Below are positions 1 to 64,000 of a stretch of DNA of 64,000 bases, one piece after another; position 1 is the stretch's first letter; the number at the start of each line of letters is the position of its first letter. The translations under genes and the position numbers were made by a program. The stretch is from Cryobacterium zongtaii (lineage in GTDB: Bacteria > Actinomycetota > Actinomycetes > Actinomycetales > Microbacteriaceae), in NCBI RefSeq assembly GCF_002909375.1, contig NZ_PPXD01000022.1:1-64000 (forward strand), written 5' to 3'. The notes under the pieces are model-generated. The model made no database searches. It had not been told where the DNA came from and worked only from the letters and a program-made list of their open reading frames with translations.

Positions 1-1
1 C

Positions 2-3000
2 GCCGCGCCGGCCCTCGCACAGGCATCCGCCGCCACCCAGGCCGGCGCGCAGACCCCGGTCAGCGTCGCCGCCGCGGCCCCGGCCTCGCCCACCGTCGCC
101 GCGCCCGCAGAACCCGCCCCGTCCGCCCAGCCCGTTCCCCCATTCGCTCTGCCCGGTGTTTCTCCGGCGGCTCGCCCGGCCGCCCACACGCCGCCGACCC
201 CGCCGAGCACCCCCGCACCGGCGACGCCGACGGGGCCGACCCCGCACAAGCGCTCGAGCGTGCAGGTCGTGCTGCTGCTCGTGGGTGTCACCCTCGTGTC
301 GGTCGCGGCGATCGTCTTCCTCACCGTGGCCTTCGTCGTCGCCGGCCTGGCCGTACGCTCGGCCATCGTGGGGCTCTTCACCGTGGCCATGCTGATCACG
401 GCGGGGCTGCTGCGGCGCAAGGGTCTGGTCAGCACGGCAGAGGGCATCGGCGCCCTCGCCGTGGTGCTGGTGCTCCTGGACGCCTGGGCGTTGCGGGAGA
501 ACAATCTGTTCGGCTTCGGCGCCGTCGACGGCCTCCTCTATTGGGGCGTGACGCTGACGGTGTGCACCGCGCTGTTCCTGTTCTGGCACGCGGTGTCGTC
601 GTTGCGGGTGGCCAGCGTGGCCGGTTTCGCCGCGGCCGCACCGGCCGTGGGTCTTCTCGCGGCCGGGTTGGCCGCGGATGCCGAGCCGGTCACCCGGGTG
701 TTCCTGGCCGCGCTGGGCGTCGCAGCCGGCGCGCTCCTGCACAGGTTCACCCGGCCGGGAACGGCCTCGTTCTGGCCCGCCGTGGACCGCACGGCCGAGA
801 GGATCGCCCTGCTCGCGCTGGCCGCCCTCGCCCTGGCCACCGCCACGCTGACCGCCGGATTCGTGGCTCCCGCCGAGACGTTGATTCCCCTGCTCACCTT
901 CGGCGCCGTCGCCGCCGGCGCTCTCGCTCACACCGTCGTCGCGTTGACCGGGCGCACACCGGGTGCCCTCTACCGGGCTTTCGCCTACGCATCCGCCAGC
1001 CTGGCCACGCTGGCGGTGGTCTTCGGCATCGAGGTGTTCGTCTGGCGCACCGACGACAACACCCTGCTCGTGACCCTGCCGTTGCTGGCCATCGCCGCTC
1101 TCGCTCTGGGCCTCGAACTCGCCTGGCGGCGCAGGGCGACCGGCCCCGCCCGCATCGCCCTGCTCACCGCCGCGCTCACCGCCGCGTCGTTCGTGGCCGC
1201 GATCGGTGCGGTTGCGCTGGCCACAGCCGCCGCACCACTGGCCTCCACCCTGCTCTCGACGTTCACGACGTCGGGCGATCCGCTCGTCTCGGTGAACGAG
1301 ATGAGCGTCTGGGCACTGGCCACGCTGACCGGCGTCGCCGTGCTGGTGGCCGGGTTCTGGCGGGCCGGTGCGGTGCTCGCCCCACGCCTGCGGATACTCG
1401 CCTGGTTCGGTTTGGTCATGGTACTGCTGGCCATGCCGTTCACCGAGGCGCTCTGGCTGGTGCTTCCGCTGTATCTGCTGCTGGGCGCCGCCGCCCTCAC
1501 CGTGCTCCTGCTCGCCCGCGCCGGGCGTCTGACACTGGGCGGCTACCGGCCGATTGTCGTGACATTCTTCATCGCCAGCGAAGCGCTCGGTTACACCGTG
1601 AGCTGGGCCAGTAGCGCCAGTTGGTGGCTCGGCACGCTGTCGGCGGTGCTGACAGTGTTCGTCGCCCGGCTGCTGTTGAACCGCGAGTCTCAGGCCGGCA
1701 GCCGCGGTGCTCTGCTCTCCGGAGCGATCGTGCTCACCCTCGTCGGCGCCGCTGCCGCTCCGGAAGCGCTCACCCTGGCCGCGCCGCCCACTCCCGCCGT
1801 GCTCTGGCTGCTGGTGGCCCTCGCCGTGGCGTCGGCCACCGGTCTGCTCCAGCTGTTCCTGGCCCAGGGCCGGATCGGCGGATTCACCGCCGTAGAACGC
1901 CGAGCAGGATTCTGGACCCTGCTCGCCCCGACTCTGTTGGGCCTCCTACTGCCCACCGGGCGCATCATCGACGGCCTGAGCGGTGCCGACCGGGCGACGA
2001 TGCTGCCTGCCGCCCCCGTCGCCGGCATCCTGGCCGCCGCGCTGACAGCGGCCGCGATGCTGCTCTGGACCCTGACCCGCGGCGGCGGCCTGCGCTGGGA
2101 GCGGTTCACCGGCGCGCTGCTCGTGGCCCCCGCCGTGCTCGCACTCACGGTGAACCTCATCTCCCTCACCGAGGCGCCCGGCACGGTGTCGGTGCTCGCC
2201 GCGCCGATCGCCGCTCTGCTCACGGTGGCACTGGCCCTGGTCCTCCGCACTCTCGCACGCACCACCGGCGGCACCACCGGCAGCTGGGCGCGTTCGTCGG
2301 CCGGCCTGGAGATCGGCGCCGCCGTGGTGCTCGCCTCCGTCTTCCTGCGGCCCGGACTCGCCGAGCTGGGCTGGCTGGTGCTGCTGCTCACCGCGGTGGC
2401 CCTGCTGCTCACCGCGATCGACGCCGACGGTCTCTTCGCCTCTGCCTCCTGGCGCCGCCATGTCGGCTGGCTCTCGCTCGTCGCGGCCACCGCCGGGCTC
2501 TGGTGGGGCCTGGCCCGCGCCGGCACCACCCCGGTGGAGGCCTACGTGCTCCCCCTGGCCGGACTACTGTTGCTGCTGGCCGCGTTGCTCTGGCGTTACG
2601 GCCGCATCGACCGCGCCGTCACCGCCAGCCCGGGCGCCGCGCTGCTCACCCTGGCCGGGCTCTCGGTGGCCCTGCTGCCCCTGGCCCTCAGCGTGCAGAC
2701 CGGGTCGCCGGTGCGTCCGGTCATCGTCGGCGCGGCATCCGCGGTGCTGCTCATCGGCGCCACGCTCGTGCGCTGGGCGCCGCCGCGCTCGGCCTACCTG
2801 GCCGCGACCGCGCTGGCCGGCGCTCTCGGGCTGCTCAGCACCGGCATCGCCCGCTCGTTGCGCCTGCTCGACACCGCGGGCGCCACGGGACCGCTGCTCG
2901 AGGCGTGGCTGCTGCCCACCGTGGTCATCACGGCCACCGCGGCGTTCCTGCTGGTGCGCCACCCGGATGCCCGCACCCGCCTGGCCAGGGACCGCGCCGC

Positions 3001-5941
3001 CGTCGTGCTCCTGGTCGTGGCCCTCGGCACCCTCACCGTGCTGGAAACGGCCTCGTTCGACACCTCGGCTCTGGCGGCCGGCCGCGCGATCGCCCTCGTG
3101 GGCGTTCTGGCCATCGGGCATGTGCTGGCGCTCTGGCGGCCGCAGGTGCCACTGGGCACCATCGCGGCGTGGACCTGTGCCGCCCTGGCCGGCTTCGCTG
3201 CCGGCGCCGCGCTCGTCGCCGGCACTGTGGAGCCATTCGAGCTCGTGACGGTGCCCGTCGGACTCGCTCTGGTGGCCGGTCAGCTCGTCACGGCCCGCCT
3301 CCGGGCCACGGATGGCGCCCGGCCCGCCGGAGCGTGGGCCTGGACCGGCGCCGGACTAGCGCTGGCGCTGCTGCCCAGCGCCGTCGTGGCGGCCACACCC
3401 GGTGCCACGACCCTCGGTGCCGCCGGCCTCACCGACGACGCCGTGCGCCAACTGGTCACCCTGACCCTCGGCGGCCTGCTCGCCATCGCGGGCGCCGTAC
3501 TACTGGGCCGCCCCCGGTGGAGCCTGCTCGCCTGGCCCGGCCTGCTCGTGGGAACCGCGGCCGTCGTGGTCACGGCGACCGGGCGCATCCTGGCGCTGGT
3601 GACGGCGCCGGCGGCCGGCGCCGACTGGCGCCTCGAGGCGTGGCTGCTGCCCGCGGCGCTGCTGCTGGTGGTCACCGGCGGCATCATCATCCGGCACACG
3701 CCGTTCATCGTCTCCGTTGCGACGGCTCCGACGGCGCCCCGTACCCGCACCGTGCGTCGGGGCTTCGGCTACAGCCTCGTCGGCCTGGCACTGCTCGGCA
3801 TCCTCGGCGCGGAAACTGCGGCACTGCCGTTCGGTCCGTACGCCGAGGGACGCGTGATCGCCCTGGTCGCTCTGTTCGCCGTGCTGCACGTGGCCCTTCG
3901 CTGGTTCGATCGCAGCCCCGCGGGTACCGTGCTCGCCTGGTTCAGCTGGGCCGCAGGCCTGGTCGCGCTCCTGGCCGGCCTCGGGTTCGGCCTGCCCACC
4001 CCGCTCGAACTCACCACCGGTCCGCTGGGGCTCTCCCTGATTCTCGGGCAGCTCCTGGCCGCCGGGCTTCTCGGTCCGGCGCGGAACCCGGCGTCCCTGC
4101 GGGAGTCTGCCGCCGGTCCGGTTCTGCAGGCCTGGCTGGCCGTGGGGCTCGGTCTGGTACTGCTGCCCAGTGCGGTCGAGGGTGCCCAGGGCGCCCTGCT
4201 GCGACCGGTACTGGTGCTCACCGTCGGCGGCATCCTCACGGTCGGCGGAGCCTTGCTGATCAGCCGGCCGCGCTGGCGGGTTGTGGCCTGGCCCGGCGTC
4301 CTGGTCGGTGCCGTGGCCGTCACCGTCGCCGCGTCGGGACGCATCCGGCCGCTGCTCGGCTCGCCGGCCGGCCCGGACGGCCGGCTCGAGGCCTGGCTGC
4401 TGCCGGCCGCCCTGCTGCTGATCGGCGCGGGCTACGCCATCATCGCCAGGTCCCCGGCGCTGGTACGGCCGGTTCGTGCGGATGCTGCCGTGATGGATGC
4501 CGCTGTCGCGGTGACCGTGGACCCGGCCGGTCCGCGCCGTCTGCTCGGCTACGGCCTCGTCATCGTCGCCCTCACCGGCATCCTCGGGACCGAAACCGCC
4601 GCGTTGCCCTATACGGCCTTCGCCGCGGGCCGGGTGATCGCCCTGATCGCGCTGTTCGCCGTGCTACAGGTCGTCGTGCGCTGGTTCGACCGCAGCCGCG
4701 CGGGCGTCCTGCTGGCCTGGCTGCTCGTGGCCGCCGGCTTCCTGGTGCTGGTCGCCGGTCTCGGCCGGGACCTGCTCGACCCCGTCGAGGTGGGCACCGT
4801 GCCTCTGGGGATCGCCCTGGTCGTCGGTCAGCTGATCTCGGCGCGGGTCATCGGCCGGGCGCGGGGTACCGCGTTCCCGGTCCCCTCGGCCCGTCTGGTG
4901 CAGTCCGGTCTCGTCGTGGGCCTGGCGGCGCTAGTGCTGCCCAGCGCTCTCCTCGGCGCCGAAGGCACCCCGGTGCGTGCGGTGCTCAGCCTGGCGATCG
5001 GCGGCGCCCTGGCCATCCTGGGCGCCCTGCAGACAACCCACCCACGCTGGACCCTGCTCGCCTGGCCGGCCTGCCTGGTGGGCACCCTCACCGTCCTGAC
5101 CGCCGCGGGCCTGCGGATCCTCACCCTGCCCGGAGCCCCGGCCGGACCGAGCGGCCAGCTGGAGGCCTGGCTGCTGCCGGCCGCCGCCCTCCTGGTGGCC
5201 ACCGGAACCTGCCTGGTCTGGGTTGCCCGCAGCACCGATTCCGCCGACGCCACCAGCCTGCCGCTTCGCAGTGGGTATGGCCTCGTCGTCGCGGCCCTGC
5301 TCGGCACCGTGCTCGCCGAAGTGGTCGCCCTGGGCTACCCACCGCTGGCCACGGTGCGGGTGGTGCTGGTGGTCTGGGTCTTCGCGGCGGTGTTCCTGGC
5401 CGCGTTCTGGGGCGACCGTAGCCCGCTGGGCCGGCTCATCGCGGGGACGGCCCTCGCGGGTGCCGCCGGGATGCTCGTTGCCGGCCTGTTCCACGACGTG
5501 CCGGACCCCGTCGAGATCGTCACCGTGCCGCTGGCGCTGGCGCTCGTGGCGGCCGGGCTGGTGCACCTGCGGCGGGTGCCCGCTGCGGGCAGTTGGCCCG
5601 CGCTCGCCCCCGGCCTGCTCCTCCTGCTGGTGCCGTCGCTGCTGCTCGACCTGAGCTTCAGCCCGGTCTGGCGCGTGGTGGGCCTCGGCGTGGTCGCCAT
5701 CGCGGTGCTGCTGCTCGGCACCGCGCGGCGGTTGCAGGCTCCGTTCGTGCTCGGCGCCACAGTGCTGTTGCTGCACGCGCTCGCCCAGCTCTGGCCGTGG
5801 ATCGCCCTGCTCTACGTCTCGGTGCAGTGGTGGCTCTGGCTCGGTATCGGCGGCGTGCTGTTGATCGTGCTCGCCGCGCGGTACGAGCAGCGCATCCAGA
5901 ACTTCAAGACGGCGGCGCTGAAGATCTCCGCGCTGCGCTAA
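2..5941 (+). CDS. Giant polytopic membrane protein, 5' end outside window
   Basis: The reading frame is open from base 2, so the start lies upstream; at least 1979 codons are visible. A GTG at 260 is possible but unlikely, because the preceding 85 codons continue as an Ala/Pro-rich linker. The rest is almost entirely hydrophobic helices (dozens of Leu/Ala/Val-rich segments) without a catalytic motif I can name. The C-terminal half holds four degenerate repeats of about 250 residues, each with a LEAWLLP-type motif and a following AxxRVIAL / WFDRS-type motif. Size and architecture fit the actinobacterial giant membrane proteins annotated as SCO7613 C-terminal domain-containing; function is unknown. 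It ends with a basic cytosolic tail. A strong hairpin follows the stop at 5954-5992. Confidence 0.85.
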   Translation, partial: AAPALAQASAATQAGAQTPVSVAAAAPASPTVAAPAEPAPSAQPVPPFALPGVSPAARPAAHTPPTPPSTPAPATPTGPTPHKRSSVQVVLLLVGVTLVSVAAIVFLTVAFVVAGLAVRSAIVGLFTVAMLITAGLLRRKGLVSTAEGIGALAVVLVLLDAWALRENNLFGFGAVDGLLYWGVTLTVCTALFLFWHAVSSLRVASVAGFAAAAPAVGLLAAGLAADAEPVTRVFLAALGVAAGALLHRFTRPGTASFWPAVDRTAERIALLALAALALATATLTAGFVAPAETLIPLLTFGAVAAGALAHTVVALTGRTPGALYRAFAYASASLATLAVVFGIEVFVWRTDDNTLLVTLPLLAIAALALGLELAWRRRATGPARIALLTAALTAASFVAAIGAVALATAAAPLASTLLSTFTTSGDPLVSVNEMSVWALATLTGVAVLVAGFWRAGAVLAPRLRILAWFGLVMVLLAMPFTEALWLVLPLYLLLGAAALTVLLLARAGRLTLGGYRPIVVTFFIASEALGYTVSWASSASWWLGTLSAVLTVFVARLLLNRESQAGSRGALLSGAIVLTLVGAAAAPEALTLAAPPTPAVLWLLVALAVASATGLLQLFLAQGRIGGFTAVERRAGFWTLLAPTLLGLLLPTGRIIDGLSGADRATMLPAAPVAGILAAALTAAAMLLWTLTRGGGLRWERFTGALLVAPAVLALTVNLISLTEAPGTVSVLAAPIAALLTVALALVLRTLARTTGGTTGSWARSSAGLEIGAAVVLASVFLRPGLAELGWLVLLLTAVALLLTAIDADGLFASASWRRHVGWLSLVAATAGLWWGLARAGTTPVEAYVLPLAGLLLLLAALLWRYGRIDRAVTASPGAALLTLAGLSVALLPLALSVQTGSPVRPVIVGAASAVLLIGATLVRWAPPRSAYLAATALAGALGLLSTGIARSLRLLDTAGATGPLLEAWLLPTVVITATAAFLLVRHPDARTRLARDRAAVVLLVVALGTLTVLETASFDTSALAAGRAIALVGVLAIGHVLALWRPQVPLGTIAAWTCAALAGFAAGAALVAGTVEPFELVTVPVGLALVAGQLVTARLRATDGARPAGAWAWTGAGLALALLPSAVVAATPGATTLGAAGLTDDAVRQLVTLTLGGLLAIAGAVLLGRPRWSLLAWPGLLVGTAAVVVTATGRILALVTAPAAGADWRLEAWLLPAALLLVVTGGIIIRHTPFIVSVATAPTAPRTRTVRRGFGYSLVGLALLGILGAETAALPFGPYAEGRVIALVALFAVLHVALRWFDRSPAGTVLAWFSWAAGLVALLAGLGFGLPTPLELTTGPLGLSLILGQLLAAGLLGPARNPASLRESAAGPVLQAWLAVGLGLVLLPSAVEGAQGALLRPVLVLTVGGILTVGGALLISRPRWRVVAWPGVLVGAVAVTVAASGRIRPLLGSPAGPDGRLEAWLLPAALLLIGAGYAIIARSPALVRPVRADAAVMDAAVAVTVDPAGPRRLLGYGLVIVALTGILGTETAALPYTAFAAGRVIALIALFAVLQVVVRWFDRSRAGVLLAWLLVAAGFLVLVAGLGRDLLDPVEVGTVPLGIALVVGQLISARVIGRARGTAFPVPSARLVQSGLVVGLAALVLPSALLGAEGTPVRAVLSLAIGGALAILGALQTTHPRWTLLAWPACLVGTLTVLTAAGLRILTLPGAPAGPSGQLEAWLLPAAALLVATGTCLVWVARSTDSADATSLPLRSGYGLVVAALLGTVLAEVVALGYPPLATVRVVLVVWVFAAVFLAAFWGDRSPLGRLIAGTALAGAAGMLVAGLFHDVPDPVEIVTVPLALALVAAGLVHLRRVPAAGSWPALAPGLLLLLVPSLLLDLSFSPVWRVVGLGVVAIAVLLLGTARRLQAPFVLGATVLLLHALAQLWPWIALLYVSVQWWLWLGIGGVLLIVLAARYEQRIQNFKTAALKISALR
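2897..5420 (+). repeat. Four degenerate ~250-residue internal repeats
   Basis: The LEAWLLP-coding motif recurs at about 2897, 3632, 4385 and 5159, a spacing of 735, 753 and 774 bases. Each copy is followed about 190 bases later by a segment with an ETAAL / GRVIALIALFAV-type pattern and then WFDRS or WGDRS. The middle two copies are the most alike. This points to internal duplication of a block of several membrane helices. Confidence 0.75.
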
Positions 5942-5953
5942 CCGCTCCCCAGA

Positions 5954-5992
5954 GCGCCCCGCGCCCAGCCCGTCACAACGGGTGCGGGGCGC
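5954..5992 (+). terminator. Hairpin terminator after giant membrane protein
   Basis: Perfect 9-bp arms GCGCCCCGC (5954-5962) and GCGGGGCGC (5984-5992), with an inner CCCG/CGGG extension. No U-tract follows, as is common for actinobacterial terminators. It sits 13 bases after the stop codon. Confidence 0.6.
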
Positions 5993-6054
5993 GGGGTGCG
6001 GGGTGCACCACTCCTGCGGATGACCGGCGCCGCGCATCATGGAAACATGGGGAG

Positions 6055-6690
6055 GTGCCCGAATCCAGCGCCCCCGAGTTCCTCAGCACGACCCGCCTGC
6101 GACTGGCACCTCTCGCCGCGGCCGATGTGGCCGAGGTGCACGCCGTCTACGCCGACCCGGGAACCTGGCTGCACCTGCCGACCGGCCGCCACACGGCCCT
6201 CGCACAGGCCGAGCGGATGGTCGACGAGAGCGAGCAGAGCTGGGCGGCATCCGGTTTGGGGCGCTGGGCGATTCGGTTGCGGCACGACCTGCCCGGCACT
6301 GCACTGCCCGGCACTGCACTGCCCGGCACCACCCTGGCGGCGGGAATGCTCATCGGGGTGGCCTCGGCGACGCTGATGGACTGCGGGGCGCACAACTTCG
6401 GCTACCGGCTGACCCCGGCCAGCTGGGGAATCGGACTGGCCACCGAGGCCGCGACGGTGGCCCTCGCCGCGGCGCAGGCCTCGGCGTATCCGGTGACCGC
6501 CCGCGTTCTGGCCGGCAACCCCGCCTCGGTGCGGGTGCTCGAGCGCATCGGGCTCACCCTGGTGTGGCGCGGGCAGGGGGTGGCCGGCACGGCGTCCGAC
6601 CAGCCCGCCACCGCGGCGCTCGAACGGCTCATCTTCGCGGACCGGCCCCTCAAGCCCGATCTGCTGGCCGCGATCATCAATCTCGGCTGA
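6055..6690 (+). CDS. GNAT family N-acetyltransferase (RimJ/RimL type)
   Basis: A 211-residue protein starting at GTG 6055. It opens with the TTRLRLAPL strand typical of the RimJ/RimL-like group, and ends with a GIGLATEAATVAL segment (acetyl-CoA binding motif A region) and an NPASVRVLERIGL segment (motif B region, the usual N-x-x-S-x-x-x-x-E-K/R-x-G pattern). The likely reaction is acetyl-CoA dependent transfer to an amine; the substrate cannot be read. An in-frame triple 15-bp repeat (6289-6333) inserts three LPGTx units in the middle of the fold, probably in a loop. The start is supported mainly by loss of coding character upstream. Confidence 0.8.
   Translation: MPESSAPEFLSTTRLRLAPLAAADVAEVHAVYADPGTWLHLPTGRHTALAQAERMVDESEQSWAASGLGRWAIRLRHDLPGTALPGTALPGTTLAAGMLIGVASATLMDCGAHNFGYRLTPASWGIGLATEAATVALAAAQASAYPVTARVLAGNPASVRVLERIGLTLVWRGQGVAGTASDQPATAALERLIFADRPLKPDLLAAIINLG
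6289..6333 (+). repeat. 15-bp minisatellite inside the GNAT gene
   Basis: Three tandem units of CTGCCCGGCACTGCA at 6289-6303, 6304-6318 and (diverged) 6319-6333, coding Leu-Pro-Gly-Thr-Ala/Thr. Copy-number change would stay in frame. Confidence 0.85.
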
Positions 6691-6714
6691 CCTGCCGTCC
6701 GCGCCTGCGGTCCA

Positions 6715-6781
6715 GGCGGAGATCTTCCGGCCTTGCGGCGTGTCGTGGTCGCCGGCCCGGCGAGTCCCGAAATTCTCCGCC
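6715..6781. terminator. Convergent-end hairpin, possible dispersed palindrome copy
   Basis: Arms GGCGGAGATCTTCCGG (6715-6730) and CCCGAAATTCTCCGCC (6766-6781) pair at 13 of 16 positions, and CTTTAGG follows. It lies between the convergent GNAT and SHOCT genes, so it could terminate both. The right arm resembles that of the hairpin at 32313-32384. Confidence 0.5.
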
Positions 6782-6814
6782 TTTAGGTAGTCGCTCGGCC
6801 GCGCCGGAACCCGC

Positions 6815-7051
6815 TCAGGGCTGTTCGCCGAGCTCGGTGACCTGTTGGCGGTACTGCTCGGCCGTGAGCTCGCCGCGTGCGTAGCGCTCGTCGAGGATCC
6901 GTCGGGCGTCGCTCCTGCGCGGGCCCACCGGGCCGGGCGAGTCGTCGCGGAACACCCGCACGGTCCACACAATGAGCAGCACGACCGCGCCCAGCGATAG
7001 CAACCCGTAGAGCCAGAGCCAGGCCGGGTTCATTCCGTATCCCCACATCAT
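6815..7051 (-). CDS. SHOCT-domain small membrane protein
   Basis: A 78-residue protein that begins MMWGYGMNP; this start (7051) is preferred over one 54 bases upstream because an AGGAAAGGAA-type ribosome site precedes it. Residues about 9-30 form one hydrophobic helix. The C-terminus carries the SHOCT motif (short C-terminal helix pair), seen as ARRILDERYARGELTAEQY. SHOCT proteins are thought to aid oligomerisation, but their exact role is unknown. It is divergent from the copper ATPase and shares its 94-bp upstream region with the CsoR-like operator, so a role in copper stress is a reasonable inference; the Met/Trp-rich N-terminus would suit it. Confidence 0.8.
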   Translation of the reverse strand: MMWGYGMNPAWLWLYGLLSLGAVVLLIVWTVRVFRDDSPGPVGPRRSDARRILDERYARGELTAEQYRQQVTELGEQP

Positions 7052-7118
7052 CCAGGTTCCTTTCCTGACGAGCACAAGTGATCGTGCCCCCCACGGTAGT
7101 CTCATTGCCCTTGCCTGG

Positions 7119-7133
7119 TACCCCTAGGGGGTA
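7119..7133. promoter_or_regulatory. CsoR-like copper operator
   Basis: TACCCCTAGGGGGTA is a near-perfect palindrome of the type bound by CsoR copper sensors. It overlaps a TATAAC -10-like box (7132-7137), 8 bases before the start codon of the copper ATPase. No csoR gene is in the window. Confidence 0.65.
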
Positions 7134-7145
7134 TAACGTGAGGGC

Positions 7146-9299
7146 ATGCCTTCCCACCCGGATCACCACATCGACCAGCCCACCGACGGCGCCTCTCCGG
7201 CGGATCAGGCCGCGATGAATCACGCCGACACGGACCACGGATCGATGGACCACACCTCGATGGACCACGGAGCCATGGGACATGCCGGGCACGGCGATCA
7301 CGTCGCCCGATTCCGCCAATTGTTCTGGCTGATGCTGGTGCTTGCCGTTCCCGTCGTGGTCTTCAACGGCATGTTTTCCATGCTCCTGGGCTATGAGTTG
7401 CCCAACGCCGCGTGGGTCGTCTGGGTCTCGCCGCTGCTGGGCACGGTGATGTACGTCTGGGGCGGCCGCCCGTTCCTCACCGGCGCGGTGGCCGAGCTCA
7501 GGCAGCGCTCCCCCGGTATGATGCTGCTGATCGCACTGGCGATCACCGTGGCGTTCCTCTCCTCCTGGGGCGCGAGCCTGGGCATCCTGGCCATGGAGCT
7601 CGATTTCTGGTGGGAGCTCGCGCTGCTGATCGTGATCATGCTGCTCGGCCACTGGATCGAGATGCGCTCGCTGGCGCAGTCCTCGTCCGCGCTCGAATCG
7701 CTGGCGGCGCTGCTGCCCGACGGGGCCGAGCGGGTGGATGACGGCACCGTCACTCTTGTCGCTCCCGCCGACCTCGAGGTGGGCGACCTGGTCATCGTGC
7801 GACCGGGCGCCCGGATCCCCGCCGACGGGCAGGTCACCGAGGGCACCGCCGATGTGGACGAGTCGATGATCACGGGCGAATCCCGTCCGGTGCGCCGCGG
7901 CCCCGGCGCCGCGGTCGTGGCCGGCACCGTCGCCACCGACACGGCCCTGCGGCTGCGGGTGACCGCGGTCGGCGACGACACCGCGCTCGCGGGCATCCGC
8001 CGGCTCGTCGCCGAGGCGCAAGCCTCGTCGTCGCGGGCGCAGCGCCTGGCCGATCGGGCGGCCGGCTGGCTGTTCTGGTTCGCGCTCGGTGTCGGTCTGC
8101 TCACCGCGATCGCGTGGACCCTGCTCGGCAGCCCGGAGGATGCCGTGATGCGCACCATCACCGTTCTGGTGATCGCCTGCCCGCACGCGTTGGGCCTGGC
8201 GATTCCGCTGGTGGTGTCGATCGCGACCGAGCGGGCCGCCCGCGGCGGGGTGCTCGTGACCGACCGGCTCGCCCTGGAGAGCATGCGTACCGTCGACACC
8301 GTGCTGTTCGACAAAACCGGCACTCTCACCCGGGGCGAACCCGTGGTCAGTCACGTGCACGCCGCCGCCGGTCACACCGAGGAGGACGTGCTCGCCCTGG
8401 CGGCCGCCGTGGAGGCCGACAGCGAGCATCCGCTGGCCACGGCCATCGTCGCCGCGGCCCGCGGCCGATCCGTTCCAGCGGCCACCGGGTTCCGGGCGGC
8501 CACCGCCGTGGGGGTGAGCGCCACGGTCGCCGGCCACGAGGTGGCGGTGGGCGGGCCGAGCCTGCTCAGCCGCCATCACGCCGAGCCGCTCGAGCACACC
8601 GACGCCTGGGCCGCCGAGGGCGCCATCGTGCTGCACGTGCTGCAAGACGGCCGCGTGATCGGCGCCATCGGCCTCGCCGACGAGGTGCGGCCGGAATCGA
8701 CGGAGGCCGTCGCCGCCCTGCACGCCCTGGGCATCGCGGTGGTGATGATCACCGGCGACGCCGAGGCCGTGGCGCACAATGTGGCCGCCCAGCTCGGCAT
8801 CGACAGGGTCTTCGCCGGCGTGCACCCCGACCGAAAGGCCGCCGCCGTGGTGCAGCTGCAACAGGAAGGTCACCGGGTGGCCATGGTGGGCGACGGGGTC
8901 AACGACGCCCCGGCTCTGGCCCAAGCCGACGTGGGCATCGCCATCGGCGCCGGCACGGATGTCGCGATCGCCTCCGCCGGCGTCATCCTGGCCAGCGACG
9001 ACCCCCGATCGGTGCTCTCGGTGATCGAGCTCTCCCGCGCCAGCTACCGCAAGATGACGCAGAACCTGTGGTGGGCCGCCGGCTACAACCTGCTCGCGGT
9101 GCCGCTGGCCGCCGGAGTCCTCGCCCCGATCGGCTTTGTGCTGCCGATGGAAGTGGGTGCGCTGCTGATGTCGGCCTCGACGGTGGTGGTGGCCGTGAAC
9201 GCGCAGCTGCTTCGCCGCCTCGACCTGCGGCCCGAGGTGAGCACAGCCCGGGTGCTCGGCGCCCGCCACCCCGACGCCACGCCGACACCGGTGTCCTGA
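7146..9299 (+). CDS. copB: CopB-type copper-translocating P1B ATPase
   Basis: A 717-residue heavy-metal P-type ATPase of the inner membrane that would export copper (or a related ion) using ATP. The first 55 residues are a His/Met/Asp-rich metal-binding tail with repeated MDH units rather than an HMA domain. Visible motifs are TGES (243-246, actuator), CPH (345-347, the transmembrane metal site of the P1B-3/CopB group, not CPC), DKTGT (phosphorylated Asp389) and GDGVNDAP (near 582). A GTGAGGG ribosome site precedes ATG 7146. The stop overlaps the start of the multicopper oxidase (TGATG), so the two are translated together. The CsoR-like operator upstream suggests copper induction. Confidence 0.93.
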   Translation: MPSHPDHHIDQPTDGASPADQAAMNHADTDHGSMDHTSMDHGAMGHAGHGDHVARFRQLFWLMLVLAVPVVVFNGMFSMLLGYELPNAAWVVWVSPLLGTVMYVWGGRPFLTGAVAELRQRSPGMMLLIALAITVAFLSSWGASLGILAMELDFWWELALLIVIMLLGHWIEMRSLAQSSSALESLAALLPDGAERVDDGTVTLVAPADLEVGDLVIVRPGARIPADGQVTEGTADVDESMITGESRPVRRGPGAAVVAGTVATDTALRLRVTAVGDDTALAGIRRLVAEAQASSSRAQRLADRAAGWLFWFALGVGLLTAIAWTLLGSPEDAVMRTITVLVIACPHALGLAIPLVVSIATERAARGGVLVTDRLALESMRTVDTVLFDKTGTLTRGEPVVSHVHAAAGHTEEDVLALAAAVEADSEHPLATAIVAAARGRSVPAATGFRAATAVGVSATVAGHEVAVGGPSLLSRHHAEPLEHTDAWAAEGAIVLHVLQDGRVIGAIGLADEVRPESTEAVAALHALGIAVVMITGDAEAVAHNVAAQLGIDRVFAGVHPDRKAAAVVQLQQEGHRVAMVGDGVNDAPALAQADVGIAIGAGTDVAIASAGVILASDDPRSVLSVIELSRASYRKMTQNLWWAAGYNLLAVPLAAGVLAPIGFVLPMEVGALLMSASTVVVAVNAQLLRRLDLRPEVSTARVLGARHPDATPTPVS

Positions 9300-10807
9300 T
9301 GCGGGCGCCTCCGGCAGCACCCCGGAATCAGGAACCGCCAGCCCTGGCCCGCCCCGTCAGCCGGCGCACCGTTCTGGCCCTGGGCGGGCTGGGCGTCATT
9401 GCCGTGGCGGGCGGAGCGGCCGCGCTCTGGGCGACCTGGCCGTCGGGCACAGCCGGGTTCGTCGGCGGTGACGACCTGCACCAGCCCGACGAGCTGACGA
9501 GCAGCGGCGGGCTGCTCGATGTCACCCTCTCCGCCACACCGGCCACGACCGTGATCGGCGGGCGCAGCGCGAGGGTGCTCGGTTACAACGGCGGCCTGCC
9601 CGGCCCCACGCTGCGGCTCGTTCCCGGCGACCGGCTGCGGGTCACGCTGGTCAACGGCCTGGCCGGCCCGACCAACCTGCACGTGCACGGCCTGCACGTG
9701 TCGCCGGAGGGAAACGGCGACAACATGGCCGTCATGGTGAAGACCGGTGAGTCCTTCCACTACGAGTACCGGCTCCCGGCCGACCACCCGCCCGGCGTGT
9801 ACTGGTACCACCCGCACCACCACGGCACCGTCGCCGACCAGGTCTTCGGCGGCCTGTACGGCACCATCGTCATCGACGACCCGGTGCCCATCGAGAGCAG
9901 CCGGGAACGGGTCCTGGTGATCTCGGACGTCACGCTCGACGGCGTCGGTGCGGTCGCGGACGCATCCGCCGCGGACCGGATGCAGGGCCGGGAGGGCGAG
10001 CTAGTGCTGGTCAACGGTCAATTGGCGCCTGTCCTGGCGCTACGACCCGGCGAGCGCGAGAGGTGGCGGATCGTGAACGCCTGCGTCTCCAGATACCTCC
10101 GACTGCGCCTCGACGGTCAACGGCTGCAGCTGCTCGGCATCGACTCCGGTCGCCTCGAAAGACCGGCGGAGGTGGACGAGATCCTGCTCGCGCCGGGCAA
10201 TCGGGCCGATATCCTCGTCACCGCGCTGGAGGGCGGAACCGAGTTGCGCACCCTGGCCTACGACCGAGGCACCGCGACCTCCGGCGGCATGATGGGCGGC
10301 TCCGGTCAGGCCGCGACGGGCACCGAGGTCGCCCTCGCGACTGTCACGGTGACCGGGGACCCGGTGGCGGCGCCGGGGGCCGTGCCACGCCAACCGGCAC
10401 CGCTCGACCTGCGCGGTGCGACCGTGACGGCCCGGCGCGAACTCAGCTTCGACATGGGAATGGGTATGGGCGGCGGCTCGATGATGACTTTCACCATCAA
10501 CGGGCAGGAGTTTGACCCGGAGCGCCTCGACACGACTGTGTTGGCCGGCAGCGTGGAGGAGTGGACGCTGCGCAACACGAGCGAGATGGACCATCCGGTG
10601 CACCTGCACGTGTGGCCGATGCAGATCGTCGATCGGGGCGGCACCGCCGAGGCTGCAGTCGTGTGGCGCGATGTGGTGAACGTGCCGGCCCGCGGGCAGA
10701 CCACAGTGCGCATCAGTTTCGCCGACTTCGCCGGACGCGCCGTCTACCACTGCCACATCCTCGACCACGAGGACGCCGGGATGATGGGGACGATCCTGGT
10801 GCGGTAA
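9299..10807 (+). CDS. Multicopper oxidase (periplasmic-type, Tat-like signal)
   Basis: A 502-residue three-cupredoxin-domain oxidase. The N-terminus has a twin-arginine SRRTVLALGG segment followed by a hydrophobic stretch (about residues 22-45), so export by Tat is likely. Copper ligands are visible: HVH (128-130), WYHPHHHG (169-176), HPVHLHVWP near 435 and HCHILDHEDAGMM with the type-1 Cys near 485. A Met-rich stretch (MMGGSG; DMGMGMGGGSMM, about 320-400) resembles the Met-rich segments of CueO-like cuprous oxidases. The start overlaps the copB stop. Expected role: oxidise Cu(I) to the less toxic Cu(II) outside the membrane while CopB exports the ion. Confidence 0.9.
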   Translation: MRAPPAAPRNQEPPALARPVSRRTVLALGGLGVIAVAGGAAALWATWPSGTAGFVGGDDLHQPDELTSSGGLLDVTLSATPATTVIGGRSARVLGYNGGLPGPTLRLVPGDRLRVTLVNGLAGPTNLHVHGLHVSPEGNGDNMAVMVKTGESFHYEYRLPADHPPGVYWYHPHHHGTVADQVFGGLYGTIVIDDPVPIESSRERVLVISDVTLDGVGAVADASAADRMQGREGELVLVNGQLAPVLALRPGERERWRIVNACVSRYLRLRLDGQRLQLLGIDSGRLERPAEVDEILLAPGNRADILVTALEGGTELRTLAYDRGTATSGGMMGGSGQAATGTEVALATVTVTGDPVAAPGAVPRQPAPLDLRGATVTARRELSFDMGMGMGGGSMMTFTINGQEFDPERLDTTVLAGSVEEWTLRNTSEMDHPVHLHVWPMQIVDRGGTAEAAVVWRDVVNVPARGQTTVRISFADFAGRAVYHCHILDHEDAGMMGTILVR

Positions 10808-10886
10808 GCGGGTCCATCAGGCACGAACCCTCGCCGACGATTCGGGCGCAGTCGGCCCGATTGACCCGTTGGTCAGAGAACACGAC

Positions 10887-10892
10887 TAGCCT
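10887..10892 (+). promoter_or_regulatory. -10 box for a leaderless acetyltransferase transcript
   Basis: TAGCCT fits the actinobacterial TANNNT -10 pattern and lies 7 bases before ATG 10899, so the message may be leaderless. A TTGACC at 10861-10866 is a possible -35 box, although the 20-bp spacer is long. Confidence 0.35.
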
Positions 10893-10898
10893 CCATGG

Positions 10899-11477
10899 AT
10901 GGCCGAAACACGAACACCCGCCGCGCCCCGCGCTGTGGAGCTCTACTGTCCCACCGCTGACGACTGGGCAGGCCTGCGCGATATCCGTCTCCGGTCCATC
11001 GCGAACTTCCCGTTGGGCTTCTTCGAATCATTCGCCGCCGTCCTCGCGCTCACCGAAACGGACTGGCGCCAGCGCGGCGCCCGGAACACCGAACCCACCA
11101 GCTTCCAGGTTGTCGCCCGCACCCCCGGCGAACAGTGGGTCGGCACGATGGCCGCCTTTGTGTCCTCCGGTCCGCCGAGCTACCGGCCGGGCGAGCCGCC
11201 GATCGGCGGCCCGGTTCGCGCCAACCTGGTGGGCGTCTGGGTCGACCCCTCCTATCGCGGCCGCACCGGAGTGGCCACGCGACTGCTCGGCGCCGTCCGC
11301 ACCTGGGTCGCCGACGAGCAGCACCTCGACCGGATCTACCTGCACGTGCACGAGAGTAATCACCGCGCCATCCGCTTCTACGAGAAGAACGGCGCCCGCC
11401 CCACCGGCGACTACATCACGGACCCGCACCGCACTTCGGAGCGGCACCTGGAAATGGTCCTGGCCGCGAAGGGCTGA
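10899..11477 (+). CDS. GNAT family N-acetyltransferase
   Basis: A 192-residue acetyltransferase with the acetyl-CoA pyrophosphate loop VDPSYRGRTGVATRLL (about residues 111-126) and the C-terminal HESNHRAIRFYEKNGARP segment (about 149-166), both typical of GNAT motifs A and B. The substrate is not evident. ATG 10899 is only 7 bases after a TAGCCT box and has no ribosome site, which suggests a leaderless message. The M50-like protease gene begins one base after its stop, so the two probably share a transcript. Confidence 0.88.
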   Translation: MAETRTPAAPRAVELYCPTADDWAGLRDIRLRSIANFPLGFFESFAAVLALTETDWRQRGARNTEPTSFQVVARTPGEQWVGTMAAFVSSGPPSYRPGEPPIGGPVRANLVGVWVDPSYRGRTGVATRLLGAVRTWVADEQHLDRIYLHVHESNHRAIRFYEKNGARPTGDYITDPHRTSERHLEMVLAAKG

Positions 11478-11478
11478 G

Positions 11479-12186
11479 ATGGACCTGCTCCTCGAATTCT
11501 GGACCCGCGTCTCGGCCACGAACGCTCCCCTGCCGGCTCTGACGGTGTGGGTGACCATCGCCGCGGCCGCCCTGCTCGTGCTGGTGCCGCCGGCCTGGAA
11601 ACTGACCCGGCACGGCATCACGATCGTGCACGAGGGCGGCCACGGGCTCGTCGCGGCTCTCGGCGGCCGCCGGCTGCAGGGCATCCGGCTGCACTCCGAC
11701 ACCTCCGGCCTCACCGTGAGCCGCGGCAAGCCGCGCGGGCCCGGCATGGTCTTCACCCTGCTCGCCGGGTACACGGCGCCGGCCCTGCTCGGGCTCGGGG
11801 CGGCGTGGATGCTCAGCCGCGGCCATGACATCGGCCTGCTCTGGGCGCTGCTTGCGGCGCTGGCGCTGCTGCTGGTGCAGATCCGCAACTGGTTCGGGCT
11901 GTGGTCGGTGGCGGTCACCGCGGCGGTGGTCTTCGCGGTCACCTGGTTCGGCTCGCCCACCGTGCAGAGCATCTTCGCCGTGCTGGTCACCGCGTTCCTG
12001 CTGCTCGGTGCCCTGCGCACCGTCGTCGAGCTGCAGGTCACCCGGTCGCGCCGCGGCGGCAGCGCCTCGGACGCCGACCAGCTGGCCCGGCTCAGCCACC
12101 TGCCCGGCCCGTTCTGGGTGCTGGTGTTCTTCGCCGTCGCCGGCGCCTGCCTCGTCGGCGCGGCGAGACTGCTCGGCCTGGTCTAG
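11479..12186 (+). CDS. M50 family metallopeptidase-like membrane protein
   Basis: A 235-residue polytopic membrane protein. HEGGHG (His51, Glu52, His55) inside a hydrophobic helix is the HExxH zinc motif of M50 intramembrane proteases (site-2 protease group); the family is annotated M50B-like in actinobacteria. About six hydrophobic helices follow. The protein lacks a PDZ domain. Its substrate is unknown; relatives often carry out regulated cleavage of anti-sigma factors, but nothing here points to one. ATG 11479 directly follows the stop of the acetyltransferase, so coupling is likely. The hairpin at 12202-12250 ends the unit. Confidence 0.75.
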   Translation: MDLLLEFWTRVSATNAPLPALTVWVTIAAAALLVLVPPAWKLTRHGITIVHEGGHGLVAALGGRRLQGIRLHSDTSGLTVSRGKPRGPGMVFTLLAGYTAPALLGLGAAWMLSRGHDIGLLWALLAALALLLVQIRNWFGLWSVAVTAAVVFAVTWFGSPTVQSIFAVLVTAFLLLGALRTVVELQVTRSRRGGSASDADQLARLSHLPGPFWVLVFFAVAGACLVGAARLLGLV

Positions 12187-12201
12187 CCGCAACGTCTCGA
12201 C

Positions 12202-12250
12202 TTGCCGCAAAACGCCCCCTCAGACGCCCGGAGGGGGCACTTTGCGGTAA
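12202..12250. terminator. Long bidirectional hairpin terminator
   Basis: Arms 12202-12221 (TTGCCGCAAAACGCCCCCTC) and 12231-12250 (GAGGGGGCACTTTGCGGTAA) pair at 17 of 20 positions around a 9-nt loop. It lies between the convergent M50-like and VIT genes. Confidence 0.65.
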
Positions 12251-12287
12251 CTCACGAACGGGCACTCCCGGCCGCGCGCGTGCGCCG

Positions 12288-13055
12288 CTAGAAGACGCTG
12301 GTGCCGAGCAGGGTGCCGACCAGCCAGGTGACGAAGAGTGCCGCGGCACCGCCGGTGACCACGCGCACGGTGGCGCGGGCGAGGCGACTGCCGCCGAGTC
12401 GGGCGCCGAGCGCGCCGGTGAGGGCCAGGGCCACCAGCACGGCGAGGAACGTCACCGGGACCCGGACGTTCTCCGGCGGCAGCAGGATCGCCAGCAACGG
12501 CAGGATCGCTCCGAGCGTGAAGGCCAGGGCCGAGGCGGCGGCGGCGTGCCAGGCGCTGGCCACATCCTCTTCGACGATGTTGAGTTCGAGCGAGAGGTGC
12601 GCCTTGAGGGCATCCTTCTCGGTGAGCTCGAGCGCCACCTGGCGGGCGGTGGCCGGGGCCAGCCCGCGCTCCTCGTAAAGGGTGGTGAGCACGTCGAGTT
12701 CGCCGGCCGGGTCGTCGCGCAGCTCGCGCTTCTGCTTCTCGATCATGGCGCGCTGGCTGTCACTCTGGCTGCTCACCGAGACGTATTCGCCCAGCGCCAT
12801 CGAGATGGCCCCGCCGACGAGCCCTGCCGCGCCGGCCGCCACGATGGCCGGCGTGGAGGCGCCGGCACCGGCGACGCCGACCACGATCGCGGCCACGGAC
12901 ACGATGCCGTCGTTGGCGCCGAGCACGCCGGCGCGCAGCCAGTTGAGCCGGGTGGCCAGGCTGCCGCCCAGCGAAGCGCCCTCTGTTTGGGCGCGCGGTG
13001 CGGCATCCGGGGCGGCGTGAAAGGGCCTGAACAGCGGGGGCGAGAGGATGGCCAT
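12288..13055 (-). CDS. VIT1/CCC1-family iron/manganese transporter
   Basis: A 255-residue membrane protein of the vacuolar iron transporter family. Typical features are LRAGVLGANDGIVSVAAIVVGVA (about 40-62, first helix), the MALGEYVSVSSQ motif (about 85-96), a soluble acidic stretch rich in Glu and Lys (about 100-155; EKQKRELRDD, the cytosolic metal-binding region in the family) and three C-terminal helices. In bacteria such proteins export or sequester Fe(II) or Mn(II). Two DtxR/IdeR-like boxes lie 37-89 bases upstream of its start, which supports an iron-linked role. It is convergent with the M50-like gene. Confidence 0.88.
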   Translation of the reverse strand: MAILSPPLFRPFHAAPDAAPRAQTEGASLGGSLATRLNWLRAGVLGANDGIVSVAAIVVGVAGAGASTPAIVAAGAAGLVGGAISMALGEYVSVSSQSDSQRAMIEKQKRELRDDPAGELDVLTTLYEERGLAPATARQVALELTEKDALKAHLSLELNIVEEDVASAWHAAAASALAFTLGAILPLLAILLPPENVRVPVTFLAVLVALALTGALGARLGGSRLARATVRVVTGGAAALFVTWLVGTLLGTSVF

Positions 13056-13091
13056 AGAGTCACCATAGGCACCCCCCGCCGACTCCGCCAG

Positions 13092-13110
13092 CCTGGAAAG
13101 GCTTGCCTAA
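13092..13110 (-). promoter_or_regulatory. DtxR/IdeR-like iron box, distal copy direct repeat A
   Basis: The 19-mer ending GGCTTGCCTAA matches the consensus TTAGGTTAGGCTAACCTAA at 12 of 19 positions by eye. With its neighbour it forms a direct repeat TGGAAAGGCTwrCCTAATC 34 bp apart, upstream of the VIT transporter. Confidence 0.5.
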
Positions 13111-13125
13111 TCCCCCTGATCAGAG

Positions 13126-13144
13126 GATGGAAAGGCTAACCTAA
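13126..13144 (-). promoter_or_regulatory. DtxR/IdeR-like iron box, direct repeat B
   Basis: The 19-mer carries a perfect right half GGCTAACCTAA (13134-13144) and a weak left half, 14 of 19 matches to the DtxR consensus by eye. It lies 71-89 bases upstream of the VIT start on that gene's strand. Confidence 0.6.
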
Positions 13145-13146
13145 TC

Positions 13147-13182
13147 GGCGGCAGTGCCCAGCTGTGGTCTGCGGCTGCCGCC
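13147..13182 (-). terminator. Hairpin at end of ribose operon
   Basis: Perfect 8-bp arms GGCGGCAG (13147-13154) and CTGCCGCC (13175-13182) begin at the rbsD stop codon. Confidence 0.5.
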
Positions 13183-13565
13183 TAGAACGGCACCCCGCAC
13201 ACGAGCGCGGCATTGGCGAACGCGGTGGCTTCCCCGGTGCGCACGAACACCCGCGCAGACGCCGAGAGCACCTTGAGGTCACCGTGTCCGATGTACTCGA
13301 TGTCGGTGAAGCGCCCGCTCAGCCAGTCCCCGGCCTCCGTGCCCTGCGCCTCCGACGCAGCCACGCAACGCTCGACGACGAGTTCGCCCAGCAGCGCGTC
13401 GAGAACCTGCTCGAAGCGCGGCACGCCGTGCACCAGCGCAAGGTCGATCACCGGCACGCCGGCGGGTGCGGGCATGCCGCAGTCCGCGACGAGGACGATG
13501 TCACCGTGACCCAGGCGGCTGAGGGCCGCGTTCAGGTCGGCGTTCAGGATGCCGGCGCGTTTCAC
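13182..13565 (-). CDS. rbsD: D-ribose pyranase RbsD
   Basis: A 127-residue cytosolic enzyme that converts beta-pyranose to beta-furanose ribose for ribokinase. The start VKRAGILNADLNAALSRLGH with HGD at about 20-22 (the catalytic His region), the DCGMPAP segment and the C-terminal tail with FANAALVCGVPF match the family, and the length is normal (130-140 residues). The GTG start at 13565 overlaps the rbsK stop (GTGA), so translation is coupled. It is the last gene of the ribose operon. Confidence 0.93.
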   Translation of the reverse strand: MKRAGILNADLNAALSRLGHGDIVLVADCGMPAPAGVPVIDLALVHGVPRFEQVLDALLGELVVERCVAASEAQGTEAGDWLSGRFTDIEYIGHGDLKVLSASARVFVRTGEATAFANAALVCGVPF

Positions 13566-14569
13566 GGGTGTGCCTCGTTCTTCTCGGTGGCGGAGTCGAT
13601 CGCAGAATCGGTGGCTGCATCGGGACGGACCTCGGGAAGGCTGTCGCCCTCGTGCGGATAGGACGGCTGCGTTCCCCGGGACTGCACTGCGAACGCCCCC
13701 ACCCGCACGGCCAGCCGGGCCGCCTCGCGCAGGGTGTCCCCGGCGGCGAGCCGGGCGCTCACAGCGCCCACGAAGGCGTCGCCAGCGCCGGAGCTGTCGA
13801 CCGCCTCCACGACGGGGGACGCCACCGTTTCGGTGCCCTCGGCGTCGGAGACGATCGCGCCGAGCGCACCGCGGGTGAGCACAACAGAGGCCACCCCCCA
13901 CTCGCGCAGCCGGGCCACCGCCTCGGCGTCCGTCGCGGGCGGCGCTGTGCCGGGCGTGAGCTGCGCCAGGAGCAGCGCGGCCTCGTGTTCGTTCACGATC
14001 AGGGGGTCGGCGGCCGCGACCGTGGCAGGGTCGAGCTCGATCACCGGGGCCAGGTTGAGCACCAGGCGCCCGCGGGTCAGCCGGGCGGCGGCGGCGCTTC
14101 CTGCTGCGGGGATCTCGCCCTGCAGCACCACCACGGCGGCCCCGGCGATGAGGCCGGCGCTCTGGCCGACGACACCGGCATCCACCGCGGCGTTGGCCCC
14201 GGGGATGACGACGATGGTGTTCTCACCGTCGGCGGCCACCGTGATCAGGGCCAGGCCGGTGGGCCCGTCCACGGCCCGCACGCTGGACAGGTCGACCTGC
14301 GCGGATTCGAGGATGGCCGTGGCCGAGGAGGCCAGGGCGTCCAGGCCGACCGCGCCGACCATGCTCACCCGGGCGCCGAGCTGGGCCGCGGCGACGGCCT
14401 GGTTGGCGCCCTTACCGCCGGGCAGAACGGTGATCGAGGTGCCGATCAGAGTCTCGCCCGGCAGCGGATGACGCGCGACGGTGGTGACCTGGTCGGCGTT
14501 GATCGAGCCGACCACGACAACCCCGGTCAGGGTCGCCGCGGAGTCTGGGTGCGGGGTTGGCGGGGTCAC
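13562..14569 (-). CDS. rbsK: Ribokinase RbsK
   Basis: A 335-residue PfkB-family kinase that phosphorylates ribose to ribose 5-phosphate. Visible motifs: GSINADQV near the N-terminus (substrate-binding Asp), GGKGANQAVAAAQLG (about 50-64, first PfkB signature) and DSSGAGDAFVGA with catalytic base Asp264. The C-terminus has an extra 30-residue Asp/Ala/Ser-rich tail. The ATG at 14569 overlaps the rbsB stop (ATGA), and the stop overlaps rbsD. Confidence 0.95.
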   Translation of the reverse strand: MTPPTPHPDSAATLTGVVVVGSINADQVTTVARHPLPGETLIGTSITVLPGGKGANQAVAAAQLGARVSMVGAVGLDALASSATAILESAQVDLSSVRAVDGPTGLALITVAADGENTIVVIPGANAAVDAGVVGQSAGLIAGAAVVVLQGEIPAAGSAAAARLTRGRLVLNLAPVIELDPATVAAADPLIVNEHEAALLLAQLTPGTAPPATDAEAVARLREWGVASVVLTRGALGAIVSDAEGTETVASPVVEAVDSSGAGDAFVGAVSARLAAGDTLREAARLAVRVGAFAVQSRGTQPSYPHEGDSLPEVRPDAATDSAIDSATEKNEAHP

Positions 14570-15510
14570 TTGGAGAAGTCGCCCACGTTCGTCTTCGTGA
14601 CGGCAACGACGTCGACGGGGACTGTCGCTTCGACATCCTCACCGTTGATGGCCTTGACGGCCAGTTCGATGGCGAGCTTGCCGAGTTCGGCGGGCTGCTG
14701 GGCGACGGTGGCGTAGAGCGAGCCGTCCGAGATGGCGGTCAGACCATCCGCGGTGCCGTCGAAGCCCACAACGGACACCTCAGAGCCGGCGCGAGCGCCG
14801 AGAGCCTGGATGGCGCCGAGGGCCATCTCGTCGTTTTCGGCGAAGATGCCGGTGACACCGGGGTTGGCCTGCAGCAGGTTGGTGGTGACGTCGAGTGCGG
14901 AGGCCCGGTCGAAGTTCGCGGTCTGCTCGGCGACGACGGTGATGTCGGGGTAGGCGGCGATGCCCTCGTCGAAGCCGGCGCCGCGGTCGCGGCTGGCGGA
15001 GGTGCCCGATACGCCCTGCAGGGAGATGACTGTGCCCTTCTCCCCCATGGCCGCGGCGAGCTCGTCGGCGGCCTGCTTGCCGCCGGCGACGTTGTCACTG
15101 GCGACCAGGGAAGTCAGGTCGGCGTCGTTGACCGTGCGGTCGACGCCGATGACCGGGATGTCGGCGGCGGTCAGCGCGTTCACCGAGGCGCTGGCGGCGT
15201 CGGAGTCGACCGGGTTGACGATGACGGCCTTGGTGCTTCCTGCGGTGGCCGTGGCCAGCTGGTTGGCCTGGGTGGCGGAGTCGTTCTGGGCGTCGACGAT
15301 GTAGAGGTCGACGCCGGCCTCGTCGGCGGCGGCCTGGGCGCCGTCGCGCAGCTCGACGAAGAACGGGTTGTTCAGGGTGGAGATCGCGAGCACGATCTTC
15401 GGCCCGCGGGCCTCGTCGCCGCCGCCGCGGCCGCAGGCGGTGGTGCCGGCGAGGATCAGTGCGGCCGTGGCGGTGACGGCGGCGATACGGCGAAAGGAGG
15501 ATGACTTCAT
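14566..15510 (-). CDS. rbsB: Ribose ABC transporter substrate-binding lipoprotein RbsB
   Basis: A 314-residue periplasmic-binding-protein family member. The signal peptide has basic FRR residues, a hydrophobic core and a lipobox-like TTAC with Cys26, so it is probably a membrane-anchored lipoprotein. The mature part starts with IVLAISTLNNPFFVELRDGA, typical of ribose/galactose binding proteins, and includes SGTSASRDRGAGF and FAENDEMALGA hinge and ligand regions. It delivers ribose to RbsAC. It lies 50 bases downstream of rbsC and overlaps rbsK by four bases. Confidence 0.94.
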   Translation of the reverse strand: MKSSSFRRIAAVTATAALILAGTTACGRGGGDEARGPKIVLAISTLNNPFFVELRDGAQAAADEAGVDLYIVDAQNDSATQANQLATATAGSTKAVIVNPVDSDAASASVNALTAADIPVIGVDRTVNDADLTSLVASDNVAGGKQAADELAAAMGEKGTVISLQGVSGTSASRDRGAGFDEGIAAYPDITVVAEQTANFDRASALDVTTNLLQANPGVTGIFAENDEMALGAIQALGARAGSEVSVVGFDGTADGLTAISDGSLYATVAQQPAELGKLAIELAVKAINGEDVEATVPVDVVAVTKTNVGDFSK

Positions 15511-15560
15511 TGTGTTTCCTTTGTTGTGGTGGGTCGGTGTGAGGTAAGTAGGGAAAGGGC

Positions 15561-16532
15561 TCAGCTGTTACGGGTCTTGCGGCGCAGCACGTCGGCGCCC
15601 ACCGCGAGGGCGATGACCAGCCCGATGACCACCTGCTGCCAGAACGACGACACGTTGAGCAGGTTGAGTCCGTTGCGGATGACGACGAGCACCAGGGCGC
15701 CGATGAAGGTGCCGGAGATCTTGCCGAGCCCGCCGGAAAGCGACGCTCCGCCGATGACGACGGCGGCAATGGCATCCAGTTCGTAGCCGGCGGCGGCCTG
15801 CGGCTGGGCGGAGTCGAGCCGGCCGGCCAGGAGCAGTCCGGCCAGCGCGGCGAAGAGGCCGGCGAGGGCGAAGACCGTGACGATGATGCGCTTCACCGGC
15901 AGGCCGGAGAGCCGGGCGGCCTCGGCGTTGCCGCCGACGGCGTACATGGAGCGGCCGAGCACGGTGCGGTTGAGGATGAAGGAGGCCACCAGCGCGGCCA
16001 GGACCAGGATCACGATGGGCATCGGCACCGGGCCGATGTTGCCGCCGAGGAACGACACCTCAGGGGCGGTCTTGATCGGCCGGCCGTCGGAGATCACCAG
16101 GGTGAGGCCGCGGGCCACGCTGAGCATGGCCAGGGTGGCGATGAAGGAGGGCAGCTTGCCGTAGGCGTTCGCGGCGCCGTTGATGACGCCGGCGAGCAGG
16201 CCCACGACGAGGCCGCCGGCGAGCGCCATCCAGCCGGGCAGGCCGGCGCTGACGAAGAACCAGCCGGAGGCCATGGCCGAGAGAGCCGCGACGGCGCCGA
16301 CAGACAGGTCGATGCCGCCGGCGACGATGACGAAGGTCATGCCGAAGGCGAGCACCGCCACTGTCGACACCTGGATGCCGATGTTGAGCAGGTTCTGGCC
16401 GGTCAGGAAGTCCGGCGTGGCGATGACCAGGGCGATGCAGAGCACCACCAGGCCGACCAGGGCGCCGTTGTTGGCCAGGAAGGTCTTGTAGTCGAAGGAG
16501 CGTCGGGTGGGCGCGAGCGTGGTCGTGGACAT
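15561..16532 (-). CDS. rbsC: Ribose ABC transporter permease RbsC
   Basis: A 323-residue membrane permease of the AraH/RbsC family. The start at 16532 (MSTTTLAPTRR) is chosen because GAAGGAA precedes it at a good distance; a start 51 bases upstream would run into rbsA. About nine hydrophobic helices are visible. Signature segments are AGGIDLSVGAVAALSAM (near 75-91) and VVIGGASLSGGLGKISGTFIGA (near 255-275), the conserved cytosolic loop that meets the ATPase. It is 19 bases downstream of rbsA. Confidence 0.94.
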   Translation of the reverse strand: MSTTTLAPTRRSFDYKTFLANNGALVGLVVLCIALVIATPDFLTGQNLLNIGIQVSTVAVLAFGMTFVIVAGGIDLSVGAVAALSAMASGWFFVSAGLPGWMALAGGLVVGLLAGVINGAANAYGKLPSFIATLAMLSVARGLTLVISDGRPIKTAPEVSFLGGNIGPVPMPIVILVLAALVASFILNRTVLGRSMYAVGGNAEAARLSGLPVKRIIVTVFALAGLFAALAGLLLAGRLDSAQPQAAAGYELDAIAAVVIGGASLSGGLGKISGTFIGALVLVVIRNGLNLLNVSSFWQQVVIGLVIALAVGADVLRRKTRNS

Positions 16533-16551
16533 GGTTTCAGTTCCTTCGGTT

Positions 16552-18057
16552 TCAGCGCTGCGCGGCGACGTCGCGGGCAGCAAGAGTCATGACGGTGTCT
16601 TGGGTGGCATCCGCTGCGCTGAGTTCGCCGGCCAGCCGGCCGTCGCGCATGACGAGGATGCGGTCGCTCATGCCCAGGATCTCGGGCAGTTCGCTGGAAA
16701 CCATGACGATGGCTCCACCGGCTGCGGTGATCGAGTTCATCAGTTCGTAGATTTCGACCTTGGCGCCCACGTCCACACCGCGGGTCGGTTCGTCCAGCAG
16801 CAGCACCGTCGAGGCGGCGATGATCCACCGGCCGAAGACGGCCTTCTGCTGGTTGCCGCCGGAGAGTGAGCGGATCGGCTGGTCGATGGTGTGCATCCGG
16901 ATGCGCAGCTTCTCGGCCACGGCCTCGGCGCGGCGGCGCTGGCCGGTGAAGTCGGCCAGACCGAGCTTGGCGCTGGAGGCCAGGGTGGCGTAGCCGAGGT
17001 TGTCGTTGACCGAGGCGTCCAGCACCAGGCCCTGGCCCTTGCGGTCTTCGGGCACGTGGCCGATGCCGGCCCGGATGGCCGCCTGGATGTCACCCTTGGG
17101 CAGCTGCGCACCACGCACGGTGACGGAGCCGGTGTCGTATTTGTCGGCGCCGGCGATGGCGCGGATCAGTTCGGTGCGGCCGGCCCCGACGAGCCCCGCG
17201 ATGCCGAGCACCTCGCCGGCACGCACGGTGAAGCTGATGTCGTCGAAGTGGCCGGCGCTGGTGAGGTTGGTCACTGTGAGCACCTCGGTGAGCGCGGGAG
17301 TCTCGTCGGCGCGGCGCGGGAACTGGTCCTCGATGCTGCGGCCGACCATGAGCTTGACCAGCTCGTCTTCGGGAGTGGAGGCGGGAACCTCGGCGATGAA
17401 GTGGCCGTCGCGGATGACGGTGACGGTGTCACCGACCTCGGCGATCTCGTCGAGGTGGTGGCTGATGAAGAGCATGCCGACACCCCGCTGGCGGAGGTCG
17501 GCCATCACGGCGAACAGGGCCTGGGTCTCGTGCCGGGTGAGCGCGGCGGTGGGTTCGTCGAGGATCAGCACACGTGCGTTGATGCTCAGGGCCTTGGCGA
17601 TCTCCACCAGCTGCTGCCGGGCGATGCCGAGCTGACCGACCGGGGTGTCCACGTCGATCTCGAGGCCGATCAGCGCCAGTGCCGCGCGGGCCTGCCGGCG
17701 GAGTTCCTTGCGGTCGACCATGCCGAGCTTGGTGGGCATCCGGCCGAGCATCACGTTCTCGGCCACGCTCATGGTGGCCACGAGGTTGAGTTCCTGGTGG
17801 ATGGTGGCGATGCCGTGTTCTTCGGCGGCGCGGGTGCTGGGCAGGCTGGTCACGGCGCCGTCGACGAGGATCTGGCCGCCGTCGGGCTGGTAGACGCCGG
17901 CGACCATTTTGATCAGGGTGGACTTGCCGGCGCCGTTCTCGCCGAGCAGCACCTGCACCTGGCCGGGGTAGACGCTCACGGTCACGTCCTGGATGACGGT
18001 GACCTGGCCGAAGGTCTTTGTCACGTTCTGCAAGGTGATCAGGGGTTTCACGGTCAT
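16552..18057 (-). CDS. rbsA: Ribose ABC transporter ATPase RbsA (two ABC domains)
   Basis: A 501-residue sugar-type ABC ATPase with two nucleotide-binding domains. The first has Walker A GENGAGKST (39-47) and Walker B LILDEPTAAL; the second has the degenerate P-loop GLVGAGRTE, the signature LSGGNQQKA (about 404-412) and Walker B LLLDEPTRGVDVGAK. This asymmetry is normal in the family. It powers ribose import with RbsC and RbsB. Its ATG overlaps the stop of the upstream LacI regulator gene (ATGA). Confidence 0.95.
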   Translation of the reverse strand: MTVKPLITLQNVTKTFGQVTVIQDVTVSVYPGQVQVLLGENGAGKSTLIKMVAGVYQPDGGQILVDGAVTSLPSTRAAEEHGIATIHQELNLVATMSVAENVMLGRMPTKLGMVDRKELRRQARAALALIGLEIDVDTPVGQLGIARQQLVEIAKALSINARVLILDEPTAALTRHETQALFAVMADLRQRGVGMLFISHHLDEIAEVGDTVTVIRDGHFIAEVPASTPEDELVKLMVGRSIEDQFPRRADETPALTEVLTVTNLTSAGHFDDISFTVRAGEVLGIAGLVGAGRTELIRAIAGADKYDTGSVTVRGAQLPKGDIQAAIRAGIGHVPEDRKGQGLVLDASVNDNLGYATLASSAKLGLADFTGQRRRAEAVAEKLRIRMHTIDQPIRSLSGGNQQKAVFGRWIIAASTVLLLDEPTRGVDVGAKVEIYELMNSITAAGGAIVMVSSELPEILGMSDRILVMRDGRLAGELSAADATQDTVMTLAARDVAAQR

Positions 18058-19091
18058 TGCTGGCTCCTTTGCTCAGGCTGTGTCGTGGGGCGGATGGGCG
18101 TTGCCGAGGAGGCCCGCACAATCAGTTCGCTGGGTAGCACCACCGACTCCGGGGTGTGCCCGGCGATCACCTGCAACAAAAGGTCAACGGCGATCCGGCC
18201 CATGTCTTCGACGCTGTGCGCGATGACGCTCAGCGCCGGGTTGAGCAGCGCGAACCACTCGATGTCGTCGAAGGCGACGAGGGCGATGTCGGTGCCGATC
18301 CGCAGACCGAGCCTGTGCAGGATGCTGATGGCACCGACGGCCATCAGGCTGTCGGCGGCGAGCAGAGCGGTGGGCGGGTTGGTGAGGTCCATCAGGGTGT
18401 GCACGCCGGCCGAGCCGCTGGCGGCCTGGTAGTCGCCGAAGTAGACCAGCTCCGGGTCCTGGCTGAGGCCGGCCTCGGCGACGGCGCGGGTGAAGGACGC
18501 GAAGCGGTCCCGGCCGGTAGAGGTGGCCTCTGGGCCCGAGATGTAGCCGATCCGGGTGTGGCCCTGTTCAGCGAGGTGCTGCACGGCCTGGCGGATGCCG
18601 GTCTCGCTGTCGGTGGTGACGCTGGGCAGGTCGAGGCCGGGAACGGTACGGTCCACGAGCACCGTGGGAATCTCGCGCTCGATCAGGGCGCGCAGCCGGC
18701 CGCCGTCGTCGCCGACGGGGGCGACGATCACTCCGTCGACCCGACGGGAGATGAGGGTGTCGAGGTAGCGGTCCTGCTGGTCGTTACGCTCGTTGGCGTT
18801 GCCGAGCAGGGTGACGTAGCCGGCCGAGAGGGCGGCCTGTTCGGCGGCGTGCGCGAGGTCGGCGAAGAAGGGGTTGCGCACATCCGGTACCAGCAGGCCG
18901 AGGGAGTTGGACCGGGTGGACCGTAGGGCCTGGGCCTGGGCGTTGGGCTGGTAGTCCAGCTCGGCGGCCGCGGCGGCGACGCGTTCGCGGGTGTCGGCCG
19001 AGGTGGCCGGGTTGCCCGACAGAACCCTGGAGGCCGTGCCCACCGAGACGCCAGCGAGGGCGGCGACGTCCTTGATCGTTACGGCTTCCAC
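18054..19091 (-). CDS. rbsR: LacI-family ribose operon repressor RbsR
   Basis: A 345-residue regulator: N-terminal helix-turn-helix TIKDVAALAGVSVGTASRVL followed by a periplasmic-binding-like effector domain (LGLLVPDVRNPFFADL; DGVIVAPVGDDGG; VAFDDIEWFALLNP). I chose GTG 19091 because AAGGGAG lies 5 bases upstream; a longer frame to 19199 lacks coding character and would span the operators. Being first gene of rbsRACBKD and directly downstream of two tandem LacI-type palindromes (19143-19172), it is probably autoregulated, with ribose or a phosphate derivative as inducer. Confidence 0.9.
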   Translation of the reverse strand: MEAVTIKDVAALAGVSVGTASRVLSGNPATSADTRERVAAAAAELDYQPNAQAQALRSTRSNSLGLLVPDVRNPFFADLAHAAEQAALSAGYVTLLGNANERNDQQDRYLDTLISRRVDGVIVAPVGDDGGRLRALIEREIPTVLVDRTVPGLDLPSVTTDSETGIRQAVQHLAEQGHTRIGYISGPEATSTGRDRFASFTRAVAEAGLSQDPELVYFGDYQAASGSAGVHTLMDLTNPPTALLAADSLMAVGAISILHRLGLRIGTDIALVAFDDIEWFALLNPALSVIAHSVEDMGRIAVDLLLQVIAGHTPESVVLPSELIVRASSATPIRPTTQPEQRSQQ

Positions 19092-19142
19092 AGCCACTCC
19101 CTTGTGTGTGCGTGCTTGGTATTGCTGATGACTCCGGAACCC

Positions 19143-19172
19143 ATGGAATCGTTTCCATGGAATCGTTTCCAT
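19143..19172. promoter_or_regulatory. Two overlapping LacI-type operators
   Basis: ATGGAATCGTTTCCAT occurs at 19143-19158 and again at 19157-19172, sharing two bases. Each is a near-perfect 16-bp palindrome of the LacI/RbsR type, centred 14 bp apart, about 52-81 bases upstream of the rbsR start. Confidence 0.8.
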
Positions 19173-19241
19173 CGTACGTCGCGGAAGAAGACGTGTCAAC
19201 CGGGCCGGCTGATCCGACCCGGGTGGGCTGCGCAGATCCGG

Positions 19242-20078
19242 TCAGCGGCGCCCGACGAAGGTGTCCATCGAGCTGTACACGCCGAAGACCCGGCCGGCCA
19301 CGGCATCCCAGGCCGCCAGCGGCAGCACGCCGCGCAGTTTCTTGGAGAAGCCGACGGTCCACGGCATCAGCAGCTGGGGCGAGCCTGCGAGCATCGCCCG
19401 CCAGACCCGGTTGACCACGTACTCCGGGGTCATCACGGGGGTCAACAACGGGCCGCGGGCGCCGTCGAACATGCCCGTGGAGATGTAGCTGGGCGCGATG
19501 GTGCTCACCCGCACGTGGTCGAAGCCCTGCTGGGCGAGCTCGAGGCGCAGCGAATCGCTCCAGGTGATCACGGCGGCCTTGGAGGCCGCGTAGACGCTCA
19601 TTCGCGGGTTGGAGAGCATCCCGGCGGCGGAGGCGATGTTGACGATGCGCGATTCGCGGTACGGGTTGCGCATCATGGCGGGCAGGAACTCCCGGGTGAT
19701 GTACATCGGGGCCAGGGCGTTCACCTGCATCGTGGCGCGGGTGTCGTCGCCGTTGTCGTGCTCCCAGAAGAACGACCCGCGCACGATGCCGGCGTTGTTG
19801 ATCACGATGTCGGGGTTGCCCACCTCGGTGCGCACCCGCTGGGCGGTCGGCGCGATCGCGCCGAGGTCGGCGATGTCGACGACGTATGGGGCGATCTGGG
19901 TGCTGCCGCCGGCACGTTCGGTGAGGATGGCGGCGGTCGCCGTGAGCGCGGCGGCGTCCCGGTCCCACAGGATCACGGCCCGTGCGCCCTCGGCGACGGC
20001 CCGCTCGGCGTAGAGGCGGCCCATGCCCATGGCGGCGCCGGTGATCAGCACGCGGGCTCCGGAAACGGTTCGAGTCAT
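19242..20078 (-). CDS. Short-chain dehydrogenase/reductase
   Basis: A 278-residue classical SDR. The Rossmann motif TGAAMGMG (about 14-21) binds NAD(P); NNAG (near 95-98), the catalytic Ser region NIASAAG and YAASK (Tyr and Lys near 166-170) complete the active site. The C-terminal extension with MPWTVGFSKKLRGVLPL resembles the SDR group containing retinol-dehydrogenase-like enzymes, which may associate with membranes. The substrate is unknown. It is upstream of the ribose operon on the same strand, but the operators and promoter lie between them, so it is probably a separate unit. Confidence 0.85.
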   Translation of the reverse strand: MTRTVSGARVLITGAAMGMGRLYAERAVAEGARAVILWDRDAAALTATAAILTERAGGSTQIAPYVVDIADLGAIAPTAQRVRTEVGNPDIVINNAGIVRGSFFWEHDNGDDTRATMQVNALAPMYITREFLPAMMRNPYRESRIVNIASAAGMLSNPRMSVYAASKAAVITWSDSLRLELAQQGFDHVRVSTIAPSYISTGMFDGARGPLLTPVMTPEYVVNRVWRAMLAGSPQLLMPWTVGFSKKLRGVLPLAAWDAVAGRVFGVYSSMDTFVGRR

Positions 20079-20190
20079 GGGTCAATCATCCCAACTCCTG
20101 GGCGTGAAGTCCGGCGTCCTCGCCCGCGCGCCCGACACCCGATTACTACGTTGCGTTGCAGAGGGGCGTGCGCCGGCCCGGCCGGCTGGA

Positions 20191-20199
20191 TAGCGTCGA
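20191..20199 (+). promoter_or_regulatory. TAGCGTCGA box upstream of ABC importer
   Basis: TAGCGT fits the TANNNT -10 pattern, 42 bases before the ATPase start. The same nine bases recur at 23358-23366, ahead of the acetyl-CoA synthetase gene. Confidence 0.3.
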
Positions 20200-20232
20200 G
20201 AAAACGTCGAGCTCCCAACCGATCGGACGCCC

Positions 20233-21201
20233 ATGTCTGCCAGCACCGCCACGAGCACCGCCGCCCGCCGCGCCGCGGGGCCCGGCGGCGTGTCTGAGCG
20301 CGACCGGACCGTTCGGCCGGCGACCACCAAGGCGGCCCTCGCCGTGGAGTTCGCCGGGTTGGGGCGCACCTTCGCGCCGAGCAGCGGCACCGTGGCATTC
20401 GGTGCCGCCCGCCCGGTGCTGCGCGACGTGTCGCTCACCGTGCGTCCCGGCGAGGTCCTCGCGATCCTCGGCACCAGCGGCTGCGGCAAGTCCACCCTGC
20501 TGCGCATCGCGGGCGGGCTGGACTCCCCCAGCACTGGCTCGGTGCAGATCGACGGCACGCCAAGCACCGCCTTCGACACCCGCTGCGCGGTGGGGTTCCA
20601 GGAGCCGCGACTGCTGCCCTGGCGCACGGTGGCGGCCAATGTGTCCCTCGGCCTGCCGCGCGGCACCGCACGCGAGGCCGGCCGCGCCCGCGTCGCCGAG
20701 CTGCTCGAACTCGTGGGCCTCACGGCCTTCGCCGGGCACCGGCCCGCCGCGATCTCCGGCGGCATGGCGCAGCGCGCGTCGCTGGCCCGCGCCCTGGCCC
20801 GCAACCCCGGCGTGCTGCTGCTCGACGAACCCTTCGGCGCACTGGATGCCCTCACCCGGCTCAAGATGCAGGACCTCCTGCTCGACGTGCACGCCGCCGC
20901 CCCCACCACGGTGCTGCTCGTCACCCACGACGTCGACGAGGCTCTGCAGCTGGCCGACCGGATCATCCTGCTCGGCCAGGAGCCGGCCACGACGGGTGCC
21001 GCACAGGCCGTCGGCGGCGCCACGACACCCGGTGCCACGATCGTGCAGGAACTCACCGTGCCCGGCAACCGGCCCCGCGACCGCGGCTCGGCGGAACTCG
21101 CCGAGCTGCGCGGGCGCCTCCTCGCGGGCCTCGGCATCGACCGGCACGGCGAGGCCCGAGGTGTCGCCTCGAACACCGGCATCCCGCACTTCCCCTACTG
21201 A
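20233..21201 (+). CDS. SsuB/TauB-type ABC transporter ATPase
   Basis: A 322-residue ATPase of the nitrate/sulfonate/taurine importer family. Walker A GTSGCGKST (about 78-86), a Q-loop with FQEPRLLPW, the signature ISGGMAQRASLARAL and Walker B LLLDEPFGALDALTRLKMQ are all present; EPRLLPW is characteristic of SsuB-like proteins. The first 35 residues are a poorly conserved Ala/Thr-rich leader, so the true start could be later. It is the first gene of an importer with a lipoprotein (21287) and permease (22434). Alkanesulfonate or a similar small organic molecule is a plausible substrate. Confidence 0.87.
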   Translation: MSASTATSTAARRAAGPGGVSERDRTVRPATTKAALAVEFAGLGRTFAPSSGTVAFGAARPVLRDVSLTVRPGEVLAILGTSGCGKSTLLRIAGGLDSPSTGSVQIDGTPSTAFDTRCAVGFQEPRLLPWRTVAANVSLGLPRGTAREAGRARVAELLELVGLTAFAGHRPAAISGGMAQRASLARALARNPGVLLLDEPFGALDALTRLKMQDLLLDVHAAAPTTVLLVTHDVDEALQLADRIILLGQEPATTGAAQAVGGATTPGATIVQELTVPGNRPRDRGSAELAELRGRLLAGLGIDRHGEARGVASNTGIPHFPY

Positions 21202-21286
21202 CCAGCCAGACCCCCTCCACGTTCCACCGCACCACATCCACAGCATGGATGCCCGTTCCCCGCCCGCACCCAACGAGAGACTCGCC

Positions 21287-22336
21287 ATGAAGAAACGCTT
21301 CACTGCCACCGCCCTGATCGCCTCCGCCGCGGCCGCCGCCCTGCTGCTCACCGGCTGCGTCGCCGGTGAGAACCAGCCCGCCGCCGAGGCAGCCGTCAGC
21401 ACCGACGACGACGCCGGCATCGTCACCCAGGGCGGCGAGCTCAACATCGACTTCGCCACCTACAACCCGCTCAGCCTGGTGATCAAGGAGAAGGGTTGGC
21501 TCGAAGAGGCCCTCGCCGACCAGGAGATCACCGTCAACTGGGTGCAGTCGGCCGGTTCGAACAAGGCCAACGAGGCCCTCCGCGCCAACGCCATCGACGT
21601 GGGCTCCACGGCCGGCTCCGCCGCGCTGCTGCACCGCTCGAACGGCTCGCCCATCCAGGTCATCGACATCTACTCGCAGCCCGAATGGGCCGCCCTCGTC
21701 GTCCCGGACGGCTCCGAGATCACCTCCGTCGCAGACCTCAAGGGCAAGCAGATCGCCGCCACCCAGGGCACCGACCCGTACTTCTTCCTGCTGCAGGCGC
21801 TCGAAGAGGCCGGCCTCGGCCTGGACGACGTCACCGTGCAGAACCTGCAGCACGCCGACGGCTGGGCCGCCCTGCAGAACGGCTCGGTCGACGCCTGGGC
21901 CGGACTCGACCCGATCATGGCCGGTGCCGAAGCCGCCGGTGCGGAGCTCATCTACCGCAACGTCGACTTCAACAGCTACGGCTTCCTCAACGCCACCGAG
22001 GCCTTCATCACCGAGAAGCCGGATGTGGCCCAGACCGTCGTCGACGTCTACGAGCACGCCCGCGCCTGGGCGCTGGCGAACGAGGAGGAGACCGCACAGA
22101 TCCTCGCCGACGTCGCCGGACTCGACCTCGCGGTCGCCACGAAGGTCATCACCGAACGCTCCAACCTCGACGTCGACAACGTCCCCGGCGACGCCCAGAT
22201 CGACGTCCTCACCACGATCGGCCCGATCTTCGTCGAGACCGGCGACGTGCTCGAGCAGAGCCAGGTCGACGACGCCCTCGACAGCATCGTGAACGACACC
22301 TTCGCCACGAAGGCCGACCCGACGATCATCGAGTAG
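21287..22336 (+). CDS. SsuA-like substrate-binding lipoprotein
   Basis: A 349-residue lipoprotein: signal MKKRFTATALIASAAAAALL with lipobox LTGC (Cys24), then a NMT1/SsuA-type binding fold. Family segments include TYNPLSLVIKEKGWLEEAL, NWVQSAGSNKANEALRANAIDVGSTA and ADLKGKQIAATQGTDPYFFL. Such proteins bind aliphatic sulfonates, nitrate or thiamine precursors; the sequence alone does not settle which. It lies 85 bases after the ATPase and 97 bases before the permease. The long frame running in from 20156 is a shadow; GAGAGA precedes ATG 21287. Confidence 0.88.
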   Translation: MKKRFTATALIASAAAAALLLTGCVAGENQPAAEAAVSTDDDAGIVTQGGELNIDFATYNPLSLVIKEKGWLEEALADQEITVNWVQSAGSNKANEALRANAIDVGSTAGSAALLHRSNGSPIQVIDIYSQPEWAALVVPDGSEITSVADLKGKQIAATQGTDPYFFLLQALEEAGLGLDDVTVQNLQHADGWAALQNGSVDAWAGLDPIMAGAEAAGAELIYRNVDFNSYGFLNATEAFITEKPDVAQTVVDVYEHARAWALANEEETAQILADVAGLDLAVATKVITERSNLDVDNVPGDAQIDVLTTIGPIFVETGDVLEQSQVDDALDSIVNDTFATKADPTIIE

Positions 22337-22433
22337 CCCGGTGGATGCCGCGCCGGCCGCACGCAGGCCGCCGCGGCATCCGCCTCACCGCCTCGGTTTC
22401 ACCGCCACACCCATCCCGCACGAAAGGCCCCCG

Positions 22434-23240
22434 ATGACCGAGACCCTCGCCCCGGACACGGCGCCCGTCGTGCGCCGGCCGTTGACGTCGCGGCGGAGCG
22501 CACGCATCCTCGGCGGGCTGCTCCTGCCGGTGCTGATCCTGATCCTGTGGCAACTCAGCACCGCCCTCGGCCTGGTCACGGTGTCCCAACTGCCGTCTCC
22601 GGCCATGGTCTGGATCGCCACCGTCGACCTCTTCGACCGCGGCGAACTCACCCTCTACGTGGCCATCTCCACCCAGCGAGTGCTCATCGGGTTCGCCATC
22701 GGCGCCGCGCTGGGCCTGGCCGCCGGGTCGCTGGTGGGGCTCTCCCGCGCCGCCGACGTGCTCTTCGCGCCCACCCTCGGCGCCATCCGGGCCGTGCCGT
22801 CGCTGGCCTGGGTGCCGCTGCTGATCATCTGGCTGAAGTACGGTGAGGAATCCAAGATCGTTCTCGTCGCCATCGGCGCCTTCTTCCCGGTCTACACCAC
22901 GGTCGCGCAGGCACTGCGGCACGTGGACCGCCAGCTCGTGGAGGCCGGCCGCGCCTTCGGGTTACGCGGGGTGCGGCTGTTCACCGCCGTGCAGCTGCCC
23001 GCCGTGATCCCGTCGGTGATCTCCGGGCTGCGGCTCGCGCTGGCCCAGGCCTGGCTGTTCCTGGTGGCCGCCGAGTTGCTCGGCGCGTCGATGGGGCTGG
23101 GCTATCTGCTCTCCATCTCGGGCACGAACGGCCGCATCGACCGCATCCTGCTCGCCATCATCCTGCTCGCTCTGCTCGGCAAGCTCACCGACGCCATCCT
23201 GGGCGTGTTCGAAAAGTGGGCCATCACCAAGTGGGCCTGA
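22434..23240 (+). CDS. SsuC-like ABC transporter permease
   Basis: A 268-residue membrane permease with six predicted helices. The EAA loop is seen as EAGRAFGLRGVRLFTAVQLPAVIPSV written in two parts: EAGRAFGLRGVRLF then VQLPAVIPSVISGLR. GAIRAVPSLAWVPLLIIW is typical of SsuC/TauC. ATG 22434 follows GAAAGG; an upstream in-frame start at 22341 has no ribosome site. It completes the importer with the ATPase and the lipoprotein. A hairpin at 23242-23269 follows immediately. Confidence 0.88.
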   Translation: MTETLAPDTAPVVRRPLTSRRSARILGGLLLPVLILILWQLSTALGLVTVSQLPSPAMVWIATVDLFDRGELTLYVAISTQRVLIGFAIGAALGLAAGSLVGLSRAADVLFAPTLGAIRAVPSLAWVPLLIIWLKYGEESKIVLVAIGAFFPVYTTVAQALRHVDRQLVEAGRAFGLRGVRLFTAVQLPAVIPSVISGLRLALAQAWLFLVAAELLGASMGLGYLLSISGTNGRIDRILLAIILLALLGKLTDAILGVFEKWAITKWA

Positions 23241-23241
23241 C

Positions 23242-23269
23242 CGGCGCCCGCGGCACGCCTCAGGCGCCG
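23242..23269 (+). terminator. Hairpin after importer operon
   Basis: Arms CGGCGCC (23242-23248) and GGCGCCG (23263-23269) begin two bases after the permease stop. A second hairpin with ACCTGC/GCAGGT arms follows at 23278-23313. Confidence 0.5.
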
Positions 23270-23320
23270 CGACAAAGACCTGCCGCGAGCGGCCACCGCC
23301 CGGCCGCGCAGGTTACGCCG

Positions 23321-23342
23321 CATTGCGCCGCTGCCTGCAATG
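23321..23342. promoter_or_regulatory. Inverted repeat CATTGC-N10-GCAATG before acetyl-CoA synthetase
   Basis: Perfect 6-bp arms CATTGC (23321-23326) and GCAATG (23337-23342). It lies 16 bases upstream of the TAGCGTCGA box, a typical place for an operator. Confidence 0.4.
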
Positions 23343-23412
23343 GATGCCCGCGCTGCGTAGCGTCGAAAGCGCCCGATAGTCCGCCATCAGAACCAACCGC
23401 CGGAGTGTGCCC

Positions 23413-25587
23413 ATGCCGAACCTCGACACCAGCACCAGCACCAGCACCAGCACCAGCACTCACTCCAACACCAGCACCAGCACCAGCACCAGCACCAGCA
23501 CCAGCACTCACTCCAACACGGACACCCACCCCACGGCCACCCGCGCTGCCACCGCGGACTGGACCGACACCAGCGCCACCATCCGCAACCTCTCCACCGA
23601 GCACCGCCGCTACCCGGCGCCGGCCGCGTTCGCCGCGCAGGCCAATGTCGACGCCTCCTGGTACGAAAAAGCCGCAGCCGACCCGGTCGCCTTCTGGACC
23701 GAGCAGGCCAAGCGCCTGGACTGGGCCGAGCCCTGGCACACCGACCACACCTGGCAGCCGCCCGCCCCGGATGCCGACGGCGTCTTGAGCGTGCCGCGAG
23801 CGGAGTGGTTCGCCGGCGGAAAACTGAACGTGGCGGTGAACTGCGTCGACCGGCACGTGGCCGCCGGCCGCGGCGACAAGGTCGCGTTCCACTTCGAGGG
23901 CGAACCCGGTGACCGGCGCACCCTCACCTACGCCGACCTCGAAAGAGAGGTCGCCCGCGCCGCGAACGCACTCACCGCCCTCGGCATCGAAAAGGGCGAC
24001 AGGGTCGTCATCTACCTTCCGGTGATCCCCGAAACCATCATCATCACCCTCGCGGTCGCCCGCCTCGGCGCCATCCACTCCCTGGTGTTCGGCGGTTTCT
24101 CGGCCGAGGCGCTGCGCTTCCGGGTGGAGGACACCGGCGCCAAGCTGCTCGTCACCACCGACGGCCAGTTCCGCCGCGGCCAGGCCGTGCCGGTGAAGGA
24201 AGCCGCCGACGAAGCCGTGTCGGGCACAAACCAGATCGAGCACGTGCTCGTGGTGCGCCGCACCGGCGACCTGACCCCGGACATCCCCTGGACGACCGGT
24301 CGCGACGTGTGGTGGCACGACACCGTCGACACGGCGTCCGCCACCCATGAGCCGGAGTTCTTCGACGCCGAGACGCCGCTGTTCATCATCTACACCTCGG
24401 GCACCACCGGCAAGCCGAAGGGCCTGGTGCACACCAGCGGCGGCTACCTCACCCACGCCTCCTGGAGCCACTGGGCCGTCTTCGACGCCAAGGACGACGA
24501 CGTGCACTGGTGCACCGCCGACCTCGCCTGGGTCACCGCGCACAGCTACGTGCATTACGGCCCGCTCTCCAACGGCACCACCTCGGTGATCTACGAGGGC
24601 ACCCCGAACACTCCGCACCCTGGCCGGCACTTCGAGATCATCCAGCGCTACGGCGTCACCACCTATTACACGGCGCCCACGCTGATCCGCACGTTCATGA
24701 CCTGGTTCCCCACTGGATTGCCGAGCGAACACGACCTGTCCAGCATCCGTCTGCTCGGCTCGGTCGGCGAGGCGATCAACCCCGAGGCCTGGGTGTGGTT
24801 CCGGGAGAACATCGGCGCCGGCCACGCCCCGATCGTGGACACCTGGTGGCAGTCAGAGACCGGCGCCGCCGTGATGGCGCCGCTGCCCGGCGTGAGCACC
24901 CTCAAGCCCGGTTCGGCCCTGCGCGCCCTGCCGGGCCTGAGCGCCCTGGTGGTGGATGACGCGGGTCAGCCGGTTCCGCACGGCACCGGCGGCTATCTGG
25001 TGCTGGCCGGCACCTGGCCGGGCATGGCCCGCACGGTGTGGGGCAACCCGGAGCGCTACCGCGACTCCTACTGGGCACGGTTCGCCGAGCAGGGCTACTT
25101 CTTCTCCGGCGACGGCGCCAAGTACGACGATGACGGCGACATCTGGCTGCTCGGCCGGGTCGACGACGTGATCAACGTGTCAGGGCACCGGCTGTCCACC
25201 ATCGAGATCGAGTCGGCACTGGTGTCGCACCCGGCGGTCGGCGAATCCGGCGTGGTGGGCGTGACCGATGCCACCACGGGCGAGGGCATTGCCGCGTTCG
25301 TGATTCCCGCGGTGGCGCCGGCAACGGATGACCCGGCCGCCTGGCTGGCGCTGGCGGCCGAGCTGGCCCCGCAGTTGCGGGCGCACATCACCCACGAGAT
25401 CGGCGCGGTGGCCAAGCCCCGGGACGTGTTCCTGGTGCCCGACCTGCCCAAGACCCGCTCCGGCAAGATCATGCGCCGGCTGCTCGGCGACATCGTCGAC
25501 GGCCGCCCGCTCGGCGACGTCACCTCGCTGCAGGACGACACCGTGCCCGGCCGCATCCAGTCGATCGTGGCTGTCGCCCGCGCCTAG
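23413..25587 (+). CDS. acs: Acetyl-CoA synthetase with low-complexity N-terminus
   Basis: A 724-residue AMP-forming acyl-CoA synthetase that makes acetyl-CoA from acetate, ATP and CoA. Visible motifs: YTSGTTGKPKG (AMP-binding P-loop, near 331), DLAWVTAHSY, DTWWQSETG (the Trp that limits the acyl pocket to acetate in Acs), VSGHRLSTIEIESAL and PKTRSGKIMRRLL with the C-terminal catalytic/acetylatable Lys. The normal family length is about 650; the extra N-terminus (residues 6-35) is a Thr-Ser repeat coded by a 6-bp microsatellite. ATG 23413 follows GGAG by 7 bases. It may share a regulatory box with the importer upstream. Confidence 0.92.
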   Translation: MPNLDTSTSTSTSTSTHSNTSTSTSTSTSTSTHSNTDTHPTATRAATADWTDTSATIRNLSTEHRRYPAPAAFAAQANVDASWYEKAAADPVAFWTEQAKRLDWAEPWHTDHTWQPPAPDADGVLSVPRAEWFAGGKLNVAVNCVDRHVAAGRGDKVAFHFEGEPGDRRTLTYADLEREVARAANALTALGIEKGDRVVIYLPVIPETIIITLAVARLGAIHSLVFGGFSAEALRFRVEDTGAKLLVTTDGQFRRGQAVPVKEAADEAVSGTNQIEHVLVVRRTGDLTPDIPWTTGRDVWWHDTVDTASATHEPEFFDAETPLFIIYTSGTTGKPKGLVHTSGGYLTHASWSHWAVFDAKDDDVHWCTADLAWVTAHSYVHYGPLSNGTTSVIYEGTPNTPHPGRHFEIIQRYGVTTYYTAPTLIRTFMTWFPTGLPSEHDLSSIRLLGSVGEAINPEAWVWFRENIGAGHAPIVDTWWQSETGAAVMAPLPGVSTLKPGSALRALPGLSALVVDDAGQPVPHGTGGYLVLAGTWPGMARTVWGNPERYRDSYWARFAEQGYFFSGDGAKYDDDGDIWLLGRVDDVINVSGHRLSTIEIESALVSHPAVGESGVVGVTDATTGEGIAAFVIPAVAPATDDPAAWLALAAELAPQLRAHITHEIGAVAKPRDVFLVPDLPKTRSGKIMRRLLGDIVDGRPLGDVTSLQDDTVPGRIQSIVAVARA
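23428..23517 (+). repeat. Compound ACCAGC microsatellite in acs
   Basis: Five copies of ACCAGC (23428-23457), a 12-base spacer ACTCACTCCAAC, six more copies (23470-23505), then the same 12-base spacer. All units are in frame and code Thr-Ser pairs with Thr-His-Ser-Asn between. Confidence 0.95.
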
Positions 25588-25594
25588 CCATCAC

Positions 25595-25658
25595 CCCGCG
25601 AAAGCGGTCGTGTGGCTGCCACCCCGCGCTGAGGCAGCACCACGGCCGCTCTCGCGGG
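25595..25658. terminator. Long bidirectional hairpin, 26-bp arms
   Basis: Arms 25595-25620 and 25633-25658 pair at 22 of 26 positions around a 12-nt loop. It lies between the convergent acs and lipase-like genes and could terminate both transcripts. Confidence 0.65.
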
Positions 25659-25676
25659 CAGCACCGCTCGCGCGGG

Positions 25677-26387
25677 TCAGGGGCGGGCGGCGGCCGCGAG
25701 CACCTGGCGAACGGTGTCGGGGTGGCTGAGGATGCGGAAGTGCCCGCCGGTGTCGATTCGCACGTTCTCGGCGCCCGTCAGGATGCTGCCATCCGGGATG
25801 TGCGGATCGAACCGCCCGAACACCGACACGATCCGGTCGTTCAGCCGGGCATCGGCGCCGAGGGCGGCGAGCTGCGGGTCGGTGCCGGCGAACGCGCGCA
25901 GGCTCGGAGTGGGCATGTACCTGGCGTATCGCGAGCCGGAGAACGGGGTGCTCACCGCCACCATCCGCTCGACACGATCGTCGGGGTCAAGCTGCGTCAT
26001 CAGGTACTTGCCGATCAGGCCGCCCTTGCTGTGCGCCACGATCACCAGGTGGTTCAGCTCGCGATCACGCAGGTACTCGGCCACGATCTCGGCCGACGGC
26101 ACCACCGGCCGCCGGTTGGTGTGCAACGGCGTCACCACGTGCACCGGATGCCCGGCGTCATGCAGCGCCTGGATCAGCGGCCGCATGAAGTGCCAGCTCT
26201 CGTAGATCCCCGGAATGATCAGCACCGGCGCCGCCTCGCCCGAGGCGAAGTCGTCGGGGTGAGTGCGGGCGACGGCACCACGCACCTGGGCGAGAACGGC
26301 GTACCGGTAGTCCAGCAGCCAGGAGCCGGCGTTCCGCAGGCCGACGCAGAGCAGGCCCCGCGCCGACCGACCAGGCTTGCGGGTCAT
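25677..26387 (-). CDS. Alpha/beta hydrolase, triacylglycerol-lipase-like
   Basis: A 236-residue serine hydrolase. VLIIPGIYESWHFMRPL forms the oxyanion-hole strand, VIVAHSKGG carries the nucleophile Ser120, and the C-terminal GGHFRIL supplies the catalytic His, with Asp probably in FGRFDPHIPDG. The AHSKGG motif (instead of GHSMG) is seen in actinobacterial lipase-like proteins that act on esters of lipids. No signal peptide is visible. Its ATG overlaps the stop of the preceding hydrolase, and both follow a diacylglycerol kinase, so a lipid or neutral glyceride substrate is a fair inference. Confidence 0.82.
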   Translation of the reverse strand: MTRKPGRSARGLLCVGLRNAGSWLLDYRYAVLAQVRGAVARTHPDDFASGEAAPVLIIPGIYESWHFMRPLIQALHDAGHPVHVVTPLHTNRRPVVPSAEIVAEYLRDRELNHLVIVAHSKGGLIGKYLMTQLDPDDRVERMVAVSTPFSGSRYARYMPTPSLRAFAGTDPQLAALGADARLNDRIVSVFGRFDPHIPDGSILTGAENVRIDTGGHFRILSHPDTVRQVLAAAARP

Positions 26388-27214
26388 GGCGTGACTGGCT
26401 CACCGTCAGGCGCGGCCGTGCGGGCGTACTCCCGGATGCCGGCCGCCGTGTCGACCGCGGCGCTGAAGTGCACGAGGTGGCGGCCGGGCAGCTCGAGCAA
26501 CTTCCCGCGTGTAGCCTGCGCGGCGAGGTGCACGCCCCAGTCGTGGCGTGACACCGGGTCGTCCTCTCCCCGGATCACCAGGGTCGGCGCGTACACCTCC
26601 CGCAGCCGCAGGTCGGTGCGGTAGGCGAGCATCGGCCGCAGGGTGGCGAGGTACCAGCGCGGACCGCACAGAAGGTAGTCGCGCACCACGATCATGGTGC
26701 CGTTGACAGGTTCCTTCAGGGTGTCCCGGCCGAGGGCAAGAGCCTGGCGCAGCGCCGAAGATCGGGTGGGGTCGGTGACACCACCGATCAAGACGAGGTG
26801 GGCGACCACTGTCGGGTGGCGCACGGCCGTCTCGGTCACGAACTGGGCGCCCATCGAATGCCCGACCAGTACGACGGGCCGCCCGCTCAGCATCGGCAGC
26901 AACTCACCGAGGTAGTCGGCGTACTGCTCGATCGACACCCCGTCCGCGGGCTTGGGCGAGCGGCCGAAGCCCGGCAGGTCCACCGAGTGCACCGCGCCCG
27001 TGGCGGCCAGCTCGGCGTGCATCCGGTCGAAGTAACGGTGCGACATGCCGATGCCGTGCACCAGCACGAACACCGGCGCGTCCGGCGTTCCCGGACCCGG
27101 TGTCGAGCGCACAGTGACGGATGCGCCGCTCTCCGGCAGCAGCAGCTCACGCACGCGACCGTCTCCGCTTGCTCGACGTGGTCGTCGTGGGGACCTGCGG
27201 GTCATCGGGAGCAT
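26384..27214 (-). CDS. Alpha/beta hydrolase
   Basis: A 276-residue alpha/beta hydrolase fold enzyme. VFVLVHGIGMSHRYFDRM carries the oxyanion HG motif, VLVGHSMGAQF the nucleophile Ser120, RGEDDPVSR the acidic residue and GRHLVHFSAA the catalytic His. The first 20 residues are basic and may not be part of the fold; a Met at position 4 is an alternative start. The substrate is unknown. It sits 3 bases after the diacylglycerol kinase and overlaps the next hydrolase by four bases, forming a three-gene unit. Confidence 0.85.
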   Translation of the reverse strand: MLPMTRRSPRRPRRASGDGRVRELLLPESGASVTVRSTPGPGTPDAPVFVLVHGIGMSHRYFDRMHAELAATGAVHSVDLPGFGRSPKPADGVSIEQYADYLGELLPMLSGRPVVLVGHSMGAQFVTETAVRHPTVVAHLVLIGGVTDPTRSSALRQALALGRDTLKEPVNGTMIVVRDYLLCGPRWYLATLRPMLAYRTDLRLREVYAPTLVIRGEDDPVSRHDWGVHLAAQATRGKLLELPGRHLVHFSAAVDTAAGIREYARTAAPDGEPVTP

Positions 27215-27217
27215 CGG

Positions 27218-28270
27218 TCACTCCTGCGGAACGCGCACGCGCAGGCCGCCGGGCAGCACCCGCGCCTTGAACGCCGTGGCGGTGCCGAAACCGTCGCCGT
27301 CGAGTTCGATCTCCTCGGGGTGGCTGAGCTTCACGGTGATCTGGCGGCCCTTGACGTAGTTGAGGGCCTCGACCTCCTTGGTCATCATGCGCCGGCCGAG
27401 CGGCGTGCGGCGCAGCACGCCGTTCTCCCACAAGACCTTGACGACGATCTGCACCCAGTGCACGAAGCCCTCCGGGCGCAGCATCAGCATCTCGAACTGC
27501 CCGTCGTCGATGACGGCCTCCGGCAGCAGCAGCACGTTGGCGGTGAGGGTACCGGTGTTGCCCACGATCACGGTGTGCGCGCGCACCGACTTGGTGGGGC
27601 CGCCGTCGAGGCTGTAGCGCAGGCGCAACTGGTTGCGGTCACGCAGGGCCGTGATGATCGCCCCCACATAGGCGAGCCAGCCGATCTTGGCCTTGAGCTC
27701 GTCGTTGGTGCTGGCGAGCATCTTGGCGTCCAAGCCCAGGCCGGCCATCACGAGGAACGCGTGCTTGCTGACGCTGTCGTCCTCGTGCCGGATCTCGATC
27801 CGGGCGATGTCGACCTTGCGGTCCTTGCCGCTGAAGGCCGTGCCGATCGAGTGTTCGAGGTTGTCGAGCGTGAGGTTGAGGTTGCGGGCCAGGAGGTTAC
27901 CGGTGCCGGACGGCAGCAGGGCCAACGCCGCGTCACTGCCGTGCACGACCTCGGCCACCGCACGCACGGTGCCGTCGCCGCCGGCGGCGATCACCATGGT
28001 GGCGCCGGCATCGATCGCGGCCTGGGCTGCGCCCTGCCCCGGGTCTTCCTTGGAGGTTTCGAACCAGAGGGTCTCCCCCCAGCCGGCCTTGGCCTCTTCG
28101 GCGGCGACGGCGCGTTTGATGTCGTCGAGGTTCACCTTGATGGGGTTGTACACCACGGCGGCCAGTCCGGCTGCGCTCTCCCGGGCGGGCGCGGCATCCG
28201 CGGTCGCGGTCTTGTCGTCGATCGGGTCGTCGGTCGGAATGTCGGTCGGGATGTCGGACGGTGTCGACAT
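27218..28270 (-). CDS. Diacylglycerol/lipid kinase (DagK family)
   Basis: A 350-residue lipid kinase. GGDGT (97-101) is the nucleotide-binding signature and LPSGTGNLLARNLNL the following conserved loop; VMAGLGLDAKML and DDGQFEMLML complete the DAGK/LCB5-type pattern. It would phosphorylate diacylglycerol to phosphatidic acid at the inner membrane, recycling lipid head-group turnover products. The first 30 residues are an acidic Thr/Asp/Pro-rich tail with a repeated IPTD unit. It is the first gene of an operon with two alpha/beta hydrolases, and it is divergent from lspA. Confidence 0.88.
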   Translation of the reverse strand: MSTPSDIPTDIPTDDPIDDKTATADAAPARESAAGLAAVVYNPIKVNLDDIKRAVAAEEAKAGWGETLWFETSKEDPGQGAAQAAIDAGATMVIAAGGDGTVRAVAEVVHGSDAALALLPSGTGNLLARNLNLTLDNLEHSIGTAFSGKDRKVDIARIEIRHEDDSVSKHAFLVMAGLGLDAKMLASTNDELKAKIGWLAYVGAIITALRDRNQLRLRYSLDGGPTKSVRAHTVIVGNTGTLTANVLLLPEAVIDDGQFEMLMLRPEGFVHWVQIVVKVLWENGVLRRTPLGRRMMTKEVEALNYVKGRQITVKLSHPEEIELDGDGFGTATAFKARVLPGGLRVRVPQE

Positions 28271-28431
28271 GCGCGCTCTCCTCAGGCAGATGAGCGGATG
28301 ATTCCGCTCGGGTGAATCCCGCGGCAGCCGGCAGGCTCAGCGTGCGGGTGCACCAACGCTACACGCCTCGCTTGGGAAGGGTTCTGTGAGCCGCGCCGCG
28401 CCTGGCACCCGATCGCTGGGATGATGGAGGG

Positions 28432-29031
28432 GTGACTTCTGCCTCCCAGACTCCGCTGCCGGCCTCTACCCGCTCGCGGCGGGCCTCCCGGTTGGCCTGG
28501 CCCGCCTTCGGCATCGCCCTGCTCGTGATCCTCATCGACCAGGCCTCCAAGTGGTGGGCCGAGGCCGAACTCGCCGATGGCAGGGTCATTCCGGTGATCG
28601 GGGACATCATCCGTTTTGTGCTCGTCTACAACCCCGGCGCCGCATTCTCGATCGGCTCCGACTTCACCTGGGTGTTCGCGGTGCTCGCCGCCGGCGCCGT
28701 GGTGTGGATCACCATGCTCACCTGGCGGGTCGAGTCCCGCGGCTGGATGGTCGCCCTCGGCCTGCTGCTCGGCGGTGCCACCACCCACCTCGGTGACCGG
28801 CTCTTCCGCGAGCCCGGCTTCGCCCGCGGCCACGTGGTGGACTTCATCGGCTACGGCAACCTGTTCATCGGCAACGTCGCCGACATCGCGATCTTCGCCG
28901 GCGCAATCATGCTGGCGATCCTCACCGTGATGGGCGTGCACCTGCGCCGCCCGGATGCGGAGCCCGCCGAGACCGGCGCCGCTGCCTCCACCAGCTCCTC
29001 CACACCGGAGGACCCCGACACCAGGCCGTAA
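28432..29031 (+). CDS. lspA: Lipoprotein signal peptidase LspA
   Basis: A 199-residue membrane aspartic protease that cleaves signal peptides of diacylglyceryl-modified prolipoproteins. Family boxes visible: IDQASK (first helix), NPGAAFSIG, GGATTHLGDRLFREPG, VVDFI (catalytic Asp) and GNVADIAI (second catalytic Asp). The usual GN before the LxDR of the third box is TH here; both catalytic Asp residues remain, so activity is expected. The C-terminal 30 residues are an acidic Ser/Thr-rich tail. The GTG at 28432 is only one base after GGAGG, an unusually short spacing. The window encodes at least three lipoproteins it could process. Confidence 0.9.
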   Translation: MTSASQTPLPASTRSRRASRLAWPAFGIALLVILIDQASKWWAEAELADGRVIPVIGDIIRFVLVYNPGAAFSIGSDFTWVFAVLAAGAVVWITMLTWRVESRGWMVALGLLLGGATTHLGDRLFREPGFARGHVVDFIGYGNLFIGNVADIAIFAGAIMLAILTVMGVHLRRPDAEPAETGAAASTSSSTPEDPDTRP

Positions 29032-29061
29032 GTCGACCCGGGCGATGCTACCGTCTGAGGC

Positions 29062-29466
29062 ATGGACACGATGATGCTCGAAGGGGTGACGTTGCTGGCC
29101 GACGACGTGGCCGGCATGGCCGACTTCTACGAGCATGCGCTCGGATTCGAGGTGACCGTGCGAGAGCCGGACTACGTGGCGCTCGGCGGCCCCATCGGGG
29201 TGCGGCTCGCCATCTTCCGGCGCGCCGGCATGGGAGCGCACACCCACGACCATCCGTCGTTCGTGGCGCCGCGAAGCGGCCAGGCCGTGGAGCTGAACTT
29301 CCAGTGCGGCACCCCGAACCAGGTGCGCACCCGGTTCGCCGAGCTCGTCGAGCGTGGAGCGGTGGCCATCGCCGCACCAGCGGAGCGCGACTGGGGGCAC
29401 CTGACCGGCTTCTTCGCCGACCCCGAGGGCAACATCCATTCACTGTTCGCGGTGCTGCCCGCCTGA
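29062..29466 (+). CDS. VOC/glyoxalase-fold protein
   Basis: A 134-residue vicinal-oxygen-chelate family protein. The two beta-alpha-beta-beta-beta halves are recognisable: VTLLADDVAGMADFYEHALGF opens the first and the segment from VELNFQ to FFADPEGNIHSLFAV the second. The terminal GNIHSLF holds a usual metal-ligand position of the family. Members include glyoxalases, dioxygenases and resistance proteins; nothing here identifies the reaction. It is 30 bases downstream of lspA and 36 bases upstream of the LLM oxidoreductase. Confidence 0.8.
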   Translation: MDTMMLEGVTLLADDVAGMADFYEHALGFEVTVREPDYVALGGPIGVRLAIFRRAGMGAHTHDHPSFVAPRSGQAVELNFQCGTPNQVRTRFAELVERGAVAIAAPAERDWGHLTGFFADPEGNIHSLFAVLPA

Positions 29467-29502
29467 CGCCGTTTCCGCCGCCGCCACCCCTAGGCTGGGC
29501 CC

Positions 29503-30495
29503 ATGCGATTCGGACTCTTCATTCCCCAAGGCTGGCGTCACGACCTCGTCGGCATCGACCCCGCCCAGCAGTGGGCCACCATGAGCGGCCTCGCCGCGCA
29601 CGCGGATGCCGGCGCCTGGGAATCGATCTGGGTGTACGACCACTTCCACACGGTTCCGGTGCCCAGCGAAGAGGCCACCCACGAGGCGTGGACCCTGATG
29701 AGCGCCTTCGCCGCCACCACCAGTCGGGTGCGGCTCGGCCAAATGTGCACCTGCATGAGCTACCGCAACCCCGCGTACCTGGCCAAGGTGGCCTCCACGA
29801 TCGACACCATCTCCGGCGGCCGCGTCGAGATGGGCATCGGCGCCGGCTGGTACGAGCACGAGTGGCGTGCATACGGTTACGGCTTCCCGCGTGCCGGCGA
29901 ACGCCTCTCCCGTCTCGATGAGGGTGTGCAGATCATGCAGCAGGCCTGGACCACCGGCACCGCCACCCTCGACGGTGAGCACTACCAGGTGGACGGCGCC
30001 ATCGTGCGGCCGTTGCCGCTGCAGGAGGGCGGCATCCCGATCTGGATCGCCGGCGGCGGCGAGAAGGTCACCCTGCGCATCGCGGCGCAGTACGCGAACT
30101 ACACCAACTTCGACGGCACCCCAGAGGGCTTCACGCACAAGAGCGACCTGCTGCGCGAGCACTGCGCCACCCTCGGCACCGACTTCGACGCCATCGTGCG
30201 CTCGGCCAACTACAACACCGTGATCGGCCGCGACGAGGCCGAGGTCGCCGAACGGCTGGATGCCATCGAGGCCCGGGTCACCCCGTATCTCGGCGTCGAG
30301 GGCGCGGCGAGCTTCATGGCCGAGTACCGCAGCGGCGAGGCGCAGGGCGTGGGCACGCCCGAGCAGATCGTGGAGCGCCTGAACGGCATGAAGCAGCGCG
30401 GCCTCGGCTACGCGATCCACTACTTCCCCGAGGCGGCCTACGACAGGTCCGGCCTGGAGCTGTTCGAGCGCGAGGTCATGCCGGCCCTGCTGTAG
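29503..30495 (+). CDS. LLM-class F420-dependent oxidoreductase
   Basis: A 330-residue luciferase-like TIM-barrel enzyme. MRFGLFIPQGWRHDLVGI, WVYDHF, the cis-peptide region LGQMCTCMSYRNPAYLAK and GIGAGWYEHEWRAYGY are typical of the actinobacterial F420 group that reduces or oxidises small organic substrates using coenzyme F420. The family also contains FMN-dependent members, so the cofactor is inferred. The substrate is unknown. ATG 29503 is close to a TAGGCT -10-like box (29491-29496), so the message could be leaderless. Confidence 0.88.
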   Translation: MRFGLFIPQGWRHDLVGIDPAQQWATMSGLAAHADAGAWESIWVYDHFHTVPVPSEEATHEAWTLMSAFAATTSRVRLGQMCTCMSYRNPAYLAKVASTIDTISGGRVEMGIGAGWYEHEWRAYGYGFPRAGERLSRLDEGVQIMQQAWTTGTATLDGEHYQVDGAIVRPLPLQEGGIPIWIAGGGEKVTLRIAAQYANYTNFDGTPEGFTHKSDLLREHCATLGTDFDAIVRSANYNTVIGRDEAEVAERLDAIEARVTPYLGVEGAASFMAEYRSGEAQGVGTPEQIVERLNGMKQRGLGYAIHYFPEAAYDRSGLELFEREVMPALL

Positions 30496-30594
30496 CGCTC
30501 GCCCGTCGCCCGCCCGCCCCTTCTCGGTGTCGGGCGGCGACGGATGCGATAATCGAACAGGTCGCGACAGCCTGCCAGGGCTGGCTCCGACCGA

Positions 30595-30614
30595 GAGTCC
30601 CGCGTGCACGACTC
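30595..30614 (+). other. Hairpin in methyltransferase 5' leader
   Basis: GAGTC (30595-30599) and GACTC (30610-30614) flank a 10-nt loop in the region between a GATAAT -10-like box (30547-30552) and ATG 30653. The roughly 95-nt leader matches no riboswitch class I know. Confidence 0.3.
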
Positions 30615-30652
30615 GGGCGGATACGAAACCCAGCGGCACAAGATCGGACACC

Positions 30653-31825
30653 ATGTCCAGCACGAACACCCCCGACGGCACCCAGAGCACCGAATCGGGA
30701 AGCATCAACACCCCCGCAGACATCCACTGGCGTGACGGCGACACCGAGCACACCGCCCGCTGGCACTCCGAGGGCGGCTGGCCGGCCCCCAAGCGTGTGG
30801 TCGTCGTCGACGACACCCTCACCGCGGATGCCGCGTACAGGCTGGCGAAGTCCGGCACCGGCCTGCTCTGGCAGGGCGACTTCCAGAACGCCCGGCAGTT
30901 GCTCACGGCGATGGCCCGTCGCGTTGACCGGCACCGACGCACTCCCAGCGACTCGCTCAAGGCCGCGTTCGAGGTGGGCCGCACCGAGGCCATGCGCCGC
31001 GCAAGGCTGTTGGGCCTGGTGCTCGTCTCCCTCGACGCCGACCGCACCCTGAGCCTCCGCCGCGCCCCCGACGTGCGTCAGGCCTGCGATGAGGCGTACG
31101 GCCCCAGCACCACCGCGTCGGTCACCTCGCTCCGCGAACTGCTCGGCGTGATCGGCGCGCACGAGTGGCGCGTCAAGGGTGTGCCGGTCGCGGCGCTCGG
31201 CGCGAGCATCCACCCGCACTACGGCGTCTTCTCGCCGGTCCGCGGCGAATACCTCGACCTCGTCGCCACCGCTCCGCTGCCCGCGACAGGGTCGGCGTTC
31301 GACATCGGCACCGGCTCCGGCGTCATCGCCGCGATCCTGGCCCGCCGCGGCATCGACAAAGTGGTGGCCACCGACACGTCGGCACGAGCACTGGCCTGCG
31401 CCAGAGAGAACCTGAAACGCCTGGGCCTGGCCGACCGGGTCGACGTTCTCGACGCCGATCTGTTCCCGGCGGGTCGGGCCGACCTTGTGGTCTGCAACCC
31501 GCCCTGGCTGCCGGCCTCGGCCGCGACGAGCACCGACGCCGCCGTCTACGACCCCGACAGCAGCATGTTGCGCGGCTTCCTGGCCGGGCTCGCCGGGCAC
31601 CTCACCGATGGCGGCGAGGGCTGGCTGATCCTCTCCAACCTGGCCGAGCTGCTCGGGTTGCGCTCCCGCGGCACGCTGCTCGACCTCATCGACGACGCCG
31701 GCCTCACGGTGATCGCGCGCCTGGACACCCGCCCCACCCATCACAAGGTCGCCGACACGACCGACCCCCTGCATGCCGCCAGGGCCGCCGAGGTCACCTC
31801 GGTCTGGCGGTTGCGCCGGGCCTGA
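30653..31825 (+). CDS. Class I SAM-dependent methyltransferase (HemK/RsmC-like)
   Basis: A 390-residue methyltransferase. The SAM motif FDIGTGSGVIAAI (Asp217 region) and the NPPW motif near 281 place it with the N-methyltransferases that modify glutamine or nucleobase amino groups (HemK/PrmC, RsmC, RlmG). The N-terminal 190 residues form a separate domain with VVVVDDTLTADAAYRLA and ALGASIHPHYGVFSP, as in two-domain rRNA methylases, so an rRNA or protein substrate is likely. An in-frame upstream start at 30527 exists but has noncoding composition; ATG 30653 is preferred. Confidence 0.82.
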   Translation: MSSTNTPDGTQSTESGSINTPADIHWRDGDTEHTARWHSEGGWPAPKRVVVVDDTLTADAAYRLAKSGTGLLWQGDFQNARQLLTAMARRVDRHRRTPSDSLKAAFEVGRTEAMRRARLLGLVLVSLDADRTLSLRRAPDVRQACDEAYGPSTTASVTSLRELLGVIGAHEWRVKGVPVAALGASIHPHYGVFSPVRGEYLDLVATAPLPATGSAFDIGTGSGVIAAILARRGIDKVVATDTSARALACARENLKRLGLADRVDVLDADLFPAGRADLVVCNPPWLPASAATSTDAAVYDPDSSMLRGFLAGLAGHLTDGGEGWLILSNLAELLGLRSRGTLLDLIDDAGLTVIARLDTRPTHHKVADTTDPLHAARAAEVTSVWRLRRA

Positions 31826-31863
31826 TCCGCCCGACCCCACCGGCCGCCGGGCCCGACCGCGTC

Positions 31864-32244
31864 CTAGCCTGGCGGGCTCGACGTCTCAGTTTTTCCCATC
31901 ATCCGCCACCTGGCCCACGGCCAGACGCCGTCCATCTCCACCTCGAGCGAGAAGCTCAGCAGCACCCGGATGATCACGATCGCCCCGAGCACCAGCACGC
32001 TCTCCACCGTGGGTTCCACCACGATGGTGCGGATGATGTCGGCCACGATCAGCACCTCCAGGCCCAGCAGAATGGCCCGGCCAAGCTCCCGGCGCATGGT
32101 CTGGTACGCCGTCGCCCGGGTGTCCGCGCGCAGCATCCGCGGGATGCCGGCTACCAGCGCCGCCAGCCCGCCGAACACCATGATGGCCGCACCCACCACC
32201 TCGACCACTCGCACGGCCGCCTCGACCACTGCCTCGAACGTCAT
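31864..32244 (-). CDS. DUF1622 family membrane protein
   Basis: A 126-residue integral membrane protein starting MTFEAVVEAAVRVVEVVGAA, preceded by a GGGAG-type site. Three hydrophobic helices (about residues 8-36, 58-78 and 84-104) and the pattern RRELGRAILLGLEVLIVADIIRT identify the DUF1622 family, widespread in actinobacteria with no known function. The tail is basic then polar. A start at 32265 (GTG) is possible but less likely. It is convergent with the methyltransferase gene, with only 38 bases between stops. Confidence 0.8.
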   Translation of the reverse strand: MTFEAVVEAAVRVVEVVGAAIMVFGGLAALVAGIPRMLRADTRATAYQTMRRELGRAILLGLEVLIVADIIRTIVVEPTVESVLVLGAIVIIRVLLSFSLEVEMDGVWPWARWRMMGKTETSSPPG

Positions 32245-32312
32245 CCGCGCATCTCCCGCCGTCACCGTTGGCGCGAAGATACTCCCTCCACAGGCTCGAC
32301 CGGCAGCAGCAC

Positions 32313-32384
32313 AGGCGAAGAAATTCCCGAAACGCCGTCTGCGCGGGGTGCTCGGCCGGCGTTTCGGCGAAAAATTCCGCCTTT
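32313..32384. repeat. Long imperfect palindrome upstream of MFS gene
   Basis: The inner arms CCGAAACGCCG (32327-32337) and CGGCGTTTCGG (32357-32367) are perfect, and pairing extends outward to 32313 and 32384. It lies in the intergenic region between divergent DUF1622 and MFS genes, where a terminator is not needed, and its right arm ends AAATTCCGCCTTTA, similar to 6771-6785. Confidence 0.6.
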
Positions 32385-32448
32385 ACGTCACCGGCCGTAG
32401 GCTGATCGACACCGCAGCGCACCACACAGTCAACCAACAGGGATCCCG

Positions 32449-33705
32449 ATGACCACACCCCGCCGTCCCGCCGGAACGGATGCGAGCGCGCACCCCCGCC
32501 TGCAGCGGAAGGTCGTGCGGGTGCTCGTCCTCGGCCAGATCCTCGGTGGCATCGGCATGGGTGCCACGCTCTCGCTCGGCGCCCTGCTCGCCGCCCAGCT
32601 CTCCGGCTCGAATGCCTGGTCGGGCATGGCCGCCACGATGAGCACGCTGGGCGCGGCCCTGGTGGCCGTGCCGCTTGCCCGACTGGCCCAGGCCAGCGGC
32701 CGGCGCCGGTCCCTCGCCACCGGCGCCGGGATCGCCGGCGTCGGTGCCATCCTGGCCATCACATCGGTCGCGCTGGACACCTTCCCGCTGCTGCTGCTCG
32801 CCCTGATGCTGCTGGGCGCGGGCTCGGCCACCAACCTGCAGGCCCGGTTCGCCGCCACCGACCTGGCCGGCGCCACCACTCGCGCCCGTGACCTCTCGAT
32901 CGTGGTGTGGTCGACCACCATCGGCGCGGTCCTCGGCCCCAACCTGTTCGGTCCCGGCGAGGTCGTCGGCGCGCAGCTCGGCCTGCCGCCGCTGACCGGG
33001 GCATTCGCCTTCTCCCTCGCCGCTCAGGTCGGTGCCGCCCTGGTCTACACGATCGGGCTCCGCCCCGACCCGCTGCTCACCGCCCTGTCGGTGCGCGAGG
33101 CGCGGCCGACAAGCACCCGGCAGCACGGCGGCCTGGCCATCGTGCGCTCCAACCCGCTGGCCCGTTATGCCGTGGTGGTCATCGCCCTCAGCCACGCCAC
33201 CATGGTGGCGCTGATGTCGATGGCCCCGGTGCATCTCTCCGAGCACGGCGCCTCGCTCACCATCGTGGGCCTCACCATCAGCCTGCACGTGGCCGGTATG
33301 TACGCGCTGTCGCCGCTGTTCGGCGCCCTGGCCGACCGGCTGGGCCGGGTGCCGGTGATCCTGGCCGGCCAGGCCCTGCTGTTGGCCGCGCTCGTGCTGT
33401 TCTGGCTCGCCGGCGAGAACGCCACCGCCATGACAGTCGGGCTGATCCTGCTCGGGCTCGGCTGGTCGGCATCCGTCGTGGCCGGCTCGGCGCTGATCAC
33501 GGAGGCCGTGGGGGTGCACGACAGGTCGGCGCTACAGGGTTTCTCCGACCTGTCGATGAACGCCGCCGGCGCCCTCGGCGGGGCGCTCGCCGGTCCGGTC
33601 CTGCTGCTGGTGGGCTACTCGGGCCTCGGCGTCGCCGCCATGGCCCTTGTCGCGGTGGTGGCGGCCTGGTCGCTGCTGCGTCGCCCGGCACCCACGCTCA
33701 GTTGA
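32449..33705 (+). CDS. MFS transporter
   Basis: A 418-residue major facilitator superfamily protein with twelve hydrophobic segments. The loop between helices 2 and 3 reads PLARLAQASGRRRSLA, and the matching loop in the second half is GALADRLGRVPVILAGQ, the classic G-x-x-x-D-R-x-G-R-x-x motif A. The first copy is degenerate (Gln-Ala in place of the usual Asp-Arg). The substrate cannot be inferred; drug or metabolite export is common for this type. ATG 32449 follows an AACAGGGATCCC leader. It is convergent with the CNNM gene across the 33719-33798 site array. Confidence 0.88.
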   Translation: MTTPRRPAGTDASAHPRLQRKVVRVLVLGQILGGIGMGATLSLGALLAAQLSGSNAWSGMAATMSTLGAALVAVPLARLAQASGRRRSLATGAGIAGVGAILAITSVALDTFPLLLLALMLLGAGSATNLQARFAATDLAGATTRARDLSIVVWSTTIGAVLGPNLFGPGEVVGAQLGLPPLTGAFAFSLAAQVGAALVYTIGLRPDPLLTALSVREARPTSTRQHGGLAIVRSNPLARYAVVVIALSHATMVALMSMAPVHLSEHGASLTIVGLTISLHVAGMYALSPLFGALADRLGRVPVILAGQALLLAALVLFWLAGENATAMTVGLILLGLGWSASVVAGSALITEAVGVHDRSALQGFSDLSMNAAGALGGALAGPVLLLVGYSGLGVAAMALVAVVAAWSLLRRPAPTLS

Positions 33706-33718
33706 GGCACTCACCGGT

Positions 33719-33798
33719 CGCTTATTAGGACAAAGTTCGTTTAATAGGATGCTTTGCCCGATTCGGTCCTAATAAACGCACTACTTCCTAATAAAACG
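33719..33798. repeat. Four TCCTAATAAACG-type sites in an 80-bp dyad
   Basis: Minus-oriented sites CGCTTATTAGGA (33719-33730) and CGTTTAATAGGA (33738-33749), then plus-oriented TCCTAATAAACG (33767-33778) and TCCTAATAAAACG (33786-33798). Site starts are 19 bp apart in each pair, and the two pairs are mirror images, so the whole forms an AT-rich long palindrome between convergent genes. It could be a bidirectional terminator or a protein-binding array. Confidence 0.8.
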
Positions 33799-33831
33799 GT
33801 GCGCTTGCCTCCTGGGCACCCACCACGCCGG

Positions 33832-34872
33832 CTACACGCTGGTGACGTCCTCCACCTCACCGACGAGCTCCTCGATGATGTCCTCGAGGAACAGCACCCC
33901 GGTGGCGACCCCGCTCGTGTCGAACGAACACGCCACGTGCGAGCCGGTGCGGCGCATGGCCGCGAGGGCGTCCTCGAGGTCGCTGTCTCGCAGCACTGTC
34001 ACCAGCTTGCGCACCCGCTTGACGGGCACCGGCTGCGCGAAGGCGTCCGGTCCGGTGAGGTCCATCACGTCCTTGAGGTGCAGGTAGCCGGCGGGCAACC
34101 CGGCCCCGTCAGTGAGGATGTAGCGGGAGAAACCGTGCTCGGCCACCGCCCGTTGCAGGTCCGCCGGCGACGCATGCTCGGGCAGGAATACGATGCCGGA
34201 CAGTGGCACCTCCACGTCCAGGACCCGCTTGGTGGTGAACTCGAACGCCGCCGAGAGCGTGCCGGAGGCATCCATCAGCATGCCCTCACGGGTGGACTGC
34301 CGCACGATGCCGGCGACCTCGTCGAGGGTGAACGCGCTGGTGGCTTCGTCCTTGGGGGTCACCCTGAACAGCCGCAGCACCCCGTTCGCCAGCCAGTTCA
34401 GGCTGAAGATCACCGGTTTGAACACCGTGGCCACGAACACCAGCGGCGGCGCCAGGATCAGCGCGGCACGGTCGGGCACCGAGAACGAGATGTTCTTGGG
34501 CACCATCTCGCCCAGCACCACGTGCAGGAAGGTGACCAGGCCCAGCGCCACCGCGAACGCGATCACACCGATGGCCTCCGCGGGGAGCGACGTGAGGCCC
34601 AGCGGGATCTCGAGCAGGTGGTGGATCGCCGGTTCGGACACGTTGAGGATCACCAGCGAGCACACCGTGATGCCCAGCTGTGAGGTCGCCAGCATGAGCG
34701 TGGCGTGTTCCATGGCCCACAAGGTGGTCTTGGCGGCCTTGCTGCCCTGCGCGGCCAACGGCTCGATCTGCGAGCGTCGGGCCGAGATCACGGCGAACTC
34801 GGCGCCGACGAAGAAGGCGTTGACGGCCAGCAGCACAACGAGCCAGAGCAGCCCGGGAAGGTACTCACTCAT
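33832..34872 (-). CDS. CNNM/CBS-domain membrane protein (hemolysin C family), short paralog
   Basis: A 346-residue protein: N-terminal CNNM (DUF21) membrane domain of about 190 residues with AEFAVISARRSQIE and LGEMVPKNISFSVPDR, then a CBS-domain pair (VEVPLSGIVFLPEHASPADL; SDLEDALAAMRRTGSHVACSFD). It lacks the C-terminal CorC/HlyC domain of its neighbour. The family is linked to Mg2+ or cobalt homeostasis and is thought to transport or sense divalent ions. The ATG at 34872 overlaps the stop of the upstream paralog by eight bases, so the two are probably partners. Confidence 0.87.
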   Translation of the reverse strand: MSEYLPGLLWLVVLLAVNAFFVGAEFAVISARRSQIEPLAAQGSKAAKTTLWAMEHATLMLATSQLGITVCSLVILNVSEPAIHHLLEIPLGLTSLPAEAIGVIAFAVALGLVTFLHVVLGEMVPKNISFSVPDRAALILAPPLVFVATVFKPVIFSLNWLANGVLRLFRVTPKDEATSAFTLDEVAGIVRQSTREGMLMDASGTLSAAFEFTTKRVLDVEVPLSGIVFLPEHASPADLQRAVAEHGFSRYILTDGAGLPAGYLHLKDVMDLTGPDAFAQPVPVKRVRKLVTVLRDSDLEDALAAMRRTGSHVACSFDTSGVATGVLFLEDIIEELVGEVEDVTSV

Positions 34873-36214
34873 GGGTCGGCCTCCCTCCACTAGCAGCGGT
34901 CACCGGGTCGAGGTCCGCCGTGGTTGCGGTGGGGGTGAGACGGATGCGCGAGACGCGGGCACCGTCCATCCGCTCGACCCGCAGGGTGCCCACGTCGATG
35001 GGCACGGTGTCGCCCAGCTCGGGCATCCGGTCGAGCCGGTCGGTCACGAATCCGGCGATGGTGTCGTAGTCGCCGTCCTCGGGCACGGCGACGCCGATCC
35101 GCTCGAGCAGTTCGTCGGGGCGGAGGCCCGCGTCGAAGACGATGGAGCGGCCGGTGCGCACGATGCCGGGCTTGGCCCTGTCGTGCTCATCCTCGAGTTC
35201 GCCGACGAGTTCCTCCACGAGGTCCTCCAGAGTGACGATGCCGGCGGTGCCGCCGTACTCGTCGGACACCACGGCGATCTGCAGGCCCTGCTGGCGCAGG
35301 GTGCCGAGCAGCCGGTCGACGCCCATCGACTCCGGTACCCGCAGGGCGGGCAGCATGAGCTCGTCGGCGCGCACCAGGGTGCGGCGACCCAGAGCCACCG
35401 CGAATGCCTGCTTGACGTGCAGCACGCCCAAGATGTCGTCGGTGTCCCGGCCGATCACCGGAAACCTGGAGAAGCCGGTGGCGCTGGCCAGAGTCACGAC
35501 GTTCTCGGCGGTGTCGCCGGCCTGCACCGACGACATCTGCACCCGCGGGGTCATCACGTCGGCGGCCGAGAGCTCGGAGAACCGCAGCGTGCGGCCCAGC
35601 ATTTCGGCGTGGTCGGCGTCCAGCAGCCCCTCCAGGGCCGACCGGCGCACCAGGAAGCCGAGCTCCTCGGCGCTGCGCGCGCCGGAGAGTTCCTCCTTGG
35701 GCTCGATGCCGACCAGGCGGATGAGGGCGTTGGCGGTGTTGTTGAACAGCAGGATCACGGGCTTGAACACCGCCGTGAACGCGGCCTGCATCGGCACGAC
35801 GAACTTGGCCGTGGCCAGGGGAACGGCCAGGGCGAAGTTCTTGGGCACGAGCTCGCCGATCACCATGGAGAACAGGGTGGCCAGCGAGATGCCGATCACG
35901 GTGCCGAGCACGGGCACGACGCCCTCCGGCACCCCGAGGTCCGTCATCGGGCCGCGTAACAGCGAGCTGATGGCCGGCTCGAAGGTGTATCCGGTGAGCA
36001 GGGTCGTCAGCGTGATGCCCAGCTGTGCGCTGGAGAGGTGCGTCGAGGTGATCCGCAAGGCCTTGATGGTGGGGCCGAGACGTCTCTCGCCGCGGGCCGC
36101 TCGGGCCTCGAGCTCATTGCGGTCGAGTGTGACGAGGGCGAACTCGGCTGCGACGAACACGCCGGTGCCGAACGTCAGGATGAGCCCGAGGCCCAGCATG
36201 ATCCATTCGTTCAC
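34865..36214 (-). CDS. CNNM/CBS/CorC-HlyC membrane protein, full-length paralog
   Basis: A 449-residue hemolysin C family protein: CNNM membrane domain (residues about 1-190 with AEFALVTLDRNELEARA and IGELVPKNFALAVP), CBS pair (AADVMTPRVQMSSVQAGDTAENV; IAVVSDEYGGTAGIVTLEDLVEELVGE in two parts) and a C-terminal CorC/HlyC domain (DGDYDTIAGFVTDRL). EYGGTAGIVTLEDL is the diagnostic CBS motif. Role inferred from the family: divalent cation (Mg2+/Co2+) efflux or homeostasis at the inner membrane. It is translationally coupled to the shorter paralog. Confidence 0.9.
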   Translation of the reverse strand: MNEWIMLGLGLILTFGTGVFVAAEFALVTLDRNELEARAARGERRLGPTIKALRITSTHLSSAQLGITLTTLLTGYTFEPAISSLLRGPMTDLGVPEGVVPVLGTVIGISLATLFSMVIGELVPKNFALAVPLATAKFVVPMQAAFTAVFKPVILLFNNTANALIRLVGIEPKEELSGARSAEELGFLVRRSALEGLLDADHAEMLGRTLRFSELSAADVMTPRVQMSSVQAGDTAENVVTLASATGFSRFPVIGRDTDDILGVLHVKQAFAVALGRRTLVRADELMLPALRVPESMGVDRLLGTLRQQGLQIAVVSDEYGGTAGIVTLEDLVEELVGELEDEHDRAKPGIVRTGRSIVFDAGLRPDELLERIGVAVPEDGDYDTIAGFVTDRLDRMPELGDTVPIDVGTLRVERMDGARVSRIRLTPTATTADLDPVTAASGGRPTHE

Positions 36215-36346
36215 GAGGTGGCTCCCTGTGCCCGGAAGTTCTGTGTCCGAAAAGCTTCGGGGCGGGCAGGGAGCAAGGGTTTATGCGTGGGAGGGTCATC
36301 CATAGTCACCCGAGCCTAGGGCCGCTCCCTGTACAAACGCACAGGA

Positions 36347-37006
36347 TCACCCCACCGGCAGCCAGCCCTCCATCCGCTTCTGCGCCAGGGACGTGCCCAG
36401 CTCGCTCCTGCTCTCGGGGTTCTTCCAGTAATAGGTCAACGCCGAGTAGAGCAGGCGCGGGTTGGCGCCGAGAATCCCGGTGTTCAGATCGACCGTCGAG
36501 CCGTCGAACTCGACCCGCAGCACGGGGATGTGCGGTTTGCGTGGATCGTCCGCGTTCGTGAACACCGCCCGGATCGAGGTGACCGAGTCCCACGGAACGT
36601 CGGCGTCGCCGCCGGCGAAGCGGAAGGCTATGCCGGATTCTCCGATGCCCGCACCGTGCAGGTGCGGCCAGCCGGTGCGTTTGCTGTACGAGAGAACCGA
36701 CATGATCGCGATCCAGCCGAAGTACAGCCCGCCCACCAGCAAACCGGCCAGCGGAATGAGGGTGTAGACGACCTCATCCCCGGCCAGCTCGAGGGTGCCG
36801 AAGAATCCCCAGACGCAGACCAGGGCTATGGCGGCGCAGCCGGCCACCGGCCGCCACGGCACGGGCCGGAGCTTGGCGAAGTAGGTCCACTGGTCCGGCG
36901 GCGGGGTCGACGACGTGGCGAACGCGAACGCATTGACGAGTTGCAGAGGTTTGCGGGAGGCGGCGCCGGTCAGCCAGTCCGCGGGCACCTCGTAGGTCTG
37001 GGTCAC
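36347..37006 (-). CDS. Unrecognised two-helix membrane protein
   Basis: A 219-residue protein I do not recognise. It has a polar N-terminus (about 50 residues), two hydrophobic helices (about 54-72 and 80-105), then a C-terminal cytosolic beta-rich domain with FRFAGGDADVPWDSVTSI and VLRVEFDGSTVDLNTGIL. The AxVPWDSVTSI pattern is like PH-like (bPH) domains that follow two helices in small bacterial membrane proteins, but this is tentative. It is monocistronic, 132 bases downstream of the CNNM start on the same strand and divergent from the isomerase gene. Confidence 0.65.
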   Translation of the reverse strand: MTQTYEVPADWLTGAASRKPLQLVNAFAFATSSTPPPDQWTYFAKLRPVPWRPVAGCAAIALVCVWGFFGTLELAGDEVVYTLIPLAGLLVGGLYFGWIAIMSVLSYSKRTGWPHLHGAGIGESGIAFRFAGGDADVPWDSVTSIRAVFTNADDPRKPHIPVLRVEFDGSTVDLNTGILGANPRLLYSALTYYWKNPESRSELGTSLAQKRMEGWLPVG

Positions 37007-37139
37007 ATCTGCGACGCTATCGAGTTCTCGGTTCGAGTGTGCGGATGCCGAATCACCGGCCGGGTCTGGTGGATAAAACCTTGCACCGTTAGGTTTGTTC
37101 CTGCAGAAGAATCACGCACTTACTTCCAAAGGAGCACGT

Positions 37140-37943
37140 ATGTCCAGCACACCCTCGGTCCAGCTCTACACCGTGAGGGATGCCATCTCCGCAGACCTCC
37201 AGGGGGCCATCGCCCGCGTCGCCGACATCGGCTTCACCAAGGTGGAGCCGTACGCGTTCGTCGATCGCGCGGATGAGTTCGAGAAGGCGTTCGCGGCATC
37301 CGGCATCTCGGCGCCGTCCGGACACGCACCCGTCATCGATTCCGACGACCCGGCCCGCACCTTCGACGCCGCCGCACAGCTCGGCATCGGCACGGTCATC
37401 GACCCGTTCATCCCGAGCGATCGGTGGCAGACCGCTGACGACGCCGCCAGGATCGCCGACCGGGTGAACGAGCTCCAGGTGCAGGCGGCCGCTGTCGGCC
37501 TGGGCTTCGGCTACCACAACCACCAGTGGGAGTTCGCGAACAAGGTCGACGGCCGCAGCATCTACGAGCTGTTCCTCGACGGCCTCTCCCCCGACGTGGT
37601 CCTCGAACTCGACACCTACTGGTCGACCGTCGGAGGCGCGGACACCCCGGAGCTGCTACGCCGCCTGGGCGACCGGGTGCAGTTCCTGCACATCAAGGAC
37701 GGCCCGGTCCAGGGCGACATCGTCACGACGCTGCCCGGCAGCGACAGTGCCCTGAACGTGTCCGATGCGCTCGTCACCGCCTTCAGCAGCCAGCTGCCGG
37801 CCGGCAGCGGCGACGTCGGAGTCGCCGCCATCCTCGAGGCCGCGCCGCACGCCCTGCGCGTGGTGGAGTTCGACGGCTACGCGGGTGATGTCTTCGAGGG
37901 CATCGCGGCGTCGTTCGCCTGGCTCGCGGAGAACGACAAGTGA
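37140..37943 (+). CDS. Sugar phosphate isomerase/epimerase (AP endonuclease 2 fold)
   Basis: A 267-residue TIM-barrel enzyme of the xylose-isomerase-like family. SVQLYTVRD opens the barrel; GFGYHNHQWEF, ELDTYW and FLHIKDG provide likely metal-binding Glu/His/Asp residues. ATG 37140 follows AAAGGAG with a 5-base spacer; a longer frame exists but lacks such a site. It overlaps the Gfo/Idh/MocA gene (GTGA), a frequent pairing in inositol or hexose degradation, so the two probably act on the same carbohydrate. The exact sugar is unknown. Confidence 0.87.
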   Translation: MSSTPSVQLYTVRDAISADLQGAIARVADIGFTKVEPYAFVDRADEFEKAFAASGISAPSGHAPVIDSDDPARTFDAAAQLGIGTVIDPFIPSDRWQTADDAARIADRVNELQVQAAAVGLGFGYHNHQWEFANKVDGRSIYELFLDGLSPDVVLELDTYWSTVGGADTPELLRRLGDRVQFLHIKDGPVQGDIVTTLPGSDSALNVSDALVTAFSSQLPAGSGDVGVAAILEAAPHALRVVEFDGYAGDVFEGIAASFAWLAENDK

Positions 37944-39046
37944 GCCGCACCGGACGCGTCGGCGTCGGTGTCATCGGCGCCGGCGTCATCAGCGGCACCT
38001 ACCTGGAGAACATGACGGCGTTCGCCGACCTCGACGTGCTGTTTGTCGCTGACCTCGACCTCGATCGCGCCCAGGCTCAGGCCGAGGCCTACGGGGTGCC
38101 CGGACACGGGTCCGTCGAGGACCTGCTGGCCAGGGACGATATCGAAATCGTCGTGAACCTCACCATCCCCGCCGTGCACACCGCGGTGGGTGAGCGCATC
38201 ATCGCCGCCGGCAAGCACGTCTGGAGCGAGAAGCCTCTCGCCCTTGACCACGACTCCGGCGCGGCACTGCTCGCCGCGGCGGACGCCGCGGGGCTCCGCG
38301 TCGCCTGCGCGCCGGACACCGTGCTGGGTGCGGGCATCCAGACCGCCATGCGGGCCATCAACCGCGGCGACATCGGCGAGCCGCTGACGGCAACCACGAT
38401 GTTCCACGTTCCCGGCCCCGACGCCTGGCACCCGAACCCCGAGTTCCTGTTCGCATACGGCGCCGGGCCGCTCTTCGACATGGGTCCGTACTACGTCACG
38501 ACGCTGGTGCATGCGTTCGGCGCCGCCAGCCGGGTCGGCGCGGTGTCGTCCAAGTCCAGTGCGGTCCGCACCATCGGCAGCGGGCCCCGCGCGGGCACCG
38601 AGTTCCCGGTGGAAGTGCCGACCCATCACGCGGCGGTCATCTCGTTCGCGGGCAGCCAGTCCGCGCAGTCCACCTTCAGCTTCCAGAACGCCCTGCCGCG
38701 GATGGGTTTCGTAGAAATCAGCGGCACCGAGGGCACCCTGGTGCTGCCGGACCCGAACACCTTCGAGGGTGATTCCACGCTGTGGCGGTTCGGCCACGAG
38801 GAGCCGAGCATTGTCCCGGCGGTGGGCTCCACCTACGGTCGCGGCTCTGGCGTGCTCGACCTGGCCCGCTCCATCCGTGCCGGTGTGCCCGAGCACGCCA
38901 GCGGTGCTGTCGCCGCGCACGTCCTCGATGTGCTGCTGGCCGTCTCCGACGCCGCCGAGACCGGTCAGAGCGTCGACGTGGCGTCGAGCGTTGCCCGGCC
39001 GACGCCGCTGCCCGAGGACTGGGATCCCGCGGCGGCCACCCTGTAG
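37940..39046 (+). CDS. Gfo/Idh/MocA-family oxidoreductase
   Basis: A 368-residue NAD(P)-dependent sugar dehydrogenase. The Rossmann motif GVIGAGVISGTY (about 9-20) is followed by the EKPLA motif near 95 (Lys of the family active site) and a C-terminal mixed-sheet domain with GAGPLFDMGPYYV. Its likely reaction is oxidation of a hydroxyl on a sugar or inositol. The GTG start overlaps the isomerase stop, so they are coupled. It is convergent with a TetR gene, whose end overlaps a strong hairpin at 39065-39097. Confidence 0.9.
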   Translation: MSRTGRVGVGVIGAGVISGTYLENMTAFADLDVLFVADLDLDRAQAQAEAYGVPGHGSVEDLLARDDIEIVVNLTIPAVHTAVGERIIAAGKHVWSEKPLALDHDSGAALLAAADAAGLRVACAPDTVLGAGIQTAMRAINRGDIGEPLTATTMFHVPGPDAWHPNPEFLFAYGAGPLFDMGPYYVTTLVHAFGAASRVGAVSSKSSAVRTIGSGPRAGTEFPVEVPTHHAAVISFAGSQSAQSTFSFQNALPRMGFVEISGTEGTLVLPDPNTFEGDSTLWRFGHEEPSIVPAVGSTYGRGSGVLDLARSIRAGVPEHASGAVAAHVLDVLLAVSDAAETGQSVDVASSVARPTPLPEDWDPAAATL

Positions 39047-39057
39047 CCGCTCCTCCC

Positions 39058-39666
39058 TCAGGCCGGGGAACCGTTCGCCGCCGGCGGGCGGTTCCCCGTG
39101 CGGGCCAGGGCTATCACGGCCTCGACGTGTGCGCCCATGTCGCGGCTGTCGTCGAACATCCACTGCACCTGCATACCGTCGCTGACCGCCATCAGGATCG
39201 ACGCCAACATCTCAGGGTCGACCGAGTCGTCGAGCCGCCCGGATGCCTGCATGCGGCGCAGCCCGGCCGTGATCGTGCTGCGCGAGTGCGCGTAGCGTTC
39301 CCGAAAGTACTCGTGCGCCGGATGCTCTGGGTCGGTCGCCGCCGCGGCGGACAGGTTGGCGAACATCTGCACGAGCCCGGGCACCTCGGCGTTGTGCCGG
39401 ATCAGGGCCGCGAAGGTGGCCGCCGGGTCCGGGTCCTCGGGATCCTTCGACGCGTCGATCTCGTCCCTGGTGCGGAGGATGGCCACCCAAAGGTCATCCT
39501 TCGACTCGAAGTAGTGCAACAGGCCGGCCTGGGTGAGCCCGACCGCGGCGGCGATGTCCCGTACCGAGGTCTGACGGAAGCCCTGCCGCGCCACGAGCGC
39601 CAGGGCGGTCTCCAGGATCTCGGCGCGCTTCGCAACGCCTTTCGGGTATCTGCCCAGGGTGGCCAT
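39058..39666 (-). CDS. TetR-family transcriptional regulator
   Basis: A 202-residue repressor-type protein. Residues about 12-58 form the TetR helix-turn-helix: RAEILETALALVARQGFRQ, then TSVRDIAAAVGLTQAGLLHYF. The C-terminal ligand/dimer domain is divergent (Trp/Met-rich QVQWMFDDSRDM). It is convergent with the isomerase/dehydrogenase pair, and could control it or an unlinked gene; there is no clear palindrome to link them. Starts at ATG 39666. Confidence 0.88.
   Translation of the reverse strand: MATLGRYPKGVAKRAEILETALALVARQGFRQTSVRDIAAAVGLTQAGLLHYFESKDDLWVAILRTRDEIDASKDPEDPDPAATFAALIRHNAEVPGLVQMFANLSAAAATDPEHPAHEYFRERYAHSRSTITAGLRRMQASGRLDDSVDPEMLASILMAVSDGMQVQWMFDDSRDMGAHVEAVIALARTGNRPPAANGSPA
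39065..39097 (+). terminator. Perfect hairpin after oxidoreductase gene
   Basis: Arms GGGGAACCG (39065-39073) and CGGTTCCCC (39089-39097) are perfect. It starts 19 bases after the Gfo/Idh/MocA stop and lies inside the last codons of the convergent TetR gene. Confidence 0.55.
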
Positions 39667-39832
39667 GGTGCAAGGCTAGCGAGGTTCCGCGAACCGTGAG
39701 ATAAGCACCGAAAATCCCCGGATTCCGGGGCTGAAGCCCGCCGCCGCCAGGATGCCGCCTCGACCCAGAGCGCCCACCAGTAGGCCCCTTGGCCGCCGTG
39801 CCGGAGAATGGGAGGACCACGAGAGGGGCGGC

Positions 39833-40303
39833 ATGTCGAAGAAGAAGCGAGCAGAACAACTTCGGGCGATCGCAGCGCACGTCCTGACGGCTCCGATCCT
39901 GCTCGAGGGGGATGCCGACGAGCTCCTCACCGTGCTGCGCGCCGGCGCGCGAGCGGCGGGAATCCCGGTGACCGACCACGCACTGGCGGCGCGCCCGGCC
40001 CGCGTGGTCGTGCTGGCCATCGACCGGGACGCCCGGCGATCCTCGCTCGTGAAGGCCGCCACGCTGCTTCGCGAGCTGGAGGACCACATCGCACCGGACG
40101 CCGTGCGGATCGTCGTGGTGCAGAGCGCCAGATCCAGGCTCGCTCCCCCGAAGCTGCAGCGCCTGGTCGCTTCGGAAATCCTGTTCCATGTCGCCCTCGC
40201 GCTCTCGAATGTCGTGCCGGGCCAGAAGGAGCGCACCCTCCGGCAGCGGTTCGGCCTCACCACCCTGGACGCGGCAGGCTTCCGGATCCTGCGCTTCGGC
40301 TAG
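39833..40303 (+). CDS. Unrecognised 156-residue protein
   Basis: I do not recognise this protein. It starts MSKKKRAEQLRAIAAHVL with a good GAGAGGGG ribosome site. No signal peptide or membrane helix is visible. It alternates helices and strands (ARVVVLAIDRDARRSSLVKAA; HIAPDAVRIVVVQ; PPKLQRLVASEILFHVALALSNV), with a basic tail, and would be cytosolic. Composition and codon use match its neighbours, so it is probably a real gene. It stands alone between the divergent TetR gene and the iron-box-controlled siderophore-interacting protein; no functional link is evident. Confidence 0.6.
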   Translation: MSKKKRAEQLRAIAAHVLTAPILLEGDADELLTVLRAGARAAGIPVTDHALAARPARVVVLAIDRDARRSSLVKAATLLRELEDHIAPDAVRIVVVQSARSRLAPPKLQRLVASEILFHVALALSNVVPGQKERTLRQRFGLTTLDAAGFRILRFG

Positions 40304-40324
40304 CCGCCCCCGGGATATTGCCAA

Positions 40325-40343
40325 GTGAGGGTTACCTAACTTA
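40325..40343 (+). promoter_or_regulatory. DtxR/IdeR-like iron box
   Basis: TGAGGGTTACCTAACTTAG; its reverse complement matches TTAGGTTAGGCTAACCTAA at 13 of 19 positions by eye. It lies 12 bases before the start of the siderophore-interacting protein, in the position for iron repression. Confidence 0.65.
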
Positions 40344-40355
40344 GAGTGAGTCGGG

Positions 40356-41183
40356 ATGACTACTCTCACCGCCAGTCCGGCCCGTCCCGTGCGTCCGCAG
40401 ATCACTCTTCACGTTGTGCGCCGCGAACAACTGAGCCCTCATCTGGTGCGCATCGTCCTCTCCGGCGAGCAGTTCGACAGGTTCGTGACCAACGACTCGA
40501 CCGACAAATACGTGAAGATCCACTTCGCAAAGCGGGAGCTCGGTCTCACGCCGCCTTTCGATATCACGGCCCTGCGGGAGATCCTCCCTCCGGAAGACCT
40601 TCCGGTGACCCGCACCTACACAGTGCGCCAGGTGGACCTCGACGCACGCACTCTCGCGATCGACTTCGTCGTGCACGGCACCGAGGGTCTGGCCGGTCCG
40701 TGGGCCGACGCGGCGCAACCGGGTGACCTGCTCTCGTTCTCCGGCCCCGGCGGCGGCTACGCCCCCGACCCCGGTTCGGCCTGGCACCTGTTCGCCGGCG
40801 ACCAGTCCGCGCTGCCCGCCATCGCGGCCGCGCTGGAGTCGTTGCCGGCCACGGCAGCGGGACTGGCCTTCATCCAAGTGGCCAGCGCGAGCGAAATCCT
40901 GGAGCTGACCGCGCCCGGTGCGGTGCAGATCCGATGGCTGTTCGGCACCGACCCGGCGCAGCTGTCTGCCGCGGTGGACGCAGCCAGCTGGCTGCCCGGC
41001 CGGCCGCAGATCTTCGCGCACGGCGAGCGCTCGGCGATGAAGGCACTGCGCGATGTCTTCACGGCGCGTGGCGTGCAGAGATCCGAGCTCTCCCTATCGG
41101 GGTATTGGGCGCAGGGCCGCACCGAAGACAGGTTCCAGGCCGAGAAGCGTGAACCCATCGGCGTGATCCTGCCCGTCTCCTAG
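40356..41183 (+). CDS. Siderophore-interacting protein (FAD ferric-siderophore reductase)
   Basis: A 275-residue SIP-family flavoprotein (ViuB type). It has an N-terminal FAD-binding barrel with the RTYTVR motif (86-91) that holds FAD, GPGGGYAP, then an NAD(P)-binding lobe (LFAGDQSALPAIAAAL) and the C-terminal family segment GYWAQGRTED. It reduces ferric siderophores in the cytoplasm to release iron. The DtxR-like box 12 bases upstream of the ATG implies repression when iron is plentiful. No siderophore uptake genes are adjacent. Confidence 0.92.
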   Translation: MTTLTASPARPVRPQITLHVVRREQLSPHLVRIVLSGEQFDRFVTNDSTDKYVKIHFAKRELGLTPPFDITALREILPPEDLPVTRTYTVRQVDLDARTLAIDFVVHGTEGLAGPWADAAQPGDLLSFSGPGGGYAPDPGSAWHLFAGDQSALPAIAAALESLPATAAGLAFIQVASASEILELTAPGAVQIRWLFGTDPAQLSAAVDAASWLPGRPQIFAHGERSAMKALRDVFTARGVQRSELSLSGYWAQGRTEDRFQAEKREPIGVILPVS

Positions 41184-41234
41184 CGACACCCGCCGGCGAA
41201 ACGGGGCTTGCACCACGACGTCCTCGAACATATG

Positions 41235-41249
41235 CTGTCTTGAAGACAG
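41235..41249. promoter_or_regulatory. Perfect palindrome, putative MarR operator
   Basis: CTGTCTTGAAGACAG is a perfect 15-bp palindrome ending 33 bases before the MarR GTG start at 41283. It is probably the autoregulatory operator of the MarR-SDR-SDR operon. Confidence 0.65.
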
Positions 41250-41282
41250 TAAAAGCTTGAGGATGTGAAAGGACGTGCCACT

Positions 41283-41822
41283 GTGCCCCCCGAGGCCGAC
41301 GCCGCATCACGAGGAACGTCCGCTCAGCCGTACCGTCATGAACAACTCGGGGCACTGCTCGAGGTCTTCTCGGTCTGGTCCTCCGCAACCTTCATCCGGG
41401 GACTGGCGGTCGAGGCCGGCGTTGATCTGGACGCCACCTCGATCGTGGCCGTCACGGTTCTGGCCCGCGACGGCGAACAGCGCGCATCCGCCCTCGCCTC
41501 CCGCCTGCGCGTGGGTGCCTCCGCGATCTCCAAGCTCAGCAACCGGCTCACCGCGCACGGCCTGATCGAGAAGCGTCAGGACCCCGACGATTCCCGGGCC
41601 ACGCTGGTGCGGCTGACGCCCGCAGGAACAGCCGCCACGACGGCGCTGACCCGGGCCTGCGACGCGATGATGGCCGACCTGATGCGTCAGTGGTCAGACG
41701 ACGACCGCGACGACTTCGACCGGCTCCTCCGCCGATTCCGAGATGACGCGCTCGCGTACGCCATCAGTGTTGAGGCACCGACACCTGAACCCACCACCGA
41801 CCAGAAAGTAGATCAATCATGA
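41283..41822 (+). CDS. MarR-family transcriptional regulator
   Basis: A 179-residue winged-helix regulator. The core reads DGEQRASALASRLRVGASAISKLSNRLTAHGLI (in two parts) with the wing PDDSRATLVRLTPAG. I chose GTG 41283 because GAAAGGA lies 9 bases upstream; an earlier GTG at 41265 has no ribosome site. Its stop overlaps the first SDR gene (ATGA), so the regulator and two dehydrogenases form an operon controlled by the palindrome at 41235-41249. The ligand is likely the substrate of the dehydrogenases. Confidence 0.88.
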   Translation: MPPEADAASRGTSAQPYRHEQLGALLEVFSVWSSATFIRGLAVEAGVDLDATSIVAVTVLARDGEQRASALASRLRVGASAISKLSNRLTAHGLIEKRQDPDDSRATLVRLTPAGTAATTALTRACDAMMADLMRQWSDDDRDDFDRLLRRFRDDALAYAISVEAPTPEPTTDQKVDQS

Positions 41823-42598
41823 CCCGCACCTACCTCGTGACCGGCGCCGCCAGCGGCATCGGCAAGGCCACCGCCGCGCTCCTTCGCTCCAGGGGCCACA
41901 ACGTCATCGGCGCCGACCTCAAGGACTCCGACATCAACGCCGACCTGTCCACGGTGCAGGGACGCGAGCACCTGATCCACGCTGCCGAGGAACTCTCCGG
42001 CGGCGTGCTGGACGGCGTCATCGCCGTCGCCGGTCTCAGCCACCCGATCCCGGTCACCGCCGCGGTCAACTACTACGGCACCGTCGCAACCCTGGAGGGC
42101 CTCCGTCCGCTGCTGACCCGGTCCCCCGCCCCGCGCGCCGTGGCCGTCGCCTCGATGGCATCGCTACAACCCTTCGATGAGGAGCTGGTGCGACTCCTGC
42201 TGGAAGGCACCGAACAGGATGCCCTGGCCCGCGCCGCCGAACTCGCCACGACCCCGGCGACCGGGCACCAGATCTACTCGTCCAGCAAGCGGGCCCTGGC
42301 CCGGTGGCTGCGCACGACCGCACCCACCGCCGAGTGGGCGGGCGCCGGGATTCCACTCAACGCGATCGCGCCGGGTGTCGTTCTCACCCCGATGACGACC
42401 GAGTTGGTCGCCACCCCCGAGGGCCGGGCAAAGCTGAACGAACAGGTGCCGATGCCGCTCAACGGGCCCTTTGACGCCGACGTCGCCGCGAAGCTGCTCG
42501 TCTGGCTCGCCGACGAGGAGAACTCGCACCTGTGCGGCCAGGTCATCTTCATCGACGGCGGCTACGACGCCGTCCTGCGCGGCGACAGCACCTGGTAA
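41819..42598 (+). CDS. Short-chain dehydrogenase, 3-alpha-HSD/coniferyl alcohol DH-like
   Basis: A 259-residue SDR. TGAASGIGKATA (about 8-19) binds the cofactor, Asp at the end of the second strand (GADLKDSD) favours NAD, and YSSSK (Tyr near 152) with upstream VASMAS supplies the active site. The shortened middle region and the ADLSTVQGRE pattern resemble bacterial 3-alpha-hydroxysteroid dehydrogenases and coniferyl-alcohol dehydrogenases. It is the second gene of the MarR operon; the next SDR begins 5 bases after its stop. Confidence 0.87.
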   Translation: MTRTYLVTGAASGIGKATAALLRSRGHNVIGADLKDSDINADLSTVQGREHLIHAAEELSGGVLDGVIAVAGLSHPIPVTAAVNYYGTVATLEGLRPLLTRSPAPRAVAVASMASLQPFDEELVRLLLEGTEQDALARAAELATTPATGHQIYSSSKRALARWLRTTAPTAEWAGAGIPLNAIAPGVVLTPMTTELVATPEGRAKLNEQVPMPLNGPFDADVAAKLLVWLADEENSHLCGQVIFIDGGYDAVLRGDSTW

Positions 42599-42603
42599 CC
42601 CCG

Positions 42604-43347
42604 ATGCAACTCGACAAGAAGAGCGTCATCGTCACCGGTGGGGCCTCCGGCATCGGCGGCGCCATCACCCGCACCTTCGTGGAACGCGGTGCCAGCGTCG
42701 TCGTGGTGGATCTCGCCCGGGAGGCCGGGGAAGCCCTGGCCGCCGAGCTCGGCGACACCGTGGTGTTCCTGCAGGGCGACGTGTCCGATCCTGCCGTTGC
42801 CGAGCGGGCCGTCGGCGCAGCCGTGGATCGCTTCGGCGGGCTGCACGGACTGGTGAACAACGCGCACGCCTCGCGCCAGGCGCCCTTCCTCGAGCTCACC
42901 GAGCAGATGTGGGACCTCTCCTTTTCCACCGGGCTGCGCGCCACCATCAACTTCATGCGCGCCGCCTACCCGGAACTGAAGAAGACCACGGGATCGGTGG
43001 TGAACTTCGGCTCCGGCGCCGGCCTGGACGGTCAGCCCACCCAGGCCGCGTACGCGGCGGCGAAGGAAGCCATCCGGGGCCTCAGCCGCGTCGTCTCGAA
43101 CGAATGGGCACCAGACGGCATCCGGGTCAACGTGGTGTGCCCCATGGCGATGACCGAGGGTGTGCAGGCCTGGTCACAGGCGTTCCCCGAGCTGTACCAG
43201 TCGACCCTGGCCAAGATCCCCCTCGGTCGTTTCGGGGACCCGGGTACCGATGTCGCCCCCGCGGTCGCCTTCCTGGTTTCTGACGACTCGAATTACATCA
43301 CCGGGCAGACGCTCATGGTCGACGGTGGGACCATCAAGCTGCACTGA
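42604..43347 (+). CDS. Short-chain dehydrogenase/reductase (FabG-like)
   Basis: A 247-residue SDR with TGGASGIGGAIT (about 11-22), the Asp-containing VVDLAREAG, VNNAHAS in place of the usual NNAG, and YAAAK as the catalytic Tyr-Lys pair. FGSGAGLDG carries the Ser, and the C-terminus has the typical GQTLMVDGGT. It probably reduces or oxidises an alcohol/ketone with NAD(P). ATG 42604 lies 5 bases after the previous SDR stop; the two enzymes may act in sequence on one substrate under MarR control. Confidence 0.9.
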   Translation: MQLDKKSVIVTGGASGIGGAITRTFVERGASVVVVDLAREAGEALAAELGDTVVFLQGDVSDPAVAERAVGAAVDRFGGLHGLVNNAHASRQAPFLELTEQMWDLSFSTGLRATINFMRAAYPELKKTTGSVVNFGSGAGLDGQPTQAAYAAAKEAIRGLSRVVSNEWAPDGIRVNVVCPMAMTEGVQAWSQAFPELYQSTLAKIPLGRFGDPGTDVAPAVAFLVSDDSNYITGQTLMVDGGTIKLH

Positions 43348-43448
43348 GGCGACAGTGCTGCGTCGACGCGGACGGCGTCAATGGCACGGCGGCGCCGTCC
43401 TGGCTAGGGGCCTACCGCGGTGCGGGGTCTTCTGTCACTCTGGGCGCC

Positions 43449-43922
43449 ATGAGCATCCGAGCCCGAGTGGTGGTGGGGGTCTATCCAGGTCAGGCCGACG
43501 GCGTCGTGCTGCAGGCCGCGGTGTTCGCCGCGCGGTTCGACGCCGAGCTGGTGTGCGCCTGGGTGGACCCCGGCCGGCATCCGCGGGCCGACCACGCCGA
43601 CGCGCCCACGCCGGGTAGCGGCGCGGGCGTCGACCCGTACCTCACCGCCCACCTGACCCGGATCCTGGGCGGCCACGACATCGAGTGGAGCACCCGCCAG
43701 CTCTCCGGCGACCCGGCCAGGGCGCTCGGGCAGCTCGCCGAGACGCTCCGGGCCGTGATGATCGTGGTCGGCACCAGGGACGGCACCGTGCGCGGCAGCC
43801 TGCAGGAGTTCTTCGCGGGTTCGATCGCGATGCACCTGGCGCACCGGCAGCACCGTCCCGTCGTCGTCGTCCCCCTGTCGCCGGTGTCGTTCGACGATGA
43901 CGTGCCATGGGAGTCCGAGTGA
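43449..43922 (+). CDS. Universal stress protein family
   Basis: A 157-residue single-domain UspA-like protein. It starts VVVGVYPGQADGVVL, and the C-terminal nucleotide-binding signature is GTRDGTVRGSLQEFFAGSIA followed by HLAHRQHRPVVVVP, matching the G-x2-G-x9-G-S/T pattern of ATP-binding USPs. Function: cytosolic stress or nucleotide-binding protein of unknown target. The fluoride riboswitch starts 18 bases after its stop, so it is not under the switch but may read through into it. Confidence 0.85.
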   Translation: MSIRARVVVGVYPGQADGVVLQAAVFAARFDAELVCAWVDPGRHPRADHADAPTPGSGAGVDPYLTAHLTRILGGHDIEWSTRQLSGDPARALGQLAETLRAVMIVVGTRDGTVRGSLQEFFAGSIAMHLAHRQHRPVVVVPLSPVSFDDDVPWESE

Positions 43923-43939
43923 GCGGTGTACCCTTTTGC

Positions 43940-43999
43940 GTGGTGATGGATCCCACCTGAGCACCCGCTCGAACCGCCGACTGCGCTGATGGTTCCGGC
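43940..43999 (+). ncRNA. Fluoride riboswitch (crcB motif)
   Basis: GGTG (43942-43945) and CACC (43954-43957) form the first stem around ATGGATCC; CGCTGATGG (43984-43992) supplies the conserved CUGAUGG, and GGTTCC (43991-43996) can pair with GGATCC in the first loop (one mismatch) as the required pseudoknot. A TACCCT -10-like box (43929-43934) would start RNA near 43941. The position upstream of a gpm-crcB-crcB operon matches the class. Fluoride binding would switch the operon on. Confidence 0.85.
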
Positions 44000-44014
44000 C
44001 GACGAGACTGGTGG

Positions 44015-44761
44015 GTGACGGTGACGAGCTGGCCGAGCGGTGCTTCACTCGTCCTGCTCCGCCACGGCCAGAGCACCGCGAACGCCGCCGGCCTCTTCAC
44101 CGGCATCCTCGACCCCGAGCTGTCACCGTCCGGCGCCGACGAGGCGCTGGCCGCCGCCGACCTGCTCACGGCGCACGACCTGGTCCCGGATGCCGTCCTC
44201 GTCTCCCCGCTGCAGCGCGCCAGGCAGACCAGTGCCATCGTGGCCACCGCGCTGGAGTTGCCGGCCGACGCTGTCCACACCGACTGGCGTTTGAACGAAC
44301 GCAACTACGGCGCCCTCACCGGACGGTACAAGGACGATGTGCGCGCCGAGGTCGGCGAGGCCCAGTTCCTGGCCTGGCGCCGCTCGGTCGACACCGCGCC
44401 GCCGGCCATGTCCGACGAGCAGCTTGGCGGCTTCGCCGACACGGCCCTGTTCCGTGGCCTGCCCGCCCGGGCGCTCACCCGCAGCGAGTCGTTACGTGAC
44501 GTGATGGCCCGGGTGGCCGAGATCCATACCGATCGGGTGCTGCCGCTCCTGGCGGATGAGCGCACCGTGCTGGTCGTGGCGCACGGCAACTCCCTCCGCG
44601 CGTATTGCGCCGTGCTCGAGACCCTCGACAAATCGGCCATCCACCGACTCAATCTGCCCACCGGGCATCCGCTGGTCTACCAGGCCGGCGGCCGGCGGTA
44701 CCTCGACGCCCCACGTGCCGAGGCGGCCGCGCTCGCCCTCGCCCTCGACGGCGGCACCTGA
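44015..44761 (+). CDS. gpmA: 2,3-bisphosphoglycerate-dependent phosphoglycerate mutase-like
   Basis: A 248-residue histidine phosphatase superfamily enzyme. LLRHGQSTAN (His17, the phosphorylated residue), LNERNYGALTG (near 93-103) and VVAHGNSLRA (second His) match dPGM and distinguish it from simple phosphatases, where the RNYGALTG block is absent. It would interconvert 3- and 2-phosphoglycerate. It is the first gene after the fluoride riboswitch and overlaps crcB (TGATG). Enolase, the next glycolytic step, is a known fluoride target, so an extra mutase here may relieve fluoride stress; that role is inferred. Confidence 0.85.
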   Translation: MTVTSWPSGASLVLLRHGQSTANAAGLFTGILDPELSPSGADEALAAADLLTAHDLVPDAVLVSPLQRARQTSAIVATALELPADAVHTDWRLNERNYGALTGRYKDDVRAEVGEAQFLAWRRSVDTAPPAMSDEQLGGFADTALFRGLPARALTRSESLRDVMARVAEIHTDRVLPLLADERTVLVVAHGNSLRAYCAVLETLDKSAIHRLNLPTGHPLVYQAGGRRYLDAPRAEAAALALALDGGT

Positions 44762-45219
44762 TGGCAGTCCCGACCGGCGCGTCGCGCCCCGTACACCTGC
44801 GCTGGCCGCACCTCGCCCTCGTCTTCGCCGGCGGCACCGTCGGCACCGCGCTGCGCGAGCTCTTGGCGATCTCGGTGCCGCCGGTCGCGGGGGTGGCTGT
44901 CGTGATCGTGGGCATCAACATCGTCGGCGCCTTCGTGCTCGGGCTGCTGCTGGAGACCCTGGCCCGCCGCGGCCCAGACGAAGGCCGACGCCGGCAGCTG
45001 CGGCTGCTGCTGGGCACCGGCGTGCTCGGCGGCTTCACCACCTACAGCGCCCTGGCCACCGACACCGGCCTGTTGCTGGCCGACAGTCGACTCGGCGCCG
45101 CCCTGCTCTACGCGCTGGGCACGGTTCTGATCGGCGCGGTCGCCTCGTGGGCCGGGATCGGCGCGGCCGGGGCGCTGCACGGCCGGCGGCCGAATCGTAG
45201 CGGGACGGCGGCCCGATGA
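44761..45219 (+). CDS. crcB: Fluoride exporter CrcB/Fluc, subunit 1
   Basis: A 152-residue membrane protein with four helices. FAGGTVGTALREL, the N-containing INIVGAFVLGLLLE and GVLGGFTTYSALATDT are the Fluc signatures (the Asn, Phe and Thr line the fluoride pores). Two CrcB genes in a row suggest a heterodimeric double-barrelled channel. The ATG overlaps the gpm stop, and the next crcB overlaps its stop. The C-terminus is a basic tail. Confidence 0.93.
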   Translation: MAVPTGASRPVHLRWPHLALVFAGGTVGTALRELLAISVPPVAGVAVVIVGINIVGAFVLGLLLETLARRGPDEGRRRQLRLLLGTGVLGGFTTYSALATDTGLLLADSRLGAALLYALGTVLIGAVASWAGIGAAGALHGRRPNRSGTAAR

Positions 45220-45593
45220 CCCCGCTGCTCTTTGTCGCCGTGGCGCTGGCCGGCGGTCTCGGCGCGACCCTGCGGCTGGTCCTCGACGGCGTCGTGAAGT
45301 CCAGGGTGCGCACCACGCTGCCGGTCGGCACCCTGCTCATCAACGTGGTCGGCTCCCTGCTGCTGGGACTCATCACCGGCCTCACCCTGGCGCTGTGGTT
45401 GCCGGAGGCCTGGCACCTGGTACTCGGCGGCGGCCTGCTGGGCGGTTTCACCACCTTCAGCACCGCCAGCTACGAGACCGTGCGGCTGGCGCAGGACCGG
45501 CGGTCCCTTCCGGCGCTCGTCAACGGGCTCGGGATGCTCGCGCTCGCGGTGGGCTGCGCCTTCCTGGGCCTCTGGCTGGGCCTGGGCGGGTAG
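45216..45593 (+). CDS. crcB: Fluoride exporter CrcB/Fluc, subunit 2
   Basis: A 125-residue four-helix Fluc protein: LGATLRLVLDGVV, INVVGSLLLGLITG and GGGLLGGFTTFSTASYETV carry the conserved Asn, Gly and Phe-Thr-Thr-Phe-Ser residues. It pairs with the preceding subunit to form the fluoride channel that lets F- leave the cell. The ATG overlaps the first crcB stop (ATGA). The gene is convergent with the MarR gene, only 12 bases away, so transcripts may collide. Confidence 0.94.
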   Translation: MTPLLFVAVALAGGLGATLRLVLDGVVKSRVRTTLPVGTLLINVVGSLLLGLITGLTLALWLPEAWHLVLGGGLLGGFTTFSTASYETVRLAQDRRSLPALVNGLGMLALAVGCAFLGLWLGLGG

Positions 45594-45605
45594 CCCAGCG
45601 CGAGG

Positions 45606-46100
45606 TCAGATCGACTCGTTGTGCCTGGCCACCGCATCGGTCACCCAGGAGAGCTCGTCGACGAAACGACCGAGCAACCGGGCCAACTCGGTGCGGTCCA
45701 CTTCAGTCCACTTGCCGACCAGGGTTCCGTACACGTCCTGGGCGAGCTGGCGGTGCCGGGCGATAGCGGTACGCCCCTCTTCCGTCGCGGTGATGAGCAC
45801 GCCCCGCCGATCGGTCGGATCGGATCGCCGACTCACCAGTCCGGATTTCTCCAGCCGCCGGATCTCGGTGGTCATGGTGGACTTGTCCACCGCCATCCAG
45901 CCCGCGAGCTTCGACATCCGCAGCGGCCCGGCGACGACGACGCGTTCCAGCAACCAGGAGTCCGTGCTGGAGAGGGCGGCACCGCTCGAATCGTGCAGCA
46001 TCCGTTTATTGTCGGCGCGCGTCGACCAGCGAAGGATGGTCGACAGGGCCGATTCCAGAGCCTCACCGACCGTTGGAGCGGTTTCCCGGCTGTACACCAT
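45606..46100 (-). CDS. MarR-family regulator divergent from terC
   Basis: A 164-residue winged-helix regulator: helix-turn-helix around LRMSKLAGWMAVDKSTMTTEIRRL, wing RRSDPTDRRGVLITATEEG. The start ATG 46100 is preferred (AGGAAA 9 bases upstream); an ATG at 46154 would lie inside the operator palindrome. It is divergent from terC, and two TTGG/CCAA palindromes (46139-46156, 46199-46214) lie between them, so it probably represses both. The inducer is unknown. Confidence 0.87.
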   Translation of the reverse strand: MVYSRETAPTVGEALESALSTILRWSTRADNKRMLHDSSGAALSSTDSWLLERVVVAGPLRMSKLAGWMAVDKSTMTTEIRRLEKSGLVSRRSDPTDRRGVLITATEEGRTAIARHRQLAQDVYGTLVGKWTEVDRTELARLLGRFVDELSWVTDAVARHNESI

Positions 46101-46138
46101 GGCTGAAAGTTTCCTGACTTTTCGGAGGCTGTGCGAAT

Positions 46139-46156
46139 AGTTGGACGGATCCAACT
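46139..46156. promoter_or_regulatory. Palindromic operator 1, marR-terC region
   Basis: AGTTGGA (46139-46145) and TCCAACT (46150-46156) are perfect arms around CGGA, just upstream of the MarR start. Confidence 0.65.
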
Positions 46157-46198
46157 AACATAGTGGAGCTACCTTACCTTTCGGTTGGGATGCGAATG

Positions 46199-46214
46199 GT
46201 TGGGCGACCCCAAC
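46199..46214. promoter_or_regulatory. Palindromic operator 2, marR-terC region
   Basis: GTTGGG (46199-46204) and CCCAAC (46209-46214) around CGAC, 37 bases before the terC start. The half-site resembles that of operator 1; centres are 59 bp apart. Confidence 0.6.
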
Positions 46215-46250
46215 TTAATCACACCACTACCCCCGCGGAGAACACCACCC

Positions 46251-47432
46251 ATGGACATACCCGGCTACGTCTGGCTCCTCACGATCCTCGGCATCGTCGC
46301 CCTGCTCACCTTCGACTTCTTCTTCCACGTGCGCAAGGCTCACGAGCCGACCCTCCCCGAGGCCGCCAAGTGGTCCGCCATCTATGTGGGCATCGCGATC
46401 GCCTTCGGACTCGGTGTTCTCTTTTTCGGCGGCGGCACGCTCGGTACCGAGTACTTCGCGGGCTACATCACCGAGAAGGCGCTGTCGGTCGACAACCTCT
46501 TCGTCTTCCTCATCATCATGGCCAGCTTCAAGGTGCCTCGCGCCGACCAGCAGAAGGTGCTCCTCTTCGGCATCGTCTTCGCGCTGATCGCCCGCACCGG
46601 GTTCATCTTCCTCGGCGCGGCGCTGATCAACTCGTTCGCCTGGCTGTTCTACCTGTTCGGCGCATTCCTCATCTACACCGCGGTCAAGCTGCTGAAGCCC
46701 GAAGCCGAGAGCGACGAGGCCGACAACTTCATCATCCGGCTGGCGAAGCGCCTGTTCCACACCACCGAGCGGTACGACGGCGACAAGCTCTTCACCAGGG
46801 AGAACGGCAAGAAGGTCATGACGCCGATGCTTCTCGTCATGGTCGCCATCGGTGGCACCGACCTCCTGTTCGCGCTGGACTCCGTGCCCGCGATCTTCGG
46901 CCTCACCCAGAACGTCTACATCGTCTTCACCGCGACGGCGTTCTCGCTCATGGGCCTCCGCCAGCTCTACTTCCTCATCGACGGCCTGCTCGACCGCCTG
47001 ATCTACCTCAGCTACGGCCTGGCCGCGATCCTCGGCTTCATCGGCATCAAGCTCGTACTGCACGCCCTGCACGAGAACACGCTGCCGTTCATCAACGGCG
47101 GCGAGCACGTCCCGGTCTTCGAGATCAGCACCGGCGTCTCGCTCGCCGTGATCATCGGTGTTCTCACGGTCACAGTCATCGCTTCGCTCGTCAGCCCGGC
47201 CGGCCGCGCGCACAGCGCGATCGCGCTCAGCAAGGCTTCGGCCAAGAAGTACCTGACCGGCGACTTCAGCGGCAAGGGTGAGACGCGCGACGAAACCTAC
47301 GCTCTCGTCGTCGCCCACGAACGCGCCCTGGGCCTGCTCACCCCCAAGCACCGGGCTCGTGCCGCCGAAGACGAAGAGCTGCAGGCGCTGCTGGCCGAGG
47401 CGCACAACGCCCACGCCGGCGTCGCGAAGTAG
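46251..47432 (+). CDS. terC: TerC family integral membrane protein
   Basis: A 393-residue polytopic membrane protein of the TerC/Alx family. Signature segments: ITEKALSVDNLFVFLIIM (acidic helix near 76-93), IGGTDLLFALDSVPAIFGLTQN (split by the family's Asp-Ser-Val-Pro motif) and LMGLRQLYFLIDGLLDRLIYL. It belongs to the tellurium/stress resistance system and has been linked to Mn2+ transport and to the metallation of exported proteins in other bacteria. A 50-residue acidic C-terminal tail is probably cytosolic. ATG 46251 follows CGGAGAAC. A strong terminator separates it from terD. Confidence 0.93.
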   Translation: MDIPGYVWLLTILGIVALLTFDFFFHVRKAHEPTLPEAAKWSAIYVGIAIAFGLGVLFFGGGTLGTEYFAGYITEKALSVDNLFVFLIIMASFKVPRADQQKVLLFGIVFALIARTGFIFLGAALINSFAWLFYLFGAFLIYTAVKLLKPEAESDEADNFIIRLAKRLFHTTERYDGDKLFTRENGKKVMTPMLLVMVAIGGTDLLFALDSVPAIFGLTQNVYIVFTATAFSLMGLRQLYFLIDGLLDRLIYLSYGLAAILGFIGIKLVLHALHENTLPFINGGEHVPVFEISTGVSLAVIIGVLTVTVIASLVSPAGRAHSAIALSKASAKKYLTGDFSGKGETRDETYALVVAHERALGLLTPKHRARAAEDEELQALLAEAHNAHAGVAK

Positions 47433-47440
47433 CACCACCC

Positions 47441-47492
47441 ACGGAGCGGGCGGCGACGCGCGCGGCTGTCGCCGCCTCGCCGCCCGCTCCGT
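47441..47492 (+). terminator. Strong hairpin between terC and terD
   Basis: Perfect 16-bp arms (47441-47456, 47477-47492) with a second inner stem, followed by GGATTTT. A TAGACT -10-like box (47519-47524) downstream probably drives the terD operon. Confidence 0.75.
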
Positions 47493-47575
47493 ACAGGATT
47501 TTCCGTGCCGGTGGCCTCTAGACTGGGCGCGCACTGGCGCTGACCAACACAAAACGTCATACGAAGGAGTACACA

Positions 47576-48166
47576 ATGGGTTTGAGCTTGTCAAAGGGCC
47601 AGTCGCTCTCGCTGACCAAGGCGGATGGCGGCAGCCTCTCGAAGGTCCGCATGGGCCTCGGCTGGGACAGCGCCGCCCCCGTCAAGCGCGGCCTGTTCGG
47701 TCGCGGCAAGGCCGCAGAGGTCGACCTCGACGCCTCGGCGATCTTCTTCGACGCCGCCGGCAAGGTCCTCGACACCGTCTGGTTCCAGCAGCTCAGCAGC
47801 AAGGACGGCTCGACCCGCCACACCGGCGACAACCTGACCGGGGCCGGCGATGGCGATGACGAAACCATCCTCGTCGACCTCGCCCAGGTGTCCGCGGCGG
47901 TCTCGCAGATCGTGTTCGTCATCAGCAGCTACAGCCAGCAGACCTTCGACCTCGTCGAGAACGCGTTCAGCCGCCTCGTCGACGACTCGTCCGCCGGCAC
48001 CCCTGAGGTCGCCCGCTACCAGCTGACCGACAGCGGCCCGCACACCGCCATGATCATGTCGAAGGTCTCCCGCGACGGCACCGGCTGGACCTTCAAGGCC
48101 ATCGGCGAGCGCGCCACCGGCCGTTCGGCCATGGACCTGCTCACCGCGGCAGCGAAGGTCCTCTAA
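47576..48166 (+). CDS. TerD-family stress protein 1
   Basis: A 196-residue TerD-domain protein. It has MGLSLSKGQSLSLTK, MGLGWD, the central VDLDASAIFFD, GDNLTGAGDGDDE with Ca2+-binding acidic residues (Asp-x-Asp-x-Glu), and the C-terminal GWTFKAIGE. A short insertion with AAPVKRGLFGRGKAAE sits between strands. TerD proteins bind calcium and are thought to form cytosolic assemblies in the Ter stress response. An AAGGAG site lies 6 bases before ATG. Confidence 0.92.
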   Translation: MGLSLSKGQSLSLTKADGGSLSKVRMGLGWDSAAPVKRGLFGRGKAAEVDLDASAIFFDAAGKVLDTVWFQQLSSKDGSTRHTGDNLTGAGDGDDETILVDLAQVSAAVSQIVFVISSYSQQTFDLVENAFSRLVDDSSAGTPEVARYQLTDSGPHTAMIMSKVSRDGTGWTFKAIGERATGRSAMDLLTAAAKVL

Positions 48167-48220
48167 CCGCGCCACCGCACGGCCGTTCACCCACCCCATA
48201 CACACAAGGAGAAAATTCCC

Positions 48221-48799
48221 ATGGCAGGTCTGACACTCGCAAAAGGCAACAACCTCTCGCTGACCAAGGTCAGCCCCGGACTCACCGTCGCGACTGTCGG
48301 CCTGGGTTGGGACCCGCGCACCACCAGCGGCGAAGCCTTCGACCTGGACGCCTCCGCGCTCCTCATCGGCGACAACGGCAAGGTGCGTTCCTCCGCCGAC
48401 TTCATCTTCTACAACCAGCCTTCCTCGGCAGACAAGTCGGTTGTGCACCTCGGTGACAACCGGTCGGGAGCCGGGGACGGCGACGACGAGCAGATCAACA
48501 TCGACCTGCGTCAGGTGGCCAGCGACGTCTCCCGCGTGGTGATCGTGGTCTCGATCGACCAGGCCGACGCACGCCGCCAGAACTTCGGCCAGGTGCGCGG
48601 GGCGTACTGCCGCATCGTCGACCAGGACGATCAGGAGATCGTGCGGTTCGACCTGAGCGAGGACGCGGCACCCGAGACCGCCATGCTGTTCGCCGAGGTC
48701 TACCGCAACGGCACCGACTGGAAGTTCAAGGCCGTCGGCCAGGGCTACACCACCGGACTCGCGGGCATCGCCACCGACTTCGGCATCTCCCTCGACTAA
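48221..48799 (+). CDS. TerD-family stress protein 2 (TerE/TerZ-like)
   Basis: A 192-residue TerD-domain protein with LTLAKGNNLSLTK, GLGWDPR, FDLDASALLIGDNGKV, HLGDNRSGAGDGDDEQI and DWKFKAVGQGY, all conserved calcium-binding and core segments. It is cleaner (no insertion) than the copy upstream and more similar to the E. coli TerD/TerE type. AAGGAG lies before the ATG. It is 54 bases downstream of copy 1 and 51 upstream of telA, so all share a transcript. Confidence 0.93.
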   Translation: MAGLTLAKGNNLSLTKVSPGLTVATVGLGWDPRTTSGEAFDLDASALLIGDNGKVRSSADFIFYNQPSSADKSVVHLGDNRSGAGDGDDEQINIDLRQVASDVSRVVIVVSIDQADARRQNFGQVRGAYCRIVDQDDQEIVRFDLSEDAAPETAMLFAEVYRNGTDWKFKAVGQGYTTGLAGIATDFGISLD

Positions 48800-48850
48800 C
48801 CGGCCCACGCTCGTCGCCGCCCGCCGCACCAGAATCAGACAGGACCACGC

Positions 48851-50053
48851 ATGAGTTCACCCCTCTCTCCCCCGGACGCCTCCGAGCTGGCCCTGGTGCT
48901 GAAAGCGCCGGATGCACCGGACATCGTGGTGGCGGACGACGCGCCCGGGATGGTGCCGGTTCCGGCCGAGCGGCAGCAGGAGATCGCCCGTCAGGCGCGG
49001 GAGTTCGTGGCGGATGTCTCGTCCCTGGATCCGCGGACCCCCGAGTTCAGCGCGAAGATCGAGGGCATCTCCGGCCTCGCGAGCGCCGAGATGGTGCAGT
49101 CCAGCGGCTACTCCACCCGCATGCTCGAGCGCTCGTCGACTTCGGTCGCCGGCGCCAAGCGCACCGGCAACAGCGCGCAGATCACCGTGGCGAACACTCT
49201 CGGTGAGCTGCGCTCGACCGTTGAGGACCTCACGCCCAACGACGCCGACCTCGGAATGGGACGCAAGATCCTGGGCTTCATCCCCGGCGGGAACAAGCTG
49301 GCGAAGTACTTCCAGAAGTACGAGTCAGCCCAGACCCAGCTCGACGCGATCATCAAGTCGCTGATGAGCGGGCAGGACGAACTCCTCAAGGACAACGCGT
49401 CGCTGGCCGGTGAGAAGGTGCAGCTCTGGGAGACCATGCAGACGCTGAGCGAGTACGCGGTCTTCGCCAAGGCCCTGGACAACGCCACCGTCGAGAAGAT
49501 CGACGCCTCGCGGTCGGCCGGTCGCATCGACGAAGCACAGAAGCTCGAAGCCGACGTGCTCTTCCCGATCCGCCAGCGGCACCAGGACATCCTCACCCAG
49601 CTCGCCGTGTCGGTGCAGGGCTACCTGGCGATGGATCTGATCCGCAAGAACAACCTGGAACTCATCAAGGGTGTCGACCGGGCGCGCACGACGACCATCG
49701 CGGCGCTCCGCACGGCCGTCATCGTGGCGCAGGCCCTGGCCAACCAGAAGATGGTGCTCGACCAGATCGACGCGATCAACACCACCACCAACAACATGAT
49801 CCTCAAGACCAGCGAGATGCTCAAGGACCAGACCGTGCGCATCCACGAGCAGGCGTCGAACTCCGGAGTGAGCGTCGAGACGCTGCAGAAGGCCTTCGAC
49901 AACGTGTTCGCCACCATGGACGCGATCGACACCTTCCGCGCCGCTGCCGCCAAAAACATGGAGGGCACGGTCTCGGCCCTCGAAACCGGACTGCAGAAGG
50001 CGAAGCCGTACCTGGAACGCAGCAAGCAGGGGGAACAGCGCGAGCTACGCTAG
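48851..50053 (+). CDS. telA: Toxic anion resistance protein TelA/KlaA
   Basis: A 400-residue, mostly helical cytosolic protein of the TelA family. LGRKILGFIPGGNKLAKYF-type region (MGRKILGFIPGG near 137-148), VQLWETMQTLSEYAVFAKAL and ARTTTIAALRTAVIVAQALANQ are family-typical; length is normal (about 390). It is predicted to bind to the TerD proteins and to membrane. The last 100 residues are long amphipathic helices. It links the TerD genes upstream to the unrecognised gene at 50087. Confidence 0.92.
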   Translation: MSSPLSPPDASELALVLKAPDAPDIVVADDAPGMVPVPAERQQEIARQAREFVADVSSLDPRTPEFSAKIEGISGLASAEMVQSSGYSTRMLERSSTSVAGAKRTGNSAQITVANTLGELRSTVEDLTPNDADLGMGRKILGFIPGGNKLAKYFQKYESAQTQLDAIIKSLMSGQDELLKDNASLAGEKVQLWETMQTLSEYAVFAKALDNATVEKIDASRSAGRIDEAQKLEADVLFPIRQRHQDILTQLAVSVQGYLAMDLIRKNNLELIKGVDRARTTTIAALRTAVIVAQALANQKMVLDQIDAINTTTNNMILKTSEMLKDQTVRIHEQASNSGVSVETLQKAFDNVFATMDAIDTFRAAAAKNMEGTVSALETGLQKAKPYLERSKQGEQRELR

Positions 50054-50086
50054 ACAATCGGGCAACGTAACGAGGACGGTGAGGGC

Positions 50087-50599
50087 ATGGCGTTCGGCAA
50101 GTTCGTAGACTCTCTGTTCAAGGGTCCGGCGACGACGGATGCCCACTCCGCGGCCGTGGAGCCGGCTGCCGTCGTGGAATCCGAGGATGAAGCGACACGG
50201 CGCGCCCTCGACCAGCTGCGCGCAGCCGTTCGGAGCTCCGGGGGCGAACTGCCCACCCTGCTCACCTCCAGGCTCGCCCAGATCGACGACCTGCTCCGTC
50301 GCGTCATCGAAATGGTCGCCGCCCAGAACGCCTCGACCGAGCAGCGGGTGTTGCTCGATGCGATGATCCGGGACTACCTGCCGACCCCGCTGCGGGCCTA
50401 CCTCGCTCTGCCAGAGGCCGAACGCACCAACACCTCCGCTGCCACCCTGCAGTTCTCGGCCCAACTCGGGATCCTCGAGGAAACCATCGGCGACCTGCTC
50501 AACCAGATTCGCATCGGCGCCATCGCGGAGCTCTCCACCCACGGGCGTTTCCTGGCCGACAAGTTCGCGGCTCCCACCCTCACGTTGGACGGACGATGA
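50087..50599 (+). CDS. Unrecognised helical protein in Ter operon
   Basis: A 170-residue protein I do not recognise. Residues 1-40 are polar and variable; from about 35 on it is almost all helix with a heptad-like Leu/Ile pattern (LTSRLAQIDDLLRRVIEMVAA; LRAYLALPEAERTNTSAATLQ; LGILEETIGDLLNQIRIGAI). No signal peptide or membrane helix. It lies 33 bases after telA and overlaps the third terD gene (ATGA), so it belongs to the same unit. The helical layout and the place next to TelA make a TelA-partner role plausible, but this is inference. Confidence 0.75.
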   Translation: MAFGKFVDSLFKGPATTDAHSAAVEPAAVVESEDEATRRALDQLRAAVRSSGGELPTLLTSRLAQIDDLLRRVIEMVAAQNASTEQRVLLDAMIRDYLPTPLRAYLALPEAERTNTSAATLQFSAQLGILEETIGDLLNQIRIGAIAELSTHGRFLADKFAAPTLTLDGR

Positions 50600-51147
50600 C
50601 CTCACTGATCCCGGGGGCCAACGCCGCCCTGACCGCCGAGAACCCGGGGCTCACCGAGCTGATGATCGGCTTCGGATGGGAGATCATCCCCAGCCGCGGT
50701 CCGCAGTCCGAGCTCGTGCCCCTGGCCATCCTGTGTGACGCCCAGGGCAAGTCGCTCTCCAACGACCATCTCGTGTTCTTCAACCAGATCGTCAGCCAGG
50801 ACGGCTCCGTCGGTTTCCGCGACGACCTGGACACCGAAGAGATCGACGTCGACCTCGCCAGGGTGCCCGCCGAGGTCGCGAAGATCGTGTTCGTCGTCTA
50901 CGTGGACCCCGACGTGCGGGGCGCCGGCAACTTCTCCTCGGTCCGTTCCGCGTACGTCCGGGTGGCCACCCGCGACAACCGCGAGCTGGTGCGTTTTGTT
51001 CTCCCGTCCGGCGAGTACCGCACCGTGGACGTGCTGATGTTCGGCGAGCTCTACCGCCACCGTGACGACTGGAAGTTCCGTGCCCTCGGCCAGGGCTATT
51101 CGACGGGCCTGCGCGGGGTCGCCGCCGACTTCCGGATCGACCTCTGA
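50596..51147 (+). CDS. TerD-family stress protein 3
   Basis: A 183-residue TerD-domain protein: LTPGANAALTAENPGL-type start (LIPGANAALTAENPG), IGFGWEI, VFFNQIVSQDGSVGF, DTEEIDVDLARVPAEV and DWKFRALGQGYSTG. The middle GDN...GDGDDE calcium motif of its two relatives is replaced by RDDLDTEEID, so one calcium site may be altered. ATG overlaps the previous stop, and the next gene starts 3 bases after its stop. Confidence 0.9.
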   Translation: MTSLIPGANAALTAENPGLTELMIGFGWEIIPSRGPQSELVPLAILCDAQGKSLSNDHLVFFNQIVSQDGSVGFRDDLDTEEIDVDLARVPAEVAKIVFVVYVDPDVRGAGNFSSVRSAYVRVATRDNRELVRFVLPSGEYRTVDVLMFGELYRHRDDWKFRALGQGYSTGLRGVAADFRIDL

Positions 51148-51150
51148 CCG

Positions 51151-51894
51151 GTGGCACTGAACAGCTCCCCGGTCCGCACCGACATTGGGTTCCTGCGCCG
51201 CCGCGTCAAGCCCGCAGCGCCGGCCGCCGTCGCGCGCGATGCCGCCGCCACCGAGCCGGAACCTCGTCGGGCCGCATCCGCCGGTTTGTCTCTCGCCCCC
51301 GCGACGACGGGCACAGCAGCATCACCGGCCCGCCCGGCATCCGTCGCGACGGCGCCGGCCACCGTCTCGCCGGATTCGCTTCCCTTCCCGGCCCCCACGA
51401 TCGACGAGGTTCGCGAACTGGGCGAGAACGAGCCGGTACTCCGGCTCAACGCCCGCGAGTCCGCTGTGGGCAGCCTCATCGTGAGCGGCGCCGACCTCGC
51501 CGTGTGGGAGGACGCCGACCGGGTGACCGGCTCGGAGAGCGCTGCAGGCGACACCGCCGGCACTCCCGTGACGACAGCCGGCAATCGGCCGCTGGTGGGA
51601 TTCGACGAGGCCGATGCGATCGTCTCCCTGCGCCACCTGCAGAGGCTGCGACGCGCCCTGTTCATCGCACGCGGACCGCACACCCTCGGCGTGCAGATCT
51701 TCGACGGCTCCACGGTCACGACGGCACGGGGTGACGACTCACGGATGTTCATCCTCTGTTTGCTGAGGGTCGGTAACCTCGTCGAATTGCGGGCGGAACC
51801 CGTGGACCGCACGGCGTCTGACGAAGCGATTCTGAGCCAGTTCGGTTTCACCCTCACCCCCCACGTCGCTACTCGAGAGTCCCGGAGCCGATAA
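51151..51894 (+). CDS. Unrecognised protein in Ter operon with Ala/Pro linker
   Basis: A 247-residue protein I do not recognise, starting at GTG 51151. Residues 1-80 are a basic (GFLRRRVKP) then Ala/Pro/Thr-rich, probably disordered linker. Residues about 85-240 form a beta-rich C-terminal domain (PVLRLNARESAVGSLIVSGADL; ALFIARGPHTLGVQIFDGSTV; MFILCLLRVGNLVELRAEPV). It could be a diverged TerD-like fold, since it lies between terD and the enzyme block, but no TerD motif is intact. No signal peptide. Confidence 0.75.
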   Translation: MALNSSPVRTDIGFLRRRVKPAAPAAVARDAAATEPEPRRAASAGLSLAPATTGTAASPARPASVATAPATVSPDSLPFPAPTIDEVRELGENEPVLRLNARESAVGSLIVSGADLAVWEDADRVTGSESAAGDTAGTPVTTAGNRPLVGFDEADAIVSLRHLQRLRRALFIARGPHTLGVQIFDGSTVTTARGDDSRMFILCLLRVGNLVELRAEPVDRTASDEAILSQFGFTLTPHVATRESRSR

Positions 51895-51900
51895 TCCCCC

Positions 51901-53091
51901 ATGCGCCACTTCGCCTTCCTCGATGACTCCCAGACCGACCAGCTCTTCCACCGGCGGCCCCAGGAAATCTCGGTCGACTCGCCCGCCCCGCTGCTCGCCG
52001 CGTTCCTCGGCGCCACGCTCTACTGCCCCGGCGACCGTCCCGCTATCGCCGACGACGTCATCAAACAGGCCTCGCGCGGCTGCGTCAGCATGGTGCTCTG
52101 CCTCGAGGACTCGATCGCCGACAGCGCAGTGGATGCCGCGGAGATCAACGTCGCCGAAGCGATCAGAGCCCTGCACCGCACCGCGACGGACAAGCCTGAC
52201 ACCGCCCTCCCCCTGCTCTTCGTGCGGGTGCGCACCCCGGAACAGATGTTGCGGGTGGCCGAGTCCTGCGGTGCGGGCCTGGCTCTGCTCAGCGGATTCG
52301 TGGTCCCCAAGTTCGAGAACGAAACCGGCTATGCCGAGGGGTTCTTCGTTGCGCTCCGCGAGATCCAGCGGCAGAGCGGCGCCGACGGCTCACGGGGCGG
52401 CCAACGGCTGCGGCTGATGCCCATTCTCGAGTCTCCGAACATGATCCACAGCGAGACGCGCACCTCGGCGCTCGCGTCGATCCGCACGATTCTGCACGAC
52501 AACCGCGAGGACGTGCTGGCCGCGCGCATCGGCGCGACCGACCTGTCCAGCGCCTTCGGGCTGCGCCGCTCGCGCGACCTCACGGTGTACGACGTCAAGG
52601 TGGTCGCCTCGATGATCTCCGACATCGTGAACGTGCTGGGCCGGTCAGACGACAGTTTTGTGATCACCGGCACGGTGTGGGAGCACTACGAGACCGAGCG
52701 CATCCTCCGTCCGCAGTTGCGTATGACCCCGTTCGTCGAAGCCAACGAGAGAGAACTCCGGCACCGGCTGATGCTGGGCGGCCTGGACGGGCTGATCCGC
52801 GAGATCTCCCTCGACCAGGCCAACGGGCTCCTCGGTAAAACCGTGATCCACCCCACCCACGTGTCGGTGGTGCACGCCCTGTCTGTCGTGAGCCACGAGG
52901 AGTTCCTCGACGCTGCGGTCATTCTCGACAACGTGGGCGGCGGAGCCAGCGCGTCCCCGTACGGCAACAAGATGAACGAGGCCAAGCCGCACTCCGCGTG
53001 GGCGCACAAGACGATGCTGCGCGCCGACGCCTTCGGGGTGGCCTCGGAGTCCACCACCTTCGTCGACCTCCTCGAAGCGAGCATGCGGTGA
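51901..53091 (+). CDS. HpcH/HpaI aldolase/citrate lyase (CitE-like) protein
   Basis: A 396-residue TIM-barrel enzyme. CLEDSIADSAVDAAEINVAEAI (acidic metal-ligand strand), LFVRVRTPEQM (substrate-binding Arg), RLMPILESPNMI (Glu metal ligand) and ARIGATDLSSAFGLRRSRD match CitE/HpcH lyases that make or break a C-C bond next to an acyl-CoA or keto acid. Such a protein is a known member of the Ter-associated biosynthetic operons described by Anantharaman, Iyer and Aravind. It opens the enzyme block; its TGA overlaps the PRTase GTG. Confidence 0.88.
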   Translation: MRHFAFLDDSQTDQLFHRRPQEISVDSPAPLLAAFLGATLYCPGDRPAIADDVIKQASRGCVSMVLCLEDSIADSAVDAAEINVAEAIRALHRTATDKPDTALPLLFVRVRTPEQMLRVAESCGAGLALLSGFVVPKFENETGYAEGFFVALREIQRQSGADGSRGGQRLRLMPILESPNMIHSETRTSALASIRTILHDNREDVLAARIGATDLSSAFGLRRSRDLTVYDVKVVASMISDIVNVLGRSDDSFVITGTVWEHYETERILRPQLRMTPFVEANERELRHRLMLGGLDGLIREISLDQANGLLGKTVIHPTHVSVVHALSVVSHEEFLDAAVILDNVGGGASASPYGNKMNEAKPHSAWAHKTMLRADAFGVASESTTFVDLLEASMR

Positions 53092-54503
53092 CGGTGGCAA
53101 CGGCCCTCGACATTCACGTGGCCACCGACCACACCCGGAGCATCCTCGGCGTAGACGAACTCGTCGGCATCGCCCTCCGCCACAACCCCAAGCGCGCCCA
53201 TCTGCTCGTCTCCACGGTGCTCGCCAAACACGTGCCGACGGTGCCCGGCATCGCCCTGGCGGCCGGGGAACTGCTCGGGTTGCTCGTCTCCGCGGTCGTC
53301 AGTGGCGGCCCTCCGGCCGCGAACGAGTTGGGCGACCGATTCGCTGTTCTGGTGGCCCGGCTGGCCGAGAAGGCCGAGTCGACGGATGCGGAATCCCTGG
53401 CCCAGGCCCACCGCGATCTGACAGACCTCCGCCGCGACATCCGCGCCGCGACGGCGCCGCAACCGGACGTCGTGACGTTCGGCTACGCCGAGACGGCCAC
53501 CGGCCTCGGCCAGCTCGTCGCGGACGCCCTCGGCGCCTACTACCTGCACTCGACCCGGCACGCGCCGGCCGGGGCGACCCCGTTCGCCGGCTTCGCCGAG
53601 GAACACTCCCACGCCACCGAGCATGCCCTGCTGCCGACAGACCCGCACTGGCTGCGCGCGGGCGGCACGACGATTCTGGTCGACGACGAGCTGAGCACCG
53701 GCACCACGGTGATCAACACGATCACGGCGCTGCATGCCCTCATCCCGCAATCGCACTGGGTGATCGCCTCGCTGATCGACCTGCGGTCCCCCGCCGACCT
53801 CGGCCGTTTCGACGAGCTGGCGGCCACGCTCGGCACCCGCATCTCCGTGGTCTGCCTGGCCGCCGGCTCGATCGGGCTCCCCGCCGACGTGCTTCCCCGT
53901 GCCGGCCGGATGATCGAGTCGATGCCCGTCATCACCCCGGCGCCCGCCGCTGCCGGCGAGGTGCACCTGCTCGACTGCACCGACCTCGCCCCGCTGCGAA
54001 GCGCCCGATTCGGCACCACGGCACCCGCGGACGCCGCCCTCGCCGCGGCGGTCGCCAATCGTGTGGCCGCCCTGCTCCCCGCCGGGGAGGCGACCGTGGA
54101 CGACCGCGGGGTCCTGGTCCTGGGCTCGGAAGAGTTCATCGCCCTGCCGATGCTGACCGCGGACGAGCTCGGACGCGCCGCCGCGCCGCTGTTCGTCAGG
54201 TTCTCCACCAGCACCCGATCGCCGATCGCCGCCCTCGATGCAGCCGACTACCCGATCAGAAGCGCCATCAGTTTCCGCAGCCACGACACCACCTCCGACG
54301 GCGCCGGCGTGCGATTCGCCTACAACCTCACCGCCGGCCATCACCGGTTCGGCACCGTGGTGTTCATGCCGGAACCCGGCACCGACCCCGCCCGGCTGAC
54401 CGGTGCCGACGGCGTGATCGATGCCCTCCGCCGCGTGAGCGACCGCATCGTGGTCGTGCTCCTGACCGCTTCAGCCCCCACCGATGGGATACCCACCCCG
54501 TGA
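53088..54503 (+). CDS. Phosphoribosyltransferase-domain protein (Ter-associated PRTase)
   Basis: A 471-residue protein starting at GTG 53088 (GTGA overlap with the lyase). The N-terminal region has TFGYAETATGLGQLVADAL and a PRPP loop TTILVDDELSTGTTVINTI with Asp199-Asp200-Glu201 followed by STGTT, the type I PRTase signature. The C-terminal region (DDRGVLVLGSEEFIALPM; VRFSTSTRSPI; RFAYNL) matches the TRSP-type domain found with these PRTases. It probably transfers a ribosyl phosphate or cleaves a nucleotide-like base in a Ter-linked metabolite pathway. Its stop overlaps the StiP gene (ATGA-type GTGA). Confidence 0.88.
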   Translation: MTVATALDIHVATDHTRSILGVDELVGIALRHNPKRAHLLVSTVLAKHVPTVPGIALAAGELLGLLVSAVVSGGPPAANELGDRFAVLVARLAEKAESTDAESLAQAHRDLTDLRRDIRAATAPQPDVVTFGYAETATGLGQLVADALGAYYLHSTRHAPAGATPFAGFAEEHSHATEHALLPTDPHWLRAGGTTILVDDELSTGTTVINTITALHALIPQSHWVIASLIDLRSPADLGRFDELAATLGTRISVVCLAAGSIGLPADVLPRAGRMIESMPVITPAPAAAGEVHLLDCTDLAPLRSARFGTTAPADAALAAAVANRVAALLPAGEATVDDRGVLVLGSEEFIALPMLTADELGRAAAPLFVRFSTSTRSPIAALDAADYPIRSAISFRSHDTTSDGAGVRFAYNLTAGHHRFGTVVFMPEPGTDPARLTGADGVIDALRRVSDRIVVVLLTASAPTDGIPTP

Positions 54504-55660
54504 CCACCAGCCCTCTCCCGCCGGCGGCCCTGCTGCCGCATCCGCTCAGCGGCCCCGCCTTCGGCTCATACGCCGCCGAGGACGTGAGCTGGCTGCTGCA
54601 GGACCTGCAGGGCGTTGCCCTCGAGGCACCGGCCGAGGAACGCGAGCACGCCATCCAGACCGGGGCGGCGAACTACGCCGAGTCGTTACCCATCGAGTAC
54701 CTGCCGTCGCCGGAATACGAGGCGCTCTACCGGGAGGCGCTCCAGCGTTCCGGCCGCCGGCTCGCTGTGGCCGTCGGCGTCGTCACCGACCTGGCCCTCG
54801 CCGCCCGCGGTGACCGGCCGGTGTTCGTCTCCCTCGCCCGGGCCGGCACCCCGATAGGCATCCTGATGCGGCGCTGGGCCCAGCAGGCGCGTGGGATCGA
54901 CGTGCCGCACTACACGATGAGCATCGTGCGCGGCGTGGGGCTGGACCAGACCGCCCTGCGCTACCTCGCCGCCCACCACGATCCCGAGCAGATCATCTTC
55001 GTCGACGGCTGGACCGGCAAGGGCGCCATCGCGCGGGAGCTGTCCGCGGCGATCGCCCTGTTCGGCCGGACCGACGGCGTGTTCTTCAGGGACGACCTGG
55101 CAGTGCTGGCCGACCCAGGACACTGCGTCACCATCCACGGCACCCGCGAGGACTACCTGATCCCGTCCGCCTGCTTGAACTCCACGGTGTCCGGGCTCGT
55201 GTCCCGCACCGTCTTCAACCGGGACCTGATCGGCGAGGACGAGTTCCACGGCGCCAAGTTCTACGCCGAGCTGAGCCCCAACGACGTCTCGGGCGACTTT
55301 CTCGACACCGTCTGCGGCTACTTCACCGATGTCGCCGCCGACGTCGCCGCCGGAGTCGCGGCGGCGAGCGGCGAGGACCGCACCCCGTCGTGGGTCGGCT
55401 GGAAGGCTGTCGAGAAGATCAGCACCGAGTACGGCATCAACGATGTGAACCTGGTCAAGCCGGGAGTCGGCGAGACCACCCGGGTCCTGCTGCGCCGGGT
55501 GCCCTGGAAGGTGCTGGTGCGGGCGGATGCCGTGGCGGATGTCGCGCACGTGCTGCTGCTGGCCGAGCAGCGCGGCGTCCCGATCGAGGTCGTTCCCGAC
55601 CTGCCGTACAGCTGTGTCGGGCTCATTCGGCCCGGTCGCGGGATTGCGGGTGCACAGTGA
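54500..55660 (+). CDS. StiP-like PRTase/PELOTA-domain protein
   Basis: A 386-residue protein annotated in relatives as cysteine protease StiP family. The first two thirds contain a PRTase-like core (PVFVSLARAGTPIGILMRR; IIFVDGWTGKGAIAREL, where DGWTGKG is the PRPP-loop analogue). The C-terminus (VNLVKPGVGETTRVLLRRVPW; VEVVPDLPYSCVGLIRP) is a PELOTA RNA-binding domain. The Cys in HCVTIHGTRED and the two conserved Tyr/Asp residues could be catalytic. It is coupled to the PRTase before it and the HAD gene after it, a known Ter-operon arrangement. Confidence 0.87.
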   Translation: MTTSPLPPAALLPHPLSGPAFGSYAAEDVSWLLQDLQGVALEAPAEEREHAIQTGAANYAESLPIEYLPSPEYEALYREALQRSGRRLAVAVGVVTDLALAARGDRPVFVSLARAGTPIGILMRRWAQQARGIDVPHYTMSIVRGVGLDQTALRYLAAHHDPEQIIFVDGWTGKGAIARELSAAIALFGRTDGVFFRDDLAVLADPGHCVTIHGTREDYLIPSACLNSTVSGLVSRTVFNRDLIGEDEFHGAKFYAELSPNDVSGDFLDTVCGYFTDVAADVAAGVAAASGEDRTPSWVGWKAVEKISTEYGINDVNLVKPGVGETTRVLLRRVPWKVLVRADAVADVAHVLLLAEQRGVPIEVVPDLPYSCVGLIRPGRGIAGAQ

Positions 55661-56472
55661 CCGGCATGCCCCTGGTCGCCTGCGATCTCGACCGCACCCT
55701 CATCTACTCATCGCGCGCCTTCTGGCTCGAGACGACCGACGCCCAGGCTCCACCGATCGTCGTCTCCGAGGTCTATCAGGGCGTGCCGATCTCGTTCATG
55801 ACACGCGCCGCCGAGCAGCTTCTGCTCGACCTCGCCGCGACCGCCACGTTCGTGCCGGTCACCACCCGCACCGTCGCCCAGTACAGCCGGGTGCAGCTGC
55901 CGGGGTCGGTGCCGCGCTTCGCCATCACCACAAACGGCGGCACGATCCTGGTCGACGGTGAGGTCGATCCGGCGTGGTCGCACACACTGCAGGCCCGGTT
56001 GGGCGCGGAAGCGGCTCCGTTGGCCGAGGTCAGGGCCCTGCTCGAGGAACCGGCCGCCGGGGAGTGGATTGTGCGGGTGCACACCGCGGAGGACCTGTTC
56101 ACCTACGCGATCATCGACCGGGAGGCGATGCCCGCGGACTGGATCGCCGGGCTGCACCTGCGGTGCCGGGCGCTCGGCTGGACCGTCTCCGTGCAGGGAC
56201 GCAAGCTTTACTGTGTGCCGGAAGCCGTGAACAAGAGCGCCGCCGTAGCCGAGGTGCACCGCCGGCTCGGCGCCCCCACGGTGCTGGCCGCCGGCGACTC
56301 GCTCCTCGACCAGCGGATGCTGGAGGAGGCGCACTTCGCCTTCCGGCCGGCGCACGGCGAACTGCATGACGCGGCCTTCACCAGGCACAACCTGGCCGTG
56401 ACCGCCCGGCGGGGCATCCTGGCCGGGGAGGAACTGCTGCACTCCATCACCCGGCAGGTGCTGTCGAACTGA
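55657..56472 (+). CDS. HAD-superfamily hydrolase (Cof-type phosphatase)
   Basis: A 271-residue HAD phosphatase. Motif I is DLDRTLI (Asp nucleophile near 10, with R in place of the more usual G), motif II is the TTR segment (PVTTRTVAQY), and motif III/IV are VNKSAAV and AAGDSLLDQRML (Asp pair). The cap is type C2. It would remove a phosphate from a small molecule, perhaps the Ter-block product. GTG 55657 overlaps the StiP stop. It closes the enzyme block; the ECF42-type promoter follows 15 bases later. Confidence 0.88.
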   Translation: MTGMPLVACDLDRTLIYSSRAFWLETTDAQAPPIVVSEVYQGVPISFMTRAAEQLLLDLAATATFVPVTTRTVAQYSRVQLPGSVPRFAITTNGGTILVDGEVDPAWSHTLQARLGAEAAPLAEVRALLEEPAAGEWIVRVHTAEDLFTYAIIDREAMPADWIAGLHLRCRALGWTVSVQGRKLYCVPEAVNKSAAVAEVHRRLGAPTVLAAGDSLLDQRMLEEAHFAFRPAHGELHDAAFTRHNLAVTARRGILAGEELLHSITRQVLSN

Positions 56473-56487
56473 ATTTCTTTCCCGTCC

Positions 56488-56514
56488 TGTCGATCCAGGC
56501 CCGCCCCGTTCGAC
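56488..56514 (+). promoter_or_regulatory. ECF42-type promoter
   Basis: TGTCGA (56488-56493), a 17-bp spacer and CGAC (56511-56514) match the motif reported for ECF42 sigma factors (TGTCGA at -35, CGA/TC at -10). It lies 52 bases upstream of the DGPF gene start, so the sigma factor below probably drives this two-gene unit itself. Confidence 0.75.
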
Positions 56515-56565
56515 GCATCATGTAGAGGGACGCACTCGGCGCCCTCCACGAGTGAGGAGAACCCG

Positions 56566-56991
56566 ATGAAGTACATGCTGATCATGCGAGCAACCGAAGC
56601 GGCCCGTCAGGACTACGACACGGCGGACATCAATCAGATCATCGAGAAGATGGGTGCATACAACGAGGCCCTGTTCAAGGCCGGCGTGATGCTCGCCGGC
56701 GACGGTCTGGCCGACTCGATGGCCGACAATTTTGTGGTCGACTTCGCCGCAGACCCACCCATCGTGACCGACGGCCCCTACGGCGAAACCCACGAGCTGT
56801 TCAGCGGCTTCTGGATGATCCAGGTCGCGTCGAAGGAGGAGGCCATCGAGTGGGCGAGCCGGTGCCCGCTCGGACCGGGGTCGAAGCTCGAGGTACGCCG
56901 GGTCACCGAGATGAGCGATTTCGGTGAGGCGGCCGACAACCCGATCCTTGCGCAGCAGGAGCTCTGGCGCGCCGAGAGCGGCCAGGTCTAG
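56566..56991 (+). CDS. DGPF/YCII-domain protein, ECF42 partner
   Basis: A 141-residue small alpha-beta protein. MKYMLIMRATEAARQDYDTAD opens the YCII fold, and TDGPYGETHELFSGFWMIQVAS is the DGPF-type motif (DGPY here). GCPLGPGSKLEVRR-like end is seen as CPLGPGSKLEVRRVTEM. Members accompany ECF42 sigma factors in most actinobacteria; their function is unknown. It follows a GAGGAG site, and the sigma gene starts 26 bases after its stop. Expression is expected from the ECF42 promoter. Confidence 0.9.
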   Translation: MKYMLIMRATEAARQDYDTADINQIIEKMGAYNEALFKAGVMLAGDGLADSMADNFVVDFAADPPIVTDGPYGETHELFSGFWMIQVASKEEAIEWASRCPLGPGSKLEVRRVTEMSDFGEAADNPILAQQELWRAESGQV

Positions 56992-57017
56992 CGGGCTTCG
57001 GCCGGCAGGCTGGGGTC

Positions 57018-58253
57018 ATGGCCGATCCGCGGCGCACCGTGGACGCGGTCTGGCGCATCGAGGGCGCCAGGATCGTCGCCACGCTCGCGAAGATGACCAA
57101 CGATGTGGTGCTGGCCGAGGATCTCGCCCAGGAAGCGGTGGTCGACGCGCTCAGGCAATGGCCGGAGGCGGGCATCCCCCGGAACCCCGGGGCCTGGCTC
57201 ACGGCCGTCGCCAAGCGCAAGGCCATCGACACCTGGCGGCGACGCGAACGCCTCGATGAGAGGTACCGGGCGATGGCCCATGATCTGGTGGGCATCGGCA
57301 CCGCCGCGGATGCTGGGGAACCGATCGATGACGACGTGTTGCGGCTGGTATTCATCGCCTGCCACCCGGTGCTCGCCCGCGAGGCTCAGGTCGCGCTGAC
57401 CCTGCGGCTGATCGGCGGCCTCACCACCGAGGAGATCGCCCGGCTGTTCCTGGTGCCGGTGGCCACCATCCAGCAGCGCATCCTGCGGGCCAAGAAGACC
57501 CTCGCCGCGGCGGGGGTGCCTTTCGAGGTGCCCGACCCAAGCGAGTGGCGGTCCAGGCTCGGCGCCGTGCTAGGGGTGGTCTACCTGATCTTCACCGAGG
57601 GTTACGCGACCACGTCCGGCGACCATTGGCTGCGCACCGACCTCGCGAACGAGGCGCTGCGGCTTGCTCGGGTACTCGCCGGTCTCACCCCGCGGGAGCC
57701 CGAGGCGCACGCCCTCGTGGCCCTGATGGAGCTGCAGGCCTCCAGGTTCGGCGCCAGGGTGAGCGCCGACGGCACGCCCATCCTGTTGGCCGATCAGGAC
57801 CGCCGCCGCTGGGACCACGGCCAGATCGCCCGTGGGCAGGCCGCCCTCGCCCGCGCCGACGCGCTGGGCCGCGGCCGGGGCAGCTACGCCCTGCAGGCCG
57901 CGATCGCCCAGTGCCACGCGAGGGCCCCCAGCGTGGCGGACACCGACTGGGACCGGATCGTGTTGCTCTACGAGGCACTCGGCCGGATCGCGCCGAACCC
58001 GGTGGTTGAGCTCAACCGGGCGGTAGCGGTGGCCATGGCGACCGGTCCCGCATCCGCACTGCGCATCGTCGACGACCTCGCCGACGACGGCGCACTGCGT
58101 GGTTCGGCCCTGCTGCCGAGTGTGCGCGGCGAACTACTGGCCAGGCTCGGCCGCGCTCAGGAGGCCCGGGCCGAGTTCCTCACGGCCGCCGCCCTCACCG
58201 CGAACACGCAGGAACGTGACGTCCTGCTCGCCAAGGCCGACGCGCAGGGCTAG
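57018..58253 (+). CDS. ECF42-type RNA polymerase sigma factor
   Basis: A 411-residue sigma factor with the ECF core in the first 175 residues: region 2 ([51 protein letters not shown] in two parts) and region 4 ([26 protein letters not shown]). A long C-terminal extension (DUF6596/TPR-like, with [13 protein letters not shown] and [20 protein letters not shown]) is diagnostic of ECF42. There is no anti-sigma gene; the extension is thought to be needed for activity. Its stop overlaps the convergent arsC stop by four bases. Confidence 0.92.
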
Positions 58254-58660
58254 AGGCGGGCGCGGAGCTCGTCGACGCGGGCGCGGATGTCGTCACGGAC
58301 CAGTCGCATGCGCTCCATGCCCTCGATGCCGCGCTCGGAGGGCTCGTCCGTGATCCACGTCTCGAACCTCGTTCCGGCCACCTCATCGACCTGCGCCTCA
58401 GACCCGAGGATCACGACGACGTCGGCAGCGGCCACCATGGCCGCGGTGATGGCCTTCGGCTGCTCGTCTCCGACGCCGATTCCCAGCTCGGCCAGTGACT
58501 CCACGGACTGAGCGTTCAGGGCCGCCGCGGGCTTCGTTCCCGCCGAGAACACCTCGACACCGTCCCCCGCCGCTGCCCTCATCAGTGCGGCCGCCATCTG
58601 CGACTTCCCACCGTTCTTCTGGCAGACGAACAGAACGGATGGGATACGGGTCTCGGTCAT
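58250..58660 (-). CDS. arsC: Low-molecular-weight phosphatase-like arsenate reductase ArsC
   Basis: A 136-residue LMW-PTP fold protein. The active-site P-loop [11 protein letters not shown] (Cys13-Ser20, with the NGGKS variant) is like corynebacterial mycothiol-coupled arsenate reductases rather than classic tyrosine phosphatases (NxxRS). [15 protein letters not shown] supplies the Asp/Pro general-acid region (TDEPS). It would reduce arsenate to arsenite with mycothiol/mycoredoxin. No arsB or acr3 exporter is adjacent. It is convergent with the sigma gene and overlaps its end. Confidence 0.85.
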
Positions 58661-58783
58661 GCCGCAATCGTACCCACCGCGGCTTGCGCACCGGTCGGGT
58701 TCGCCCTGCGTCTCACCTCACCGTCACCGCGCCGCCGATAGGGAAGACTGGCACGACACCTCTTCGCGGAAAGACAGGCACCA

Positions 58784-60376
58784 TTGGACGTCCAGCTGCT
58801 CCTCGTGATGACCGGTGCGCTCGTCATCGCCGCCTTCGCCCACCTGCGCGGCCTGCAGGCCGGCATCGTCACCGTCACCCTGGCGGCCGCCATCTCGTTC
58901 ATCCCCGGTCTGCCCCGGCTCGAACTCGACCCCGAGCTGATCCTCGGGGTCGTGATCCCGCCGCTGCTCTACTCGGCCACCCTGAATTTCTCGTTCTTCG
59001 CGTTCCTCAAGAACCTGCGCAGCATCCTCGGGCTCGGCGTGGGCCTGGTGATCTTCACCACCGTGGTCGTCGGCTTCCTCACCTCGTGGATCGCCCCGGA
59101 GCTCGGTCTGGCCGGCGCGCTCGTGCTCGCCGCCGTGGTGTCGCCGCCGGACTCGGTCACCACCGTCAGCCACGGCCGCGAGATCGGCCTGCCGCGGCGC
59201 ACGATCTCCATCCTCACCGGCGAAAGCCTCGTCAACGACGCGGCGGCGCTCACCCTGTTCGCCGTGGCCATAGCCGCCGTCACCGGCGACCGGGAGTTCA
59301 TCGAAAACCCGTTCCTGCTCTTCGGCTGGGAGGCCGCGATCGGACTGATCCTCGGTGTCATCATCGGCCGGGTCGTCGTCGCGGTACGGGCCAAGGTGGG
59401 CAACCCCACCATCGAGAGCGGTCTGAACCTGCTGGTGCCGTTTCTGGCCTACTTCGCGGCCGAGCAGCTGCATGCCTCCGGCATCATCGCCGTCGTCGCG
59501 GCCGGCTTCACCGTGAGTCTGTCCCACTTCGGCCGCAGAGAGTCCACCCAGCCCTCCACCGCCTACCGCACCCGGCTGCAGGAGGCCGCACTCTGGCCGG
59601 TCGTTGACCTCATCCTCGAGGCGTTCGTCTTCGCCTACATGGGGCTCCAATTCAGGTTTGTGCTCGACGACCTCGCCGAGTCGAACACCCCCACCTGGTC
59701 CACCATCGGCCTGGGCCTGATCGTGCTGCTCGCGGTCATCCTCTGCAGGTTCGCCTGGGTGTACCTCAGCTACGGCCGGGCCCAACTCGCGCTCCTGATC
59801 TACGCCAGGCGGATGGCCGCCTCCCTCGACCCCCTGGTCCGGCGCCGGCGGCGCGGGCGCGGCGGTCCCGGGCGGGGCGGCCGGTCGGGTCCATTGCGGC
59901 GGCAGGGCGGCAGGGACCGCGGCCACGTCACGGTGCTGACCCCCGCGGAGAACCTCCTCGTCTCCTGGACCGGCATGCGCGGCATCATCACCCTCGCCGC
60001 CGCCGGCGGTATCCCGCTCACCATCGCCTCCGGAGCGCCGTTTCCCGGTCGCACCATCATCCAGACCGTCGCTTTCATCGTGGCCGTCGGCACCCTGCTG
60101 TTGCAGGGTTCGACGCTGCCGCTGCTGGCCAAGAAGCTGCGGATCGACACCAGTGCCGAAGACGCCGAGGTGGAGGTGGGCCGAGCCGAGGCCCGCGCCG
60201 TGGCCGCCGCCGCGGTCGCCGGCCGGGACGACCCCACCAGCGGCGAATACTTCGACCTGCAGCGAGCCGCGCTCACGGCGGCGGTTCGGGCCCGGCAGGT
60301 CTACCCGGGCAGTGCCAGAGACGTGCAGGGCGAGCTCGATGCCCTGCAGGCCGGGGTGACGCCGGTGCTGGACTAG
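58784..60376 (+). CDS. Na+/H+ antiporter, CPA1 family
   Basis: A 530-residue monovalent cation/proton antiporter with about twelve helices. VVSPPDSVTTV (acidic site of helix 5) and GESLVNDAAALTLF (the ND pair) are CPA1 family motifs. An Arg/Gly-rich insertion (about residues 352-382; RRRRRGRGGPGRGG core) interrupts the region between helices 10 and 11 and is unusual. TTG 58784 is the start, after GGAAAGACAGG. A C-terminal 60-residue cytosolic tail may be regulatory. It exports Na+ or another cation for H+. Confidence 0.87.
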   Translation: MDVQLLLVMTGALVIAAFAHLRGLQAGIVTVTLAAAISFIPGLPRLELDPELILGVVIPPLLYSATLNFSFFAFLKNLRSILGLGVGLVIFTTVVVGFLTSWIAPELGLAGALVLAAVVSPPDSVTTVSHGREIGLPRRTISILTGESLVNDAAALTLFAVAIAAVTGDREFIENPFLLFGWEAAIGLILGVIIGRVVVAVRAKVGNPTIESGLNLLVPFLAYFAAEQLHASGIIAVVAAGFTVSLSHFGRRESTQPSTAYRTRLQEAALWPVVDLILEAFVFAYMGLQFRFVLDDLAESNTPTWSTIGLGLIVLLAVILCRFAWVYLSYGRAQLALLIYARRMAASLDPLVRRRRRGRGGPGRGGRSGPLRRQGGRDRGHVTVLTPAENLLVSWTGMRGIITLAAAGGIPLTIASGAPFPGRTIIQTVAFIVAVGTLLLQGSTLPLLAKKLRIDTSAEDAEVEVGRAEARAVAAAAVAGRDDPTSGEYFDLQRAALTAAVRARQVYPGSARDVQGELDALQAGVTPVLD

Positions 60377-60422
60377 CGGAGGCAGCTCGTGGCGACCGGC
60401 CCGCACCTCGTAGGCTGAACCC

Positions 60423-61415
60423 GTGGGGGACACCAAAGAACGCGCAGTGGTAGCCGGGGCATCCGGGTTCATCGGCCAGAGACTCGTTCGCGAGCTCCGC
60501 GACCAGGGCTATGAGGTCGCCCGCATCGGCCGCATCGGGCCCGACGCGCGCTGGGACGACGACACCGCCGTGCGGGAGCTGATCGACGGTTCCGCCCTGG
60601 TCATCAACCTGGCCGGCAAGAGTGTCGACTGCCGGTACACCGACCGGAACCGCACCGAGATCCTTCGTTCCAGGGTCAATACCACCCGGCAGCTCCGCGA
60701 GGCCATCCAGACGAGCGCGCGGCCGCCGCGGGTGTGGCTGAACGCGAGCACCGCCACCATCTACAGATACGCGATGGACCGCCCGATGACCGAGACCCAC
60801 GGCGAGATCGGCTCCGGCTTCTCGGCGGACATCGCCCGCAACTGGGAGGACGAGTTCTTCGCCGGTGACCTGCCCGGCACCCGCCGGGTGGCGCTGCGGA
60901 TGGCCATCGTGCTCGGTGACGGTCCCGCCACCGCGATTCTCGCGCGCCTGGCACGCCTCGGGCTGGGTGGGCCGCAGGTCGACGGGCGGTGGATCCCGCA
61001 CCGGCGCTACCGCGGCATCGGCACTCAGCCGAGCGGAGACGGCACGGCGCCGACCCATCACTCCCGCGGGCGGCAGCGCTTCAGCTGGATCCACATCGAC
61101 GATGTCATGGCATCCATTCGGTTCATCGTCGCCCACGACGAACTCGTCGGGCCGGTCAACCTGGCCGCGCCGCACCCCAGCGACAACCGCACGCTCATGG
61201 CGACGCTACGCCGCCGGGTGGGCGCCAGGCTCGGCCTGCCGGCGTTCCGTTGGATGCTGGAACCGGCCATGTGGCTGCTGCGCACCGAACCCGAGCTGGT
61301 GCTCAAGAGCCGCTGGGTGGAACCGGAACGCCTGGTCGCCGCCGGATACCGGTTTGCCTGGCCTGACCTCGAACCGGCCATCTACGATGTGGTCGCTAAA
61401 TCGGCACGACCATGA
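60423..61415 (+). CDS. TIGR01777-family NAD-dependent epimerase/dehydratase-like protein
   Basis: A 330-residue atypical SDR. AGASGFIGQRLVREL (about 12-26) is the cofactor loop; the C-terminal DUF1731 domain is recognisable (PNSxxN-like APHPSDNRTLMATLRR; RWMLEPAMWLLRTEPELVL; PERLVAAGYRFAWPDLEPAI). TIGR01777 proteins are cytosolic with an unknown substrate and are linked to cell division in some bacteria. It starts at GTG 60423. Its stop overlaps the short frame at 61412, which is possibly coupled to it. Confidence 0.88.
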   Translation: MGDTKERAVVAGASGFIGQRLVRELRDQGYEVARIGRIGPDARWDDDTAVRELIDGSALVINLAGKSVDCRYTDRNRTEILRSRVNTTRQLREAIQTSARPPRVWLNASTATIYRYAMDRPMTETHGEIGSGFSADIARNWEDEFFAGDLPGTRRVALRMAIVLGDGPATAILARLARLGLGGPQVDGRWIPHRRYRGIGTQPSGDGTAPTHHSRGRQRFSWIHIDDVMASIRFIVAHDELVGPVNLAAPHPSDNRTLMATLRRRVGARLGLPAFRWMLEPAMWLLRTEPELVLKSRWVEPERLVAAGYRFAWPDLEPAIYDVVAKSARP

Positions 61416-61660
61416 CCGGGAATCGTGCCCGCGGCTCCGTCACCGCCGTGGCGGTCCGCGTCGCGCGGAGGATCGTCCAGGCGGCCCTCAAAACGGCTCT
61501 GGTGATCGTCGACGCGCTGAACATCGGCCCCGGCTCCGCGACATCGTCGGTGGCGCACCTGCCCGTCCTGCTTCCGCGCCGGGGCGGGGACGAGCCGTCC
61601 GCCGCCCAGCCTCGCAGGAAGCCGCGTTTTCGCCGCCGCCGCCCGCGGCGCTCCAACTAG
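61412..61660 (+). CDS. Possible small basic protein
   Basis: An 82-residue frame whose ATG overlaps the stop of the epimerase-like gene (ATGA). It has one weakly hydrophobic helix (AVRVARRIVQAALKTALVIV) and an Arg/Pro-rich C-terminus. It may be a real coupled gene, but the composition is also compatible with a spurious frame. I do not recognise it. Confidence 0.4.
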   Translation: MTGNRARGSVTAVAVRVARRIVQAALKTALVIVDALNIGPGSATSSVAHLPVLLPRRGGDEPSAAQPRRKPRFRRRRPRRSN

Positions 61661-61744
61661 GCAGCAGCCCCGCGCCGAATCGTCTACTCCCCACCGAATT
61701 GCGGATGCGGGTCACAGCCGCAAGTGACTCCGCGAAATCGGAGC

Positions 61745-61750
61745 TAGAGT
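61745..61750 (+). promoter_or_regulatory. -10 box for a leaderless molybdate operon
   Basis: TAGAGT fits TANNNT and lies 8 bases before ATG 61758, so the first message may be leaderless. A GTG at 61749 with GGAG upstream is the alternative. Confidence 0.4.
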
Positions 61751-61757
61751 GTTTTTC

Positions 61758-62162
61758 ATGCCTCAGATACGCATCAAAGACGCGGCCGCGTTCTTGAGTG
61801 TCAGCGACGATACCGTGCGCCGGTGGATCGACAACGGCGTGCTACCCAGCTCGAAGGACGCCTCGTCCCGCACCGTGGTCGACGGCCTGGCGCTGGCCCA
61901 GCTGGCGCGCAAGAACGCGGTGCTCCCGGAGGATCCGTCCGGAATCGGCCGGTCCGCCCGCAACCGGTTCGTGGGCCTCGTGACCGACATCGTGATGGAC
62001 ACCGTGATGGCCCAGGTTGAGATCCAGTGCGGCCCGCACCGCGTGGTCTCGCTGATGAGCAGTGAAGCCGTACGCGAGCTCGGCCTGGAACTCGGCTCCG
62101 TCGCCATCGCCGTGGTCAAGGCCACGACGGTCATCGTCGAAACACCCCAGGGGCGAGTCTGA
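61758..62162 (+). CDS. HTH-TOBE molybdate-binding regulator-like protein
   Basis: A 134-residue protein with a MerR/excisionase-type helix-turn-helix (IRIKDAAAFLSVSDDTVRRWIDNG) and a C-terminal TOBE/molbindin domain (NRFVGLVTDIVMDTVMAQVEI; GLELGSVAIAVVKATTVIVE), where molybdate binds. The layout fits the DNA-binding molybdate sensor or pterin-type molbindin that precedes modABC in actinobacteria. It probably senses molybdate and controls the downstream transport operon. modA begins 2 bases after its stop. Confidence 0.85.
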   Translation: MPQIRIKDAAAFLSVSDDTVRRWIDNGVLPSSKDASSRTVVDGLALAQLARKNAVLPEDPSGIGRSARNRFVGLVTDIVMDTVMAQVEIQCGPHRVVSLMSSEAVRELGLELGSVAIAVVKATTVIVETPQGRV

Positions 62163-62164
62163 CC

Positions 62165-62944
62165 GTGGCCCGCGTCACCCGCAGCCTCGCGACCGCATTC
62201 GTGATCGGCCTGACCCTCACCGGATGCGGGTCCGCGACCCCGTCACCGACCGGCTCCGCCGCCGCGCTCGGGGGCGACATCACGGTCTACGCCGCCGCGT
62301 CGCTGCAGGGCACCTTCACCGAGCTGGCCGCGTCCTTCGAAGCCGCCAACCCGGGCACCACGGTGGTGCTGAACTTCGCCGGCTCCTCCGCCCTCGTCAC
62401 CCAGATCATCGAGGGCGCCCCGGCCGACGTGTTCGCCTCGGCAGACACCGACAATATGGCCAGGCTCACGGATGCGGCGCTGGGCGACGGCGAGCCCGTG
62501 GACTTCGCCACCAACGTCCTGACCATCGCGGTGCCGCCGGGCAACCCCGCGGGCATCACCGACCTCACCGACCTGACCAGACCCGACGTCAGGCTCGTCG
62601 CCTGCGCCCCCGAGGTACCCTGCGGCGCCGCGGCCGAGACCGTGGCCGCGAGCGCGGGCGTCACGCTCAGCCCGGTGAGCGAAGAATCATCCGTCACCGA
62701 TGTGCTCGGCAAGGTCACCTCGGGTGAAGCGGACGCCGGCCTGGTCTACGTCACCGACGTCGCCGCCGCGGGCGCCGCCGTCGAGGGCATCGAGTTCGCC
62801 GAGGCCGCCAGCGCCGTCAACACCTACCCGATCGTGCCCGTGACCGGCTCGGCATCCGCTGACGTGGCCCGGGCGTTCGTCGACTACGTCACCGGCAGCG
62901 GCGGCGCCGCCGTCCTGCGCGCCGCGGGCTTCGGGGCGGCGTGA
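62165..62944 (+). CDS. modA: Molybdate-binding lipoprotein ModA
   Basis: A 259-residue periplasmic-type binding lipoprotein: lipobox LTGC (Cys21), then [22 protein letters not shown] and [24 protein letters not shown], the conserved ligand-binding loops for tetrahedral oxyanions. [15 protein letters not shown] closes the ligand pocket. It delivers molybdate (or tungstate) to ModBC. GTG 62165 starts 2 bases after the regulator's stop, and modB follows 4 bases after. Confidence 0.95.
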
Positions 62945-62948
62945 TCTC

Positions 62949-63743
62949 ATGACGGTTCCCCGCTGGGTCTTCGCCGTGGCCGGCCTCGGCGCGGTCTTCG
63001 TGCTACTGCCGCTCGTGGCGATGGCGCTCAGGGTGAACTGGACCGAGTTCGTGCCGCTGATCAGCTCGGAGTCCTCGGTCGCCGCGCTGCTTCTCAGTCT
63101 GCGCACCTCGCTGGCGGCGACCGCGTTGTGTGTAGTCTTCGGCGTGCCGATGGCGTTGGTCCTGGCCCGCACCGACTTCTGGGGGCAGAAGGTGCTCCGC
63201 TCGCTGGTGTTGCTCCCCCTCGTGCTCCCCCCGGTCGTCGGCGGCATCGCGCTGCTCTACACCTTCGGCCGCCGGGGACTGTTGGGCCAGACCTTCGGAC
63301 TCCTGGGCATCGAGATCGCCTTCTCCACCACCGCCGTCGTGATCGCCCAGACCTTCGTCGCCCTGCCGTTCCTGGTGCTGAGCCTGGAGGGCGCCCTGCG
63401 CACGGTGGGCAGCCGGTACGAAGCCGTCGGCGCCACCCTCGGCGCCAGCCCCACCACGGTGCTGCGCCGGATCACCCTGCCCCTGGTGCTGCCGGCGGTG
63501 CTGTCGGGCGCCGTGCTGTCGTTCGCCAGGGCACTCGGCGAGTTCGGCGCCACCCTCACCTTCGCCGGCAGCCTGCAGGGCACCACCCGCACCCTGCCGC
63601 TGGAGATCTACCTGCAGCGGGAGACCGACCCGGACACCGCCGTGGCGCTGTCACTGGTGCTGGTGGTCGTGGCCGTCGTCATCGTCAGCCTCGCCCATCG
63701 CACCGGCGAGCCCTCCCGCCGGCGGGCACGGGCGCTCTCGTGA
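62949..63743 (+). CDS. modB: Molybdate ABC transporter permease ModB
   Basis: A 264-residue permease with six hydrophobic helices. [16 protein letters not shown], the EAA-type loop with [20 protein letters not shown] and [23 protein letters not shown] are characteristic ModB segments. It forms the channel for molybdate. Its stop overlaps the modC GTG (GTGA), indicating a modABC operon. Confidence 0.95.
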
Positions 63744-64000
63744 CCTTCTCCCTCGACCTGCACGTCGCCGACCGCGACGTCAGCCTGCACCTGGACGTGG
63801 CGGCCGGCGAGACCGTCGCGATCCTCGGACCCAACGGCGCCGGCAAGTCCACCCTGCTGGGCACCATCGCCGGGCTGGTCACCCCCGACTCCGGGCGTTG
63901 CGAGCTGAACGGCACCGTCTTGTTCGACCTGCCGGGCGCCGGGCGCGGCCCCCGCACCTGGCGGGCCCCCCACCAGCGCGGCGTCTCCCTGCTCGCCCAG
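63740..64000 (+). CDS. modC: Molybdate ABC transporter ATPase ModC, 3' end outside window
   Basis: Only the first 87 codons are in the window. A GTG at 63740 overlaps the modB stop. Walker [10 protein letters not shown] follows ETVAIL (near residue 30-38), as in ABC ATPases, and context makes it ModC. The signature and regulatory TOBE domain lie beyond the edge. Confidence 0.9.

Follow-up and report, generated by a model that had tools for sequence, protein, structure and literature searches.

A gpm-crcB-crcB operon behind a truncated fluoride-type leader in Cryobacterium zongtaii, and a likely variant fluoride aptamer in its relatives

The window, that is the whole stretch of 64,000 nucleotides of the Cryobacterium zongtaii contig NZ_PPXD01000022.1 that was analyzed, carries a leader with a fluoride-type aptamer core, directly followed by a paralogue of phosphoglycerate mutase (gpm) and two crcB genes, with a universal stress protein gene (usp) upstream. 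The features of this locus, in window positions, are the following.

43449..43922, plus strand: usp, universal stress protein, whose gene stops 19 bases short of the aptamer (Pfam Usp 56.2 bits, cut-off 24)
43925..43937, plus strand: conserved GGTGTACCCTTTT block directly before the aptamer, probable -10 region
43942..43996, plus strand: fluoride-type aptamer core (RF01734 score, pair counts in alignment A1, identity to the cores of loci L088 and L121)
43942-43945/43954-43957, plus strand: P1 of the aptamer
43948-43953/43991-43996, plus strand: pseudoknot of the aptamer
43959-43962/43967-43970, plus strand: hairpin inserted between P1 and P2
43976-43977/43985-43986, plus strand: P2 of the aptamer
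43996..43997, plus strand: junction of a 27-base deletion relative to intact sisters (leader alignment and base check)
44010..44018, plus strand: Shine-Dalgarno-like (SD) GGTGGGTGA, from the sequence
44021..44761, plus strand: gpm paralogue, dPGM-type phosphoglycerate mutase of 246 aa with a GTG start at 44021 (His_Phos_1, TIGR01258)
44761..45219, plus strand: crcB1, Fluc subunit (Pfam CRCB 69.6 bits, cut-off 32.9)
45216..45593, plus strand: crcB2, Fluc subunit (Pfam CRCB 82.4 bits, cut-off 32.9)

An alternative start of gpm lies at 44015. Beyond crcB2, a MarR-family regulator (45606-46154, minus strand) is divergent from a TerC/Alx-family gene (46185-47432, plus strand).

The sequence-only reading had described the leader as a crcB-class fluoride motif with a pseudoknot, to be checked by a covariance search. 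At curated thresholds, Rfam returned no match of any family in the whole window, and the gathering score of RF01734, 34 bits, was not reached. Below that cut-off the search was positive, RF01734 being the top-scoring Rfam match of a 301-base local stretch (22.2 bits, E 0.00041), covering model positions 10-55 of 64. No other site in the 4.05-Mb genome matches RF01734 as well (E 0.0013; next 0.121), and the 55-base core is identical to those of the sister genomes G007 (L088) and G446 (L121), whose longer leaders score 34.3 and 35.1 bits. Eight of the nine sister loci given to Rfam pass the cut-off (34.3-44.9 bits); the ninth, G011 (L017), gave no RF01734 match.

We aligned 20 aptamers, window included, in 19 distinct rows (alignment A1), leaving out L094, in which P1 had been cut wrongly, and the near-copies L084 and L121. 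Across P1, P2, the inserted hairpin and the pseudoknot, 94.2% of cells form pairs, against 19.5-56.0% in slid controls. Five pairs are changed on both sides, against a shuffled mean of 1.3 (0 of 500 shuffles as high), and compensatory changes are present in the pseudoknot as well as in the extra P1-P2 hairpin. The pseudoknot is imperfect, one of its six positions being non-standard in 17 of the 19 distinct rows (U-U in the window). The P1, P2 and pseudoknot core of RF01734 is present in the window element, with conserved and covarying pairs and this one pseudoknot position unpaired. The described motif was borne out by the sub-threshold match, by sisters above the cut-off at the same position and by the covariation. 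The same points, together with the rank of the site in its genome and its place adjoining crcB, make it extremely improbable that the motif is a chance match in an operon without any fluoride RNA, a view that the score under the gathering threshold would favor and that the leaders of the sisters contradict. We regard the leader as a fluoride-type aptamer, with fluoride as its presumed ligand.

Compared with the B. cereus and T. petrophila types of RF01734, as presented in text passages of PMC8004769 and PMC11077080, the window element shares P1, P2, the pseudoknot, the AUGG loop and the UGAUG joining strand, but has an extra P1-P2 hairpin, a U-U in the pseudoknot and no linchpin U; probable SD sequestration takes the place of their terminator platforms. 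In passages of PMC11077080, the linchpin is the pair A40-U48, whose opening lets the expression platform invade, and mutation of the neighboring U41 (U41A) abolishes the fluoride response; in B. cereus numbering the linchpin is A37-U45 (PMC8004769, in part).

To the leader of the window we aligned those of eight intact sisters and of G011, ten in all. In 8 of the 10, a stretch beginning TACCGACTT lies between GGTTCC and GGCCGA...GGTGGGT. Relative to its nearest sister, the window (one assembly) is without 27 bases directly 3' of the pseudoknot strand, and this deletion accounts for the sub-cut-off Rfam score of its aptamer. The base after GGTTCC is U in all eight intact sisters and G (43997) in the window. 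The A of the linchpin is kept at 43989; with U48 placed by our alignment at the base after the pseudoknot strand, the pair is not possible. For this reason the window element, judged by its sequence, is a descendant of the RF01734 family and not an intact member. The deletion takes, together with the linchpin uracil, the strand that pairs with the SD in 6 of the 8 intact sisters. In G011 (L017, about 1450-1510) the whole aptamer is gone; gpm, the two crcB genes, the SD and the promoter block remain. GGTGTA(C/G)CCTTTT is found in all ten leaders, including that of aptamer-less G011, and the GGTGTACCCTTTT block is a probable -10 region; a consensus scan found no sigma-70 site. These leaders form a natural set for testing the loss of a fluoride riboswitch, with intact forms (8 sisters), a deletion of platform and linchpin (the window) and complete loss (G011), with near-identical aptamer cores and all over the conserved gpm-crcB-crcB operon.

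Local folds predict that the SD is paired with the first 12 bases from GGUUCC on in 6 of the 8 intact sisters (probability 0.73-1.00). In the other two, G335 and G023, the SD next to the start pairs with the pseudoknot strand at 0.00, and in G023 the SD is duplicated and 0.95 unpaired. The local fold of the window reaches -9.4 kcal/mol, far weaker than the -21.2 to -31.8 kcal/mol of the sisters, with the SD paired with the first 12 bases at 0.61 and unpaired at 0.28, and the pseudoknot strand involved at 0.70. In full-leader folds, access to the SD was 0.29 in the window, compared with 0.31 in G023 and 0.00-0.17 in the seven other sisters. With the aptamer forced, access rose modestly in the window, from 0.29 to 0.38, stayed at 0.17 in G335 and went from 0.00-0.31 to 0.18-0.50 in the other gpm-type sisters; among nine crcB-type leaders it went up in six (two by 0.01-0.02), down in two (G013, G018) and stayed the same in one. 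Taken alone, this folding is not decisive for an impaired switch.

Two other platforms were considered and rejected. A consensus scan of 43300-45700, weak in that shuffles give 0.3, found no terminator-like site, and a terminator platform was discarded. The P1 strand CCCACC is complementary to GGTGGG, making a substitute platform possible in the window. As a general anti-SD it was set aside, as it fits GGTGGG in gpm-type leaders only, most non-gpm relatives having CCCGCC with no SD fit; the pseudoknot strand was preferred as anti-SD because more leaders fit it.

We propose that a translational ON-switch responding to fluoride governed the ancestral gpm-crcB-crcB operon. Without fluoride, the GGUUCC pseudoknot strand and the following UACC would pair with the SD in most intact sister leaders. 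Fluoride and Mg would then lock GGUUCC in the aptamer pseudoknot, held by the A40-U48 linchpin, and the ribosome site would be freed. In the window, the 27-base deletion would have taken the linchpin uracil and the UACC of the anti-SD strand and left the aptamer core, with the coupling of aptamer and translation weakened or lost and expression leaky or constant. On the combined sequence and folding comparison, the ancestral device was probably a translational ON-switch, and the window copy is probably impaired. Of the earlier proposal that a riboswitch controls the operon, the fluoride-type aptamer stands; working control is doubtful in the window, because the linchpin uracil and the strand after it, found in all eight intact sisters, are deleted. 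We judge it unlikely that the switch still works, with the core binding fluoride and either a shortened SD hairpin (GGTTCC/GGCC with GGTGGGTGA) or CCCACC acting as anti-SD. Such a switch would be in line with a core identical to that of two sisters with Rfam-passing leaders and with a local fold that still engages the pseudoknot strand and the SD, but it has to accommodate a G in place of the linchpin U, a much weaker local fold than in the sisters, and the deletion of UCCUAC, a stretch that is in the Rfam consensus and in all eight intact sisters. Weakened or lost switching in the window is what we consider probable.

The two crcB genes had been suggested to encode a heterodimeric channel, and their charge patterns fit this. 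With loop borders set by eye, CrcB1 has six K+R in loop 2-3 and one in loop 1-2, with positive charges also at its ends, and CrcB2 has none in loop 2-3 and four and three in loops 1-2 and 3-4. These opposite patterns are as expected, at the sequence level, of an inverted heterodimer, and CrcB1 and CrcB2 would assemble into an inverted heterodimeric channel letting fluoride out. Neither protein reached a cut-off among the NCBIfam CrcB models shown (TIGR00494: 66.3 and 79.8 against 80.45). All 37 genus genomes searched gave two CRCB places each. Heterodimeric Fluc channels are said, in passages of PMC11139923, to be commoner than homodimers in Gram-positive bacteria. The window pair resembles those described there in its two adjacent genes and complementary charges, and differs in following a gpm paralogue.

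The gpm of the operon scores 188.9 bits with TIGR01258 (cut-off 81.7), and no NCBIfam equivalog cut-off was reached. A separate housekeeping gpm scores 367.8 bits on contig C19, against 188.3 bits for the operon copy in the same genome search. The operon gene is then a second copy, as the sequence-only reading needed, and the idea that it is the only gpm was rejected. The paralogue keeps the motifs RHG, FTG, R62, ER.Y, K100, RR and HGN, where the numbers of R62, E89 and K100 are presumably those of E. coli, and it belongs with the 2,3-BPG-dependent phosphoglycerate mutases (TIGR01258; PDB 1rii) in family and catalytic motifs. It differs from them in its separate clade, in having ERNY where 13 of 14 housekeeping-type rows have ERHY, and in its identity of about 41-45% to housekeeping copies. 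In the tree the close paralogues form their own clade (10 rows, support 100/99; stem branch 1.34), apart from 13 of the 14 housekeeping-type rows; L033, labeled housekeeping, falls on the paralogue side with a long branch that the program flagged as unsure. L024 was excluded from the tree because its readable part was too short, and the row of L120 is filled to 37%. Between the window and the sister G446, dN is 0.060 and dS 0.222, so the paralogue is under purifying selection.

Its long stem branch, its ERNY motif and the presence of phosphatases in the superfamily leave room for the paralogue to be a phosphatase that clears a phospho-metabolite accumulating when enolase is blocked. We hold this to be improbable, as the other checked motifs are kept and the best solved relative is the mutase 1rii (154 bits), the best named phosphatase reaching 38.8 bits. 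As a mutase, the paralogue would supply extra 3-PG to 2-PG activity while enolase is inhibited, a presumed benefit under fluoride that fits a fluoride-stress glycolysis module. The earlier suggestion was that fluoride, by blocking enolase, unbalances phosphoglycerate pools; the company of eno and ppa in relatives fits the replacing or boosting of fluoride-sensitive steps at least as well. For the explanation as a whole, namely a fluoride operon whose ancestral translational ON-switch is impaired in the window, with a heterodimeric channel and support from a mutase, we estimate a probability of about 0.62.

A gpm in a fluoride operon has a precedent. As described in passages of PMC5533749, the fluoride-induced operon of Enterobacter cloacae FRM is ppaC-uspA-eno-gpmA-crcB-orf5249, and its authors propose that it provides extra copies of fluoride-inhibited enzymes, inhibition of the mutase not having been reported previously. 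That operon and the window have in common a fluoride riboswitch leader, crcB, gpm and usp; in relatives of the window operon, ppa and eno join this set. On the same passages, the Enterobacter operon has one crcB, a riboswitch before ppaC and measured induction, whereas the window has two crcB genes, a usp upstream of the aptamer and a truncated leader.

Within the genus, 37 genomes were searched for the mutase. It was found at an identity of at least 77% in eight of them, and two more cases came from the family search (L121, L122); in all ten genomes with the close paralogue, gpm-crcB-crcB are directly adjacent. Nine further genus genomes have mutase copies at 62-66% identity, and no crcB match was found in the 11-13 kb around these copies in three loci (L133-L135). 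Among the 29 genus genomes without the close paralogue, 10 have an RF01734 match (E < 1e-4) directly before crcB-crcB (G001, G010, G013, G015, G016, G017, G018, G020, G035, G036). Relatives also gave RF01734 hits under the threshold at places away from crcB. The usp gene precedes gpm also in L121, L122, L139 and L140 and, in other genera, in L124 and L128-L132.

The blocks of these other genera are larger. L128, L129, L130 and L132 carry usp-gpm-crcB-crcB-ppa-eno, and L124 carries usp-gpm-eno-crcB-crcB. The repeated co-occurrence of usp, gpm, crcB-crcB, ppa and eno across other genera, and in the Enterobacter operon, places the window operon within an established type of fluoride defense and suggests which enzymes fluoride may make limiting. 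The usp-gpm-crcB-crcB-ppa-eno blocks of two different genera (L130:574-7634 and L131:787-7847) are 99.8% identical over 7061 bases, L130 also matches the short loci L116, L118 and L119 over about 2.96 kb at 99.8-99.9% identity, and the five mutase proteins of L115-L119 are identical in the tree. Near-identical blocks across genera and identical mutases indicate recent transfer, and by sequence the 7-kb block of L130 and L131 is probably a recently transferred fluoride cassette.

At five block loci of other genera, no Rfam RNA was found at E <= 0.1 and our model R1 reached at best E 0.19, and on a first reading these blocks had no leader RNA. Reading their sequences overturned this by revealing a variant aptamer, with the P1 loop GUGGGGCU and the joining strand CAACAGUCCCU, ahead of usp, crcB, gpm or eno at the following places.

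L124, 5682-5737: variant aptamer
L129, 5441-5496: variant aptamer
L170, 3122-3177: variant aptamer
L128, 7467-7522, minus strand: variant aptamer
L130, 7464-7519, minus strand: variant aptamer
L190-L219: variant aptamer

In the variant, the position pair 6/38 is G/C and position 41 is C, where the classical form has A/U and U. In the literature covered, as search results and text passages, we found no description of a GUGGGGCU/CAACAG variant.

A model, R2, was built from six variant leaders (seed A4); L125, L137 and L047 were excluded from the seed on account of a differing joining strand or P2 length, and R2 recovered all three (the last as L094). Among 398 genomes of the family, R2 found 54 at E <= 0.001, and in 50 of these the best score was at least 35 bits. 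RF01734 found 24 of the same 398 at E <= 0.001 and 18 over its cut-off, in a comparison that is uneven because the training leaders of R2 came from this group; G067, G324 and G424 were found by both models. In an order sample of 198 genomes, R2 found 11 at E <= 0.0001. Weak R1 matches were left unused, many of its 90 genomes at E <= 0.01 having a best score below 30 bits. At the Rfam threshold none of 18 variant loci had a fluoride match, and six variant loci had none up to E 10. A single-family search of genomes with RF01734 did register the variant places of G053 and G052, at a sub-threshold 22.9 bits, so that model is not entirely blind to the variant. Surveys and libraries based on Rfam, for instance the 2358 sequences of PMC13273304 as its text gives them, probably omit such variant switches.

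The variant rows were fitted to the R2 structure (A5; 32 rows, 28 distinct), a procedure favoring P1 and P2 and not the pseudoknot or the pair 6-38. In A5, 97.7% of cells pair and 8 pairs show changes on both sides, a count that none of 500 shuffles reached (mean 3.5), with one P1 pair failing in 11 of the 28 rows. We take the position pair 6-38 to be the crystal structure's reversed Watson-Crick pair; 27 distinct rows have G-C there, and the single row with A-U has a classical-like loop. One reversed Watson-Crick pair exists in the fluoride aptamer according to passages of PMC8004769. The classical set has A at 6 in all 20 rows and U at 38 in 19; in the remaining row (L092), an insertion causes a shift. 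A U follows the pseudoknot strand in 32 of 32 A5 rows.

Downstream of the variant, on the same strand, usp, gpm, crcB or eno was found in 29 of 30 loci, a count that includes several near-copies (L217 had none; L197 and L203 were started at a default place, the pattern not being found in the part searched). In the order sample, both crcB genes were present in 10 of 13 loci; no crcB was found in L227 and L230, and L232 has a MutS-like gene. When 17 variant loci were folded, the strand after the pseudoknot (e.g., CCCUAUCUC) paired, by eye, with the SD strand (e.g., GAGAUAGGAG). We consider it likely that this variant fluoride aptamer, built as an SD-sequestering translational ON-switch, governs relatives of the operon within the family as well as crcB pairs of further families in the order, and that the window operon belongs to a branch that has the classical aptamer and is losing it. 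In the family sample, the genomes with the variant were about twice as many as those with RF01734 matches. The variant is a more novel result than the window operon itself, and it would extend the known sequence space of the fluoride-binding core if it binds fluoride.

Classical aptamers in the family also adjoin eno, ppa, MutS-like, NADH-dehydrogenase-like and transporter genes; the 20 proteins scanned beside them include an AraC-type regulator and one protein without a Pfam match. These associations agree with ones named in passages of PMC2864571 and PMC11139923.

Several further arrangements were observed. L170 (G424) has its variant aptamer (3122-3177) before usp and a classical-type one (3806-3860) before eno-crcB-crcB. 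In L126 (G273), a classical-type aptamer (6927-6980, minus strand; R1 40.4 bits) lies about 35 bases before gpm, with no crcB match in the 13 kb covered. Divergent pairs of fluoride aptamers, 86-133 bases apart, are found in L136 (G021), L172 and L173 (G237) and L174 and L175 (G284), flanked in L136 and L172 by ppa and, on the opposite side, a MutS-like gene; G237 and G284 have seven RF01734 places each. L125 (G067, C1:231000-245000) is a dense fluoride island with four R2 matches and one strong R1 match in 14 kb, and one of its R2 matches (6461-6515) stands directly before a gpm at 6588.
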